NCBI GenBank assembly: GCA_018902385.1 | Contig: JABSSW010000006.1 | Coordinates: 124,001 to 188,000, forward strand | Reading direction: 5' to 3' | Source: Physcia stellaris | Lineage: Eukaryota; Ascomycota; Lecanoromycetes; Caliciales; Physciaceae | DNA length: 64,000 bases | In this document: positions 1 to 64,000 of the stretch, in pieces | Position numbering within the stretch: position 1 is the stretch's first letter | Layout of the letters: each line of letters starts with the position of its first letter | Position numbers and translations under genes: made by a program | Notes under the pieces: model-generated | Databases searched by the model: none | The model's input: the letters and a program-made list of their open reading frames with translations, nothing else | Told to the model about the DNA's origin: nothing

Positions 1-664
1 TAGAATTTGGAAATCAGCGTTCTCAATCTCTCACATGGAGTCCCGATGTGGTTGCCGCCTTCTGTGGAGTACTGCTAGCTAACATAGAAGCACAGCATTA
101 CCATCACCAAAAAGGGGACCAAAACCCCAAAAAGACTCCCGGGGAAAAAACCTACAGTCTGACAAAACTGCTTGGAAAGATACATTGCTAACAGCATATG
201 ATTCAGGCCCCACAGAAGATACTGCGTCGACAGTTTCGAGGGCTCTTTACCCCCGAAATCTTTATTCTCAACGTGAATGCCTAGATCCGCACCTTCCGGT
301 GCACCACCGGCACCGGTAGTCCAGTCCCGCGATAACCAAGGATGGGAGAGGGGGAAGCCGGTCACGTCGTACATGACTTTGATGGCGGTGCGGAAGACTG
401 CTTCCTGGAACAGGGGCACCTCTTTATCGGCTTCGATCATGACTTTGAAGTCTGGCGGGGAACGAGGGTGTTGTTGGAGAAGAGTAAGTGCGGTTGACTG
501 TTTGGGATGGAGAGGGAGGTTAGTGATTTGTATGTTGTTTGGCTTGTGATGGTTGGGATTGTGGCATACTTCAACCTGAGGGTTGAATCAACTCCCTCAG
601 CATCCACCATCCCTTTCCCAAAAAATCCCAATGCGATACCATAAACCAGACCGAAACGTCGCAT
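1..664 (-). CDS. secreted protein of unknown function, 3' end beyond the window, one apparent frameshift
   Basis: I do not recognise the family. Reading leftwards from the ATG at 664, the product begins MRRFGLVYGIALGFF, a plausible signal peptide, and continues to about position 440. There the frame ends in a stop while an overlapping frame, one base earlier, carries on smoothly (DFKVMIEADKEVPLF...). The jump sits at the C4 run (+ strand G4 at 457-460) and equals one missing base. Coding continues to about 150, then a donor-like GTAGGT, and probably resumes near 50 (TEGGNHIG...) to the window edge. The middle part has a WTTGAGGAPEGAD stretch and a hydrophobic LLWGLNHMLLAMYL segment. Secretion is inferred from the N-terminus only. 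The frame break resembles those in other genes here and is more likely an assembly error than a true mutation. Confidence 0.55.
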
Positions 665-2079
665 ATTGAGCTTAGCTTTATTCCCTCGGCCCGAAATCCT
701 TCGCCTATCGCCCAAATAACAAATCCCAAGTTCGTCTCGACTACGTTCCCAGTACACTAAAAATCCGTCGACACCGACGCATCTATGACACGGGACAGAA
801 CGATGCCAGAATACACTTAAGTATTCGATGTCACCTCGAGCGAGTAATAACAAAGTAATGGAAAATTCATCCCACTTCGAGAGCTTAAATCCCATAGCGC
901 GCTTCGGCGCTACAAAGTGTGGTATCGCAGATATGCGCTCCAGACCTTGCTTTTCTCATTCTTTCTCCATGGTATTCCCCGCTTTGACGTACGCCCTCAC
1001 TTCCGCAAGATGGCAAAACATCAGGAGGGAAGCCTGCTTCAGGATGCCAATAACGATATCACTGTTTCCCGACTTCGGGATTTGCGAAAATATCGGGAAA
1101 GGAATGACCTGCATTCTTTCCCGCAAACTTCGAAGCTGTGAAACCGTGGTATCTCCATGCCATTCGTCCAATCACTTGAAGGCATATATCTTCCCCGCAT
1201 ACTAGTCAGTTCAACCACTAAGAAAGAACCTGTGAGTAAGACTAGTTTTCTTTTTCGAGCCTATCGTTAAGAAAACATCCAATGAGGTTTCGGGCTGGGA
1301 GCTCGGACTAGACAGACGTCAAGGATTGTAAAGTCCGATGCGAACACGAGGGAAGAGGGAGCTCGGGAGATTCCACAACGTGACTTCCGATGCGACCTTC
1401 CGGCGATTATGACGATTAGTATTCCATCTCGAACCCACTGAGTTTTGCATGTTCACCTATATGAAAACCGAGTGCCGATTGCGGCGACGCAACCGCTTTC
1501 CCGACTGCGGAACATATGGGGAGGACGCAAAGCATGAGCGAGCTGCTTCGTAAGAGAGCATCCTGGACGTACAGTTCAATGGAGGCATACACAGTCGATG
1601 GTGCATCCCAAAACAGCCGGAAAGACATTGCACAAAGATTTGAAAAGCTGACAGGGCTCTTTTTACCGCCCCGTCCCAGAGACGTATGACCTAAGTCGAT
1701 CTGTTCAGCTGGTTAAGAGACTACAAATTAGAAGTTTCTAGGGGAGCGCTGACATGTATCCGAAAGCATGATTTGAGCATCGCTAGACACGCTTGAGGTG
1801 GAAACGATCAGCAGGCGTGCCACCGTCTGGGGAAGTTGTTCAGCTAGTCTTCTGACTCGCGGACTCTCGTCTATCCGTGCGCTAGTTTCCCGGCAACTGA
1901 ACCCTCAACACTACCCTTACCTAGACATCCTCAAGACTGATAAGCCTCGACGTGCATTTTATCAAGCAAAAATACTTCCGGTCCTCAATCTAGAACTACA
2001 AGGATAGAAGGGAAATCCTCAAATCGAATAATAAAAGATTCAGGAAATCACGAACTATGAAGGAAAAATGAAATTTTGA
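665..2079. other. intergenic, nothing recognised
   Basis: About 1.4 kb with only short unconvincing ORFs on both strands. No conserved motif, repeat or RNA gene was seen before the tRNA at its right end. Confidence 0.5.
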
Positions 2080-2150
2080 TGCATTAACGGAGAATCGAAC
2101 TCCGGCCTCGTCGATGGCAACGACGAATTCTACCACTGAACCATTAATGC
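2080..2150 (-). tRNA. tRNA-Gly (anticodon GCC)
   Basis: A 71-nt cloverleaf reads on the minus strand. The acceptor stem GCATTAA pairs perfectly with TTAATGC at the 3' end. The D-arm contains GTTCAGTGGTAGAA (A-box). The anticodon stem CGTCG/CGACG encloses the loop TTGCCAT, giving anticodon GCC. The T-arm is CGGAG-TTCGATT-CTCCG (B-box), followed by discriminator A. There is no intron. A run of five T lies about 10 nt downstream and would serve as the Pol III terminator. The stems are intact, so it is probably functional. Confidence 0.95.
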
Positions 2151-2442
2151 TTCATAATTAAAATTACAATCCCTAATTACAATTCTATTGCTTGAAAACA
2201 TCCAGAACTTGGAAAAGGAGTAGTGAAGATTTCCGATTTCCGAGTGGTAAGTGGTGATCAGGGTTTACGATGTTTACACCTACTCTTTCAAAGATTCCCG
2301 AATCAAACCACAATCTGAGCCTGGAGGTAATTGTGGATACTAGCTACATGTTCCATAACAAATATGGAGCTCAAACAAGCGTGCCTGCTTCTAATTTTCC
2401 CAGCAATCGACCATACCAAACCAAGAGCCACCAGCCTCCAAC

Positions 2443-5400
2443 TTACGCACCTCCCTCCTTTCCCCCTATAATCCCCGCATCAACAATCTTACTCCTCCTC
2501 ACAATCTTCTCACTCAGCGCCCTCAAACTCGTACTAGCCATGAGTTCCAAAATCGGCAGCGCAGCCTCCAGCTCCCGGAGCAACCAATTCCGCATCTCGA
2601 CCGCAACAAGCGAATCCATCCCATAATCCGCCAGACTTTTCGCAGGACTGATATCCTCGACCGCAACCATGAGCAGACTCGACGCCTTGGCAATCAGCTC
2701 CGTGCACACTCTCTCCGTCGCTGCTTCCAGAGTCGTCGCTTTCTTCAACGCGTCCCTGATCCTCGGCGCCGCGGTCCCTCCTTTATCACTCTTGCTCGAG
2801 ATGCCGATGGCCGCGCGGCGGAAATGTGAGAATAGAGGCGCGTTGAAGACGGGATCTGCGCCCTCTTCCCAATTCTTCAGTCCGATGATCGAACTCGCTG
2901 GGCCCTGTCTCTGGCTCCCCACTCTTTTTCTCAAGGGATTCCGGATCGCATCCTCAATCACACTCATCACCTCCGCCTCCCGGAGATCGCGGCTCCAGAG
3001 ACCGCGTACACCCCTCATCGCGGACAGTTTCTCAGCCACGATGCCGATGTCCACGACTTTGCCGAGATCAAGGGTGACGGCAGGGAGGGAAAGGGAGGTC
3101 CGGTAATCGGCAAATGCGTCCTGGAAGACAGAGGCCGAGACATAGGCTGCTTGGCTTGGGTCACCGGCTGTACCTACGACGGAGGAGAGCATGATGAAGA
3201 AGTCTAGATCTGTCTTTGAGAGGCGGTCGTGCAAGTTCCAGATGCCGTCGACTTTGGGGCGCATGACGTCGTTGTAGTCTTGGAGGGTCATTCGCCCGAA
3301 CAAATCAGCCTGTGAGCCATCACATATTAGCATTGGTACAGGATCGTCGAGTTTTTGTGCTAGTTTACCTTTGACACTAAAGCGCCGTGTATCATCCCGC
3401 GGATGGGAGGCATCTGCACCTTGCTGTCGTCAAGAAGTCGGTCTAGATCGGCGAGCTTACTGATGTCGCACTTGTGGACAGAGACTCGGGCACCTTGCTC
3501 TTCGAGAAGAGCGATAGCTTCTTTGGACTTCTCTTTGTCGGATCCGCTTGGCGAGGCGAAGATGAAGTTTCTGGCTCCGTGCTTGAGCATCCAGAAAGCT
3601 GTAGCTCGGCCAATGCCACCGAGACCTCCAATCAGGAGATAGGAGGCATCATTTCGCAGAAATTGTCGATCGGCTTTTGGAGGGGCAACTTTTACCATTT
3701 CTTCAGGACGTGGCATGAGTACCATCTTCCCCATATGGGTTCCGGATTGCATTTTTCTCAAGGCTGTCTCCATTTCCGAGATACCGAACACTGTGATCGG
3801 CGATGGCGCTTTGATAGAACCGTTCTTGTACAAGCTCATTATCTCAGCCCATATTCTCCGTTTCTCGCCTTTGCAGGAATCAAGTGGGACATCTAGGCCA
3901 GTGAAAGAGACGTTCTTCTCGAAGTGCCTCATCTCTAATCGAGAGTTGATCGTGAAGTCTCGCTTACCGAGCTCAACAAACCTGCCAAAAGGTGCAATGC
4001 AATTCCAAGTCACTCGCAGTGCTTCTCCAGACAAGGAGTTCATGATGACGTCGACGCCTCGTCCGTTGGTAGCTCTCATGATACCCTTAGCAAAGGTCGT
4101 ATCTCGACTAGAGAAGATGTTCTCCTCAGGAATGTTGTACTTTTCCATTAGTAAGCGCTTCTTCTCTAGAGTTCCTACCGTGGCAAAGATCTTAGCTCCA
4201 ATGAGTTGACATAGGTTGATGATAGCTTGACCCAGGCCGCCAGATCCTGCATGGATCAAGACACTCTCATCCTTGCACACCCGAGCAACCTTGAGCACAG
4301 CCCAATAAGCGGTGAAATATACGACTGGCAAGGAAGCCGCGATTTCGAAGGGCATGTCCTGGGGGACCTTTTCTACTTCATCCGCCGACGCCCGGATGGT
4401 AGTACAGAAGCAGCCATCCTTGACCGTGGCAATGACATGATCGCCAGTTTGGAAACCCTCGACAGACTTTCCAACTGCAGAAATCACGCCGCAGCATTCG
4501 CAACCGAGGGGATACGCTGAGATCTGACCCAAAGCCGTCATGACATCCCGGAAATTTATCCCCGAAGCTTTGACTTGGACTTCTACGCAGTCGTCAGGCA
4601 ATTGCCCAATGATACGCTCGTCGTCGACGAATTCAATGCTATCAAGTAGGCCAGGAGTTCGAATCTCCGCTTTTAATTGACGGTTTTCCTGGTGATAGGG
4701 CTGGATTTCGAGAGCTGTTGTTCCTGTAGCTGAGGGTAGAGAGGAATTTAGACGTTGATCCTCAATAATACGAGGTACCATGATCATGCCATTTCGCTCC
4801 AGATATTCAAGCTCGGTCTCTGTAGCTGCTGCGTTCTTCCTACCGAAAGTAGCCAGGAATACTGAAAATATCTTTGTCGCCCTATCTTCAGGAGACAACG
4901 GGCTCTGAGAATCGAGATCCAAGGTGGTGATAGTCGTGTCGCCCTTCTCCACTTTGACTGTCCGGGCCAGGCCTGTGACGAGATTTGAATCTGGGTTACT
5001 GGACTCCAGGAGGGCACCCGCTGTTACCCAGAGCACCCCATTGCCATCAAGAAAAACTCGCTTGATGCCCGCGTAATCGTCCGGCGAGGGGTTGCGCAGC
5101 ACAGATCGCGTAAGCTCCGACAAGACGATGCAGACCCGACCTCTCGTGTCGCATTCCGAGAGCGTAGAGGTGTCATATTGGATACCCGCTTTGTCCAACA
5201 GAGACTTCAGATGTATAGAACATGCCGCTGGAGCTTCAGCGTCATCGATAATGGTGACTGGACATACGCTCTTGGTATTCTCCAACGGTGCGGTTGAAAT
5301 GATTGTACTGCTATGATGACTGGCTGGATCGGCCATATCCCAGAGAACAGACTGCGCACCCGTGAAGCCGGATGTGTGGAGCATATCGTCCCACTGGGCT

Positions 5401-8400
5401 TCAGTCAACAGAGGCCCATCTTTACGACTTTCTTCTTCCGCTATTTCTCGTCAGCCAAAAATCAATATCATACATCAGGCATTGATACTTACCGTTCCAC
5501 CAACCCGGTAGTGTACCAAACACTAACTGCGCTGCTAAAGTCGGTACAGTAACCTCAATCAAGATGAGAGTTCCGCCAGGCTTCAACAGGTTCCTTATAC
5601 GTTTCATTGTTTCTTCTATGCGACATGTGGCATGCACAACGTTGGCCGCCACGATCAAATCATACGAACCTGGCTCATAGCCTTGCGAAACAGGGTCGGA
5701 CTCGATATCAAGCTTCTTGTATGTGATCAGCTCGTTCCATCGTTCCAGTTTCTCTCTAGCTTTCTCAAAGAAAGCGGTGGAAAGGTCAGTGAGATCATAG
5801 TTAGTAAAGTGAGGAGGAGTCAGTCCTGTGCCACTCAACCCTTCTAATATGGGAAGCGTAGCTCCTCCAGTACCGGCCCCAATTTCTAAAATGTTAAGGT
5901 GCGGATTCTTGTATCCTAGAAGCTTGATATAGACCGCCGCTTGCTGATAGGACTGCTCTAGGGGCTCATACGTGCGGTAGTATCTCTCCAGTCGGTCATC
6001 CTCCACCATGACAGAGAGAGGTTCGATTTCTTGAAGCAAGATTTGTGATAACTTTTCTCCTACCGGACACAGCAAAATGCCATAGGGTAATTGTTTGACC
6101 CGACTGATAACTTCTGCACGCCGCTCAGGGGAGGCGTTCAGCCAATCATGAGTTGCAAACATGCCGAGTTGCCCTGTACGGACAGTGTCACAGAAGCTAG
6201 TAAGAGACCTGTAGAGTTTTTGGTGATGTCGCTGCATGGTCTTGACTGCATCATTAGACACAGCTTCTAGAGCGGTATCCGCGTAGTAGAAAGCTGCTTG
6301 TTGGCAAATGCTAGCCTGATCATCCTGAGGAAAGGGTGTACGGAAATCTGCAGTAAGCTCGGTCGCCTGTGCTGAGGAAAGACAGCTTGGGTCTGGTTGC
6401 CAATCTGTCTGATAGTAGATCCTGCGCTCATCGCTCTGGGTCTCTTCTTGCGTGTTATTTGCGAGAGAGGCAAATTTAAGGCCATTGAAGGTTATTTTTG
6501 GTTCGAAGACTTGTTGATGCTTATCAAAGATCGCTAGGTTATTATGCTTCTGGCCCAATTTAGAAACAATCTTGTCAGCATACACACTGAAGACATGACC
6601 TGGAGTCTTCCCAATGTCGTGAGATATGAAGAGCTCTTCAATGAATGTGGGTACTGGAGTTCCATGGCCTTTCTCGTCATACTGCGCGTCGATAGGGAAC
6701 ACAGCATGGATACAGCTATCCAAAGTTGCTGGATGGATGATGAACGGGTATTCATGTTGAGATGGCATTATCACAGCTGTGTCAGGAACAGAGACTTCTG
6801 CGAGACACTGGTCTGGAGATACCCGTATAGTATGCAGATTTTTAAAGGTGGGGCCAAAATTCAGTCCAAGTGTCTTAAGAGCCTTGTACATATTGTCGCC
6901 ATTTACGATGGTGGTGCAATCTTTTGAGAAATTCGAGATCATTTGACGGAAGTATTCGGAATCTTCATGAGCCTGTCGACCACTATCGACCTCCGTTCCT
7001 GAGCCAGATTCCTGAATGGAGATCAAGCCACGACAATGTTCCGTCCATGAACATTTGTCGACAGAGGAAGAGATACAGAACTCGTGCCAGATGTCCGAAG
7101 AAGCACGGAGACTCTCACCGTGAGGTCGTAGAGATACCATGGTCTCAACACTTTCGGTATCTTGTGGGACAATCAGGGCATGGCCAATGGTAACTTCCCG
7201 CAAGCTATATCCCTTGATTTTCTTGCACCTAGATACCATGTGCTGGTGTTCGGCTTCAATTGCCATGGCGAGAAAACCTGCCGCGGGGTATAGAACATTA
7301 GACTGAACGACGTGATCATTGACCCAAGGTATTTCTGAGGGACGAACGACGTTTCTCCATCGAGGTTCCGTAGACATTGAATCTTTCACCTGGACACCAA
7401 GAAGATCACTTCGGGGGTGTACACATTCGCCTTGCTCACGATTTTTAGCCACATCAGCCCAGTATGAAACCGAATGGTTCCATGGATACGGAGGTAAATC
7501 GACAAGAACCTTGTTACTCTGAGAGCCGAGAGGAAAGTTGACTGCGTTCAGGTCAACAGTGACTCCATTTTCCAAGAGCTGAGCCACGAGGGCATGACAA
7601 GTGTGGATCGCATCAGCGTTTCGCAGGAGAGCTGAGTTATATTGGACACTGGATGCACCCGTTCGTGGACGGTACTGGAGAATCTGTTTGATAGGACCCT
7701 GTAGAGCCGAATGTGGACCGATCTCTACGATTATGTCGACAGCGGTGCTCAGGTCCCCATCTGCAAGGAGACTCTGGGTCGAGCTCGAAAATTGAACAGG
7801 TTTAGTCATGTTGGAGACCCAGTAACTTGATTTAAGATCAGAAGTGTGGATGCGCTTCCCACTCACTGAGGAGTGGAATTCGATCTTGCTATCGCCTGGA
7901 GTTGGAAGTTTATGTAGTGCATCAAGATACTCGCCTGCTACATCATTCATGTGGTGTGAATGATAGGCGACATCCACCACTAGCTCACGGGCGAAGATGC
8001 TGCGGGTCTGAAGTACAGCGGAGAGCTCCAAGATTGCCGCTCTGTCGCCAGACACGGTTACGTTAGAAGGACTATTCACACATGCTACGTTGACGGAGCC
8101 TGAAGTTAGAGCCGCAATGAAGGACTGTGCTTCTTCCTTTGGGAGGCCGACAGCTAGCATAGCACCATCTCGCGTGTCTTTGAGCTTCATGGCAACCCTA
8201 CCTCGATGGTATGCAATCGCCATTGCCGATTCTTGAGACAGAGCACCAACGCAGTAAGCAGCTGCTATCTCTCCACTTGAGTGCCCAGTGACCCGAGTTG
8301 GCCGGATGCTCCACGAAGCTAGAAGATCTACTAATGCCACTTGTATGGCGGTCGTCAACGGCTGGCTTAAAGAGGCAAGCTTGACCTGAGAATTATTGAC

Positions 8401-10653
8401 ATCTTTTGACAGTTCATCTAGGGCAGTTAGCGTTTTTCGCTTTGTTGTATAGTCAAAAAAAAAGCAGTCGTGCTTGTAGCTCAAAATTATTCGGTGAAAA
8501 ACGCTCAGGGATAGGAATCGGCTTACCGAGCAAAGACCAAGGAGCACCTAGACCACGGAGATACTGTTCAGCCAATTCCAATGATCTTCGGAAGACTGGA
8601 TACTGATGGATAAGCTCACGGCCCATCGCATGCCATTGAGCACCCTGACCAGTAAACACAAACCCCAGATTCTTAGTTTTCGGTGGTTTTGTGTATTTGA
8701 TCTCTTCAGTGACCAAGATCGCAGCTAATTGGGGTAGCGAAGCTGCAACAAAGGCCGCGCTCCATGGCAAGGCGGATCGATGCTGGCCAAGCGTGTATGC
8801 GAGGTCCCCCAACAGCCCGCTTGAAGAGCTGTCTTGGTGTTCCAAGAGATATTGGCCGAGGGCTTTGGCTTGTTGCTCTCCGGAAGACTCGTTGAAGGCA
8901 GACAAAAGAAAGACACGAGACTCATCTTCCGTCTCGTGGTTAGTATAACCGTTCGTCATCCCATGCGTTATATCTGACTGGGCTGTCGGTCTTTGATACT
9001 TTCCAACCAAGCCTCGCGATGCCATATAGCCACAGGCATCGTCTATAATAACATGAGCATTGCTTCCACCAAAGCCAAAGTTGTTGACGGAAACTCTGTG
9101 TACATTCTCAACAGGCCACCTCTGAACGCTTGTAGGAACCTATGGGTGTCAAAACAAGTCCAAAATATATCAAGGGAGCGTTACCTGAATGTTCCATTTT
9201 TTCATTGGTATTCGGGCACTGGCTTTTGAAAATCAAAATTCGGAAGTATGAGATTGTTCTCAAGCATCAGCACTGTTTTTACAATGCCAGCAACACCACT
9301 TGCACCCTCTAGATGTCCAATGTTTGACTTGATCGATCCGATGAATAGTGGTTGCTCTGATGATCGGCGTTGTGCAATGACTCTAGACAGGGAGGCGGCT
9401 TCGATGGGGTCACCAGCAGGCGTACCAGTCCCATGAGCTTCGACGTAGCTCGTCTTCGCCGGATCGAGACCTGCTGCTCGGTACGTGCGCTCCATGAGCT
9501 CTACTTGAGCGTCGCCGCTTGGCAGAGAAATTCCAACAGTTCTTCCATCCTGGTTCGTACCCGTATTACGGATCACTGCACGCACGGTATCACCGTCTCG
9601 TAGAGCATCATCAAACCGTTTCAAAATCAGACAAGCCGCGCCTTCTCCGCGGCCAAATCCATTTCCTCTTTCATCATAAGTGTAGCAACGGCCGTCAGGC
9701 GAAAGAAATCTTCGAAGTCAGCATTGTTGGGATATACTAGTAAACTTCATTGAAAAACATACCTTAGCATACTCAAGTCAACCATTGGCTCATGGGTAAG
9801 GATGAGGTTCGATCCTCCAACGATCGCCATGCGAGAATCTCCAGCTCGTATCGCATTACAGGCCAGATGCAGAGCAACTAGACTGGAGCTGCAAGCTGTT
9901 CTGTAGGTTAGATCTAAGCATTGATGAGAGCGTGAGGAAGAATACCTGTGTCTACTGTAACACTGGGTCCATTCAGATCAAAGAAATAAGAGATCCTGTT
10001 AGAAAGCATGGTTTGAGCAACACCAGTAGATTGAAACAATTCCGTTTTCTCGTTATCACGTCGAAGAAGGTCGGCATAGTCTCGGCAGGATGAACCTACG
10101 AAGACTGCGGTCTGGCTTTTGACAACTTTCGCCAAGGGAATGCCCGCTGAAAACGTCAGTACTGCGTCACCCAAACTTAATTGGAGCTCACCATTCTCTA
10201 GAGCCTCGTATGAAAGCTCAAGTAGTATACGCTGTTGAGGATCCATGGCCTATGACGAAAATTAAGAGCAGGGACAGCACTGATCTTGGAAGACGTACCC
10301 TCGCTTCTGTACTAGTCAAGTTGAAGAATGTAGCATCGAAAAGGCCCGGCTCCTCCTTGACAAAATGTCCACCGCGTACATTTGACTGGTCAAAAAATCA
10401 GGCAGGGAGTCCAGACACATTTTCTAATGCACAGTGGACTTACGGTACCGTTTCTCCCTGGGTCTGGATGGTAGTATGCGCCATTGTTGATCCGCTCTTT
10501 TGGAATGGGCTGCCAAACGTCGCGTTGTTCGACGCACATACGCCATAGATCATTCGGATTTGATGCTACGCCAGGTAAACGACAACTTAACCCCACGATG
10601 GCAATCGGTGTCGTCTCATCTTTGCTATAGATTGCATTTGCTTCGGACCCCAT
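2443..10653 (-). CDS. highly reducing type I polyketide synthase (KS-AT-DH-MT-ER-KR-ACP)
   Basis: Iterative fungal HR-PKS with all seven domains, about 2563 aa. KS (from about residue 15) has the active Cys in DTACSSS, rebuilt across an intron, plus HGTGT and SNIGH. AT has [10 protein letters not shown] and GHSSGE (about 656). DH has [10 protein letters not shown] (about 975) and HPATLDS (about 1168). C-MT has LEIGAGTGG (about 1451). ER has HAGSGGLGQ (about 1984). KR has GGLGGIGRA (about 2187) and the catalytic Tyr in AAYVSASVF (about 2330). ACP has DYGMDSL (about 2503). I place nine introns: 10386-10443, 10250-10298, 10147-10191, 9896-9945, 9710-9762, 9140-9184, 8418-8526, 5441-5492 and 3310-3368. 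The summed exon length is one base short of a multiple of three. The break lies near 9200-9210 at the end of the KS, beside an A-rich run, and looks like an assembly error. It is expected to make a methylated, reduced, linear polyketide. The product is unknown. The gene is divergent from an MFS transporter. Confidence 0.95.
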
Positions 10654-11851
10654 TGAGAGTGGATGAGAGAGGTGGTGTCATAGACTAATGGCTATATCTA
10701 AGCGTCATGGAATGAGATGCTTCAAGTGGAGATGAGATATATCGGGAGCCGAAGATCTTTACGGTGGTGAACGAGAAAGTAATCATCGGCGTGTATTGTT
10801 GAAGTTATCCTTGGGGTTCGGGGGTATATTTATGGACTTACATGTCTGCGGAGCACTAGCTACACAAGATGGCGACAAACAAGGAGTCTTCCGCGACACA
10901 CACATTACGGCTATGGGTCTTTTAGTGGTCCGCTTGCGTTACAGCTCGATTCCATGTGGAGAAGATGCGATCTTGTCTTGCCTTACCTTCTCAATGTGTT
11001 CTCCCTTGGCTAATGCAGCCACGTGGAACTGGCATTGGAATTCGAATCCAGTATAGGCATCGTTCTCCCTAGTTCCTCCAATCTTCATGCGAGCTGCGAC
11101 TGACTACCCAGAATTTCTCAATCCTAGCTCGTCATGTTTTGTTAATAGATCAGCCGTCAAAAGCGCATGTCACATATGTGCGCTTTACAGATCGGAGAGC
11201 GAGCTTCTTACGGAAAGGTTCTCCAAACGACTTGATTGAGTTAAGGTTTTTTCGTCCTAGATCGATCTTTGCCAACCATTGTCATAGCCAGAGGAGTGAC
11301 TTACACAGCGATCCTTCATAGCCCAGCTCACCCAGCTAGTGAGGGAATAGGCGATAGATATTTCCCAGAATGGGTGCAGGGTAGCGAGAACTTGACTACA
11401 TTCACCATTAAAGCTCACTTTCTCGTGCGGGTCAGCTTCGCCGCGCTGACCATCACTAGATGAGACTGTATCAAGAGTAAAACAGTGTGCTGATGCCTGG
11501 TTTATGATCCGTGTCTGCTTTTCACTACATTAGTCAGGGTTGCGTCTGCAGTAGTCTGAAAGGCGAAGTAGTGAGTCGAGATTATTGGTACTGTAGTGTT
11601 GGGGGCTATAGCAGCATGTGCTCCGTTGTGAGATCACATCGCTACAATATGGACCTACTAGTGAGGCTGACAGAAGCGGACTCTTAGTTGCTTCAAGCTA
11701 GACTCCGCACCTGCAGCTTGTCTAGAAGCGCTCCGAGCTCAGCGAGTCACGATCCAATCGTTACCCACCCTAGCCGAGTGACCAATGACGGGGCAGTTGT
11801 ACCGCGCTAGAGATCCAGATTGTTGCTAGGGCTCATAGGTGGAAAAGATGC

Positions 11852-11917
11852 AAAGCCACGATTCCTGTAGGATCTAGTGGAGGATTCTAGTGTAAATCCT
11901 GCAGGATTCGCGGCTTT
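11852..11917. repeat. imperfect 22-bp inverted repeat containing the palindrome AATCCTGCAGGATT
   Basis: The left arm (11852-11873) and the right arm (11896-11917) are reverse complements at about 18 of 22 positions, separated by 22 bp. The right arm contains a perfect 14-bp palindrome, AATCCTGCAGGATT (11895-11908). The left arm carries the near-palindrome ATTCCTGTAGGAT. It could be an operator for a dimeric regulator or a hairpin. It lies about 280 bp upstream of the MFS start codon. Confidence 0.6.
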
Positions 11918-12131
11918 ATAGTTGACTTGCGTCGATCAAACCTTGTTAGGTTTTCACACCAAGGGACTGTGGTCTGTGGTTTTCCACTTGTCAGGCCAAG
12001 TCTAACAAGCGCTGCGCATGGTTCGCGCCAGGCAGAGAGTCAAAGTTCGACATGCCAGCCTCAAGCTTTCAACGTTGAGACCAGGCTATGCGGTGACTTT
12101 GTACCTTCGTAGGATTTTTAGGATAGATCCT
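11869..12131. promoter_or_regulatory. cluster of seven AGGAT/ATCCT motifs upstream of the MFS gene
   Basis: AGGAT or its complement occurs at 11869, 11881, 11896, 11903, 12111, 12120 and 12127. About 0.5 would be expected by chance in 260 bp at even base composition. Several extend to AGGATT, and two pairs form palindromes. This is the best candidate for a cluster-specific regulator site. The regulator itself is not in the window. Confidence 0.45.
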
Positions 12132-12198
12132 TCTAGCCGTGATCTTCTTGCATTTGTCTGATACTCTCTGAACCACTCTTGGGACTCAGTATACTGCG

Positions 12199-14209
12199 AT
12201 GGATAATATGCAAGATCAACCCTCGGACCAAATGCCTCCTTCAGACCGGATGGAGAAAGAAACATCGTCCAGAGATCTTGATAGTGCGAAAAGATATCCG
12301 GTGTCTGTTGGCCGCGACACAGACTTAGAAGTACAGGAGGATAATGATGGAAAAGTCATCGTTTACCTCACGGGCTGGAGACTTCATACGCTGACGGTTG
12401 CGTACGGTGAACCCTTAGTCAATACTATCATCAAGAGGTTGCTGATCATATAGCAGCCTTTGTCTCAGTCTGTTCTTATCGACCATTGAGACCACCATAG
12501 TCAGCACCTCGCTTGTAGCTATAACCAACGCTTTGAATGGTTTCCAGAAAAGTAATTGGATCGTTACTTCCTATCTCCTCACATACTCTGGTAAGCATGC
12601 TTCCTCGCGGGGGTCGCTACATCTGACCTGACACAAGGCTTTCTAATTATCTTGTCGAAGTTTAGCGATATCTTCGGCCGCAAGCCTCTGATTATGCTCG
12701 TTGTTTTCTTATTTACGGTTTTCTCTGCTGCTTGTGGAGCAGCACAGACATTCACGGATCTGTAAGTAGAAATCTGGATTGCGACATCAAGCGCTAAATC
12801 CTGAATAGTGTTGTTCTTCGAGCACTTCAAGGAATAGGAGGGGGGGGCATCTATACACTCGTCTTCATCATTAGCCTCCAGATGGTCCCTCCAGCGGGCC
12901 TTGCGTCTCTTTCGGCAATTCTTTCGTCGGCCTACGCCTTCTCGGCAGTCCTTGGCCCACTACTGGGTGGACTGATAAGTGACCATACGACTTGGAGATG
13001 GGTGTTCTTCATGAAGTATGTTAAGCAATGACCTCAAGATTTAGACGTTGGACTTCCGAATTAATACCACCATAGTGTCCCTCCAGGCGTAATTGTCCTT
13101 GTCATGCTTTTTGTCTCTATGCCATCCAGCTTCCCTTACAAGTCCGAAAAGTCAGAGGGCATGTTCAAATCTTTCAACATGGCAGCTGTCCGGAGAATTG
13201 ATTTTCTTGGAGCTTTTCTGCTGTTAGCAGCTTCCATCCTATTCGTCTCAGCCGTGGAGGAAGGGGGAACCGAGTATCCATGGAAGTCCGCCGTTGTTCT
13301 GACTCTACTTTGCATTTCTGTCGTACTATGGTTCTTGTTCTTCGGCTGGCAGAAACTTGCCAGCGGCCGGCCGAGCAGTCAAGAGCCAGTTCTACCTTGG
13401 CGACTTCTCACAGATCGCTTCACCTTAGCGTTTTTGCTGTAAGTCGCAGAATATGGCTCAGCATATCATGAGCTAAAGAATACCTAGGAACGCTTTGTTC
13501 GGAGGCGCGATTTTCATCACAGCGGTAATAGTCATTCCTCAGAGGTTTCAAGTTGTCAATGACCTCTCTGCGTTTAGCGCTGGATGGCGCTTATTGGCCC
13601 TGATGCTGTGCTCACCTCTGGGCTCCAGTCTGGCGGGGTACTTGGTGTCCAAAGTAAAATTTCCCCCCGTCTACATTTTCTTTGTCGCAGCAATTTTGCA
13701 GACCATTGGCTTGGCTCTCATGGGGACTCTGTCTGTCTCGAACTCTGGTGTTCCATCGGCACAGTATGGATATCAGGTCATTCTCGGACTTGGTATAGGC
13801 CTGACTCTGAGCTCTTTGCTGATTGCTGCTCCGACGGTCATCGAGGAAAAGGATACCGGTATGTCATGCCCATATATTCTCCAAGCTAGTACTGAGTTCT
13901 CCAGCTGTTTTCATTGGCGCATTGACCCAAGCCCGCATCCTAGGTGGAAGCATTGGTCTCGCCGTGTGCACCAACATACTCAATGAGAAGGTCAAAGCAG
14001 GCTCTGGTTTCCTTTCGCCCCAGCAGTTGGATGCTCTTTTACAGTCTGCTCAGGCTATCAAGACACTACCACCGAATGTGCAGGTGGTTGTGAGAGAGAC
14101 GTTTGGCAGAGGCTATAACGAAGAGATGCAAGCCCTGACGGCTTTTGGTGGAGCCGCGCTGTTGGCAACGTTGATGATGTGGGAGAGGAGACCACGACGG
14201 ATGCAGTAG
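12199..14209 (+). CDS. MFS transporter, DHA drug:H+ antiporter type
   Basis: Spliced through six short introns (12402-12453, 12591-12637, 12762-12808, 13016-13075, 13439-13487, 13859-13904), the reading frame stays open and gives a multi-spanning MFS permease of about 560 aa. The N-terminus is a hydrophilic, acidic cytoplasmic tail of about 50 residues. The first membrane segment follows GWRLHTLTVA. MFS motif A is seen as KFSDIFGRKP. A GGGIYTL segment and a GPLLGG motif-C-like turn follow. Sequence style fits the DHA1/DHA2 drug-efflux families of the plasma membrane. It starts 1.5 kb from the PKS start and is transcribed away from it, so export of the polyketide or self-protection is a reasonable inference. 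The substrate is unknown. Confidence 0.88.
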
Positions 14210-14762
14210 GAGTTTGGTGTATCGAGGATAGCAACAACGGCTTTCCACCAAGATAGAGAATATATCAGCCTGTAATCCTACGAAGGTGACCATGATAGTA
14301 TTGTAGTCTCACATTACCTGGGATCGTAGTTTCGCTTGTCCCCCACATTTTCGTGGATCAAGGTACCAAGGGGTTTCTTTCTTCATATGGAGCAAGTATT
14401 GGGCTTGAGGATTGACGGCTTGGAGGTATAAGGGATCTCTGCACCCTCCATTGATTGGCTTCGCAGTCCATCGCGATCCATATCGAGTGGAAGCTGGATC
14501 AAAAATAGTTTCGGCAAACATGGATGCCGGTCCGTCGGACCGCCCTAGCCGCGGGGCCTCCCTGCCTTCTGGTCCACGAACGCGCCTCATCTGGAAACAC
14601 AATTCAACATGAACAACATGAATAATGTGTATGTCTTTGATTTTGCTCAAGCCTCCTTCCATCGCTACAATTTATACATTTGCATTCTCGCGCTTACCCA
14701 CGTTCCCGATTCTACAGTGAATATCAACAAAATACAGGCCCGCGCTGGAAAGGACAATAGCT
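14210..14762. other. intergenic between convergent genes, nothing recognised
   Basis: About 550 bp between the stop of the MFS gene and the stop of the rhodopsin-like gene. Only short unconvincing ORFs. The sequence ACCTTCGTAGGATT, seen upstream of the MFS gene at 12103-12116, recurs here in inverted orientation at 14274-14287. Confidence 0.4.
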
Positions 14763-16134
14763 TCATACCAGCTCATCAGATGATTCGGAGCGACTATCCG
14801 ACTTAATTGGATGCATTGGCATAACACGGTCTCTTCCAGCCATTCGCTTCTCATCATCGAATTGATCAAGGTCTATGTTGAAGCTAGCAAGCTGTGATAC
14901 GCCTTTGGGTAGACGCGGAACGCTGCTGAAAAACGATGGACTCGACTTTGATTGGGACTCGCCCTTATAGGCGTTGTTGGAACTTCCACGAAGCCGAGAA
15001 GACCTTAACTTCGACCAGCTGATACGCGTCCTGAGAATGAGCGTTGCCGGGAAGAGGCGTTTGAGCACCGGCCTGATGGTGATGAAGCATACACAGACAA
15101 CGCTCACGTTGGTCTCTACGATGCTCCAGAGGCCAATGGTGACGGAATCCCCTGTTAGTTCAGGGTGTTAGAAGCCCTCTTATCAAACAATCAGCCTACT
15201 CACATGTTGGATCTTTCACCGGGAAGAACAATGTCCTGAACCGATAGCAAGCGATTATGCAAGTGCTGATGCTGTCAGCAGCTGCTGGTTCCTTCCTCCA
15301 GGTCGTATAAACTCACATGCCTCCTGTCAAAAATAGTGCGCATAGACCGATCTTCTCGCTAAGACGGGTATGCAACGTTCTTATAACAAAGAGCGGAGCT
15401 ATAAGAATTGCAAAATCTGTAACAATCCATGGGATAGGGGCCAGGAGGAGTACAGCCTCTCGGTTACCACACGTATGGGGAATCATGGGTTCCCAGTTAT
15501 ATCGGATGGGACTGCAAATGAAGGCGTATGCGAACGTGAAAGAGATCCACCAAGCAATGACAATAAGACTCAGAATCTGGATCGTAATTCGGAATCCTCG
15601 GGTAACAAATATCTTGTGGAGAAGGTAAAGTGCTGACAGTTTCGCAGTTGCCATTGATGTGGTTTGCAGGAATGACAATGCATAGTACGCCTAGGAGTAA
15701 TTCAATCGGACCTCTATTTCTCAGATGTAGTACGACTGTGAAATACCTTGAGAAACGCGGTCACTTTCTCGGGAGGTATGGCTAGAGCATGTCTCCCAAG
15801 GCCCCCGAATTGTGTTCCTGCGATTGAGAGTCAACCCGTGATGGACATCTAACAACAACTGAGTCTAGCCGTTTACCCGCAGCAACGACAGTACTCTGTG
15901 CCAAGGTTATAACCTTTGCTCGAAGTCAGATATGCTCATACTTTTTCTAAGCTAACTCACCCATGCGACGATAACTAGGTAGTCATCCCAATCCAATGCA
16001 ACTCGCTTTATGCGTTTCGAGGCCAGTCTCATCAGAAGCGCTGTAAACGAAAGGAGACAGAAAACTGTAACGACGCTGATAATGAGCCCATCGTGGTTCG
16101 CATCGGGGTCGCCAGCTTGCTGTAGTGAAGCCAT
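14763..16134 (-). CDS. rhodopsin-like (Pth11/SAT4-type) integral membrane protein
   Basis: This is the common fungal seven-helix family often annotated as rhodopsin-domain or Pth11-like protein. Exon 1 from the ATG at 16134 gives a short outer tail, the first helix and the hallmark WDDYLVIVAW. After small introns come QFGGLGRHA, then TSMATAKLSALYLLHKIF, CSPIRYNWEP with TCGN, and IPWIVTDFAILIAPLFVI. The last exon has the final helix (VVCVCFITIRPVLKRLFP) and a hydrophilic Ser-rich cytoplasmic tail. Every expected block is present in order, so the gene looks whole. I did not fix each intron edge. The family acts at the plasma membrane in surface or ligand sensing in some fungi. The ligand here is unknown. 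Its stop lies 554 bp from that of the MFS gene, convergently. Confidence 0.85.
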
Positions 16135-17666
16135 GTTCTCGTGTGGTACAAGATGACAATGTGCTGACAGGTCTCAAAGTACGATGTCAATTCGAGGCAA
16201 ATGTGTGGTGGGAGAGATGGCTTCTTAGGATCAGCTCCACAAAATAGGGTTGGCCGAAGGAAGAGGCACAGAAATAGCTACATGCGATTGCATGTAATCT
16301 TGCCATCCTCTCGGCGATGTATGAACCAGATCTGGCAGTCTAAAGAGACAGCAAGTTTCGATGTCACATTAGCAACATCGGACAGGCGTAGTTTGCATAT
16401 GCAGCTCCGCCCTGTGCTTAGTATGGACCTGCATCGGTGGTGAAGGAGATCTGTACAGAAGCAGTAAGACAAAACGACATTCTCCTTAGGAGTCAGTATC
16501 CTCATCTCAGGCCCGCCGAAGCAGTCAAACCTTTTCGAGCCGAGCCACTGATCTTTCGATCTTCGCTTTTCACAGCGAAGAGTCTTCAAACGAAGCTGGT
16601 GACTCCAAGTGTGAACAGCCTCACGCCGCCGAAATCCTTCGGCCACCAGAGGAACTCAACCTCCCCAGCCAGTTAGCATTAGAACGATCTTCACGCTTGG
16701 GGTCCGGAACTAACAAATCTAGTCTAACGTAGCTCAACACTAAGTTCCTACTACTCGTCGTGCTCGTCTGACGTCGTTCGAAGCTGTCTCAGTATAGGGC
16801 TGGCTCGGCTCGTCCCTTACGATGTGCTCGGTAGCCGCCCGCTGTCTACCTTGATCCTAGAAAGGCCAGTATACCTATGAAAATCGAGTACATTTTTAGT
16901 CAACGGTCATGTAGGCTCAATGGGGTCGCATTGTCGCTTTTTGTAAGATCCTTTGGATGTGAAGTCATCCGATCTAGGATGCGCACCTCAGCCGCAAATG
17001 TGCTCCGTGCATGCTGAAGGTATACCAATTGATAGTGATACACTAGATAACGTCTAGCTTGAACATTTGAGACAGGATGCCTCACGCCTCGCTTCAAGCA
17101 ATTTAGCTCCCCAGCCATTAATGGGGCGTGGGGAATGCAGATCTTCCACAAAGCAAAATGTTTGGCGCGTTTATATAGCCGCTAGCGGTATTACGCAATA
17201 GCTTCTTTTGGGAAAATCCTTCAGATCATTCAGATCCTCCGAGAATAAGTAGCAAAGTTGAGTCCCGTGGCATTGCCTGAAATACTCGCCCACGATTGAC
17301 TTTGGGCACAGCACATTGCACTTCGGACTACGTGCTCCATTTTCGACCGATTTCGGGCCAGTGAGGAGCCTACGCTTCCTGTTGAGTAGGCGGAATGGAT
17401 CAAGCGAACGCAGATTCCTTGGATGTTGAAACAGCCATCTCCGTCCTTCGACCAGCGATAGGCATGTACTCTCCTGTGCGCCAAACACGCCCAGCTCTAC
17501 TCCCTAACCACCGACATCACTCCAAGTCTGCTAAATGTCTCTCTCCATCCGTCGTCACACTGAACGCGACTTGTAATATTACGAGAGAGAGCTGATCACA
17601 CCGTCAATTTTTCTATGCCATTCATTGAGCCTGAAGCAGACACCCGAAGTCAAAATCAGTCAAACC
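16135..17666. other. intergenic between divergent genes, nothing recognised
   Basis: About 1.5 kb that must hold the promoters of the rhodopsin-like gene and the lipase. Only short ORFs and no clear motif. Confidence 0.4.
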
Positions 17667-18933
17667 ATGGATAGCTTACCGCCACCCATATTCAACGCTC
17701 TCGAGTTCGAGAAAACCAACTGGGCAAAAGGCTCTGTTCTCGACGATCCATTTTACAAAGTCGCAGCCGAGTTTGCGCAATCAACCCCAGGGTCGCTTCT
17801 CAGAGTCGAAAAAGACGTCGATACGACACCTTATTTCATACCCGGGGGACTGCTCTATCCAGAATTGTCTATCAGTCAGAAAAGCTTGACGGTTCACCAG
17901 TTCCTGTATCAGCATTTGTCCTTTGGCCCTATGCAGCTCGATCCCAGCCTGATGGCTTCCCGATTGTTGCGTGGGCGCATGGAACGAGCGGCGCTGACGC
18001 GAATACCGCTCCTTCAAACCACAAAAATCTATGGCAGCATTTCCTAGGGCCGTATCAGCTTGCACTCCAGGGCTATGTTGTTGTAGCGACGGATTACGCT
18101 GGGCTTGGCGTAGAGAAGGATGCAGCCGGAAAGCCAATAGTGCACGAATATCTCGCATCTCCAAGTCAAGCCAACGACATCATCCACTCCGTCAAAGCCG
18201 CCCAAGAAGCCTTCCCAGAGCTCTCGAAGCAGTTCGTCGTAGTCGGCCACTCGCAGGGTGGTGGTGCAGCTTGGTCCGTCGCGCAACGACAAGCCCATCA
18301 TCCGATCGCGGGCTATCTCGGAGCCGTCGCTGTCTCGCCCTACACTAACTTCCTATACGAAGAAGGCAGGCTGAGCCCACTGATGGGAGCGGCCATGGCG
18401 CGCGGAATAGCATCTTCGTTTCCGGACTTTGATCCGAAGGAGATACTGACCCCCGAAGGCGAAGCACGTGTCGCGATGATGTTCGACATTCATGCAGGTG
18501 TAGCCGCTGCTATGGCGCTTTTCACTGGCGCAGATCTCCTAAAGCCCAACTGGAAGCAAAACCCGCATCTGCAAAAACACGCTGAGTTGACGGGGAATGG
18601 CGGAAAAGCGATCGGTGGCCCGCTGCTCGTGATCCACGGGGAGGCTGATACCATGAACAGCCCCTCTGCAGTGAAAATGGCAGTGGAGAAGACGGGAAGT
18701 GCGTTCCCGGATGCGATGTTCGAGTGTATCTGGCTTCCGGGGGTTACGCATGCGCCTGCGCTGGGGGCGAGCCAGCGGGTGTGGATGGATTGGATTGCGG
18801 ACAGGTTCAAGGGGTTGGGGTGGAGAAGGGGTTTAAGACGTCAACGCTCTCCAGTGCGAGGCCGGCGGCGGTGTACCATAAGGAGCAAAATTGGTATCTG
18901 GAGGCAGCTACTCAGTTCTACCACGCACCCTGA
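17667..18933 (+). CDS. LIP-family (secretory-type) lipase with two apparent frame breaks
   Basis: Alpha/beta-hydrolase of the fungal secretory lipase family. The protein reads in three successive frames. Frame one: MDSLPP to YFIP. Frame two: SEKLDGSPVPVSAFVLWPY, HGTSGAD, then the nucleophile elbow GHSQGGG, the Asp-loop HGEAD and the His-loop GVTHAP. Frame three: VEKGFKTSTLSSARP to WYLEAATQFYHAP and stop. The joins fall at the G5 run 17844-17848 and in the G runs 18811-18820, and each equals one missing G. No intron fits either join. All catalytic blocks are conserved, so I read this as an intact gene with homopolymer errors, although a young pseudogene is possible. Unlike typical members, no signal peptide is visible at this ATG or at the in-frame ATG 17625, so the product may stay intracellular. 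Confidence 0.8.
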
Positions 18934-19303
18934 CGTCATAGCTCTAGAATACAGACCACCATTGTATCATACACGTGTGCAGCTGTAGCTATAGTCGTAG
19001 TTGAGTTGAGGGAACTGGGGAGGGGGGCTAGAACGGGCAAGGTGGCCTCATGTAAAGCGTTGAGCAGATTCGCCACTTCTCCCCCAACACTCAACCTATC
19101 ATGAGTACTTAATCTAGCTTCCATCCATCTCCAAAGTGCAAGAAGGAACCTGCTTCATCCTCCACTCGTATGCAAACTGCAATTGTCAAAGAATAAGCCA
19201 TATCCCAAGAGTAAGCAAGCCCAACAGTCACTACCTACCGCGTAGTATTCTCATTCTCTAAACACTACTAGCTGCAGCCAAAACCACCCATCAGTCTTCC
19301 ATC
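18934..19303. other. intergenic, nothing recognised
   Basis: About 370 bp with no ORF of note. It should contain the promoter of the small gene that follows. Confidence 0.4.
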
Positions 19304-19611
19304 ATGCCGTACGCTCCTAATTCAGAAAAGGTTTGATTTTACTTATCTCCATCATTAAAGCCCATGCTGAGCTTACTCCCAAGGTGCAATCCCTCCAAGC
19401 CCAAATCGCAGCCGCGTCCCTGTCCGCGCGAGATAAGTCCGATCTCGCCTTCGATCTTCTGAAGGTGGCGGCTCGTGGCGATGTTGATCGAAAGACTGCA
19501 TTCTTGGGGGGTTTGGGAGAGCTTGACGATAAGCTTGATGGGATGTCGGACAGCGTTACTGGTATTGAGGTCGCGCTTAGGGACAGGGAGGGCAAGCCCA
19601 AGATTGAGTAA
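19304..19611 (+). CDS. small 84-aa helical protein of unknown function
   Basis: The short first exon (MPYAPNSEK) is joined over an intron of about 53 bp, ending near 19383, to an exon starting VQSLQAQIAA. The joined frame runs to TAA at 19609-19611. The product is acidic, rich in Ala, Leu and Asp, lacks cysteines, signal peptide and membrane segments, and is probably alpha-helical (SARDKSDLAFDLLKVAARGD). I do not recognise a family. The clean splice sites and coherent composition support a real gene. Without the intron the first ATG frame would stop almost at once. Confidence 0.6.
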
Positions 19612-21903
19612 ATCACGCGAAGATGCAAGGATGGGCTTTGACTGAATAGTTATGGGATTATAATTGGACATTCTTGCGAATGAGGAATCGATCACTCTGC
19701 ATACATGGGGCTGCCACGGTATTTTCGCTATTTCTTCCAAACAATCGATCATAATGAATATCTATGAATTCGTACGTACAGTTGTCTGGGAGTCAATTGT
19801 GGTGCACCGATAGTGCAAGTAGTTTAGTGCACTATTGGGCGCCTTGTGCACAATCTTCGGGACAAATATTTACACGATATGAAGCTTGCAATTTAGAGAC
19901 AAGGTATTGGACGCAGAGGCATTGAATCAGACCCTGTTACATAACGTACAATGAGATTGCAGTAGTATAGCGAGTGGGGACTGCTGGATTACGAGCTTAT
20001 CAAGCTAATTGATCGGAGGTTTTCTTCGTTTGTGAATAGCCATTTGGGATCAATGCTGACAGTCATCCAATCACTTATTTTGTTCTGGATAACGGTTTGT
20101 GATGTCTATGTATCGAATTTTTTCCGAAGATCTGTCTGCAAAATCTGTTTCTTTTTCGACTTTCCCAGCTGAATCCAAGAAGGTTACTTTGATTCAGAAC
20201 TCGATTTGAAAAAGGGTCTCGAAACGTTTCCTGGTAGCCTCTCGTAACACTAAGACCACAAGTTGCTTAGGTTGCATAGTCACAAGGTATCAGTGCCAAC
20301 ATGAGACAAAATTAGCGATGAATACATTGAGATCAAGCCAAGTCTGGACGCTAAAGCGGGTTAGGCGAGGCCTATTCAAGCAGGCATCCAAAGGCTCGTC
20401 TTGCAGCATTGCGAGGACAGGCAGTTTCAATCACCATGAACGATCAGGTCTCAGAATCAAAGGGTAGAGTGATTTCAACTACATGCATCTATTACTAAGA
20501 GCTAACTCATCCGGCGAACGAGGACCCATCGCACCAACCAGCGCTGAAAGAAACGTGTCCAACTTTCCTCATTTCTACAACAGCTCCAATAATTTGGTCC
20601 TCAGGATCAAGGCAACTATAATCAAGCAAGTATCAAGGACATTGCGTTGGGACGAAAGATCCAGATCTTACTAGTCAGCGGTCAAGCACAAGACAAGCCG
20701 AAAAGGGCACCACCGGAATCCACTACAGATCAGTATGACTAGAAACACGAGATGATAGACGGGGAATGTGTCGAACTTACGGTCAAGCCTCGACCTAACC
20801 TGGCGCTTGTGCTGGTATTTTCCTACCTTCCTAACCTTGCCAAGGGCATCAAAAGCATACTCTCATGCCTTCAATCCCACCACTTCCTTTCTATTCTGTT
20901 CATGCACTTTACTCACGCGGAGAATTGCAAGTCTAGCGTCATTTCCACATTTGACACATGCGCTATTGGGAAAGTAGTATTCCCCTTCATGGACATGATA
21001 TTCGAGCTTATGGCTCTTCTTCACACATCTAGTAGGGTTAAAAGGAGCGAAGCAGACAGGGCTGTAGTACCATCAATAATCGAACAGAGCTTTGGCAAAG
21101 GCTGCGGTAACAATGGTGCATAGTACTTCCGGTAAACCCGTGCCTCTTGATTCTGCGTTTGGCGGTTTTCCTGCGGAGGAGAAGTGACGACGGAAGGGGT
21201 GCCGAGGCGGTCTGGCTCATCTCTTCTTTTTTTTTCAACAAAGTGCTGGGATCTCTTTTCTCCTTTGGAGCATAGCAAACTTTGCTTCCGTCCCAAGGCA
21301 TCTTCGCTGCGTGTCTTTGGATCGAGTGCTATGTTCGACTCGTTGGTCTCATTCGGTGTCTGTATGATTTCCAGTTTGTTTGTTTGGTGAGAGACTTGTG
21401 GGCTGAGCCATTATCATAGAAAGTTCTCGCTGCTGTTCGGTATCTTGTGTTAGAACGTGCGGGTGTCGCCGTGGGCATGGGAAGTGTGGAGTCATTTTTA
21501 TGGGACAGCGGTGTTTTGATATAAAGATGGTGTTATTTGTATCGAATGCGATGAAAAGCCTGGAGGTAGTCATATTTATAGTGTTGTTTATTCAGAGCGT
21601 GCGAATAAAAGTAAACTCCATGAAATGGGTGAATCTTGATATGACAGAGGTAATACAACAAAAAGTAAGCAACATGACACAAGTTTGCTAGCGCATTTAG
21701 AATCTGCATCATCGAACATTCAGCTGTTCATATATCCTTTTCTTGATTAGTTTTCGCGACAACGCACTCACTCTCAAGCTTTCATTAAAGTCAGGAGTTG
21801 GCATACTCAACCCATCCGGCCAACCAAGAGTATAGTCAGGTCAGATGTGCTGATAACAAACCTGAAATCTCTTCGGTCACTGATTAGAAACGATCAAGAC
21901 CCT
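19612..21903. other. intergenic, about 2.3 kb, nothing recognised
   Basis: Only chance-looking ORFs, the longest being 20752-21123. A nested inverted repeat built on GTGCAC and TAGTGCA occurs at about 19802-19852. No RNA gene or transposon was seen. Confidence 0.4.
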
Positions 21904-23637
21904 ATGATGAAGTCCCTGCCATGGTCTATTTCGCTCCGGGAGCGCATAATGAACATGGTAAGCCAGGTAACCCATTCTACCCCAACACACATCGTCCTGG
22001 ATTCCTATGAGTCACAGATGGCATACAAGGCTTTTGAGACACCCTCGAATCGAGGGCGACTCCGAATTAAACGCATTGTCGAAGGCTTTCTTTGTCTTCG
22101 TCCAGATGATGCAAGTTCTCACCTTCCAGCTTCGATCCGTGTGACGAGTCCCGATAAATCAGAAAAGGGCGTCTGCAATAACTCGGCAAATAAATGTGTC
22201 AAAGGCGACGTGGCATCGGATGACGAGAATAAAGCCGAGTCATGCAAAAGTAGTGAGGAAAATGACACAGCTCCGATCGAGCAATCGTCATCAGCTGGGT
22301 CAAGCGATCACGGAGGTTCTGACTTGTCGGACGCTAGTTGGAAACCTCGATCTGACAGTACATCGTCCGAAGTTTCTTTTCAGCAGACTGTAAGCCTAAC
22401 AAATCTTTCGCAGCGAGGGCCCATCTGTGAACACACCAGCGAACACGCGCCCCATGATCATACAACTATGATAGTACAAGCCAACGGAGTATCAACAGAA
22501 AAAGCATCAATAAATGAAGAGACAGGTCGCAATGATGAGAAGTCGGGGCGACACATACTATCTTTGGTGGCAAACACGCCTCGCCGCTCAAGAGCGACTT
22601 TAGGCCAGCTGGGGGAAAACAACTTCAAGAAGAAGGGGCCTATCGGCGTCTCGGCTGAGTTTGAGGAAAGCGCTCGACTCGAAAGCCATCCACGGTGCTC
22701 CTCAGCTTCCCTGTCTTCAAGCGATGATCTGTCTTCAAGCCAGGAACAATCCTCAAACACGTCATCGCGCACTTCTGATTCGCCTTCGCACTCTAATGCT
22801 ACTAGACCTATGTTGATGCATGGAGAATACAGCCCGGAGCTAAAGCTACCCTTAGGAAAGAATCAAGAAGCAGATGAAACTAGCGACAGCCAGATTGGAT
22901 CATTCAAGCCAAAGCAGAACCAAGTGATGGAGAGCAAAGCCGTTGTCGTAAGCGAGGCTTCGCTATCATTACTGACCGGATGCCCAGAGGCCATCTATAG
23001 TCCAGCACAAGCAGGAGAAGTGCAAAACGATAGCAACTCACCTCCTTGTGAGATATCCGTAATCCGAGGTGAGCGGAAGGTTGGACTCAGACAGCGGCTG
23101 AAGAAACTAGCCATTGAGAAGGGCAAAGCAATCAATGCGCGTTCATTGGTGTTACGAAGCTTGTCAGCTAGCTCCAAAGAATCGGAAAATACGCCCGCTC
23201 GGGGCAAATCACGTCGGAGGCGGATCATCGAATGGATCAAACATACGGGCCACATGTCTGGGAATGACACAGGGTCTTCACATTGCGCGGAGGAAGTCAT
23301 CCTGGACCTCAACTTGGAGAAAATTCTGCCCGAAGTCCCTCAAGTCTCTGATTTCGACCTTCTGAACACGGACGGACCGAACGTTGAGACGAACACGGAC
23401 GAAGCAGGAGTCAATGGTGTTGTTGGGGTAAAATCACCCCTTATACCCCAGTGTACTCCAGAAGGTCATCTGAAGATGCCATGCTATGATGCTGGAGTGC
23501 CAGTCGATGACGATAACTTGTACGATGAAGGTTTTACACCAGCACAGATTTGCTACGCCTTGATGGATGGTACTCTGGATGAAGCTCGTATGCAACGCCT
23601 GAAGCAGGGATTTGCTGCACTGTTGGACTCGTTATGA
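21904..23637 (+). CDS. serine-rich, largely disordered protein of unknown function (about 577 aa)
   Basis: A single long open frame, with MMKSLPWSISL from 21904 as the first ATG. The frame is open further upstream, where a small 5' exon may be missed. The N-terminus has a folded-looking block (RERIMNMVSQVTHSTPTHIV). The long centre is rich in Ser, Glu, Asp and Asn and is probably disordered. A basic patch (RGKSRRRRIIEWIKHTGH) lies near residue 440 and could be a nuclear signal or membrane-binding helix. The C-terminus returns to an ordered acidic stretch (YDEGFTPAQICYALMDG). I know no domain for it. The frame is much too long to be chance at this GC content. Confidence 0.65.
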   Translation: MMKSLPWSISLRERIMNMVSQVTHSTPTHIVLDSYESQMAYKAFETPSNRGRLRIKRIVEGFLCLRPDDASSHLPASIRVTSPDKSEKGVCNNSANKCVKGDVASDDENKAESCKSSEENDTAPIEQSSSAGSSDHGGSDLSDASWKPRSDSTSSEVSFQQTVSLTNLSQRGPICEHTSEHAPHDHTTMIVQANGVSTEKASINEETGRNDEKSGRHILSLVANTPRRSRATLGQLGENNFKKKGPIGVSAEFEESARLESHPRCSSASLSSSDDLSSSQEQSSNTSSRTSDSPSHSNATRPMLMHGEYSPELKLPLGKNQEADETSDSQIGSFKPKQNQVMESKAVVVSEASLSLLTGCPEAIYSPAQAGEVQNDSNSPPCEISVIRGERKVGLRQRLKKLAIEKGKAINARSLVLRSLSASSKESENTPARGKSRRRRIIEWIKHTGHMSGNDTGSSHCAEEVILDLNLEKILPEVPQVSDFDLLNTDGPNVETNTDEAGVNGVVGVKSPLIPQCTPEGHLKMPCYDAGVPVDDDNLYDEGFTPAQICYALMDGTLDEARMQRLKQGFAALLDSL

Positions 23638-25120
23638 GATATATTTCATGACATGAAGACCTATAGTGCCTCGCCACGGATTGACACAAATCTCAACAGA
23701 CAAAAGTCAGTCCGGACTAAGGTCAGCAACAGTCGGCCACGACTTATCGCAAACGCAGCGTATATACTTACAGCCATAAACATTGATGTCGAAGTATCAA
23801 CTTCCAGCCTCTCGTGGATTACAATAGGCCCTAAAAATACCACATACTAGGCAATTTTAAAACCTCCTTAAGGTCTTCGCCATGATGGCCCAGTCTCAAG
23901 TATGAAGAAATTCACGGCTGCAGCGGAGGAGTCACAATTGAAAAGCCAGATGCTTCAAAGCAAAGGAGAAGAGTGAAGGAAAACACGATGACAGGTGGAC
24001 CATGTGGAGGGAATGGTTGTGAAAATGGTTATGGATGATGTGCTTGGATAATAGGGTACGTGTTGGAAGGACGACGCTTGCTTGGAAAGATCTTGGATCT
24101 TGTGCACGAGATGAAGACATGCTACTTAGTTACAAAACGGCTCCATTGCACGTATATGGCAAAGTTGTCCTTCGTGACTTGACGAAAAGTAGAAGTATTC
24201 GTGACGTATGCCAAGAGTAAGCCAGACGCGTGTGCGCGCTTTGGCGCGTAAGTCGCGTCTCACCTTTTACTCCTCCTTGAGCATCTAGAACCGCCAACCT
24301 CTGCCAGTGAGACCGATTCCTATTAATATACTTTACTAGCGTTTGACTGCAATCAACTTAGATATTGATTAGAATGGCCCTCTTTCAATCCATCTTCACC
24401 CTAAACCCTTTACCATAGCCCATTTCCATGTGGTTTAGATCAGCCACTATTCTCGGCAAATATGATCATAAAGAACATAAAGAACGCTACTAAAGCGTTC
24501 AAACATCGAGGCACAGCATAGAGTCTAGAGCATATGCCATTGGCGAAAATAGAGAAGGGCAGGGAAAAGCGTCCAGTAATCAGCCGGGCGTTGTATGGAG
24601 GGACGCCATTCATCTCTTTTTGGCCAACTGTCTTGTGATCGATTAGCAAATCTGGAGTGAAGAAACGGCGGGTCATACTGTGGTAATACTTTACTGCGAC
24701 AGGAAGCTAGGAAGGGGAACAAAAGATGATAGATTATCACAATCATTGAAGGAATAGCAGTCATTAGAGTCCTTCATTCACCGGTAACTCTGATACTATG
24801 GACCTCGTACTAAGTGTGATGCTCCCAGACTCTCTTTGTTGTCCAACTCAGATAGACTGGCCAGAAAGCAGCCAACCCGGCCAACCCATCTAGGCATCTT
24901 GTCCTCACGGTATGCCATCGATTTCGGGGCAGTCAGTAAGAGCAATGTCCCTCCGCCGCGGTTATGTCGAGTTTACAGTACAGAGACGGACGTATCAAAC
25001 TGCAACAATTCTCACAACCTGCCCAGGTACAGCAGTATGAACCTTCGGGAACGCAATCTGTTCATGTACATCATTAGTCAAGGAGCCTCATTGGTAAATC
25101 TTATCTAATTTTGGCTCCTG
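23638..25120. other. intergenic, about 1.5 kb, with a promoter-like block but no gene seen
   Basis: Only short ORFs. The one notable item is the segment at 24222-24280, listed separately, which resembles the MCM5 promoter 6.3 kb away. Confidence 0.4.
24222..24280 (+). promoter_or_regulatory. MCB-like block (ACGCGT ... GCGCGC ... GTCGCGT) resembling the MCM5 promoter
   Basis: GACGCGTGTGCGCGCTTTGG, then GCGCGT, GTCGCGTCT and TTTTACTCCTCC, align with 30491-30548 just upstream of MCM5 at roughly 45 of 57 positions in the same orientation. ACGCGT is the MluI cell-cycle box bound by MBF in fungi. No S-phase gene follows it here. It may be a duplicated promoter scrap or may serve a transcript I cannot see. 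Confidence 0.5.
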
Positions 25121-25498
25121 TCATGCCAGATGTCTCTGCGCAGCCTCAAGATCCAAATTGCACTCCTCCAGGATGTAAGGATGACAAGAGTAGAGGCTTG
25201 GGCTGTGCAGAGAAAGGTAGGCTGAAAAGATGATTCGGTTGCTGATAGAATAAGTTAATTACTTACGAGCAAGGGGAGATTCCACCAAGTCGTTCACCAC
25301 TTGCTGTGACTGAGAGATAGACACGGGTTCATTGCTGGCGGGCCGCACATGTTGGCTTTGGCCACGGAATTGGCCTTCATCGAGGGCTTCGACATCGATG
25401 TTGATGTGGATTGGTTCAGGGAGAGCAGCCCCTAAGGAGAGGCCCAGGAGGGCAGCGATAACAAAGGGAGACAGATACTTCATTGTAGATGGGTACAC
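25121..25498 (-). CDS. small secreted protein, two exons, about 105 aa
   Basis: Exon 1 encodes MKYLSPFVIAALLGLSLGAA, a clear signal peptide, with the probable start at 25483. An upstream in-frame ATG lies at 25498. A consensus donor GTAAGT (from 25266) and an acceptor TTTTCAG (to 25222) define a 45-bp intron. Exon 2 then reads in phase to TGA at 25121-25123 and adds a C-terminal part with two cysteines (SCHPYILEECNLDLEAA). Without splicing the frame ends right at the donor (LARK, stop), which is the usual sign of an intron. The mature part is short and acidic. No family is recognised. Secretion is inferred, and an effector-like role is only a possibility. Confidence 0.65.
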
Positions 25499-25939
25499 AG
25501 TATGCAGTTGCGTTCAAGCCTTAGAAGATGGTGTTGGTGGCAGTAGTGCAGACACAATTTGAAAAGTGGAGTGGTGGAGGATGATAAGATCTGAAGAAAA
25601 ATGTCCCATACCAGGCTTTAATAACTTCTTGCGGAGAAACTGTGCGAAAACACAGAAAGCGGATCCTGCTTTACGTCGATGTACATCTACCGATCTCTTT
25701 TCTAGATACCTGGACTGGATGCGGTCCGGCTTAACTCGTTTCCAATGGATTAAAACCATCAACTCATATCTCGGTGTCAGCCTTTGCTCCCTGATCGGAC
25801 CAGAATATCCGGTTATGTCCCAAAAGCGATGATTGGTCACTGATGTTACACAAATGAGGAGTTTACATCTTGCCACTTGCCCCGCTTATCTTGTTAAAGC
25901 AATCAAGACAAAACGGAATACATCGCACAGAAGGGAGGA

Positions 25940-26640
25940 TTGGACCGAAGCCACAATCCCTGGAAGCAGCAGATAAGAAGTGCAGGAATTACCGCTCAGA
26001 TGGTCAGGGCTCCTACGTCGATGGCTGTTCAGAAATCCTGCAGGCAAAGAAAAGAAAGTCATGAGTACGAAGACCAACAGATGGACAGTGCAGACATCCC
26101 GCTCGTATCTGCATATGTGTCTCACGTAGGAGACATCGCCGCTTCCATCAGCACGTCTTTCTCACCAACGAATGCCAACCTCAGAGGTCCTGCAGCGATG
26201 AACACGAGAAATAGTAAATGAGGAGTGCAGACATTACCGCACAAATCGGCATGTATCCTCTGTTGACGAATGCACCCTGCAAAGAGAAGCAAAGAGTTAT
26301 GTATCAAATTAGCAGCAGACGATGATTGGAAACACCTCCGCACAAATTAGCGTGTCTTCTCTACCTCCACCAACGAACACAAGTCCAAGACTCCTATGAT
26401 AAGAAAAGGTCAACGCAAGCCGCAGATATCCCCCGCTTGAATCGGCACGTGTTCGTCATCAACACATGCAATATCAGAAGTCCTGCAAGCAAGCAGATCG
26501 GAAGTGCAGGTATCTCTTTTCATCAACCAAACAGTTCCAGATGTCTTACAAAGAGAAATAGACACGAAAAGCAAGATCACGATAAGGAGATAAATCCTTC
26601 AAACCACTCTCCTACCTTTATCTACCCACAAAGGCAATCA
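25940..26640 (-). repeat. decayed tandem array of about seven units, each resembling an exon plus intron
   Basis: On the minus strand a core of the type GCGGTAATGTCTGCACT recurs near 26598, 26513, 26428, 26338, 26237, 26098 and 25992, with spacings of 85-139 bp. Between cores there is a pyrimidine-rich stretch ending in CAG (for example CTTTGCTTCTCTTTGCAG), followed by a 40-60 bp segment related from unit to unit (GGACTTCTGA..., TTCGTTGGTGA, ACGTGCCGAT, GAGCGG). Two units keep a proper donor (GTAATG, GTAATT) and the others are degraded. Frames are not kept across the array. It looks like an old gene with repeated exon-intron units, or a minisatellite that mimics one. Confidence 0.5.
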
Positions 26641-27442
26641 CCCAACCAGCTTTGGCAGCACCCGGTATCAATTATCTACGGCGTCATGTACTTTACCATC
26701 CGCCGTCTTCTTACGCGAGACTGCCGGGGCCTTAAGCAGCTATACAATTTCGACTATCAGCCTTAACGCTCGGATGCGGATCCCGCAATCGACTTGTCCG
26801 GTTCTGTCATCATGTTCGATACTGCTGTTCACCACGGTATTAGCATTTCATTTTCTACGCTATCTCCTCACTACGGCCCCGCGCTAAGAGGAAGGATCGA
26901 GATGGGTTTGGTCAAGTGCTTGTGGCAATCTGCCCGGTCAGGACCCAGAACACCGGCTTACTGTCGAGCCAGTCGAGCTGGGTTCGTGCTATACTAGGTC
27001 TAGATGCTGCATGAGCATGGGCACCTTTCATATTTTTGCCCTCGCGTGGTGACGATGCCGTCCTTTACCCCTCTTGACCGCTGATGACGTTGACCAGGCA
27101 AACAGTCGTCAAGTTCTGTCGCCATAGTTATTTTGTTTTCCGTATGCGCACCGTGGCTGTAATCATTGGAGATCCTCACCTTAAAGCGCGCGTCGTATTA
27201 CTTTACGGTGTCTGCATAATAGGGTCTTGCGTGGCGCTTTTGACGGCAAGTTCCGGATGAAATCGGACCTAAACCGTTCAAAAAAAATTTCAACCGTAGA
27301 AAACTGTTCACCCTTAATTAAAAGGTAGAATTGCGGTTGCATAAAGGCATCAAAATCCCATTATGACTAGTATCTAGCGGACGATTAATGATCTGTCGTC
27401 AGTCGAAAGTCATGTGCTGGCTCAATTATTTAGGTACATTAA

Positions 27443-27457
27443 GGGCGGGAAGGGTGT
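27443..27457 (+). repeat. left terminal inverted repeat of the piggyBac element
   Basis: GGGCGGGAAGGGTGT directly follows TTAA. It is exactly complementary to the right end at 30354-30368. It is unmutated although the interior is heavily mutated. Confidence 0.85.
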
Positions 27458-28249
27458 TTCGTAGACAGTCTCTTGATAATCTCCACAAGTAGATGCTTTC
27501 CAAAGCCTGTCCACAATGGGCGAATCCTGAGATGTCCTGAGATGATCTCGAGATCACTCATCAATGAAATATGTAATCTCATTGACGTTTCACAAATTCG
27601 CTGTGTAACACATGTGATCATTTCGAAATAAGCTTATTTTATACATGTCTTGTATTAAAAATGTGTGTAATTTTCAATTACATATTGAAAAATAAGGTTG
27701 TTTTAGTTCGTTTCTAGTAATAGCTTAATGATACAATTTTCTGTTCATTCTTTCTCGTCGCGCGTTCGATTTCCGTAATGTTCTCTATAATTTTCAGTAT
27801 TTTCAATACAATGTAAGTGACTATTAAAATGCGCATCGTGTAATAATGCGCATCATACATGTGTTTTCGTGAATATCAATAAAACGTTACGTTTTTGTCG
27901 ATAATTTCAATGCAAATTTCAGATGATTTCAAGATGATTCTCTTCGCATTCAATTAGTGAAATTTAGCGTGTTTTCACGCGATTTTTTCTTTTTCATTTC
28001 AATCATCATTACTTCATCAAATTTACGTGTATATGTGTATAATTCAGTGAAAAAATTCGATAATATATAAACATTCAATAATTAAAATATGATTACATTC
28101 GAAATTCATTTGAAATCACTAAATTATTTTCAAATGTTTCGAAACGTTTTCAGATTTCTTTATTGATCAAAACATTCGTATGATCATTCTTTCGAATTAT
28201 GATAAATTTTGAAACATTCAAACGACACGCATAAATTTACTTTACATGT

Positions 28250-29890
28250 CATACAATAATCAAACGTTTTACGATTCGAACGATGTTATATATTGACATT
28301 TTTGAAATTGAATGCTTGACGTTTTCGAAATTTCGTGTGAAAATTGATCGAACAATCATTTCATTTACAATACGTCGATTTGACACACTTTGACGATCGA
28401 TGTATGATATTTGAATTTCGTAAAAATTTATCAATCAATTTTGAATAAATACACGTCGATTTGAATGATCAGAATTCGTTTGTGATTGATGATGATTTCA
28501 AACGATGTATGCATTCGTATTGATCGAATTCATCATGTATTCGATGATTCGTTTCGTTCATTTGAATTGTTCGAATCGTGATATCGTCAATTCACTTCGA
28601 AGTTGATTTGCACGATTCACATGATTCATATGAAGATTGTATTGCATTGCAATAGTGAGCTGTTTGACGACGATTTTACTGAAATCGTCTCGAAACGATG
28701 CATCGATCGTGAATCGAATTTTTCGTGATGTTTGCTCGTTTGCTTGTGAAATATATGCAATAATAGCAAATGTGATCACGTGATCTCGTTCGAAATTTCT
28801 TCAAACGAAACAATTGATCAATTCATTCACAATTCGATATATTCATTGTTTTAAATTCAATTGTGACTTTTTGCAGCAGCTATTTCTTTCAATTTTTGTG
28901 ATATATTCATTGCATTGTTTCGTACGATGTCACAAATATCAACATTGAAAATCAAAAAGTTTTGACGAAATGAAAATTCGTGAAAAAATTGTCGATAAAA
29001 CAAACGAAATGATGATGACATAAATTGCGTGTAATTCGTTCGCAAAAAAATATATATTGTTTTTTCGTAAATGAGAAATTAATTTTCATAACAATGATTT
29101 CAATAATGTTTTTTACGTTTTCGAGTCGTTTTTGAAAATATATCGATCGTGATATCGTTTTTGTGATATTCGAAATCATCGCGAAATTTTCACATCATGA
29201 AATCGTGTAAAATGTTTTTATCATTGATCAAAACGTATAGAACGAATTTTTTTTTCGCTGATTTGTGTGATAGACGAAATTTGTTATTCATACGATCGTG
29301 AAATTCGATTGCGAATTCGTCAATTGCAAAATGATTTTCAAAACGAATAAACGAGTATAGCTGAAATTTGAAAACGTTGAAAACGTTTTCGATTTTTCAA
29401 AATCATGATGCATTGTTGTATGGCGTTTGTTGATTAAATTCAACGTTCAAATGACGTTCAATGATTTGATATCGATCGCGATTGAATGATAAATTGTTGA
29501 CATTTTTTGAAATCAAAATGATTGAATTGTTGAATTTTTGCAAAATGCTGAGTCGTGAAAATGCGTATAACAATTCACTGACGTAATTTCATCATAATGA
29601 ATGCATTTCAGTTGATTTTTTTGATATAAATCGTTTGATTGATGTGATGAAACAATAAATCGAATATCGATTGCAAAAAAAACAAAAACAACTGAACGAG
29701 TTTTCAAGACGTCATACAAGCGTGACTCAATTGAAATGATCGATAAATAAATGTAATAAAAAATGTATAATCAAATTCAGACGTTTGAATGACTTTCTGC
29801 TGCTTCAATACAGTGAAAGATCGTTTTTTCGATTTCGAAATGAAAACGTTTGCATCGACGCGTGTTTTTTTTTTTTTTTTTTGCACGATA
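28250..29890 (-). pseudogene. remnant of the piggyBac transposase gene
   Basis: Translated pieces on the minus strand keep the order of a piggyBac transposase: N-terminal lysine-rich part near 29.8 kb, the DNFFT catalytic-core block near 29.0 kb, the YNxHM...ADQLR block near 28.6 kb, and a C-terminal part near 28.3 kb. The frame is broken many times and the base composition is strongly shifted towards A and T. The edges are approximate. Identification rests on motif recognition by eye. Confidence 0.7.
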
Positions 29891-30353
29891 ATTAGCTCAA
29901 ATATTGATTGACAAATGACATGTTGTTTATATGATAAAATAAACTCGATTCAGACGATTCAAACAACGTCGCAATGATCAGAATAGACGTATTATTGATG
30001 AAATAAATGATGATTGCAGATGAGAAAAGAAATCGCGAAATAAACACGCTAAATTTCACTAATTGAATGCGAAAGAAATCTTACAACGTCTTGAAACAAC
30101 TAGAAGTGTTTCATTACAACAATGTATTTTTCATCAAATGTCTCGTAATTGGAAACGTTTCGATTACATGACATGATTTGAAAAATATATTTCACGTTTC
30201 GAGCTGTATCAACATGTCTGAGTAATCGAATATTTCAAAAAAGTTAGCATATCGGTATCCGCTCACTGCATCCCACTATGTTTAATACAGATGACGTTCT
30301 CATTTACAGAATCTTATGAAATTTAATAGCATAATCCAGAGCTAATCTGCGTT

Positions 30354-30368
30354 ACACCCTTCCCGCCC
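30354..30368 (-). repeat. right terminal inverted repeat of the piggyBac element
   Basis: ACACCCTTCCCGCCC directly precedes TTAA and is exactly complementary to the left end. Weaker inverted similarity continues inward for about 20 bp. Confidence 0.85.
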
Positions 30369-30490
30369 TTAATGTAATTATACTTGGTGAGGTATATCCA
30401 ATCATCGAGAGCCGGGAGCTCGGGCCGGTCCCACTTCTAGCGCCTGCTTTGCCGGACACGATTTCCTTAACTCCGATGTACAATTACAGC

Positions 30491-30548
30491 CCCTGACGCG
30501 TTTGCGCGCTTTGTCGCGTGTGGCTCGCGTCTTCCCTTTCACTCCTAC
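30491..30548 (+). promoter_or_regulatory. MCB-type promoter block of MCM5
   Basis: GACGCGTTTGCGCGCTTTGT with a further CGCGTG and CTCGCGTCT lies 45-100 bp upstream of the MCM5 start codon. ACGCGT (30496-30501) is the MluI cell-cycle box recognised by MBF, which drives MCM and other G1/S genes in fungi. Use in G1/S control here is inferred from that and from the gene it precedes. Confidence 0.7.
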
Positions 30549-30591
30549 AGAAATCTCTCGAATTACAAGGACTCCGTCAAGAACCAACAAG

Positions 30592-32945
30592 ATGGATCAG
30601 CAATCAGTCTATTCTTTAAGCGTGCTCGCACCAGATCCAGATGCCAACGAAGACTCCCGATCCCACATACAAGCCCAGTTGCGTGACTTCATACTGGAAT
30701 TTCGTCTTGACAATGCCTTCATTTACAGGTTTGCAAGCCGTTGAAGTATTCCTGGCTATGCTGATCAATTTGCTGCAGAGATCAGATCCGCGAAAATGTG
30801 CTTATCAAGCAGTACTATTGCGACGTGGACATTGCACACTTGATATCTTACAACGAGGAGCTCGCACACAAACTCACCACGCAGCCGGCGGACATAATAC
30901 CTCTGGTAATTGGGAAGCGTAGCAAGTCAGGCAGGAAGCTAATAATTTCCAGTTTGAGTCTGCGCTGAAGCAGTGCACCAACCGAATCGTCTACCCGTCA
31001 AAGAAAGCCGAGGACATCCGCCTTCCTGAACACCAGCTCCTCCTCCACTCCTCCGTCTCTCAGATATCTATCCGCGATCTCGACGCAACCAACATCTCCC
31101 ATCTCGTGCGCATACCGGGAATAGTCATCGGCGCATCAACGCTCTCCTCGAAAGCTACAGCTTTGAATATTCAATGCAGGAATTGCCAGAATACCGACAC
31201 ACTGGTGGTGAATGGTGGCATAGCAGGCATTACACTTCCACGAGTGTGCTCGAGGAAGAGGACAGAGGGCGATCCAACGGATAAATGTCCGCTTGACCCT
31301 TACTTTGTCGTTCACGAGAAATGTCAATTCATCGATCAGCAAATATTGAAGCTACAGGAAGCGCCGGATCAAGTGCCTGTTGGAGAGCTGCCGAGACATA
31401 TCAAGATATCCGCAGATCGATACCTGACAAACAAAGTAGTCCCAGGCTCCCGATGTACAATAATGGGCGTATTCTCGATATACCAGAACAAGGAGTCAAA
31501 GAGTTCCGGCAACGGTGCAGTCGCAATAAGGACGCCATATTTGCGCGCTGTGGGTATAAGCACGGATGTAGATCACACGACACAGGGAAGCGCCATATTT
31601 TCTGAGGAGGAAGAACAAGAATTTCTGGAAATGGCTCGGAGGCCAGACATCTATGATGCTTTCGCTCGTTGCATTGCACCATCCATATACGGAAATGCAG
31701 ACATCAAGAAAGCCATCGCTTGTCTCCTGCTCGGAGGGTCAAAGAAGATACTGCCGGACGGTATGAAGCTACGTGGTGATATCAACGTACTGTTGCTAGG
31801 AGATCCCGGAACTGCCAAGTCCCAGCTGCTGAAGTTTGTAGAAAAGGTTGCTCCAATCGCTATCTATACTTCAGGAAAAGGATCATCAGCAGCCGGTCTC
31901 ACAGCTTCCGTACAACGAGACACAAATACCCGCGAATTCTACCTCGAAGGAGGCGCCATGGTACTGGCAGACGGCGGCGTAGTCTGTATCGACGAATTCG
32001 ACAAGATGCGAGATGAAGATCGAGTGGCAATCCACGAAGCCATGGAGCAGCAAACCATCTCAATAGCAAAAGCCGGCATCACCACCATCCTAAACGCCCG
32101 AACATCCGTACTCGCAGCAGCTAATCCCATCTTCGGACGCTATGACGACCTAAAGACCCCGGGAGAAAACATCGACTTCCAAACCACCATCTTGTCCCGC
32201 TTCGACATGATCTTCATCGTCCGCGACGAGCACGAGAAAGGCCGAGACGAACGAATCGCAAGACACGTGATGGGTATCCAGATGGGTGGTCGCGGACTGG
32301 AAGAGCAAGCAGAAGCCGAGATCCCGGTCGAGAAGATGAAGCGCTACATCAGCTACTGCAAATCGTGAGCTCCCTTTTCCTCCCAAACCCCTACCTATCC
32401 CTTTCCCCTCCCACCAAGCCATAACAATCACCATACTAACCCTCCCTCCCAGCCGCTGCGCCCCCCGCCTCTCCCCCACCGCCGCCGAAAAGCTCTCCTC
32501 CCACTTCGTCTCCATCCGGCGCCAAGTGCACGCCTCGGAACTCAGCGCGAACGCGCGCTCCTCGATCCCCATCACCGTGCGCCAGCTCGAAGCCATAATC
32601 CGCATCTCCGAGTCCTTAGCAAAAATCAGCCTCTCCGCCACCGCAACAGAAGCGCACGTCGACGAAGCCATCCGCCTCTTCCTGGCCTCGACCATGGACG
32701 CCGTCACGCAGGGCGAGGGCCAGGGCAGTCGGGAGCTGATGGAGGAGGTCGGGAAGGTGGAGGAGGAGTTGAGGCGGAGATTGCCGGTTGGGTGGAGTAC
32801 GGGGTTGGCGACGCTGAGGAGGGAGTTTGTTGAGGGGAGGGGGTATAGTGAGCAGGCGCTTAATAGGGCGTTGATGGTGCTGCAGAAGAGGGATACGGTG
32901 CAGATGAGGCAGGGGGGTGGGCAGGTTTTTAGGAGTGGGGTTTGA
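30592..32945 (+). CDS. MCM5: DNA replication licensing factor MCM5
   Basis: Subunit of the hexameric MCM2-7 helicase that loads at origins and unwinds DNA in S phase, in the nucleus. Spliced over introns 30729-30778, 30906-30952 and 32365-32452, the frame is open for about 722 aa, the usual MCM5 length. Seen in order: the N-terminal helical domain ([16 protein letters not shown]), OB fold with a zinc-binding site (CRNC ... CSRK, CPLD, HEKC), AAA+ Walker [10 protein letters not shown], Walker B with DEFDKM, the arginine finger ILSRFDM, and the winged-helix C-terminus ending QVFRSGV. The sequence matches MCM5 rather than the other MCMs. It starts about 220 bp from the transposon end, behind an MCB box cluster. 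No frame break was seen. Confidence 0.97.
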
Positions 32946-33767
32946 GGGTGGGAGGGTGGAAGGAGGGTGGAAGGGCGGGCGGATGGGTTGAGGGAGGGTG
33001 GCTGGCGTTCGGGTTCGGGATGATACGAGCTGATGGGTCTAGGCGTAGGAGGCCAGGGCCTCGGTGTGTTGAATATGATATGTGGTTATGCGGTAGGTAC
33101 ATGTGGATTGAGGCCAGCGAATATCTTGCATTTTATGTCTTTTCGGCCTTGGTCGATCCAGTCAGTGTCTAGTGTACTGTATGTACGAGTATATCGCTCC
33201 ACGATTCAATGTGCTGATCGCGTGCAACTAGTATCTTTGCTTACTGTATCTTGCGATGACTCAATTCTTTCGATCCTCCGGGTTTTCTGCCGTATGTCAC
33301 ATACCCGTGGCGAGATGGCTACTTCACCCAAGGACCATGCAGGCTTTTCCCTAGTATGATACCCGCAAGTAAAGGGATCTGGACGAGACGACATAAAAAT
33401 TTGACACATTGGTGGTCCAAATTGTCCAGAGCAGGAGACCGGATGGAGAGTTGTGCCCACTCTCCTGGGGTTCGTTTAGTGCACGGGAGATAGGGGCGTG
33501 TTTCGGAGAGGAGTTTTTCCGTGGCTTTGGAGGTTTTGTTGGGATAGGCGTTTTCGTGGTCGAGGCTTTCCTTGGTGTTCTAAAGGGTTGGAAGATGGAA
33601 CGGCGGCAAGGTAGAATTTCTTTTGTTTTGTATCTTGTCGTGACGGTGCATGGGTTTTCCTGTAACGTGGCTGTAGTACCGTTAATATCCGCTCCAGGGT
33701 GGCTTGAGAATTGCTCAGACAGGTGGCGACGATCTCTTATATCGACTGACGTCCAGTAGTTAGAAGT
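32946..33767. other. intergenic between convergent genes, nothing recognised
   Basis: About 820 bp between MCM5 and the dephospho-CoA kinase stop codons. GT-rich low-complexity sequence follows MCM5. No gene or repeat of note. Confidence 0.4.
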
Positions 33768-34696
33768 TCACAACTTCAATTTCTCCTTCTCCGCTCTTGC
33801 TCCCTCCTTCTCTTCGATCCTCTTCCGCGCCTCCCACTCCCGCCTCCCCCTCCACCCCTTCCAAACCTCCCAACCAGCCATCGCCCCAGCAACATACGGA
33901 CTCCCCCAAAGCCAAAGCCCCCACACCCCCTCCTCCCCTCCAACCCCCGCATCACCTCCGCCACTCCCCTCTCCAACTCCTCCCTACTCCCCTCATTCCG
34001 CACCACCACCCCCCTCCCCTTCCCCCTCGCCTCCGTCCGTCCCACCTTCTCTCCCACCCCCATCTGGCTCCCAACTCTATCCTCCGCCTCCCGGGCACTG
34101 AGATGCGGATCCCGGCCCAGGAGTCTGCGCATCTGCGTCTCGGGGCTCGAAGCGATGAGCAAGACGAAGGAAACATACGGGTCGAGGGAGGATTCGTAGA
34201 GAAGCGGGATATCGAGGATGAGCGCCCAGTGCCCGCGCAGGTAGTAGGAGAGGATCTGGTAGAATATGGCCCGGCGCACGGCGGGGTGGATGATGGAGTT
34301 TAGGATCGCGCGGTCGCGCTTTCGGGAGGGGCTGCTGCCGAAGACGCGGCGGCCGAGGGAGGCGCGGTCGAGGGGTCTGCCTTGCTCTTGTGCATTGCTT
34401 TTGGATGTGGATGGAGGGGGAGATGGCTGCTGTTGCGGGATTGGAGACTGAGAGGAGGTTTGCGATGGGGGTTGTGCTTTTTCGTTGGATGATGAGGGGA
34501 AGGGGAGTAAGAGGTCCGGCGTCGTGGGGCCGAAGTATTCGACGATTTTGCGGTAGGCGGGCGTGCCGGGGAGGACGACTTCGCGGGCAAGGACGTCGGC
34601 GTCGATGAGGGGGAGGGAGTAAGGCGGGGAGGAGAGGAGGCGGGCGACGGTGGATTTGCCGGTTGCGATGTTGCCGGTGAGGCCGATGAGGAGCAT
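33768..34696 (-). CDS. dephospho-CoA kinase (last step of coenzyme A synthesis)
   Basis: Phosphorylates the 3'-hydroxyl of dephospho-CoA with ATP to make CoA. The start MLLIGLTGNIATGKST at 34696 carries the P-loop GNIATGKST. IDADVLAREVV and the HPAVRRAI and LDIPLLYES blocks are typical of the CoaE family. A low-complexity Pro/Ser/Gln insert sits near residues 70-95, as in many fungal homologues. The first frame degenerates after GLEGRRG into Gly/Arg-rich nonsense. A frame one base earlier gives a convincing C-terminus (VWGLWLWGSPYV, then WEARKRIEEKE) and stops at 33768-33770. The jump is at the C5 run 33926-33930 and equals one missing base. CoA synthesis is essential, so an assembly error is the likely cause. 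The long open frame upstream of 34696 is unlikely to be used. Confidence 0.88.
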
Positions 34697-35364
34697 GGTT
34701 GTTGTTGAGCGCAAAGTGCGCTGTATGAGACTTTTGTGGGGATGGTATGGGGAGGTTTTGTGCAGGGTCTGAGATGAGAGTGGATGTGGGTTTGTGGTGG
34801 TGCGGAGAAAGCCGGACTTTACGATGGTGCATTTCTGGGTGAATTCAATTGGTTTTGTCAGCCACATTTGTCGAAGCATTTGTGTCAGCGAGCATCCCCG
34901 GCTTATGGAAGTGATGTCATCCAATCTTTTGCATTTATCATTTTGTACTTTGGAGTGATCCCCGTGAGCTGGCAAATCGCATGGCTCTGCAACCTAGCTA
35001 GCTCGTCTTTCCAGCCCAGCATAACAGACAGCGAATAGTAGTAAGGACTCAGCTTTGAATTTGTACCGCGCCCTCGTTCAAGTTATCTCCTACCTTGTTG
35101 TCCTATTAATCACCATGTCATAGATTGTTACTGTGTTCTTATTGTCTATCCAAATTGACATTCATCATGTATGGCGAAGGGTCCATTGTCAAATTACCTT
35201 CCTGCCGATGCACCTTATAGGTATCCAATTTGCGAACGGAATATACAGGATTCCATATACAAGACCTGTTCAAAGTGTTCGGCATTATGCAGGACTCCTG
35301 CCTGACCGACGGACAGTAGGCGTAGCAAAAGAGCGTATTACAGGCATCAACAGGTTTGAATACA
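34697..35364. other. intergenic, nothing recognised
   Basis: About 670 bp upstream of the dephospho-CoA kinase and downstream of the next gene. No convincing ORF or repeat. Confidence 0.4.
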
Positions 35365-35965
35365 TCAAGCATCACCCCTCGGCGGCCTGTCCGAGAGCAC
35401 CGCCACCTTCGCCAGTCGGTCAACACCTGCCCCAACCTCCACATCCGCAACAAATTCCTCTACAAAGCCTCTCCGATAGCAATACTCGACCAACCCTAGC
35501 ACTCCGATCGCCACCCTCCACGTCAACCCATACTCCTCATTGATATCATAGAGCACGTAATGAAGATCATCGTACACAAGCATTATGGGCTTTGCTCCGA
35601 CTTCGGTATCGAGGCCATGGATCACGCCTTCGTGCCCGTAGACTTGCATGCAGTATCCAATGAGCCCATTGAATGCTGTGGGCTGGGTTTCGGGACCTTC
35701 GAAGGTGTAGGCGAGACGGAGACTTTGCCCGCGGATGATTCGACTGCAAGAGGCGGTTGGGGTTTTACTAGGTAAGGTTTATGAGCGTTATTGGTTGTAA
35801 GGAGATGGACATTTGGGTATCTCACAACGGAGTGGTGTCGTTGTGGGTGTGGTGACCCGCTATCCCAATTGTGTTCGGAGCGCTAATCCTGAGTGTGGAT
35901 GCTGCGAATACAAGAGTGGCTAGGTGAGCTATCGAAAGTAATCGCCACCAAATAACTGAAAGCAT
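35365..35965 (-). CDS. secreted protein of unknown function, two exons, about 170 aa
   Basis: The first exon from the ATG at 35965 encodes MLSVIWWRLLSIAHLATLVF, a signal peptide, then a short His/Asn/Thr-rich linker. A donor GTGAGA at 35825 and an acceptor TTGCAG at 35744 remove 82 bp in phase. Exon 2 starts FRIIRGQSLRLAYTFEG and runs to the stop at 35365. It is well ordered, with aromatic residues and the blocks GLIGYCMQVYGHEGVIHG and EYGLTWRVAIGVLG. Two cysteines occur in the mature part. I do not recognise the family. The second exon alone has no good start, which supports the spliced model. Secretion is inferred. Confidence 0.65.
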
Positions 35966-36674
35966 TTCTTTTTGTGTCTATGGAGAGCCCGGTGGTCTGG
36001 TTAGTGGTTCGGCCAATAATTTCTACAAAGCTCAGCGACTGGTGATAAAAAACTTCCGAGGAAGTGAGGTAGAAAGAGCGCGTAATTCTTGACGGCCGAT
36101 GAGGAAAGCGACATGCGAGCGCAAAAGAACCGAACAGCGCAAAAACGGAATATGACGGGAACTAGAAAGGCTGGTTGCGTGCGATATATTTTATATCTCT
36201 ACGATTACACCTTCAGACACTGAGTAAGGGTTGCCATGCTATGGGTCTCTTGGGATGAGACACAATGGATTCGTGAAACGATCGACGTCAGTACGCTCGC
36301 TGATCAAAATCGAAAGATCCTGTTCGCTGTACAATTCAAATAAGGGCTGCACGAAGTCTCAAGAGGTGTACGGTGACTAAAGAGCCAAATTACATTGGCT
36401 CCAATATCTCATCTATCGTGCTTCCTCGGTCGACTCTAAAGCAGGCATCGTTAAGCATCATTGACCGCTCATGGCTTTGACTCGTGGGAGCTATGATGAA
36501 GAGAGAGGCGCAGCACAAGGCTCGCAGGTTACGTTTGCCTTTTTAGGAGATAGGACAAGGCTGCGCGGCTAGAGAAGACCTGACCTACTTCTCATGACGC
36601 ATTGTACATGAACCACCATCGTTATTGTTTGAGAGAAACGTCTGAAATAATGCTTACGGGGTAGCTTCTAGAAG
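35966..36674. other. intergenic between divergent genes, nothing recognised
   Basis: About 700 bp. It must hold the promoters of the secreted protein gene (minus) and the large gene that follows (plus). No distinct motif found. Confidence 0.4.
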
Positions 36675-39448
36675 ATGGCGGAACTGACGGCCGTAGCCTT
36701 CATGATCCAGATCGCAGACATCGGTTTCCGCCTCAGCCTCAAATTGTTCACTTTTGCCCAGACCGTCGCGAAAGCCGATGAAGCCATCCTTTCGACCTCG
36801 AAAGATGTATCCCTTACCTGCTCCGTTTTGAAAGAGGTCGGCGAGGTGCTCAAGGCAGATGAATCATCTCGAACTTACTCGGCAAGCGCAGTCGGAACCG
36901 CTACTGCCATCGTCACAGAGTGCTCAGATGTATTCAAGGAAATGGAGCAAATCCTGGTGGAGAGAGTCCCGAATATCAAGTCGAGTTGCAGAGATAAGAT
37001 CATGACGACGATAGCACTGAAGCCATGGGAGCGTTTCAAGTGGTCGTATTGGCAGCCGAAATTGCAGCTGCTGAGAAGCAATCTGGATAGGCTGAGATCT
37101 ACCTTATCGGTAATGCTACATGTCATTACTTATCAACGAATACTCAAGTATCCGCCCAGTCTTTTCTGTGGGCTGCAAGTAATGACATCGTGGTAGTACG
37201 GCTACTCCAGATGTCTGTGCGAACCAGACCGCATTGATTCGGGACTTGATCAGATCTAAGGAGAAGCAAGTCGAGAAGTATGAAAAGCTGAAGCGCAGCC
37301 TCACCGACGGCGAAGACGCAGTACTCGGATCTTTGGCTATCCCGAATGCCCTATCACCAATCCCAGTTCACCACCGCAAGGCTAGGGAAAAGTTCTTTGC
37401 ACGAACACTGCGAGAAAAGCGTAGAGAAGACCCGGAATCCCCAGCCGAATTTAGTCGGGAAGAAGAAACCGATTTGGCCTACGCAAGCCACCTATCGAAC
37501 CTTTTTGGAAGCCTGATTGCACAAGTGGATATTCCAGCGTATCGGATTGGCCTCCTAAGTCGACATAGAATTAGACTTCACCTCCATAAAGCCCAGTCAA
37601 GAGAGTTTGAACAGTTGATCCACTTGTATGGTGTAACCGCTCTAGAGCAGATATACGGACTTCAGTCTCCGAGGGAGGACGCCGAGTCAGTCACATCAGT
37701 GAGTCGGCAAAGCGAGAATGCAGACCGTAAACTCCGAAGAGTGAAGGGTAAGAGCTTCATCAATATACAAAACAATCAAACAGACATACGAGAGTCCTTA
37801 TTGCCAGAGTTCTGGTTGTCACCAGAGGGCATCAGCCGAGATGTGTTGCAGGAAAATATCTCCGATATGTTGGGACCTGAGGCTTCTTTCAAATACTATT
37901 GTAATGATGTACTTACTTCACGTTCTTACAAAATACCTGGATACTAATGCATCATAGGGAATCGAGCGCTATTGTGTGAGAGCTAGCAGACTTTTTAGCT
38001 CAGTAAGTTTTACATTCATGCTACAATTTTTCTTGTCACTTCCTCTGAGGAATTCTACTATAGAAACAGCTGCAAGATTTATTGCAAAAGTCTCGAGCAA
38101 ACACATCACAGAAACTTGAACTCACGAACCGTAACCGTCACCCGGAGTCAAGTGGTGAGGCCAGAGCCTATGGCTCTCGAGGTGATCGAGACCATGATCT
38201 CAAACATATCCCGGGTTGGAGTCAAAGATTAGCGAATGCTCCGAGTAGAACAGAAACGGCCAGATCACCCCCCAGAGGGAGGCCAAAAGCTAGGAACGAC
38301 TGGTTCATAGATGGAGATGGCATTCATCCAGAAGTCATGCAAAGAGAAATATGTAAATTCTTAGGTCCTGAGGCCTCCCTCAAACCAGAAATCTACAACG
38401 GTATTACCGGCTACATTGTGGACGCCCATCGACCCTTTACTCCCGAGATGCTGGCAGATCTTAGAGCCTTGTCAGAAGAATACACAAGGGAAACTCGTGA
38501 AATGACATCAAGCGGCTATCAAGGGATCCCTTATAGAGAAACCCATACAAGTCGGAGATTATCTCAAGATCATACCTTGCTGGAACCTCCTGTAGAAGAT
38601 CCTTTTGCTTCTTGGCCTGGACGCTCAATGGCAGCGTCAGACAGCCCTTATCTTTGCAGCGCTAGCCACTTTCCTGATGGTGCGAGTAACCCTTCCAGCG
38701 CCAATACTTATGGACATGGTCCCAAATACCCTCCAGATAAAACGTACTCCATGCATCCAGGCTTGCCAGACGCTGCTTCGTACCCTTCTGCAAGAAATCA
38801 GACAACACTAGAAGAATCTTTGGGACCGTTAAATGTACAGGCAAATCCTTATTGTAGCGAAGTAGGGTATCCTCGTGCTCAGAGTTATCCACCTAAGCTC
38901 GCAAACTTCCATCCAAATGCATCTCAACCATGTGACTCGATAGCAGCGCATAGCGGCTCAATGTCAGCTGCAGACAACAGGGTCGAGTTTTTAATCGAAG
39001 CACCACAAGCTGGACCCGATTTTCATGATGACGATGATGAGTCCGAATGGTCCGGTTTCTCATCTTCAGATGATAACATGGTACGCTCCAACACATATTT
39101 TGAGCTTTTGATCACTAGAAGTCGGTGTCGCAAAAAGCTGACCATCAGTTACAGATTCAACAGCCGATCCTGCACCACGTGCCAAATCGCAAGCGGCTTC
39201 ACTCCCTATCCCTCGATGAGTTTGGCCCAGCTTCCAAGAGACGGCGACAAGAGAACTCGACCAGTGACCAAGAGACGGCGGAAGCCTCCGATGATACCGC
39301 TATTCCGCCACTCCCGCCTATGGAATTTGTTAAAACCCCGAATTCTCAAGCCCAAACTATGCCTGGGGGCCTGGGCGATGAGAACAGTGACGATAGGATC
39401 AGTAAGGCGCTGCTCGATCTTGTCGAATTATGGAAGCCGGTAGATTGA
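36675..39448 (+). CDS. large multi-exon protein with Helo/STAND-like fungal N-terminal domain and a repeated C-terminal-region domain
   Basis: The first exon encodes a helical domain (MAELTAVAFMIQIADIGFRL...) of the type found at the N-terminus of fungal STAND/NLR-like and related proteins. After an intron ending near 37210 come coiled charged stretches (IRSKEKQVEKYEKLKRS). A module is then repeated: FWLSPEGISRDVLQENISDMLGPEAS, with the rest across an intron, and DWFIDGDGIHPEVMQREICKFLGPEAS in the next exon (quoted in parts: ISRDVL/IHPEVM and LGPEAS). This module is common in uncharacterised Pezizomycotina proteins. A long Tyr/Pro/Ser-rich region follows. A last intron from 39079 leads to SVSQKADHQLQ... 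with a nuclear-signal-like SKRRRQ and a stop at 39446-39448. No NACHT or kinase domain is present. Function is unknown; a signalling or transcription-linked role is possible. Confidence 0.72.
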
Positions 39449-39460
39449 AACCCTGGCTTT

Positions 39461-39482
39461 GGGGCGCGGGGGTGGGGGTGGG
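39461..39482 (+). other. G-quadruplex-type G-run cluster just after the stop codon
   Basis: Four G runs (GGGG, GGGGG, GGGGG, GGG) with loops of 1-3 bases lie 12-35 bp past the preceding stop codon. The pattern meets the usual G4 rule. A role in 3' end formation is possible but unproven. Confidence 0.5.
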
Positions 39483-41911
39483 AGGCGGCGGCACTGGGGG
39501 CGACTAGGTGTTCATTATTCTAACGGGTATGTAATTCTTCTCGACTTTTGTGACTTTCGCACTTTATTCAGATGATAGATCACATATAACAAACCGTTGT
39601 GTTTAGCTAGTTTGCTATTCACGTTTGATCCATCAGATTACTCAGATTTCCCGAAAATATTAGCTCAAAAATCCACAAAGACTTCTTTATCATCTAACTT
39701 CCTTCACGATCCTGCAGAACCGACGCACCTCTCTCTCCCTAAAAAAAAAGAATCAAACATAGGACACCACGTCCCTAAACCAAATCAGGGGTTGATAGCG
39801 CGATGATACTTTTTAACATTCGATTTGATATATCCATTGCCGCAAGCTCTATATCAAAAACACGCATCATCATAACACTTTCTTGGGGGGGATACAGCCT
39901 ACTTTACCTCATGACTTAACGCGAACGATTCCATGAAATTTGGAACAATCGGGGATTTGGATTTTTCGAGAGAAGAGGACGGGAAGGTCTCGCATTGGTA
40001 TCTGTACATGTCCTGAGCGTCGATTTTCTCTAATTGTGAAGTGGCGCTTGTCTCAGCTTGTATACCTGTATGGCCGGATATACAGGATCAGGAAGGTGGG
40101 AGGTGGGGGATTGTACTATCCTTTTGCCTTTTTTTTCCTTTTAAGACAGGATGTCTGGGCCTGGAAGATGGATTTTGGCAGAGGGGTGATTGTGGTTGTT
40201 GCAATGTGTTACATGAACTTTCATTGCATGAAGAATAAATTATACTCCTTCTCCTGCATTTTTCCTCTTTTGGCAGCTCGACATCCCAACCCCCCCTATT
40301 TAGCTTCCCATCTTACTCTACTGTCCTCGCTCCCTCACTGCCCCACCCCCAGCTCCACCACCGCCCCTTTCCTCCCAATCCCCCTTCCAAACCCCCCTGG
40401 ACCCCTCCATCCATCCCTACCCTTCTCAGAGCTATATGCTAACCTGAGACTAAACAGCACCGCTCCGTGATCAAATCCGGTGCGATTTTGTCCGTGGTCG
40501 TGGCGAAGGAGAGGTTACTGCAGTGAAATTATCGATGTCGGTGCTATACTGGGAAGGGGGAGAGGGGACGGGGGCAGGTTTGATGGTAGGGTTTGGGTGG
40601 GAAGGTTATGGGACAAGTGATGAGAGAAAAGGAGGAAAGGGTGCGGAGGAGGAGCAGTAAGGCTATCAAAAATCGAACGTCTCCCCCACGGATCCCCTAG
40701 AGGATACTCTACCAACTGACGATTTGAGCATTGCAAGAGGTCTTTGTATTTGGGAAGCGGCTGAGCGAGCTGAGTGTCACCGTGCTGCGACTGGAAGGTG
40801 TATTTTTTTCGAGGGGGAGGGAGGGGGAGGGGTTTTGGGATTTTCGGCCGAAAAAAAAAAGCGGTGGCGGTAGTGTTTGGGTATGAAACGGACGTCGCAG
40901 CGAGGGTCGTGATGGCCAGGAATTTTGGGGAATGGGGCATGGGTGATGATATGGCTTCGTGGCGTAGAAATAGGAGGCTCAGTGGGTAATGAGGAAGTGT
41001 AGACCTTCTTTCCATCTCCTCATTTCAGATCCCAATACTTTCGCCATCAGCAGCCGTCGTATCCCAGACCGAGCATCCCAAAGCCTCCTGTATACTCTCC
41101 AATCAGCCTAGCATCGAGTCGTTTCCTGGTGAGGCCAATTAGCTCTACCTAACGCTAAAGAGGTCGAAGTGAGGAAAATAGCGTAGTTCACCCCTTGGGT
41201 CGGAGGAGATCTTGGAGCTGTTGGTTGGGTACTCTCCTCTGGTCCTTTTCTTTTTGTGGGAGGATGAAATGGGGGGGGGGACGCATAGATCTTCAAGGCC
41301 TCCCAGTACTAGAGGTCTCGTCTTAATTAAGCAGCTGAGAGTTGGGATAGGCTGTGTCGTTTCAAAAAGCTTGATAGCTAAGGAGCATATTGTCGGTCGA
41401 CGGCACTAACCTGGAAATCGCATTTGTCTCTTACCTTCCCAGCGGGCTGTAGCAAGTTCTCGTTAGCGGAGTTCCCTGAGTTCTCTTGGAGTGGCGCTTA
41501 GTAGGTATATCTGATCAAGGAAGTGCGTTCAGGAGGAAGCGGAATCATCGAAGCCTAGTTGGTTTAGCTGTATATCTAGCAGTCTTGAAAATCGACATTT
41601 TTGATAAGTGTTTGCGATAGTGTGAGAATGGGGATTGTTTGGCTGGCTTGGGAAACATTCGAAGGGAATTTACTGGAGTATGAACTGGAGACTCTCGGCA
41701 CCATTCGCTCGGGACTTTTACCCTTGTTGGCTGTAGAGGTTTTGTCGTGGGGTTCCTTGATCAAGAGCGAGGATAACGTGGCATGGCATGGCAATCTAGA
41801 GAGGTAGTATCACAAGGGCTATGCACGTTTCAAATTTCCTAACCCCAGGTCGTGAAAATTCCCGACTTCCGGCCTGATCTCGAGAGAGCATCCCAGCTTT
41901 CGCCAAGCGTT
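39483..41911. other. intergenic, about 2.4 kb, low-complexity G- and C-rich tracts
   Basis: ORFs here (for example 39940-40470) read through simple sequence and look non-coding. A second G4-type cluster is at 40813-40832 and a G10 run at about 41271-41280. No known gene, RNA or transposon was recognised. Confidence 0.4.
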
Positions 41912-42914
41912 TCAATTCATCGAAACGGCTGTAGATATCAAGTCCCATCCTCCATCTTCAACTTCACCCCCTTCCTCGATATCCCCATTCCCCTCAACCC
42001 CTCCCGCAAGCACCTTCGTGCCATTGCTAGGCTGCTCGCTCCCCGGCGTCTGAGCGCACACATTCCCATCCTCGTCCACGAACTCGAAATTGTATCTCGA
42101 TAGTAAATGAGGTATGGCTGATAACTGAGGACCATATCTGGCCGTGTTGTCGTAAAGCTCGAAGAGGGGCACGGCGAGCAATTTCATGTTTTTGGGCACA
42201 CTTAGTACTTCTGCATGGGTCGTTAGCCGTTTCTGTAAAATTGTTGGAAGGATCGAGGATGGAGGATAACGTACTGCTTTTCGGTAATTGGATAAAATAA
42301 AGCTTTTGCACTCTTTCGGTCTGGTGACATGGGCCGGCAAGAAAGGGTACATGAATGTTTCGAAGTTGGGTCGCCACCATTGCGCAAGTGTGTCGCCGAT
42401 CTGCCACTCATCGTTCACGCCTTCTCCCGAGAATTGAGTGCCCACAGGTGCCAGCCTTTCATTGAGACGCAATTTGAAGCCTTCTACTTCATCGTCCTCG
42501 GCTTGAAGATAATCGCCTGGTCTTGCTACAGTCAGCACGAAGGCAGGACTCGGGAGGTCTCGACGCACAGCTTGAAGAAAGCATTCGCAATCTGGAGCAT
42601 GAGGATGTGCGGATGGTTGTGCTCATGGCAGACTAGTATTCCTTCACACGTCCTTCGCATGCCATGTTGCTCGTAATGTTCCTCTAATCTCTTTAACCTT
42701 GCAAGAACCGAAGGATCCTCCTCTGGCTGGTTCTCCTTCGTCCCGAAGGTGTAGTTACTGAGTGGGAAGAGGCGGATGGTCTTTGGCTGGTTGGCTGAAA
42801 ATTGTTTTGGAAGAATTGGGCTGCGAGAAGTTTGGTCAACAACGACAAATCATACTGAAGCAGGAAAGCTTACGGGTATGAAGTCTGGAGTGAAGTAGTG
42901 GTAATGGTCGACAT
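41912..42914 (-). CDS. cleavage factor I 25 kDa subunit (CFIm25/NUDT21 homologue)
   Basis: RNA-binding Nudix-fold subunit of the pre-mRNA 3' processing machinery, which binds UGUA elements in the nucleus. From the ATG at 42914 (MSTITTTSLQTSYP), introns at 42821-42873, 42522-42569 and 42211-42275 are removed. The conserved blocks follow in order: IRLFPLSNYTFGTKE, EEHYEQHGMRRTCEG, LPGDYL, LAPVGTQFSGEGVNDEW, WWRPNFETFMYPFLP, HVTRPKEC, KLYFIQLP, VLSVPKNMKLLAVPLFELYD, GPQLSAIPHLLSRYNFEF. Between PKEC and KLYF the frame jumps by one base at the A4 run (+ strand T4 at 42305-42308). Homologues read KK there, so one A is missing. In an essential, highly conserved gene this is almost certainly a consensus error. 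The C-terminal acidic tail is extended. Confidence 0.93.
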
Positions 42915-42946
42915 ATCGGCAAGGGTCTGATTCGAGGATCGCAATG

Positions 42947-43536
42947 TCACGGTTGCTCGTCGATCTGTATGGCCTCAATGCGGCAGTTGAAGAAGAGCTT
43001 CCATCTATAGCAGCAAGCAATGTCGAGCGCCCACTTGTTGCTCTCGGAGTGTCGATTGAGATCTTTGTCAGGGTGGACCAAATACGTGAGAATGTCTGAA
43101 AGCCAGACTGAAGACGTTAAGCAGGTGCGCGAATCCAGGAGTACCGTGTTGACGTTCCAGTTGATTAGTCTACGGAGGTATAAGGTAAGACACTGGAGAT
43201 GCGAAGTTGGGCCTCCGCAGAGTTACGAGACTCGCGAGAGTAGAGTGAAAATATCACGCTACTGCAGGTACCCGTGTTGGTCTTGGCGCTCAAAAGGCTT
43301 CGGCCCGGAACCTTTACGTAGGATTTGCTTCTTAAGGTATCGATTAAACAGCAAAGTAAAGGACGAACAAACAGTGGAGTGTGAAAAATCATATATGAGC
43401 ACCCTACGAGGATGGTGCTATCGAGTTCTTCGAGTCGAGATTTCTGCATCTTGAATCTCGCGAGCTCGATCTCCTTGTTTCCTGCATCTTCCTTCCCTTC
43501 CCTTGGTCTGACACTCTTCAACTCCAACTTGTCCAT
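42947..43536 (-). CDS. three-exon protein of unknown function, about 137 aa, directly upstream of CFIm25
   Basis: The ATG at 43536 opens MDKLELKSVRPREGKEDAG..., a charged helical stretch. A donor at 43407 and an acceptor at 43331 remove 77 bp. Exon 2 (KQILRKGSGPKPFERQDQHG) ends at a donor at 43271. An intron of 102 bp ends at 43170. Exon 3 (LINWNVNTVLLDSRTC...) is open to TGA at 42947-42949. All joins keep phase, and the product is ordered and has several Cys and Trp. I do not recognise it. Only 32 bp separate its stop from the CFIm25 ATG on the same strand. Tight linkage, co-transcription or a missed fusion are all possible. Confidence 0.55.
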
Positions 43537-43716
43537 GTGATAATTATTTCTCAAGCTTGTATACCATAAGAGCAGTAAACTTTTAGTTGAATTCAAAGTC
43601 TACCCCAATACCAAGTCTGCAGATGTCGCTATGTAAATCACCTACCACTGCGGACAGCTAAATCCCTATTCAATAAGTTTGTTCGTGCGGTCTTTTCATG
43701 CTTGGTTGAAAGGAGA

Positions 43717-45225
43717 TCAAGACCGAGTCGCCTTTGCAATGCGGGCGTTCACTAGGATGTTAGTCGGATCTTTCCCAGCCTTGGAGACATCTATATCAAA
43801 TTCCAATCTCGTTTGTGGCCTGAATAGGAGACAGTATGTGGAGCCGCCATAGCCAAACGTTCCCAGCTGCTCCCCTTTCCGGACTCGTTGACCCACCACC
43901 ACTGCAATGTTACAGCTGGAGACTTCGGCTATGCCTACAGGAAGGAAGCACAGGAGCCCGATATCTGGATTATCTGCTTCGATATAAATCATCGCTCGCG
44001 TGGCTACAGCTGTGAGATAGGGCTGCGATCCATTGGGCGGTATTGCATCCAAGACATCCATCGGAGCATTGGAGAAGTAACTGCCGGGCTGTAGGTGCGT
44101 CTTCACGATTCTACCAGAGACTGGTGAGTGCCATCGATGGTAGTTAAACTGTGAAAGGTACGACTGAAAGATAGTGCCTCCGTGAAATTGTGTGGCCAAC
44201 GGATCATCGGCAAGCATATGGTTTAGAGAGTAAGGCTGACCTTTGAGCCAGAAGCTATCGGTTGCTTGGACGTTGAAGGCAAGTCGGTAAGGAGACGATT
44301 CGCATGCATTCACGATTACGCTGTTATCCTCTGGACAAGCGACTGGCCGAGCACCCGGTCGCAACGGCCTGGTGAAAAATGCATTCCAACTCTGATACCC
44401 ATAGTGAGGTCTTGAAGGATCGCACTCGAAGTCCTCCACAAAGTGCGGCATTGTCTTTAAAGCTGCTTCACTGAACCATCCTTGGTTCGGCTGATCGTTT
44501 AAAACGTGGACAGATTCGGGAGAGTCGAGGAAAACAGTCCAAGCGTCTAGAATTTTCTTGAGCTGAGTGTTGACCTTGTCGCTCAGGAACGCCACCTGGC
44601 CACTTCTTGTGCGCATGATGCGGCTGAGGGTAAAGTTGACAGGAAAGCCCGCCCACAGTGAGTCAGTGAACACTGGTGCCTGCTGAATACTCACGTTCAG
44701 TCGTTCGAGCATTGTCCGGTAATCGTACACGTGAGGGTTCTGCTTCGGATCTTCCCCGTCAAGAGGTAATTCCGACTCGGCTTCCTCGAACATCGTATGG
44801 AACAACATGAAGAGCTGTGGGTCACTCTCAATCATTACCTTGAACTCTTGGATGAGAGGAAGCAGATGTGATGTGCCGCTTTGTATGTTTCTTGTGGCAT
44901 CGACTTGTTCCTTAGGTGGCGTTCTACTGAAGTCTGCATGACACAAGTTGTAGACACTTCTCGCTCTTGTTGCTTCCTTTTTATAGCTCGTTTCCTTCGA
45001 TATTCCAATCACGCTGGAGTAACATGGAGGGCTCCCCTTCAGATCGATTTCCCTGTCTTCGGATTGTGAATACACAGCGCTCGATTGCCCGGTGCTACCC
45101 TTCAGACCGTAAGATGTCGGCGTGCATTCTCCCTCGTGTTCCAGGAACCTGCTGGTTGTACAACCCATGATGCAACCGATTCTGCTGAAGATGATCTTTG
45201 ACCATAGGCTCGCGTTAAGAGTCAA
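43717..45225 (-). CDS. phosphatidylserine-decarboxylase-like enzyme with N-terminal myristoylation motif
   Basis: A single long exon. The core belongs to the PSD family: a helical N-terminal region, SWNAFFTRPLRPGARPV, HGGTIFQSYLSQFNYHRWHSPVSG, and near the C-terminus FGYGGSTYCLLF. The last corresponds to the self-cleavage site (usually LGSS/GGSS), where Ser becomes the pyruvoyl group. This is the soluble fungal subgroup that includes aromatic amino acid decarboxylases as well as PS decarboxylases, so the substrate is uncertain. The upstream ATG at 45225 gives 502 aa. A second in-frame ATG at 45168 begins MGCTTS, a strong N-myristoylation consensus with an adjacent Cys for palmitoylation, and may be the real start. 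No transit peptide or membrane helix was seen. The frame is intact. Confidence 0.87.
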   Translation of the reverse strand: MTLNASLWSKIIFSRIGCIMGCTTSRFLEHEGECTPTSYGLKGSTGQSSAVYSQSEDREIDLKGSPPCYSSVIGISKETSYKKEATRARSVYNLCHADFSRTPPKEQVDATRNIQSGTSHLLPLIQEFKVMIESDPQLFMLFHTMFEEAESELPLDGEDPKQNPHVYDYRTMLERLNVSIQQAPVFTDSLWAGFPVNFTLSRIMRTRSGQVAFLSDKVNTQLKKILDAWTVFLDSPESVHVLNDQPNQGWFSEAALKTMPHFVEDFECDPSRPHYGYQSWNAFFTRPLRPGARPVACPEDNSVIVNACESSPYRLAFNVQATDSFWLKGQPYSLNHMLADDPLATQFHGGTIFQSYLSQFNYHRWHSPVSGRIVKTHLQPGSYFSNAPMDVLDAIPPNGSQPYLTAVATRAMIYIEADNPDIGLLCFLPVGIAEVSSCNIAVVVGQRVRKGEQLGTFGYGGSTYCLLFRPQTRLEFDIDVSKAGKDPTNILVNARIAKATRS

Positions 45226-47017
45226 ATTCTATGCGACTTGCAGAATATATGTATTGGCCTCGCTAAGACTAAAGACTTAACTTCATAGTCAAAGAAAAGG
45301 GTGCCAAGATGAAGAACTACCAGAGGCGATCGAGCGATATTAGGCGACGTAGCATGCATTTTAGTCTGGGACTGCTGGTAGAGGATCGAGCATCTCCGAG
45401 CGGGTGATCTCTTTTATTGGTCGGACAGTACCACTATTCCCAACAGATCGATCACGTAAACAAGCTTTCGCAGATCTTTCTATCCGATGTCAATAATGGG
45501 GATCTCACTACGAATCCGGTCCTCGTACCTGTCGTATTTTCAAGCCACACCAACTCGCAGAGAGAATCGCACCTTCTTAACATCCACCCAATTTCATATT
45601 TCATGAGGCCACTGTTACCCGAAACAGGACCTAATGATGACCTAATGATTATCATGCCACCCGGTGCATTCAGCAGTTCGGGTCATTTCAAGTACAGCAT
45701 ATTTGCGCTCTTACGAAAAGGCGATTACGGAGCAACCCCCGCTCTCTCAGCAATCTTGTGACTATTCTTGGGCGTGCGTGCACTTTTCCGCCCGATGCAA
45801 TGCAGTTCGGATGAGTTTTGCGTATCGCCTTGCCTGTTGTATCATTGCGACGAGGTTTTGGTAACCAACGAACTACACAATATCAAGATTTCCCCTCTCA
45901 CGACGACTTTGAACGTGCTGCTTCTTGCGAATAACCCCGCACAAAGCGAAAACGTGCATGCAAACTGGCATATATATATGTTGGCTAAGGAGATGTATGT
46001 AGGAAAACCCACAGACCTGAATCGATATCCAGGCGGGCCAGTTGTTGGTCAGAGGAGATGTCCATACTTGAATGCAAAGAGATGTACTTCTCGTGTCGCT
46101 CGGACCTGACAGAGAAGCACGGACAGTCGACGAACCCAAACCCCTCTCTTGTGGCAAGCTTTATGCAGCTGTGTCTCCCGCAGACGCCAGAGCGTTCCAC
46201 AGGCCTGAGAAGGACAAATTTCTCTCTGGCATCTGAACAGGGGCTTTCCACGAGCAACTTACGGCCCTTGGCGAACACGAGCTGTGACACGCCACGATAC
46301 AGAGCAGCAATGTGCCTCACAAGCAGAACCTTTTTGCATTCAGCGTCTCATATGGCAAATGCAGACAACGTCTCGTGAAATGCAGTCCACGGAGAACGGT
46401 CCGCTTCCGATGTCGGGGTTTCTCAAGCTACTTACCTAGCCAATGCCGAATAATCGTGGTTTGTGGCGGCCTCACGAAGCATAGTACGGTCCTCACAGAT
46501 AATTACCACGGACTGCGAGGCTTCTCTCATGTCTCGCCTCCTGATCTAGTCGCTGTTACGCCTAACACCAAGCATACAGCTTGGTTGGGCTCTTCTTCCT
46601 CGCACTCTCGCATTGCTCTTCAGTATATGCAATTCAACCCCCATTGTTCCTACTCCTAGTGGGAGGTGAAGAGACGTGTTTCAGCGAAGTTGTCGTGTGG
46701 GGAGGTATCCGGAGACCACGCTCGGGCGATGCCTGAGAACGCACTCACGTAACACCTGAACCGCTCGATACGATAGACCCATTTCAGCGTTTGACGTGGT
46801 TCTGTTCGCAATGGAACGATGAAAAGACGGCCCCCAATTGACGCCAAGATTGCGCCGGCCCTTTGGATAGCGGGGCACAGAGATGGACCCTGAGCAGTGA
46901 GGCTGGTACGAGTATCCATCTTCCCATTGATAGAGAAGACGCATCTCGCTTGTTCATATTCCTTCTCCTCCTTCAACACCTAGATTCGTCTGGATATCTA
47001 CTAAATCATCCATCAGC
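45226..47017. other. intergenic, about 1.8 kb, nothing recognised
   Basis: Several overlapping short ORFs on both strands, none convincing. It contains the promoters of the decarboxylase (minus) and the WW-domain gene (plus). Confidence 0.4.
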
Positions 47018-47727
47018 ATGTCGTTCCTCAATAAATACAAAAAGCAATTCGACGACGCAAAGGCGAAATACGTCCCTGACCAGTCAAAGAAGGAGGAAGC
47101 CAAACCTACAGGTATACCCCAAATCTTGAAGATCCTTCGCTCGGGAGCCCAACGGCTCACCCCAAAGCAACAGAACATACAGCAGCTGGCGCTTCCCAGC
47201 CCGGGGCTACCGAGAACCTAACGCCCGCTGTTCCCCCGGGTGGGTTGCTCAATGGGATCACAGCAGCTCGCGATGGACATACCAAGACCAATCTACCGGA
47301 AAGGTCCAAGCCGAGCATCCCGATCCCGCCAATTATGGTGGCCAGTCGATGCCTCCAGGAGGCCCAGTGCTTGAAAAGGACGGGCAGCCGAAGAAGGACA
47401 AGAACGGGATGTTGATTGGCGCTGCCGGTGGGCTGGCCACAGGGGCGTTTGGCAAGATGTTGATTGGGAAGGCGAAGAAGAAGGCATTGAAGCAAGCTGG
47501 TAGGTTTCACCAGTTCCAAACACTTCAGGGCAACAGAGCCGGGGTATTGGAGCTTCGAGATTGCGCAGGCTCTGTTGTAGATGCGGCCTTACTGATCTGT
47601 GATGCTAGGGATGGGCGGTCATTCGAAGCATGGTGGCGGACATGGCGGACACGGTGGCGGACATGGTGGCGGGTATGGCGGTGGTGGAGGGTCTGGAAGC
47701 TCGTCTTCTGATAGCGACAGTGACTGA
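47018..47727 (+). CDS. WW-domain protein with Gly/His-rich tail, one apparent frameshift
   Basis: Exon 1 reads MSFLNKYKKQFDDAKAKYVP and ends at a donor after CCTACAG (about 47111). Exon 2 begins near 47167 (TEHTAAGASQPG...NLTPAVPPG). The frame then has to move one base earlier at the C5G3 tract 47233-47240. In the new frame GWVAQWDHSSSRW, YQDQSTGK and HPDP form a WW domain of the fungal PPGWVAQWD type. The protein goes on to GGPVLEKDGQPKKDKNGM and a small amphipathic GAAGGLATGAFGKMLIGKAKKK. A last exon (from about 47610) gives the Gly/His repeats and a Ser/Asp tail. WW domains bind Pro-rich ligands. The role of this common fungal family is unknown. The shift looks like another missing base in a homopolymer. 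Confidence 0.75.
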
Positions 47728-48675
47728 GTCACGGTCGGATCTGGGTGCTTTGTATTCGCGTAAGGGCTGATAACGATGGCTGCATTTCAAGGGTGACAGA
47801 AGAGAGTATGCATGTCCCCTTCTGATTACTGCCTTGAATCCTTTTCCCGGGTCGGACACCTGGCAGCGCAGGTACTTGATCGACGACATTGTAGGCCACG
47901 CATACTAGGACAGTATTCCGTCTCAGTTCCAGAGCGGACCATTTGCCCACAGGATACAGAACAAGAACTCGATGAGATCATCTTTTTGCGGGCACGGATA
48001 GAGAAGGTTTTGTCGATCACATGTTTGGCAGGGATGACAAGAACGACAAGAATAGACGTGAACCCTGCCAAGTTTTAGCGCCGATCGTGTTCAAGATCTA
48101 CCCGATCCCTCGCATGTGGTTGTCTTCCTGTCACCGGTGCAGTCAGACGCAGATACGGAGATTAATATATTTGCTTGCCTGTGTCCTCATCCGAATCAGG
48201 AGATATCTGCAAGTCATCGGGCACGTGCATGATATCGTGAACGAAAGTGTTTTTCCACACAGGGTCCTCTCTGCATTTGGTGGCGAAGGAGATTCCGTGT
48301 AAAGTGTAGACCAGGCAAAGACATGGGTTTAGAGCTGACTTTGATGACATGGCTCATCGACACGGAGTATTGAACCACGTAGCATCCGGACCTGTCATCG
48401 CCGTAAGCGATCGATCAAGATGCATGATCTGATCGAGATCCAGCAGCTAACGCCATCGGGCCATCCCGACTATGCGACAGGCCAACCATATTGCAGTATC
48501 AAAGCTTTAACTTTCAACATGCTCTAGTGTCATGGTCATCATCATTTGCGACTTGCTAGAGTCAGCATTCCATTGACTTAAGAGCTTTCAATGACCATGA
48601 CCCTCATGGCTAGGATATATCAACCCATTCGCTCTTCTGGAGTCACCCCCGATCCTCTTCGTCCCATCTTCAGTT
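47728..48675. other. intergenic, about 950 bp, nothing recognised
   Basis: No convincing ORF. It holds the promoter of the MFS gene that follows. Confidence 0.4.
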
Positions 48676-50500
48676 ATGGCACCTTCAAGCCCTCGCATAG
48701 AGGCGCAAAGCATCTCATGGCCGCTACCAACAACACACTCTTTTGATGAATACAGCCCGTTGCTTCAAAAAACCTTGCACAACGATTTTGCAGACCTACC
48801 CTCTGACCGTAAACAGACCCCGGCGGCCGAAGATAGAAAGCTCAGCACAAGTAGCTTGTTATGGATCATGACGAGTATCTGGATTGGTACCTTTCTTGCA
48901 GGGCTAGGTAAGCACCCGAAGGTCTTTCTATCGAGGTCTTACCTCTAGTTATCGCCTATTGCACACATCTTGCTCATTCTTTGATTATGTAGATGGGACC
49001 GTGATGGCGACTTTGGCAGCACCAATCGCCACAAGTTTTGAGTCTCTTTCCCTTCTGGCATGGCTTGCGACGGGTTATTTGATCGGACAAGCAGCAACGC
49101 AGCCTCTGTGCGGCAAGCTGACCGACATCTTCTCTCGCGAATGGGGTCTGATTGTCAGCAACTGTCTTTTCGCTCTGGGAAACCTGATCTGTGGAGTTGC
49201 GGAAAACAATGCGACGATGATATTTGGAAGGATTGTGGCCGGCATTGGCGGAGGCTGCATCAATACCATAACCACAATCATCTCTAGTGATCTGATTCCC
49301 TTACGGCAGCGTGGTCTTTGGCAAGGTCTTGCTAACGTGTTTTGGGGCCTTGGAAATGGTCTTGGTGGTCTCTTTGGTGGCTACATGAACGATAATTGGG
49401 ACTGGAGGTTCGCTTTTATTGCACAAGTCCCCCTCAGCATTGTCTCTCTGGTCATCATCTGCTGCCAATTCAAAACAATCGGATCCAATACTCCCCGTCA
49501 AATCGTCAAGAGCCAGTCGGCGTTGTCTCGAGTCGACTTTTTGGGATCATTCCTGATGGTCTCGACCTTGGTGCTTTTCCTCACCGGCATCACGAGTGGT
49601 GGGAATGTTGTACCATGGTCACACCCAATCGCTTATGTTCCTCTTCCACTATCAGTTGTCTTCTTCTGCGGCTTCATATACGTTGAGCGGAACATTGCAC
49701 GCGAGCCAATTCTACCCTTACATTTCCTCGGCGACCGTACAGTATTGTGCGCCTGTCTGACGAGTTGGAGTTTTCACCTAGCTATGTTTGTTGTCACGTT
49801 CTACATACCAATCTACTATCGTATCCTAGGTGTCAGCACCACCCGAGCGGGCACGGCACTCGCGCCTATCGGCGTTCTGCTTCCCCTCGGATCACTGACA
49901 GCGGGACTTATCACATCTCGGACGGGCAAATACATAAACACTCTGAGAAGCACCCTAATACTGCTTCTAGCAGGTGCGATTGGATGCACGACCAATTCAT
50001 TAAGTACACCGCTGTGGTTACCAATGATATACCTAGGGGCCATTGCATTCGCTACTGGTGCAATGCTCGTCGTAACCTTGGTCGCGTTCACTAGCGCTGT
50101 CAAGATTGAAGAGCAAGCTCTCGTTACCTCACTCTCGTATGTCTTCCGCTCAACTGGATCAGTATTAGGAGTCGCTATCGGATCGGCTGTATACCAATCT
50201 GTTCTGGAACATGCTCTGTGGGCACGCATTGGCACGATCGATGACGCAGCCGACATCATACGCGGCATAAAGGATAGTCTGGACTTCCTGGAGGCACTGC
50301 CAGCTCAGCTGCAGAGCCTAGTGAGAAATAGCTACATGGATGCTTTGAGGGCCACATTCGGTACCACAGTGGGTTTCGCCGTTGTGGCTATTGTCAGCGG
50401 GCTGTTAGTGAAGCAATTAAAGCTACACAGTACCTTGACGAGAGAAGAAGAAGAGGATGCCGCGAAGACAGCCGGCCAAGACAACGAAAGACGCGATTGA
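48676..50500 (+). CDS. MFS transporter, 14-TM DHA2/Vba-like family
   Basis: One intron (48908-48992) is removed; the product is about 579 aa. A hydrophilic N-terminus with a dileucine-type EYSPLLQ motif, seen in vacuolar sorting signals, precedes the first helix. The family motif after it is LDGTVMATLAAPIA. Motif A is GKLTDIFSREWGL. Motif C-like GNGLGGLFGGYMND follows, and further helices bring the total to about 14. The sequence resembles vacuolar basic amino acid transporters (Vba/Fnx1) and azole-resistance-type DHA2 permeases. Vacuolar location and basic amino acid transport are inferences from this similarity and the dileucine motif. The frame is intact. It has no metabolic neighbour. Confidence 0.88.
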
Positions 50501-51964
50501 GGTCAGCCCATGGCGGACCGTACTACCTACTGTACCCAAGCGGAAAGTGGGAAGATTACGGATACGGGCAGATGCCAAGATCAATGAAAGCCCCGCTGCA
50601 ATTGATATGCGGCTGCTTGCGATGAGCGCATCCTCGAGGAGGTAGGGAACTTGGTAAGGACACCTCCACCAGCAGCGTCTGGGTTTGGCATGAATGCTGA
50701 AATGTTGCCCAGCGGCTCCCGATCAAAGCTCCGGGAAAACCAAAGAGATAAAAGTCAGGATGGTCAACCTTTATAGTCCAGTATGCTTGACTACATGTGA
50801 GATCACCGGATCGGGCATCCTGGAGCCATCAGAAACATTATGAACGACTGTCCAAGTGAGCATCGGGCAACTACTCGGTACATCCATCACCCTCTCGCTA
50901 AGGTCGCGTAGGTTGAGAATTTTAGACGGCGCTAATGATACGGTGCCTCTCGGTTGGATTGAGCGTTATCTGTCGGGTTGCGCTTTGCTCCAAGGCTCCA
51001 GCTCCATCTCTATCTTTGGGGATACGGGTGGAGGAGCTAGTTTTCTCTAGATGTGGGTTTGAATTGTATATATTACTTACCCCATTCACTGCTGTTAGGG
51101 GTCTTCATCGAAACGCTTCATTTCGACCAGCATAAGCTTACCTGGCCTTGAGAGTCTAAAGCTGAGGTGTGCAATGATGAGCATGAACCCCAACACGTGA
51201 CCTACGTCGGATTCCCTCCTACTTATCTTTTCTACCCTTCACCTCAAGATGAGAAAAAGGCAAAGCGAATTTAACCCGAACGGATTCGACGCCAAGTCTT
51301 GCCTTATCAGAGACCTGCGGGCTTCTTTAGACGAGAGCCACGTACATCAATGCTGGCGTTGGCCCTCGGCTGTAAATTGAATTTATGCCTGGGAAGCTCT
51401 CAGGCTTAACTTGGTTGCCAGCCTTAATCGATATATGGATGGGAAAAGATGATCCTAAGCGTTGGACCCATGCTCTGTATCGTACTTGTGTGCTCGGGTG
51501 CCAAGGAGGTATACCTGTAGGTGTATGTTTCTCGTTGAGAGGGACTTGTAGAATGCTTGGGCTGTGATGGAGTTGGGCACGAAAAAGTCTATGTTCAAAT
51601 GGAATCTGTTTCATTTTTCGGGCCAAAGCTTTCCCAAAGCACGATGACATCATTTGCAAAGTCACATGAATGCCAAGGCCTAGGCTGACTAAGTACGTAC
51701 ATGCGAGGCTGAATGCCAAGATGCAGTTTCTGGAGGTTCTTTCCAACCTCTTCCACTATCACTTTCTCTCTCCTCCCATCCGCGACTGACAGAATCCCAT
51801 CAATGCCCCTGTATGATCACACATCTCTATATAAATCTGTTTTCTTACCAGCTTTCTTCATCAATTTTGAATACAAATACATTTAGTCGACAAGGCTAGC
51901 TTTAGCCTCACGGTGCAAGCATCCGCCACGCTATCCAACCGCTCCCGATCTTAATGTCAGCACT
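50501..51964. other. intergenic, about 1.5 kb, nothing recognised
   Basis: Short ORFs only. No repeat or RNA gene seen. Confidence 0.4.
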
Positions 51965-54255
51965 ATGAGCTCTCTTATATTCGGCAATGGCACCGATGTA
52001 GTACACTGGAAACCTAGTCCTAAAATTCGTGGCACTTTCGATATCTTGACAACATGTACGATCACCATGTTACTTTGCGTGTGGACCGCTGTCCATCTGA
52101 ACATTTCTCCACCTGGAACTTTCTGGAAATCTAAGCTGAGGAAGGTTGGATGGTTGATCTTGGCTCTGATAGCGCCTGAGATGGTGGCTTATACCGCTTG
52201 GTACGCGGATCCCATAGCTTGATTATTACGCTAGGGTCTACCACTCTGAGGTCTCGTATACTAATAGATTTCAGGAACCAGAGGCAACGGGCAATCAAAA
52301 TAATGCGAGCCGTCAACAAATTATATGGATTGCCAAACCCTCCCTCATGGTACGAAAGGATAAGCAAAATTAATAGACGAATTGTTATGAGGCTAAGGAG
52401 TATCTTTCTTTTACCTGGGCAAGTGCCTGCTAGAGTGAGTGGAGCCGCTTGAAGCTGCAGAAACCTGGTTTGGATCATTGATCTATCATTATATCACAGC
52501 AGCCAACCCTTGAGGCACAGAAGAGTACCACGGCCGTCGATCGTCATCCGTGGACTCTTGTTCACGGTTTTTATGCTGTGATGGGGGGCTTTGCTGTACA
52601 GATTCCTGGAAACCTTCCCGAATCAGAGAAATTCTTGCCCTCAGATGACAGCGAGACATGGTTTCTTACCGAGGCTGGGATTCACTTCTTGTTGAATAAA
52701 GAGGGCAATGGCAGTGATGAGGTTCCAGACCTTTCGGAAGAGGACATAAAATCGAAAAGTAAAGCCAATGGTCTTGCCAAGGGCTTGATCTGCCTTCAGG
52801 CATTGTGGTTCATTGCGCAATGCTTGACACGGCGTAAGAATGTCTCCAGAGGGCTGCGGCTGAACCCTCAATCTCTCCGTCGGGTCACCGTTCTGACTGA
52901 TATGCGTAGTCGCTCAGCGTATTCCTATTGCGCTACTAGAACTCAACACTTTTGGCCACGCGGTGTGTGCATTGATAATCTACGGGATATGGTGGCAGAA
53001 GCCTTTTGAAGTTGATTATCCCACTATAATATTCAGTCAAGATCTTTGGAATGTCTGTGCCCTCAAGTCAATGAGTGAGCGAAAATCAGCCATGGCTGAT
53101 TGGGCCAGAGACCAGTTCGTAACAGCGCTAAAAAGCAGTCACGCGCTTTCACAGGTATGAAGTTCCCTATTTGACAAGGAAATGGAAGACTGTGAAAATA
53201 TCAAAATTATGAGTCCCAGCATAGTTCCATCAACCACCGTCATCACAATTCCTTTTCAATCGGCTGCCTCAGGGCTAATAGATAACTCATAGTGGCAAAA
53301 GAATTGGTATGTGGCGTACTGGTACTTGTCTTGGCTCGAGGCCCCACGACGAGAGACCGATTTCCTCGAGAACTTCGCTATCAGAGGAGAATCCATGGAA
53401 TATTACTATGTTCCTGCAGAGCACGGAGCGGAGCTTCATAGGGATGTTGATGTCAGCTCAACTACACTAGCATCTGGTCAATATTTGACGGGAACTGGTT
53501 TCAAATTGCGTACCTTTGCCCAGTTGATCGATCATCATTTACTATTTCCCACATTTCCCCACGAATCGTTAATGAAACCCTACAGATCAAAGTATCTCAG
53601 AGCATTAACGAATCTCAACCAATACAAAGATGATCAAATACCCTTTACAGGTTTAACCTTCACAGATCGAGATGTTACGCGTTGGAATATGGCGTGGCGA
53701 GCTGTCCAGACGTGCAAGCTAGTCGAAGACACAAAAGAGAACGGGGTGACGCAAAAGAGACCTGATGTTAAACGTCTGCCCAGGCAACTTACCGAAAGAT
53801 GTGACGATTGGCCTACCTTCGACGACCTAGCCAATTTGCCCATTCTCTTCGGTTTCAGCGTTGCAGCATTTATATACGGTGGCCTTCACGCATTAGCATG
53901 GTTTGCACATTTCAATTCGAACACTGAGCAATTGCTGTGGCGAGCTTCTGCATGTATCGTTATGGGTGGATTTCCCGTGGCCTGCATTATAAGATTTGTG
54001 ATACCTGCCGCTGAAGATATCATTGATGAGTTTTTATCGGCATATGATGGTCAGAAAGTCTGGATGAACAGCGCCACTGTGTTTGTAATTAAGACTCTAC
54101 TTTTGTGTGTACGCATATTGCTCTTTCTAGTTCTTCTGGCTTATATTCTCGCACGAGCATACCTCGTCATCGAATGCTTCATCAACCTCTCCCACCTACC
54201 AGCAGGAGCCTACGACGTCCCGAATTGGTCCGCCTACTTCCCTCACATATCCTAA
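51965..54255 (+). CDS. large fungal integral membrane protein of unknown function
   Basis: Five exons join in phase. MSSLIFGNGTDVVHW and RGTFDILTTC with VWTAVHLNISPP open the protein. After WNQRQRAIKIMRAVNKLYG there is an intron ending before QPTLEAQ, then HPWTLVHGFYAVMGGFA, KSKANGLAKGLICLQALWF, LAQRIPIALLELNTFGHAVC and ALIIYGIWWQKPFEV. The last exon (from about 53294) has a long extracellular or lumenal part and at least three more helices (LFGFSVAAFIYGGLHALAWF, ACIVMGGFPVACIIRFV, LLLCVRILLFLVLLAYIL), ending YFPHIS. This order is typical of a widespread, uncharacterised Pezizomycotina membrane family. The function is unknown. The frame looks intact with these introns. Confidence 0.82.
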
Positions 54256-55863
54256 GGATCTTCCGGAAAGCAATGGAAGAGAATTCTGGCACTCTTCCCT
54301 ACAAGACACCGATGTCGTCCTTGAGATACTGGTATTTAAAGAAGAACGGTGGCGGGTTATTGCAATCAGCGTACGAGTACAAGGGCTATTGGCAGGATTT
54401 GGTGATTTCTGGAACCGCACGCTCTTTTCTTGGCTAGAGATGCAGTTTACGATTAATGAAACACACTTGAGTGGAGGCGAACTCTGCAACACGCTGATGC
54501 CTGACAAGCACTGTGTGATCCTAGAGACCTATACTCGATACACATGGAGCGCGAACCCGCATCTCATAAACCGAACTTCGCTGGGAGAATTGATAATTAT
54601 CGAAAAAGTGCACGTATTCAATCCAATATGATTTGAATTCCCTTACGCACAAACGCCTAATCTTCATTTCATTTGGCTAACATCGACTCCCGTCCTCGAT
54701 CTACATTCCGTGCAAGGATGGATCTTCGACGGAGAGATGATGCGATGGAACGCTGGATAGAAACCTCACAGTCATCAGCTTTTCCGCTAACCCCTTTGTT
54801 GGTCGTCTGAAATGTCATTGAAATGAGTTTGAGATTCGCTCTTTGATAGAGGACAGATCAGACGTGGATATTTATTCTGAACAGGCATTCCCGCATCGAC
54901 AGAAATTTGCAATGGATTGAGAAGAAGAGACACGATATCCAGTGTAACAACTCCATATTCCAGCAAGACTAAAGAAACCCTTCAAAGTTCAAATGACGGG
55001 CTTGGATCTGCTTGGCTCTGGGAATCCAGCAAGATGGTGATGTAATCGCCGTCGCTTGTTCCTGCAGGCTATGACTTAGGTCTGCATAATGGCAATGAAT
55101 CAATTGGACAAGATTGCTGCACCGAGGGTCTTCACTGTTTACGAGTTACCCGATGCGGAAGGGTGTTTACTTACTACTTGAAATTGTTTACGTGCAGAAT
55201 TATTGTACTGGTTTCATCGTCTCAACGAGATTATGTTTGACAGACACGGGGAGTTCGGACTCGGGGGCTCTACGAGGATTGGAACGCAGGAATTCTAGAT
55301 TTGCATGAAGAGAGATCCCTTAAAATTGGCTTGCTTAGAGGACCAAGCACGATGAATTGCTAATGCCCCTCAAGGCTTCTGCATAAAGACTTTCATGATT
55401 GGCCCGACCAGCGAGTCTCGTCCATGCAAGAAAAACACCTACAAGAGCTCTGCTGAGCAACAAAGTCGCCGACTAATTTCCTCTTTCTGACGCGGTCGAA
55501 CTACGAAGTTGATATGTACATAGAACGACTTTCAAAGGCGGATGAACGAAAAACAAAAGTTCTCGAAAATGAAGGGCAAAAGAGAAAGAACAATGGCTGA
55601 TCACCTGCAATGGAAATAGCAGAAGATCCGAGCATTTCCTTTGATGATCGGGCATATCCGTATATGCGCCTTCTCTGCATCAGCAGCCCGGTCCAGCAGG
55701 CCGAATATGTGGAGTCTCGCACAACTCGCCCGAGTAGGCCCGAAAGTCTGTTCGAGGTTAACAAAGACATATTGTATTGTCTGACCTTCCAGTCTTCATG
55801 GGAATGGCAACAATAAGTCATAATCCTCAAAAGCTAGCACATTCTCCTGCTTAGACGGCGAAA
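54256..55863. other. intergenic, about 1.6 kb, no gene accepted
   Basis: An open frame of about 125 codons runs from 54256 to 54631, but it has no start, signal or recognisable family. The rest holds only short ORFs. Promoter sequences of the next gene should lie near 55.7-55.86 kb. Confidence 0.35.
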
Positions 55864-56846
55864 ATGTCCAAAAACCGCTTTCCAGAGCTTCATGTTCGTA
55901 TGGAAGACGACCCACCCTCTCTGCGCCATCGGATAGTCCATTTGGAAGTGCTGGTCCTCGGCTACCCCAGAACAGGAACATCTTGTAGGCTTTCCTGCAC
56001 GCCCAGTGGGTATGATGATCACTGACGCGAGCGTCCCCAGCAATACAGAAAGCATTGGAGCAGCTCGGCTACGGACCTTGCTACCACATGCGTGTTGCTA
56101 TGAACCAGTACCCACGAGATTGTACGATGTGGATGAAAGCTCTGGAGGCAAAATTCGATGGCAAGGGTAAGCTATTTGGAAGGAAGGAGTGGGATCAGTT
56201 GTTAGGCAGATACAGAGTAGGCAAGACACCTATTCCCAAAGAATGTCGCTTACATGGATAGTCTCTCTGTGATATGCCAGCTATCGTTTTTGCTACAGAC
56301 CTTATCCTCGCCTACCCGGAGGCGAAAATAATACTCACGAATCGAGATCCAGACTCTTGGCATGCATCTATGTCGCGCACAGTTCTCCAATCCAATCTCT
56401 ACTGGCTGCACAGGGTTCTCCAACATCTCGACTGGGCCACCGGCCTTGTCCACCCCATGCGTCGCAAGGCGTGGAGGTGCATGTTCGGCGACAACTTCGA
56501 AGCCAACGGCCGAGATGCCATGAGAAGGCACTACGAGGATGTGCGAGCTTGCGCCAAGGCCCAGGGACGTGAAGTCTTGGAACTGCAGCTAGGCGATGGA
56601 TGGCAGAAACTGTGCGCATTTCTGGAGGTTCCGGTGCCAGAACAGGATTATCCGGTGGAAAATGATGGTGGGAATTTCATCCCGAAGATGAAGGAAAGAG
56701 CGCGGTTGAGGATGCGGGCTGTGGCGTTGAGGTGGCTGAAGGGAGTCTTGATGGCAGCGGTATCAACTTTTGCGGGAGCACTTTTGGTTCGAAGCATTTT
56801 CGGGTCGGAAGAATCGTTGTCCCTCCGGACTCGAGATCTGTGTTGA
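55864..56846 (+). CDS. sulfotransferase-fold (Sulfotransfer_4) protein with C-terminal membrane anchor
   Basis: Exon 1 (MSKNRFPELHVRMEDD...) contains the PAPS-loop-like motif VLGYPRTGTS. An intron of about 70 bp ends before IQKALEQLGYGPCYHMR. Next comes CTMWMKALEAKFDGKGK and KEWDQLLGRYR, then a second intron ending near 56261. The last exon has CDMPAIVFATDLILAYPEAK, ILTNRDPDSWHASM, LHRVLQHLDWATG, and GDGWQKLCAFLEVPVP. A hydrophobic helix (LKGVLMAAVSTFAGALL) near the end predicts a tail anchor. This family is often called P-loop NTPase or NAD-epimerase-like in fungi. The real substrate is not known. Length, about 290 aa, is normal. The frame is intact with these introns. Confidence 0.85.
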
Positions 56847-56935
56847 TCATACCGTTGATCTGATCACTTGAGATTCCATCCAGCCCAGACATGACCAATT
56901 GATACATCTCGAGGCAGTGAATAAGCAGAATCTAC

Positions 56936-57032
56936 TCATGGGTCTCTAAGGGGTTAAACACAACATAGTTGGCATAACCGTGGGCTGAAGGCGCCACCGA
57001 AACTATCGTGCCTCGTCTTTCGGCCTACGGTT
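56936..57032 (+). repeat. fold-back repeat, copy A (97 bp)
   Basis: Starts TCATGGGTCTCTAAGGGG and ends CTTTCGGCCTACGGTTA. It contains AACCGTGGGCTGAAGG, which is complementary to CTTTCGGCCTACGGTT and so could form a hairpin of about 15 bp. Copy B, longer, lies at 58686-58889 in the same orientation. Sequence next to copy A (57090-57265) is AT-rich. Confidence 0.7.
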
Positions 57033-57523
57033 ACTTGATCTTCAATCCTCGATCTCAAAACGCATGCGGGTTCTTGTCGTTTCTATTTTCAAATTACTTC
57101 GCAATAGCAATTTCCTTCTTTTTCAAAGCGATATAACTCGACAATAACAGAATTTCAAGTTACATGGTACACAATAGTTGATAATGTTATCGATATCAAC
57201 ATAATTGCAAAATTCGAAAACAAGTGAGATCGTTGTACGGATAGTAGATTCAAAAAATTCGATGTAAAATGTCGCGTGTCCGAAAAGAAAAGTGCCAAGA
57301 AAGTTGCGTGCGTTTCTTGATCGGATTTAGCGGACTTCTAAGACTTGGCAAGTGCAACTATTGCCTTCATCTCATAGGATTCACTGGCTTTGAACGTTAT
57401 GACCTTCATCAAGACTGCTATGCAAAGCAGTGCTCAATCCATAGGAACGTAAGTACGCTACTTCATCTCCGTAATGGAAAATTCCCACCCCAACTGTACA
57501 TTTGCAATCTCTCGCCTGCCACC

Positions 57524-58261
57524 ATGAGCCCGGCGAAGGAGCACCCACAGCGACGTCAACCAAGTCTGTCACAGGACATCGGCTTTGTGCACACCACACC
57601 AAGCATGGCTCGGACATCTGTCGAGCTTAGCCGTCCTCTTTCGCCAGCGTCGGAACCCCATCATGCTTCACTCTCTTTCCCAAAATCCGAAGGGAAGCCT
57701 GCAACAGCTACCCCGAGCGACTCACCGACTTCTGGCTTCCCAGGTTATAACTCAGAGGAAGCCTACGTGGATGCCAAGGTCAAGCATTCTGATTGGGTCT
57801 ACGAGCACGTTCTTCAGCACATGGATTGGTGAGTGAAATTTGTCTGACCTGGGGCGACCTGCATGGACAAGTGCTGTCCATGCAATCCTTCAAGATATCC
57901 AGAAAGGATGCTAAAATTCAAGCTTGCTAGGGATGCCCAGATTGCCGGCCCGCCACCAAAGCCCTTCAGTCCTCGCTATTTTCTTCAACCAACAATAGGG
58001 CCACGATATGAGCCAGACGATCTCGGTCCGTCTAGAGACGCAACTTTCTGCCTTGACGATGGAAGCTTTGCTCCCTCGACTGCCGTACACATACCAAGCG
58101 AGGAATGGTTCAAAAAGCTGGAAACGTGGGCGGAGGATCAAGGCGAATTCGGGAGATTGTGTCCTGATATATTCTGGGTCCATGGGGAGAGGGTTCTGGG
58201 CGAGACCTTGATGGTTGATGATCGAGAGGAGTGGGAAATCTATGCCCAACAATCGACGTAA
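57524..58261 (+). CDS. protein of unknown function between two fold-back repeats
   Basis: The ATG at 57524 sits in a good context (GCCACCATGAG). Exon 1 encodes a Ser/Pro-rich N-terminus and a folded end (YNSEEAYVDAKVKHSDWVYE). An intron starts with GTGAGT at 57831 and ends at the AG before 57908, giving ...MDWMLKFKLARDAQIAG. Exon 2 goes on with PRYFLQPTIGPRYEPDDLGP and WFKKLETWAEDQGEFGRLCP to the stop at 58261. About 220 aa, acidic, no signal peptide or membrane segment. I do not recognise the family. The frame is open further upstream to 57269, but the ATG chosen has the better context. Confidence 0.6.
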
Positions 58262-58685
58262 ACAGACGCTGGTTGTTCGTGTTGCAAGCGCGTTTGATGC
58301 TGCCAAAGTTCTCGGTAACGACATCTCTCCCCGGGCTCGCCTTCGTAATTTCCAGCCCTCTAGCGCATCATCCGAGATCAAATAGTGAAGCGAAGGTGAG
58401 TCCGCCCTGTGCTGTTTCCTTGTTCGGCCACTGATGTATTGGGAAACGCATACAGATCGCTGTTAGCTTTGGAACGACCAGTACACTTGCCTTCGCAATC
58501 TTCTACAGCAGTTCGAGGATATCTCACTCGCTTCTCCGATAGTATTGTTTTCCTCTGTTCTTCATCATTCTCTTTCCCTCGGGATCGGACTCGAGTACAT
58601 CCCAGCTGAACAAGGGCCGCACGGCTACTTTCAGTTTGAGACTAGTAGATACCGGTATCTGAGGCAGTAATTTAATAGTTGCTAG
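58262..58685. other. intergenic, nothing recognised
   Basis: About 420 bp with short ORFs only, between the unknown gene and repeat copy B. Confidence 0.35.
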
Positions 58686-58889
58686 TCATGGGTCTCTGAG
58701 GGGCGACCACAACATCGGTGCTTGTCCAAAAAGCAACGAACGAACATTTGCTGGGGCTGGAGCCTCGTGTAAACATGAAACGAGCGTCCGCCGGGGCTGA
58801 AGCCCCTTCGGCGTCGACATAACCGTGGGCCGAAAGCGCGGCGCCACCAAAACCAAACCCATCGCGCTCGCCCTTCGGCCTACGGTTAG
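58686..58889 (+). repeat. fold-back repeat, copy B (204 bp)
   Basis: Begins TCATGGGTCTCTGAGGGG like copy A and ends CCTTCGGCCTACGGTTA. The inner hairpin AACCGTGGGCCGAAAG / CCTTCGGCCTACGGTT is nearly perfect. Compared with copy A it holds about 100 bp extra, which itself is two related units of about 30 bp built on GGGGCTGGAGCC and GGGGCTGAAGCC. Probably a non-autonomous (MITE-like) or other dispersed repeat; its family is unknown. Confidence 0.7.
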
Positions 58890-59447
58890 TAAGGTATTTA
58901 CAAATGCAAAGTGATATTTAGGGAAGGCCGAAGCTATGTTGTACTGGAGCCTTGCTCGTGCAAGCTCATGCCCCAACGTAATGGCAGTCCGACAAGACAC
59001 TTGATGTTTGTCTATGAAGATCTTCAAATAAACTCGCTACACTCGCCATTGCAAAATCACTCAACGGTTAAGAGTATCTAAATAGCGATTACGCAGCATT
59101 CACTGGGCACATTGGACATTCCTCCGATGATTCAAAGGCATGGCCAAGCAGCAAGTCGCAAAGTACCAGCCTGAAACGCATTGCTGCCAGTCGCTTAACC
59201 AGCTCGTGTGAATGGTCAAGGGAGGCTGCATGAAAGTGGTGAAGATATGATTGGTACCGACAACAGAATAATGCATGCCCAACGGCGGGGCGATGCATGC
59301 GGCTCAGCAAGGCTGCTTTCACCTCCGACCTCGAACACAGCAGTAACTACAATTCATAAGAACGACTTCTCTTCAGCTAGCATGAGCTACGGTATTGACG
59401 CAGACGGATATTGCGCGTACATCCGGTGAACACTCCGCGACTGCACC
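58890..59447. other. intergenic, nothing recognised
   Basis: About 560 bp. Short ORFs only. Promoter of the next gene is expected at its right end. Confidence 0.35.
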
Positions 59448-60411
59448 ATGAGCATGCCAACAGACGTCAAAGCCGGCAGTATCCTGTTCCTCCCCCCAAA
59501 TTCTCGTCGCCTTTACTCTGACGTCGTTGCATCCGATACCGAGACCATAGCGGATGGTCTCTACAACCACCCAGTCCTGATCTTCGCCGTCAGTCGTGAC
59601 AGGACTCGAGTATTAGCTCTGATTGTATGTCAATCATCCCCCTATACACTTCACTTCCCCATTCATCATGAATTGTACCACTAACCCCCCACAGCTCACA
59701 ACCTTCGGCGATACCCCCATCGCCACCAGATTCCCCGACCCCGATCCGCCACGCTCCAACGCTTACGTTCAGCGGATCCGCAGTGTCCACCTGCCGATCT
59801 ACCCAGCCTCCCACCCGGACGTAGACACCCCCCTCTACCTCGCCAACAACCTTTTCTTAAAGCGCAACTCCTATATCAAAATCGAAAAACCCGTAATCCT
59901 CGAAACCCGCCTTCTGCAACAACTGCATGTGGGCCCACGGCGCTTGCGAACCCATTCATTCAAGGAACTCCAGAAGCGGGTGCAATTCACGATTCCGGAA
60001 GGATTCTCTGTCGCCAACACGACGGTGTCGCCTGTTATTAACCCTGTTCGGACGCAGTACCCAGCCCGTTTGTACGAACGATCTGTCGCCGCGGACCTCA
60101 TCCGGGATTCCGCCCTGCTTCTGCAGAATGGTGTCGTGCAAGCGGAGACGCGGATGCCGTACCATGGTCGCATGTACGGGACAGTCAGTCACCATTCCGT
60201 GACACGGGGGCCGGTCGTTGGGCCCTCCTATGTACCTCCGGTTCCGTATAACACTACCGCAGCAGCTGTGTATCGGGCTCCGGGACACCAGGCTGAGGAG
60301 CAAGGAGGAAGAGATCCGAAAGAGGGTAGATCTACGGTGTGCCGAAATTTGGTTATGGCTGTTGGCTTGTTTACGGTCATCTGCGTCATATGGAATAAAT
60401 GGACGCATTGA
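59448..60411 (+). CDS. uncharacterised fungal protein with PemK-like barrel appearance and C-terminal membrane helix
   Basis: The ATG at 59448 has a good context (GCACCATGA). Exon 1 reads KAGSILFLPPNSRRLY ... DGLYNHPVLIFAVSRDRTRV. An intron from about 59624 ends with CCCCCACAG before 59695. Exon 2 goes on LTTFGDTPIATRFPDP, VHLPIYPASHPD, LFLKRNSYIKIEKPV. The pattern (GxxxFLP, NHPV-hydrophobic, LITSF-like, HPD, SYIKI) is that of a common fungal family with an SH3/PemK-like barrel look. A long basic region and a Pro/Tyr part follow, then a final helix LVMAVGLFTVICVIW before NKWTH, suggesting a tail anchor. Function is unknown. The fold idea is from pattern memory only. Confidence 0.65.
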
Positions 60412-62836
60412 AGAATGTACTTGAAATTTGATTGGATGGTTAAGAGGGTTTTGGTTTGATAATGGGGATTATGGCGCTGATATCGAAACTTACTGGATTT
60501 ATTGCACGATTGGGTTGAGATCTGGATCGTGAGATTGGCATATAGCGAAGGGGAGTCACGGGTTGGTCTTTGGATGAGTTACGCGGTATCTATCACAGTT
60601 TTAACGATTTATGATGGCATATCGAGGAATGGAATTAATACTGTTGGATATTAAAACAGTTCCTACTATCATTTTGGTTGGTGAGGGTTGTTTCAAGGTG
60701 TCTCTTAAAACGCCTATTCTTTGCTTATTGGAGATATCAGTCCTTTGGTTATGATCCTTATTCTTTATCTGTGGATGTGAGTCACGGAGATCAAAACATG
60801 TGAAAATTCAAGTAGCACAACTGTAAGTGAAAAACACGATAAAAATAAACCACCTTTTATATCTGCCCCTGCCCCTATCAACATCATCATCATCCCTAAT
60901 CATCTCAAAGCCTCTCATCCGAATCCACGCTAAAAACTCTACGCTCTTTCCGCATCTCTCATCCCTTCGTTCTGTACTTCCCCACAAAATCCCCGAAAGC
61001 ACTAAAACGAAAGAAAGAAAAAGGAAACAGCTTTTCACGTCAAAAATACGTCCCACTCCGCTTCTAGACTATTGACTCTTTCGCTCTCCACCTATAAGCT
61101 TTCCCAAGCATAAATAATGTCATCGACATAATAGACACATTTAAGCCCTTCTATTTCCATTCCCTTCCTTCGATTCGCCAAGAAAAAATCGATCTCGGAA
61201 TCACGCTATTGCTATCGAGTATCTCATTTTTGCGCCTGAGGGGCTTGTATTGAGATCCCTCACACACCTTTTTAGGATAGGAATAGATAGAGGGTCTGGG
61301 GTTCGTGGTTTCCCTCCTGCTGTCCAAAAGAGTAGAAAGGGAAGTGTAGACTTTGAGCGAGTTGGGATTTTCTCAGTCCTCTTGAAAGGGGGGGTGGGGG
61401 GCGGGGGGGAGAAGGACGGAATACGAAGAAATAGAGCTTTTCCGATATTTGGTGTTGTCTGCAGGCTCATTGTATACTCCTTCCGTGCCTTGTAATTGGA
61501 AACGCTGGATGCTTCGAAACAGCTTCATGGAAACAGCTTCATGAAACGAACCAACCAAACCAAACCAGACCAATCAACCCGGGAATTCCCCCATCATCAA
61601 TCAGCTAACCTCACATTTGAGCCTTACTACGAAAATCTGACACCTACCTAGATTGCTATCAACGCCGCGTTGGAATCTAGACGGCGTGACTGCATGATTC
61701 ATCTCCTTTCCTGATCTTCCATCATGCTCCAACTAGCCTGCGCACCGCCGAACCGCGCAGGTGAGTCACTGGCAATACCGGGCCATACCGCTCGGATGAA
61801 TCGCTGGCGGTGTACAGCATGCAACGCCTATCAAGAGTCAGATCCGTGACCGACAACTTCGGCAGTGCCTGACATCAGCAACTAGCAAAGCATGGACGGA
61901 CTAGAGTGCAGTACGGTCGTGGTTGAATGACCTCGGCACTATCACTGCAAAGAAGCTGGATACAGAACTCTGAGGTTACCGATTGAAAGTTTCGAGGGAT
62001 CGATTGTTGACTGGACAGTAGCTTCAGATCCTTGAGAAAAGAATACGGACGAGGTAGGATCGTCGTGTTAATCGAGACTCGGCCCTGAACCTCGAAGCTG
62101 AGCGGTGAAAGCGCAGCGAGTGCAGCAGCAAAGAGATGACTTAACGCTCACTGAATTCTGCCGGGGATGAAGTGAAGTAGGGATCAAGGTGGTTAAGTCC
62201 GTTTCAGGACCTGTTTTCGAAAGCGGGATACCCCAGCTTGCTTGCCCTAGACTCTTTCGTTCTGGTAGGCTGTGGGAGGATCACAGCTGTATGGCCAGGC
62301 ACGGTGCTCTTGATCTGCGCGTGCAAGCGTGTCGAGAAGTATTTTCTCATTGTCGAAATACCCCTATGTGAGACTTCTAGGGCTGGGAGATATCCCACGC
62401 ATCGGCTGCTGAGATATGAGCGGTTGCAGCCTGGCATGCAAATTTCGCTCTGGCGTCATGTAACTCAATTTGCTAAAGAAAGCGTCTCAAATGTCGGTTT
62501 TCAACATGTACAACGGATCTCCTGCAGATATGCCGTCCCCAGATCGCGTAGTATGACATGAAGAAAGCAAGAAGAGCCGCCCAGATCACAGAACCCCAAT
62601 CCATCTAGCTTGGCATTGGACTTGGGGCAGCGGGGGAGAATTAGAATCAGACAGCGTAACGGAGAGGAAACACAATGCAATGACATTAATGACCTCTTGA
62701 CGGTAAATATCATCGTATGGGCTCCATGATGTGATCGTGAGCTCCTTTATGGGTTTACATATATGAAAATTCAACCCTCGGGGCACTTTTTCACATATTC
62801 GCATATGGGCCCATAAGCAGGGGTCCACTTATGGGC
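60412..62836. other. intergenic, about 2.4 kb, no gene recognised
   Basis: Only short unconvincing ORFs. It holds AT-rich stretches near 60.6 and 60.9 kb and a G-run cluster at 61388-61409 (G7, G6 and G7 split by single T and C). Confidence 0.4.
61388..61409 (+). other. dense G-run cluster, G-quadruplex type
   Basis: Twenty G in 22 bases, interrupted once by T and once by C. It meets a G4 pattern. The exact run lengths are doubtful given the homopolymer problems seen elsewhere in the window. Confidence 0.45.
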
Positions 62837-63499
62837 TCATATGGACCTCGAAAAGCGGTATCTGAATACCCTTATTAATGGCGTTACCAGCTCTGCATAG
62901 GGTGAATCGAGAGGCTGGAAGCGAGTCAGCGCAGAGTCTCGTTGGCAGCAGTAATGTACTCGTACAGGAGTATCCTCCCTCACGCCAACCGTTCTGTTAG
63001 ACATCAAGACCAAATCATATTCTTGCTCGGCCTCAGCTCCGACCACCGAATAAAGGATGCTTAACCACCTCATCGTCATCGACAAAGATTTTCCTATCCC
63101 CACTAGTCTCAACAACGACCTCAGGACAGTACAGCCAGCTATAATCCAAGCCTCGATTCTGCGCTTGGTATCCATATTGGCGATCTGCCCAGAGACACCA
63201 AAAAACGTGATATGGTAGCCGTAGTACTCGACGGCGTTAATGAACCTCCTTGCAGCAACAACCTGGAACGCGAGTCTCAGCAGCTCTCGGACGAATTCGC
63301 TGATTTTCAGGGAGGAATCGATGGCGAATGTAGCATCTAGAAGGGCTTTGCTGATTTGGTGCGTTTCGGTGGCTAGCTTGGAGATGTAGGGCTGTGACTG
63401 AGGATAGGAACCGCTTTGAGAGTTGCCGCGGCTTGCTTCGATGGTGGGATTGGATGGAGTACCCGCTTGCTGAGAATCTGGGCCCGTTGATGAATTCAT
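62837..63499 (-). CDS. uncharacterised protein, 220 aa
   Basis: A single open frame from the ATG at 63499 (MNSSTGPDSQQAGTPSNP) to the stop at 62837. The N-terminal 40 residues are Ser/Gln/Pro-rich and probably disordered. Then comes a helical part (YISKLATETHQISKALLDAT), a hydrophobic segment with basic residues (LLRLAFQVVAARRFINAVEYYGYHI, quoted in part) and another (AWIIAGCTVLRSLLRLVGIG) that could touch membranes. I know no family for it. The length and ordered composition favour a real gene. A missed intron near the C-terminus is possible. Confidence 0.5.
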   Translation of the reverse strand: MNSSTGPDSQQAGTPSNPTIEASRGNSQSGSYPQSQPYISKLATETHQISKALLDATFAIDSSLKISEFVRELLRLAFQVVAARRFINAVEYYGYHITFFGVSGQIANMDTKRRIEAWIIAGCTVLRSLLRLVGIGKSLSMTMRWLSILYSVVGAEAEQEYDLVLMSNRTVGVREDTPVRVHYCCQRDSALTRFQPLDSPYAELVTPLIRVFRYRFSRSI

Positions 63500-64000
63500 T
63501 GCAATGACTGCGGCGGTAGTGGGATTTTTGGATGGTTGAGGCTGAAGTTTGGCACTTTTAGGATGCTAGGGTGTAGTATCAAGGACGAGGAAGCAGAAAA
63601 TTGCGTGGTGCACAGTTCTTTCGTACTGATTTGTAAGGTGAAGGAATGATCCAGGAGCATCAGGCGAGATGCTTAGTGGTTTAGGGCGACTTCGTCTTTG
63701 TTACCCGTTTGAAGGATCTGCAGATACAAGGGCCTATTTGGAGAATTGAGAAAGAATACGAAGTAAGAGTCAGTTTAGTCTCCTGTCTTTAGCCGTGGTG
63801 GCGTGAGGCCAGCAATGCTGTTCGCCGATAGCTAGATCTGAGCGCTGTTGTTGGACCTTGGTCAATCTGTCTCTAAACGCTTTTGTAAGGGTCTCCAGAT
63901 CCCAGCATGCTGATTGAATGTGGTTCATAATCACGAAAAGCGTGAGCATGGTTGAGAAGCTGTGATCTGCCCATGGTGACCGGTGATTATCGGTAATTTC
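63500..64000. other. intergenic to window end, nothing recognised
   Basis: Upstream region of the preceding minus-strand gene. No ORF or motif of note. Confidence 0.35.

What the first reader, a model, noticed from the sequence alone, without database searches (positions are those of the whole stretch)
27550..30245. Hypermutation with the opposite context to canonical RIP: CpC and CpT lost, CpA and CpG kept
Seen directly. In a hand count of 28501-28800 I find CpG 24, CpA 16, CpT 8, CpC 0; on the other strand TpG about 31, ApG 5, GpG 0; TpA 12 against ApT about 43 (ratio near 0.3). The same picture holds by eye over about 2.7 kb. Classical RIP turns CpA into TpA, so it should deplete CpA/TpG and enrich TpA. 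Here the lost cytosines are those followed by a pyrimidine. Standard RIP indices would call this block un-RIPed although it is clearly a mutated transposon. It may reflect a differently targeted repeat-mutating deaminase/methyltransferase system.
Basis: partly seen in the sequence, partly recalled or inferred. Interest (0 to 1): 0.85.

Follow-up and report, generated by a model that had tools for sequence, protein, structure and literature searches.

The report
Repeat mutation with reversed target rule
This fungus-like genome disables its repeated DNA with dense C-to-T mutations that hit cytosines followed by C or T and spare those followed by A or G, roughly the opposite of the rule described for the classical fungal defence RIP, so the usual RIP indices miss it.

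Summary
The block is a 2.1-kb piggyBac-like transposon (27939-30077) nested in a 784-bp-type TTAA MITE (27439-30372). An unmutated full-length copy of the transposon survives at G000:C22 (GC 0.455). Against it, 30 mutated segments show C-to-T at CpC 4311/4703, CpT 3898/4827, CpA 623/7274, CpG 213/5688. Four segments have one transversion each against the intact copy, yet 75-86% of CpY and at most 3% of CpR sites mutated: a burst. Both strands are hit, the 5' base matters little, mutation fades inside repeat edges and is near absent from unique flanks. An rDNA relic judged against Rfam gives CpC 28/34, CpT 19/38, CpA 1/33, CpG 0/35. In 30 hand-placed stretches 47 of 280 windows carry the signature; none of the 47 passes the classical RIP indices. 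Two RID-like methyltransferase genes, one with EET in place of EQT, and a DIM-2-like one are present. Best reading: RIP-type defence with nearly inverted specificity (CpC > CpT >> CpA > CpG). The responsible enzyme is untested.

The parts
27439..27938 (+). Left part of a TTAA-ended MITE (TTAAGGGCGGGAAGGGTGT terminal repeat). Outermost ~100 bp without CpY mutation (0 of 26); CpY sites partly mutated nearer the insertion point.
   Evidence: 19-bp termini and inverted arms; collinear with MITE copies at C5:196299-197082 and C14:255341-256123 that are not CpY-depleted; CpY to T by distance
27939..30077 (-). Nested 2.1-kb piggyBac-like transposon copy, hypermutated: CpC+GpG 1 and CpT+ApG 68 against 203 and 210 in the intact C22 copy; CpA+TpG 306 vs 315; CpG 123 vs 121 (counts for 27942-30071).
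   Evidence: end points read by eye and from the empty MITE site
28560..29710 (-). Approximate place of the transposase remnant (DDE_Tnp_1_7), inferred by collinearity with the intact C22 copy
   Evidence: PF13843 E 7.8e-33 on a 383-aa segment between stops of the C22 copy; the window copy itself was not searched
30078..30372 (+). Right part of the MITE with its TTAA terminal repeat; 2 of 14 CpY mutated in the last ~45 bp-40 bp zone beyond 250 bp from the junction
30590..32368 (+). Neighbouring gene of normal composition that reads like an MCM-family helicase; lies outside the mutated zone
   Evidence: ORF 31106-32368, start read by eye; composition. The MCM label is recalled; the family search of its first part failed.

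Best explanation
A RIP-type, homology-directed genome defence converts C to T in repeated DNA on both strands in bursts, with the target rule CpC > CpT >> CpA > CpG. SHOWN: the 3'-base rule, little effect of the 5' base, action on both strands, confinement to repeats with an inward fade at edges facing unique DNA, burst-like action, occurrence in two subfamilies of this transposon, in an rDNA relic and in other AT-rich blocks. INFERRED: repeats are recognised by homology in the sexual cycle, as in RIP, and the work is done by a RID-type cytosine-5 methyltransferase that prefers a 3' pyrimidine, most likely one of the two divergent RID-like proteins of this genome (candidate: the EET paralogue on C6). 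NOT SHOWN: which enzyme, its timing, or whether 5-methylcytosine is an intermediate.
For: Against the intact C22 copy, 30 segments: CpC 4311/4703, CpT 3898/4827, CpA 623/7274, CpG 213/5688; C>T plus G>A 9045 against 1008 for the ten other types. Inference from the mutated copies alone.724.757.095.088. Burst: L016 has 1 transversion and 2 T>C/A>G in 2127 sites, CpY 304/408, CpR 3/554; L028 has 1 and 1 in 1460, CpY 225/283, CpR 2/383. Copy with the lowest CpT loss, L019: CpC 191/201, CpT 113/207, so CpC goes first. Strands 4678/5351 and 3531/4179. Unique flanks: CpY share .477 at 10-60 bp against .49-.51 beyond 410 bp, 29 flanks. Inside edges facing unique DNA: 4 of 104 CpY mutated within 30 bp, 104 of 260 at 40-60 bp.90-.95 beyond 300 bp; edges facing repeats 21 of 45 within 30 bp. 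rDNA relic vs Rfam: 28/34, 19/38, 1/33, 0/35. 1.6-kb subfamily: intact C67 copy vs four mutated copies. 47 of 280 windows in 30 stretches. Methyltransferases.
Against: CpA is a minor target (up to 75/308 in L026; CAT .145 against .052-.087 for CAA, CAG, CAC), so the rule is not absolute. No experiment links a methyltransferase to the pattern. The 30 segments were the best matches to the mutated window copy, so they are not a random draw. CpT loss in the rDNA relic is only half (19/38). Around the window copy the MITE is mutated out to 300-400 bp from the junction (24 of 56 CpY within 250 bp, 5 of 51 beyond) although unique flanks elsewhere show almost none; 2 of the 29 flanks (L018, L043 left) are low in their first 100 bp (.19.28). 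Load correlates with transversions (Spearman .45, p .013), so copies differ in age and some may have been hit more than once.
Confidence: 0.86

Rival explanations
1. The DIM-2-like methyltransferase, not a RID-like one, does the mutating, through the heterochromatin branch of RIP.
For: A DIM-2-like gene is present. A 2026 review states non-CG methylation with CpT preference for Neurospora DIM-2 (PMC13297926, passages). The MITE round the window copy is mutated as if mutation had spread.
Against: CpC is hit even more than CpT. In 29 unique flanks there is almost no spread, and mutation fades inside the edge, whereas I recall the DIM-2 branch as spreading beyond repeats. CpA is nearly spared in the fresh copies.
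Confidence: 0.2
2. Slow decay of 5-methylcytosine placed at CpY (methylation without an active mutator).
For: Cytosine methyltransferase genes exist; the excess is C to T only; mutation load correlates with transversions (Spearman .45).
Against: Four segments with a single transversion against the intact copy already have 75-86% of CpY mutated, a per-site excess over transversions of more than a thousandfold in L016. Confinement to repeats.
Confidence: 0.07
3. APOBEC/AID-like deamination of single-stranded DNA.
For: C-to-T on both strands; CpC prominent.
Against: The rule lies on the 3' side: CCA .089 and CCG .072 are hardly mutated, ACC .951 and GCC .941 are. APOBEC enzymes are recalled to read the 5' side. 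The APOBEC_N search found nothing, but its control rang in none of 14 genomes, so it says little.
Confidence: 0.02
4. UV-type dipyrimidine damage.
For: CpC and CpT are dipyrimidines.
Against: TpC is a dipyrimidine too, but TCA .105 and TCG .025 are spared; restriction to repeats.
Confidence: 0.01
5. The copies descend from a few already mutated masters, so one old event is counted many times.
For: Copies with mutated interiors keep clean ends that a transposase could still use. The highest pairwise correlations are .81 and .70, though these are near-saturated copies sharing 2 unmutated sites.
Against: Patterns are nearly independent between copies (median r .07 over 326 pairs; 1282 of 4000 sampled site pairs fail the four-gamete test in 13 full copies); the rDNA relic shows the same rule.
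Confidence: 0.04

Closest known systems
Repeat-induced point mutation (RIP), Neurospora crassa type, RID-dependent
   Same: C:G to T:A in repeats, both strands, bursts, unique DNA spared, RID-like gene present
   Different: Order reported for N. crassa is CpA>CpT>CpG>CpC (PMC5496416, passages); here CpC>CpT>>CpA>CpG, and classical indices are negative
CpT signature in TEs of Botrytis cinerea, Sclerotinia sclerotiorum and Magnaporthe oryzae (Amselem 2015)
   Same: CpT is a strong target; RID-like proteins present; authors propose RID specialisation
   Different: There CpT goes together with CpA, and the term CpC does not occur in the paper's main text (PMC4352252, passages); here CpC leads and CpA is nearly spared
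RIP in Trichoderma reesei
   Same: Shows that the dinucleotide preference of RIP can differ between fungi
   Different: CpA~CpG, then CpT>CpC (PMC5496416, passages), nearly the reverse of the order here
CpG-type hypermutation in basidiomycetes and truffle (Masc2-like, MIP-like)
   Same: C-to-T excess in TEs, tied by the authors to a methyltransferase
   Different: CpG target (PMC4352252, passages); here CpG is the most protected context. In Rhizoctonia solani AG8 the passage seen calls the mutations CpG-biased although its table lists CpC changes as the closest spaced, and sparser in repeats than in genes (PMC4014442, passages), so it is not repeat-directed CpC mutation as here

Membership tests
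RIP | C:G to T:A transitions on both strands of repeated DNA | tested here: met
   (9045 vs 1008); strands .874 and .845
RIP | Confined to repeats, single-copy DNA spared | tested here: met
   29 flanks with normal distal composition of 39 long enough (41 collected; 10 of the 39 were mutated throughout and taken as other repeats); edge fade. The MITE around the window copy is an exception to the sharp edge.
RIP | Dense mutation in bursts | tested here: met
   Four single-transversion segments with 75-86% CpY mutated
RIP | Minimum length of the duplicated tract | tested here: inconclusive
   A 623-bp derivative and the 784- and 783-bp MITEs are not CpY-depleted; few cases, no controlled test
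RIP | CpA as main target (classical, not universal) and positive RIP indices | tested here: not met
   CpA 623/7274; 0 of 47 CpY-poor windows pass both indices
RIP | RID-type methyltransferase in the genome | tested here: met
   Two RID-like genes. That they are RID-like rests on motifs recalled from memory; no named RID sequence was compared.
RIP | Dependence on RID and premeiotic timing | not testable with these tools
   Needs crosses and deletions
APOBEC/AID deamination | 5'-neighbour preference (recalled) | tested here: not met
   NCN table
CpG methylation decay / MIP-like | CpG loss | tested here: not met
   CpG 213/5688; 0/35 in the rDNA relic at upper-case positions

The most novel reading that the evidence does not exclude
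A second, divergent RID-type enzyme (EET instead of EQT in the catalytic motif) has switched the 3'-base reading of RIP from purine to pyrimidine, giving a genome defence with nearly the inverse target order, which leaves CpA and CpG intact and escapes surveys built on CpA-based indices.
Probability: 0.4. Interest if true: 0.86.

Novelty: new variant of a known kind. Interest (0 to 1): 0.78.

Why it matters
What sets the dinucleotide preference of RIP is open; a 2026 review lists RID catalysis in vitro as not detected (PMC13297926, passages). A genome whose repeats are mutated in nearly the inverse order, and which still holds intact copies as references, makes the question testable, for instance by swapping domains between RID proteins. 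[quoted passage not shown] The rule also changes what the defence does to genes: under strict CpY targeting the only stop codon that one change can make is TGG to TGA, whereas classical CpA targeting makes stops from CAA and CAG (follows from the genetic code; its effect here was not measured).

Tried and rejected
Passive methyl-C decay, APOBEC, UV and single-master descent were considered and set aside for the reasons given under rivals. The idea that mutation simply leaks from the inner transposon into its surroundings (my note) was weakened: 29 unique flanks show almost no leakage. CCG at .48 in the copy-only inference vanished with the intact reference (.072), so it was an artefact of guessing the ancestor. 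The comparison with the MITE copies is noisy: 24 C>T/G>A against 30 other differences at sites where both relatives agree, with CpT 9/50, CpC 9/38, CpA 3/85, CpG 3/53. Viral contigs gave no exact match to the MITE terminus (records near this genome may be left out there). The APOBEC_N search is uninformative. The host's taxonomy was not settled; the one 5.8S match reported is the mutated relic (39 of 2644 candidates scored).

Rows dropped before counting. L003/L004 (pieces of the window copy), L041 (same places as L040), matches under 900 bp. L003, L004, L041, L047; some of its 368 windows come from overlapping loci. L003, L004, L014, L041, L058; of seven further pieces, the C21 part (688 bp, CpY-poor) and the 623-bp C26 derivative (normal) are not in the subfamily comparison. 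rDNA: one search used eight blocks that I picked by eye (22/24, 15/28, 0/23, 0/25); one search recounted thirteen, leaving out LSU 454-635, SSU 1348-1399 and the cut tail.

Literature: ten searches and passages of 15 papers showed no case of CpC-led RIP. Only openly licensed papers are held; Clutterbuck 2011, an older survey that I recall, was not seen.

Full report
WHAT IS THERE. The 64-kb window is G000:C6:124001-188000 of a 44-Mb, 147-contig genome. ORFs that read like a polyketide synthase, intron-bearing genes and RID- and DIM-2-like methyltransferases suggest a filamentous ascomycete; this is inference, the record is unnamed. In this window CpY depletion covers 27626-30250 only.

ANATOMY. 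The outer element is a TTAA-ended MITE with a 19-bp terminal repeat at 27439-27457 and 30354-30372. Relatives of 784 and 783 bp that are not CpY-depleted lie at C5:196299-197082 and C14:255341-256123 and align with both halves. Between the halves sits a 2.1-kb element whose ends read ATCCCCTCCGCATCC in unmutated form. The genome search scored 40 of 89 candidate places and listed 101 matches for it. A 383-aa segment between stops of its intact copy matches DDE_Tnp_1_7 (PF13843, 7.8e-33); that this family is the piggyBac type is recalled.

AN INTACT COPY. C22:31258-33391 is a full-length copy at GC 0.455 with CpC+GpG 203, CpT+ApG 210, CpA+TpG 315 and CpG 121. The window copy has 1, 68, 306 and 123. 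A search with the intact copy found no second full-length match above 85% identity (40 of 77 candidates scored). A shorter subfamily repeats the contrast: the intact C67 copy (GC 0.446; 147, 157, 240, 85) against copies on C8, C1, C26 and C29 (CpC+GpG 1-60, CpT+ApG 42-108, CpA+TpG 222-233, CpG 80-89). So the low CpY is acquired, not native.

SPECTRUM. Thirty segments from 29 loci, 900 bp or more, were aligned one by one to the C22 copy. Fraction of C read as T: CpC .917, CpT .808, CpA .086, CpG .037. In each of the 30, CpC and CpT lie above CpA and CpG. The 5' base matters little (ACC .951, CCC .882, GCC .941, TCC .891; ACT .806, CCT .832, GCT .717, TCT .848; ACA .075, CCA .089, GCA .056, TCA .105). 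In the copy with least CpT loss CpC leads (L019: 191/201 vs 113/207). CpA rises to .24 in the heaviest copy, most at CpApT, while CpG is at most 17/183. A count that uses the mutated copies alone agrees on pyrimidine over purine.

BURST. L016, L017, L022 and L028 each show one transversion, 1-7 T>C or A>G changes and 0-14 gap columns against the intact copy over 1460-2127 sites, yet have CpY 304/408, 318/405, 320/373 and 225/283 mutated, and CpR 3/554, 14/552, 15/506 and 2/383. Mutation patterns are close to independent between copies (median r .07 of 326 pairs; the largest values.81 and .70, come from near-saturated copies). Load correlates with transversions (rho .45), as expected if older copies were hit again.

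CONFINEMENT. Of 41 flanks collected, 39 were long enough; 29 had normal distal composition and 10 were mutated. In the 29 the CpY share is .477 at 10-60 bp.485-.546 from 60 to 410 bp, and .49-.51 beyond; two flanks are individually low in the first 100 bp. Inside the element at those same 29 edges, 4 of 104 CpY sites are mutated within 30 bp, 104 of 260 at 40-60 bp, and .90-.95 beyond 300 bp. At edges facing other mutated DNA it is 21 of 45 within 30 bp. This fits sensing of homology length. The MITE around the window copy does not fit a sharp edge: taking the C5 MITE as ancestor, 24 of 56 CpY and 8 of 111 CpR are mutated within 250 bp of the junction, and 5 of 51 CpY and 3 of 58 CpR beyond. 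It is itself a repeat and may have been a target.

BEYOND THIS TRANSPOSON. In 368 windows of 300 bp outside it, mean CpA+TpG stays at 35-42 and CpG at 11-21 across all GC classes, while CpC+GpG falls from 46 to 0 and CpT+ApG from 40 to 2. Of the 127 windows with GC below .36, 89 have a CpY share under .2, 16 keep 30 or more CpY (many of them in or near the natively AT-rich MITEs), and the lowest CpA+TpG is 28. Thirty stretches (70 kb) placed by hand at round coordinates, on contigs that earlier searches had named, give 47 of 280 windows with CpY share below .2 and 6 between .2 and .35. None of these 53 meets both classical RIP indices; the 15 windows that do are of normal CpY share.

OUTSIDE REFERENCE. 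The one 5.8S match reported in the assembly is a relic on C41. Rfam aligns it with SSU, 5.8S and LSU models. At upper-case consensus positions of thirteen printed blocks: CpC to T 28/34, CpT 19/38, CpA 1/33, CpG 0/35; without the gapped SSU block 27/30, 19/35, 0/28, 0/35. With all consensus letters, where the model itself is variable: 118/194, 68/118, 13/106, 29/143. A first count on eight blocks picked by eye gave 22/24, 15/28, 0/23, 0/25. This test needs no inference from the genome's own repeats.

ENZYMES. PF00145 matches at three places. The C5 gene carries PPCQFFSDAHT and LEQTSG; the C6 gene PPCQSFSPAQS and MEETFG, and its two in-frame TGA lie in what reads by eye as GT-AG introns; the C3 gene carries SPCQGFSQSN and LENVLG. 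The two RID-like proteins share 39% over 307 residues. That EQT marks RID/Masc1 and ENV other C5 methyltransferases is recalled. Amselem 2015 links CpT signatures to a motif in RID (PMC4352252, passages), which makes a RID-side cause plausible. Nothing here shows which enzyme acts.

KNOWN AND NEW. All papers were seen as passages. Reported: N. crassa CpA>CpT>CpG>CpC and T. reesei CpA~CpG, CpT>CpC (PMC5496416); CpA with CpT in Botrytis, Sclerotinia, Magnaporthe, Colletotrichum truncatum (PMC6180176) and Anisogramma (PMC10998396). RIPCAL's authors saw CpT changes overshadow CpA in N. crassa Tad1 and high CpT change in short S. nodorum rDNA repeats (PMC2621366). An Ascomycota survey calls CpT to TpT dominant in its alignments but detects RIP with the classical indices (PMC7882544). 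Monilinia shows CpC to TpT double changes beside CpA (PMC8959702). So CpT as a target has precedents; CpC as leading target with CpA nearly spared did not appear in the ten searches listed or the passages seen, and subscription papers were not covered. I call it a new variant of RIP-like mutation: it works like RIP, meets its repeat-directed features, and fails the classical CpA feature.

Noticed in passing
L086 (G000:C41, 5.8S at 45899-46052): The one 5.8S locus reported (39 of 2644 candidates scored) is a hypermutated rDNA relic with SSU and LSU pieces; whether an intact rDNA copy is assembled is unknown.
   Followed up: partly
window 27937-27938 and 30078-30079; ends listed: The piggyBac-like inner element seems to sit between AT dinucleotides rather than TTAA, which I recall as unusual for that superfamily.
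   Followed up: partly
L085 (C26:370800-371422) and the MITEs in L001/L011: Short repeats (623-784 bp) that are not CpY-depleted suggest a length threshold for the mutator.
   Followed up: partly
L012 (C43) from 1801; L054 (C10:500001-503000): Blocks that have lost most CpC but kept a good part of CpT (L054: 36 and 210 per 3 kb against about 340 and 390 in L048), supporting CpC as first target.
   Followed up: no
G000:C17:351334-361554: A 10.2-kb stretch bounded by the same TTAA terminal repeats, possibly a MITE with nested insertions or a larger element.
   Followed up: no
G000:C6:791557-792528 (L044): A second RID-like methyltransferase gene with EET in place of EQT, besides an EQT one on C5.
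   Followed up: partly
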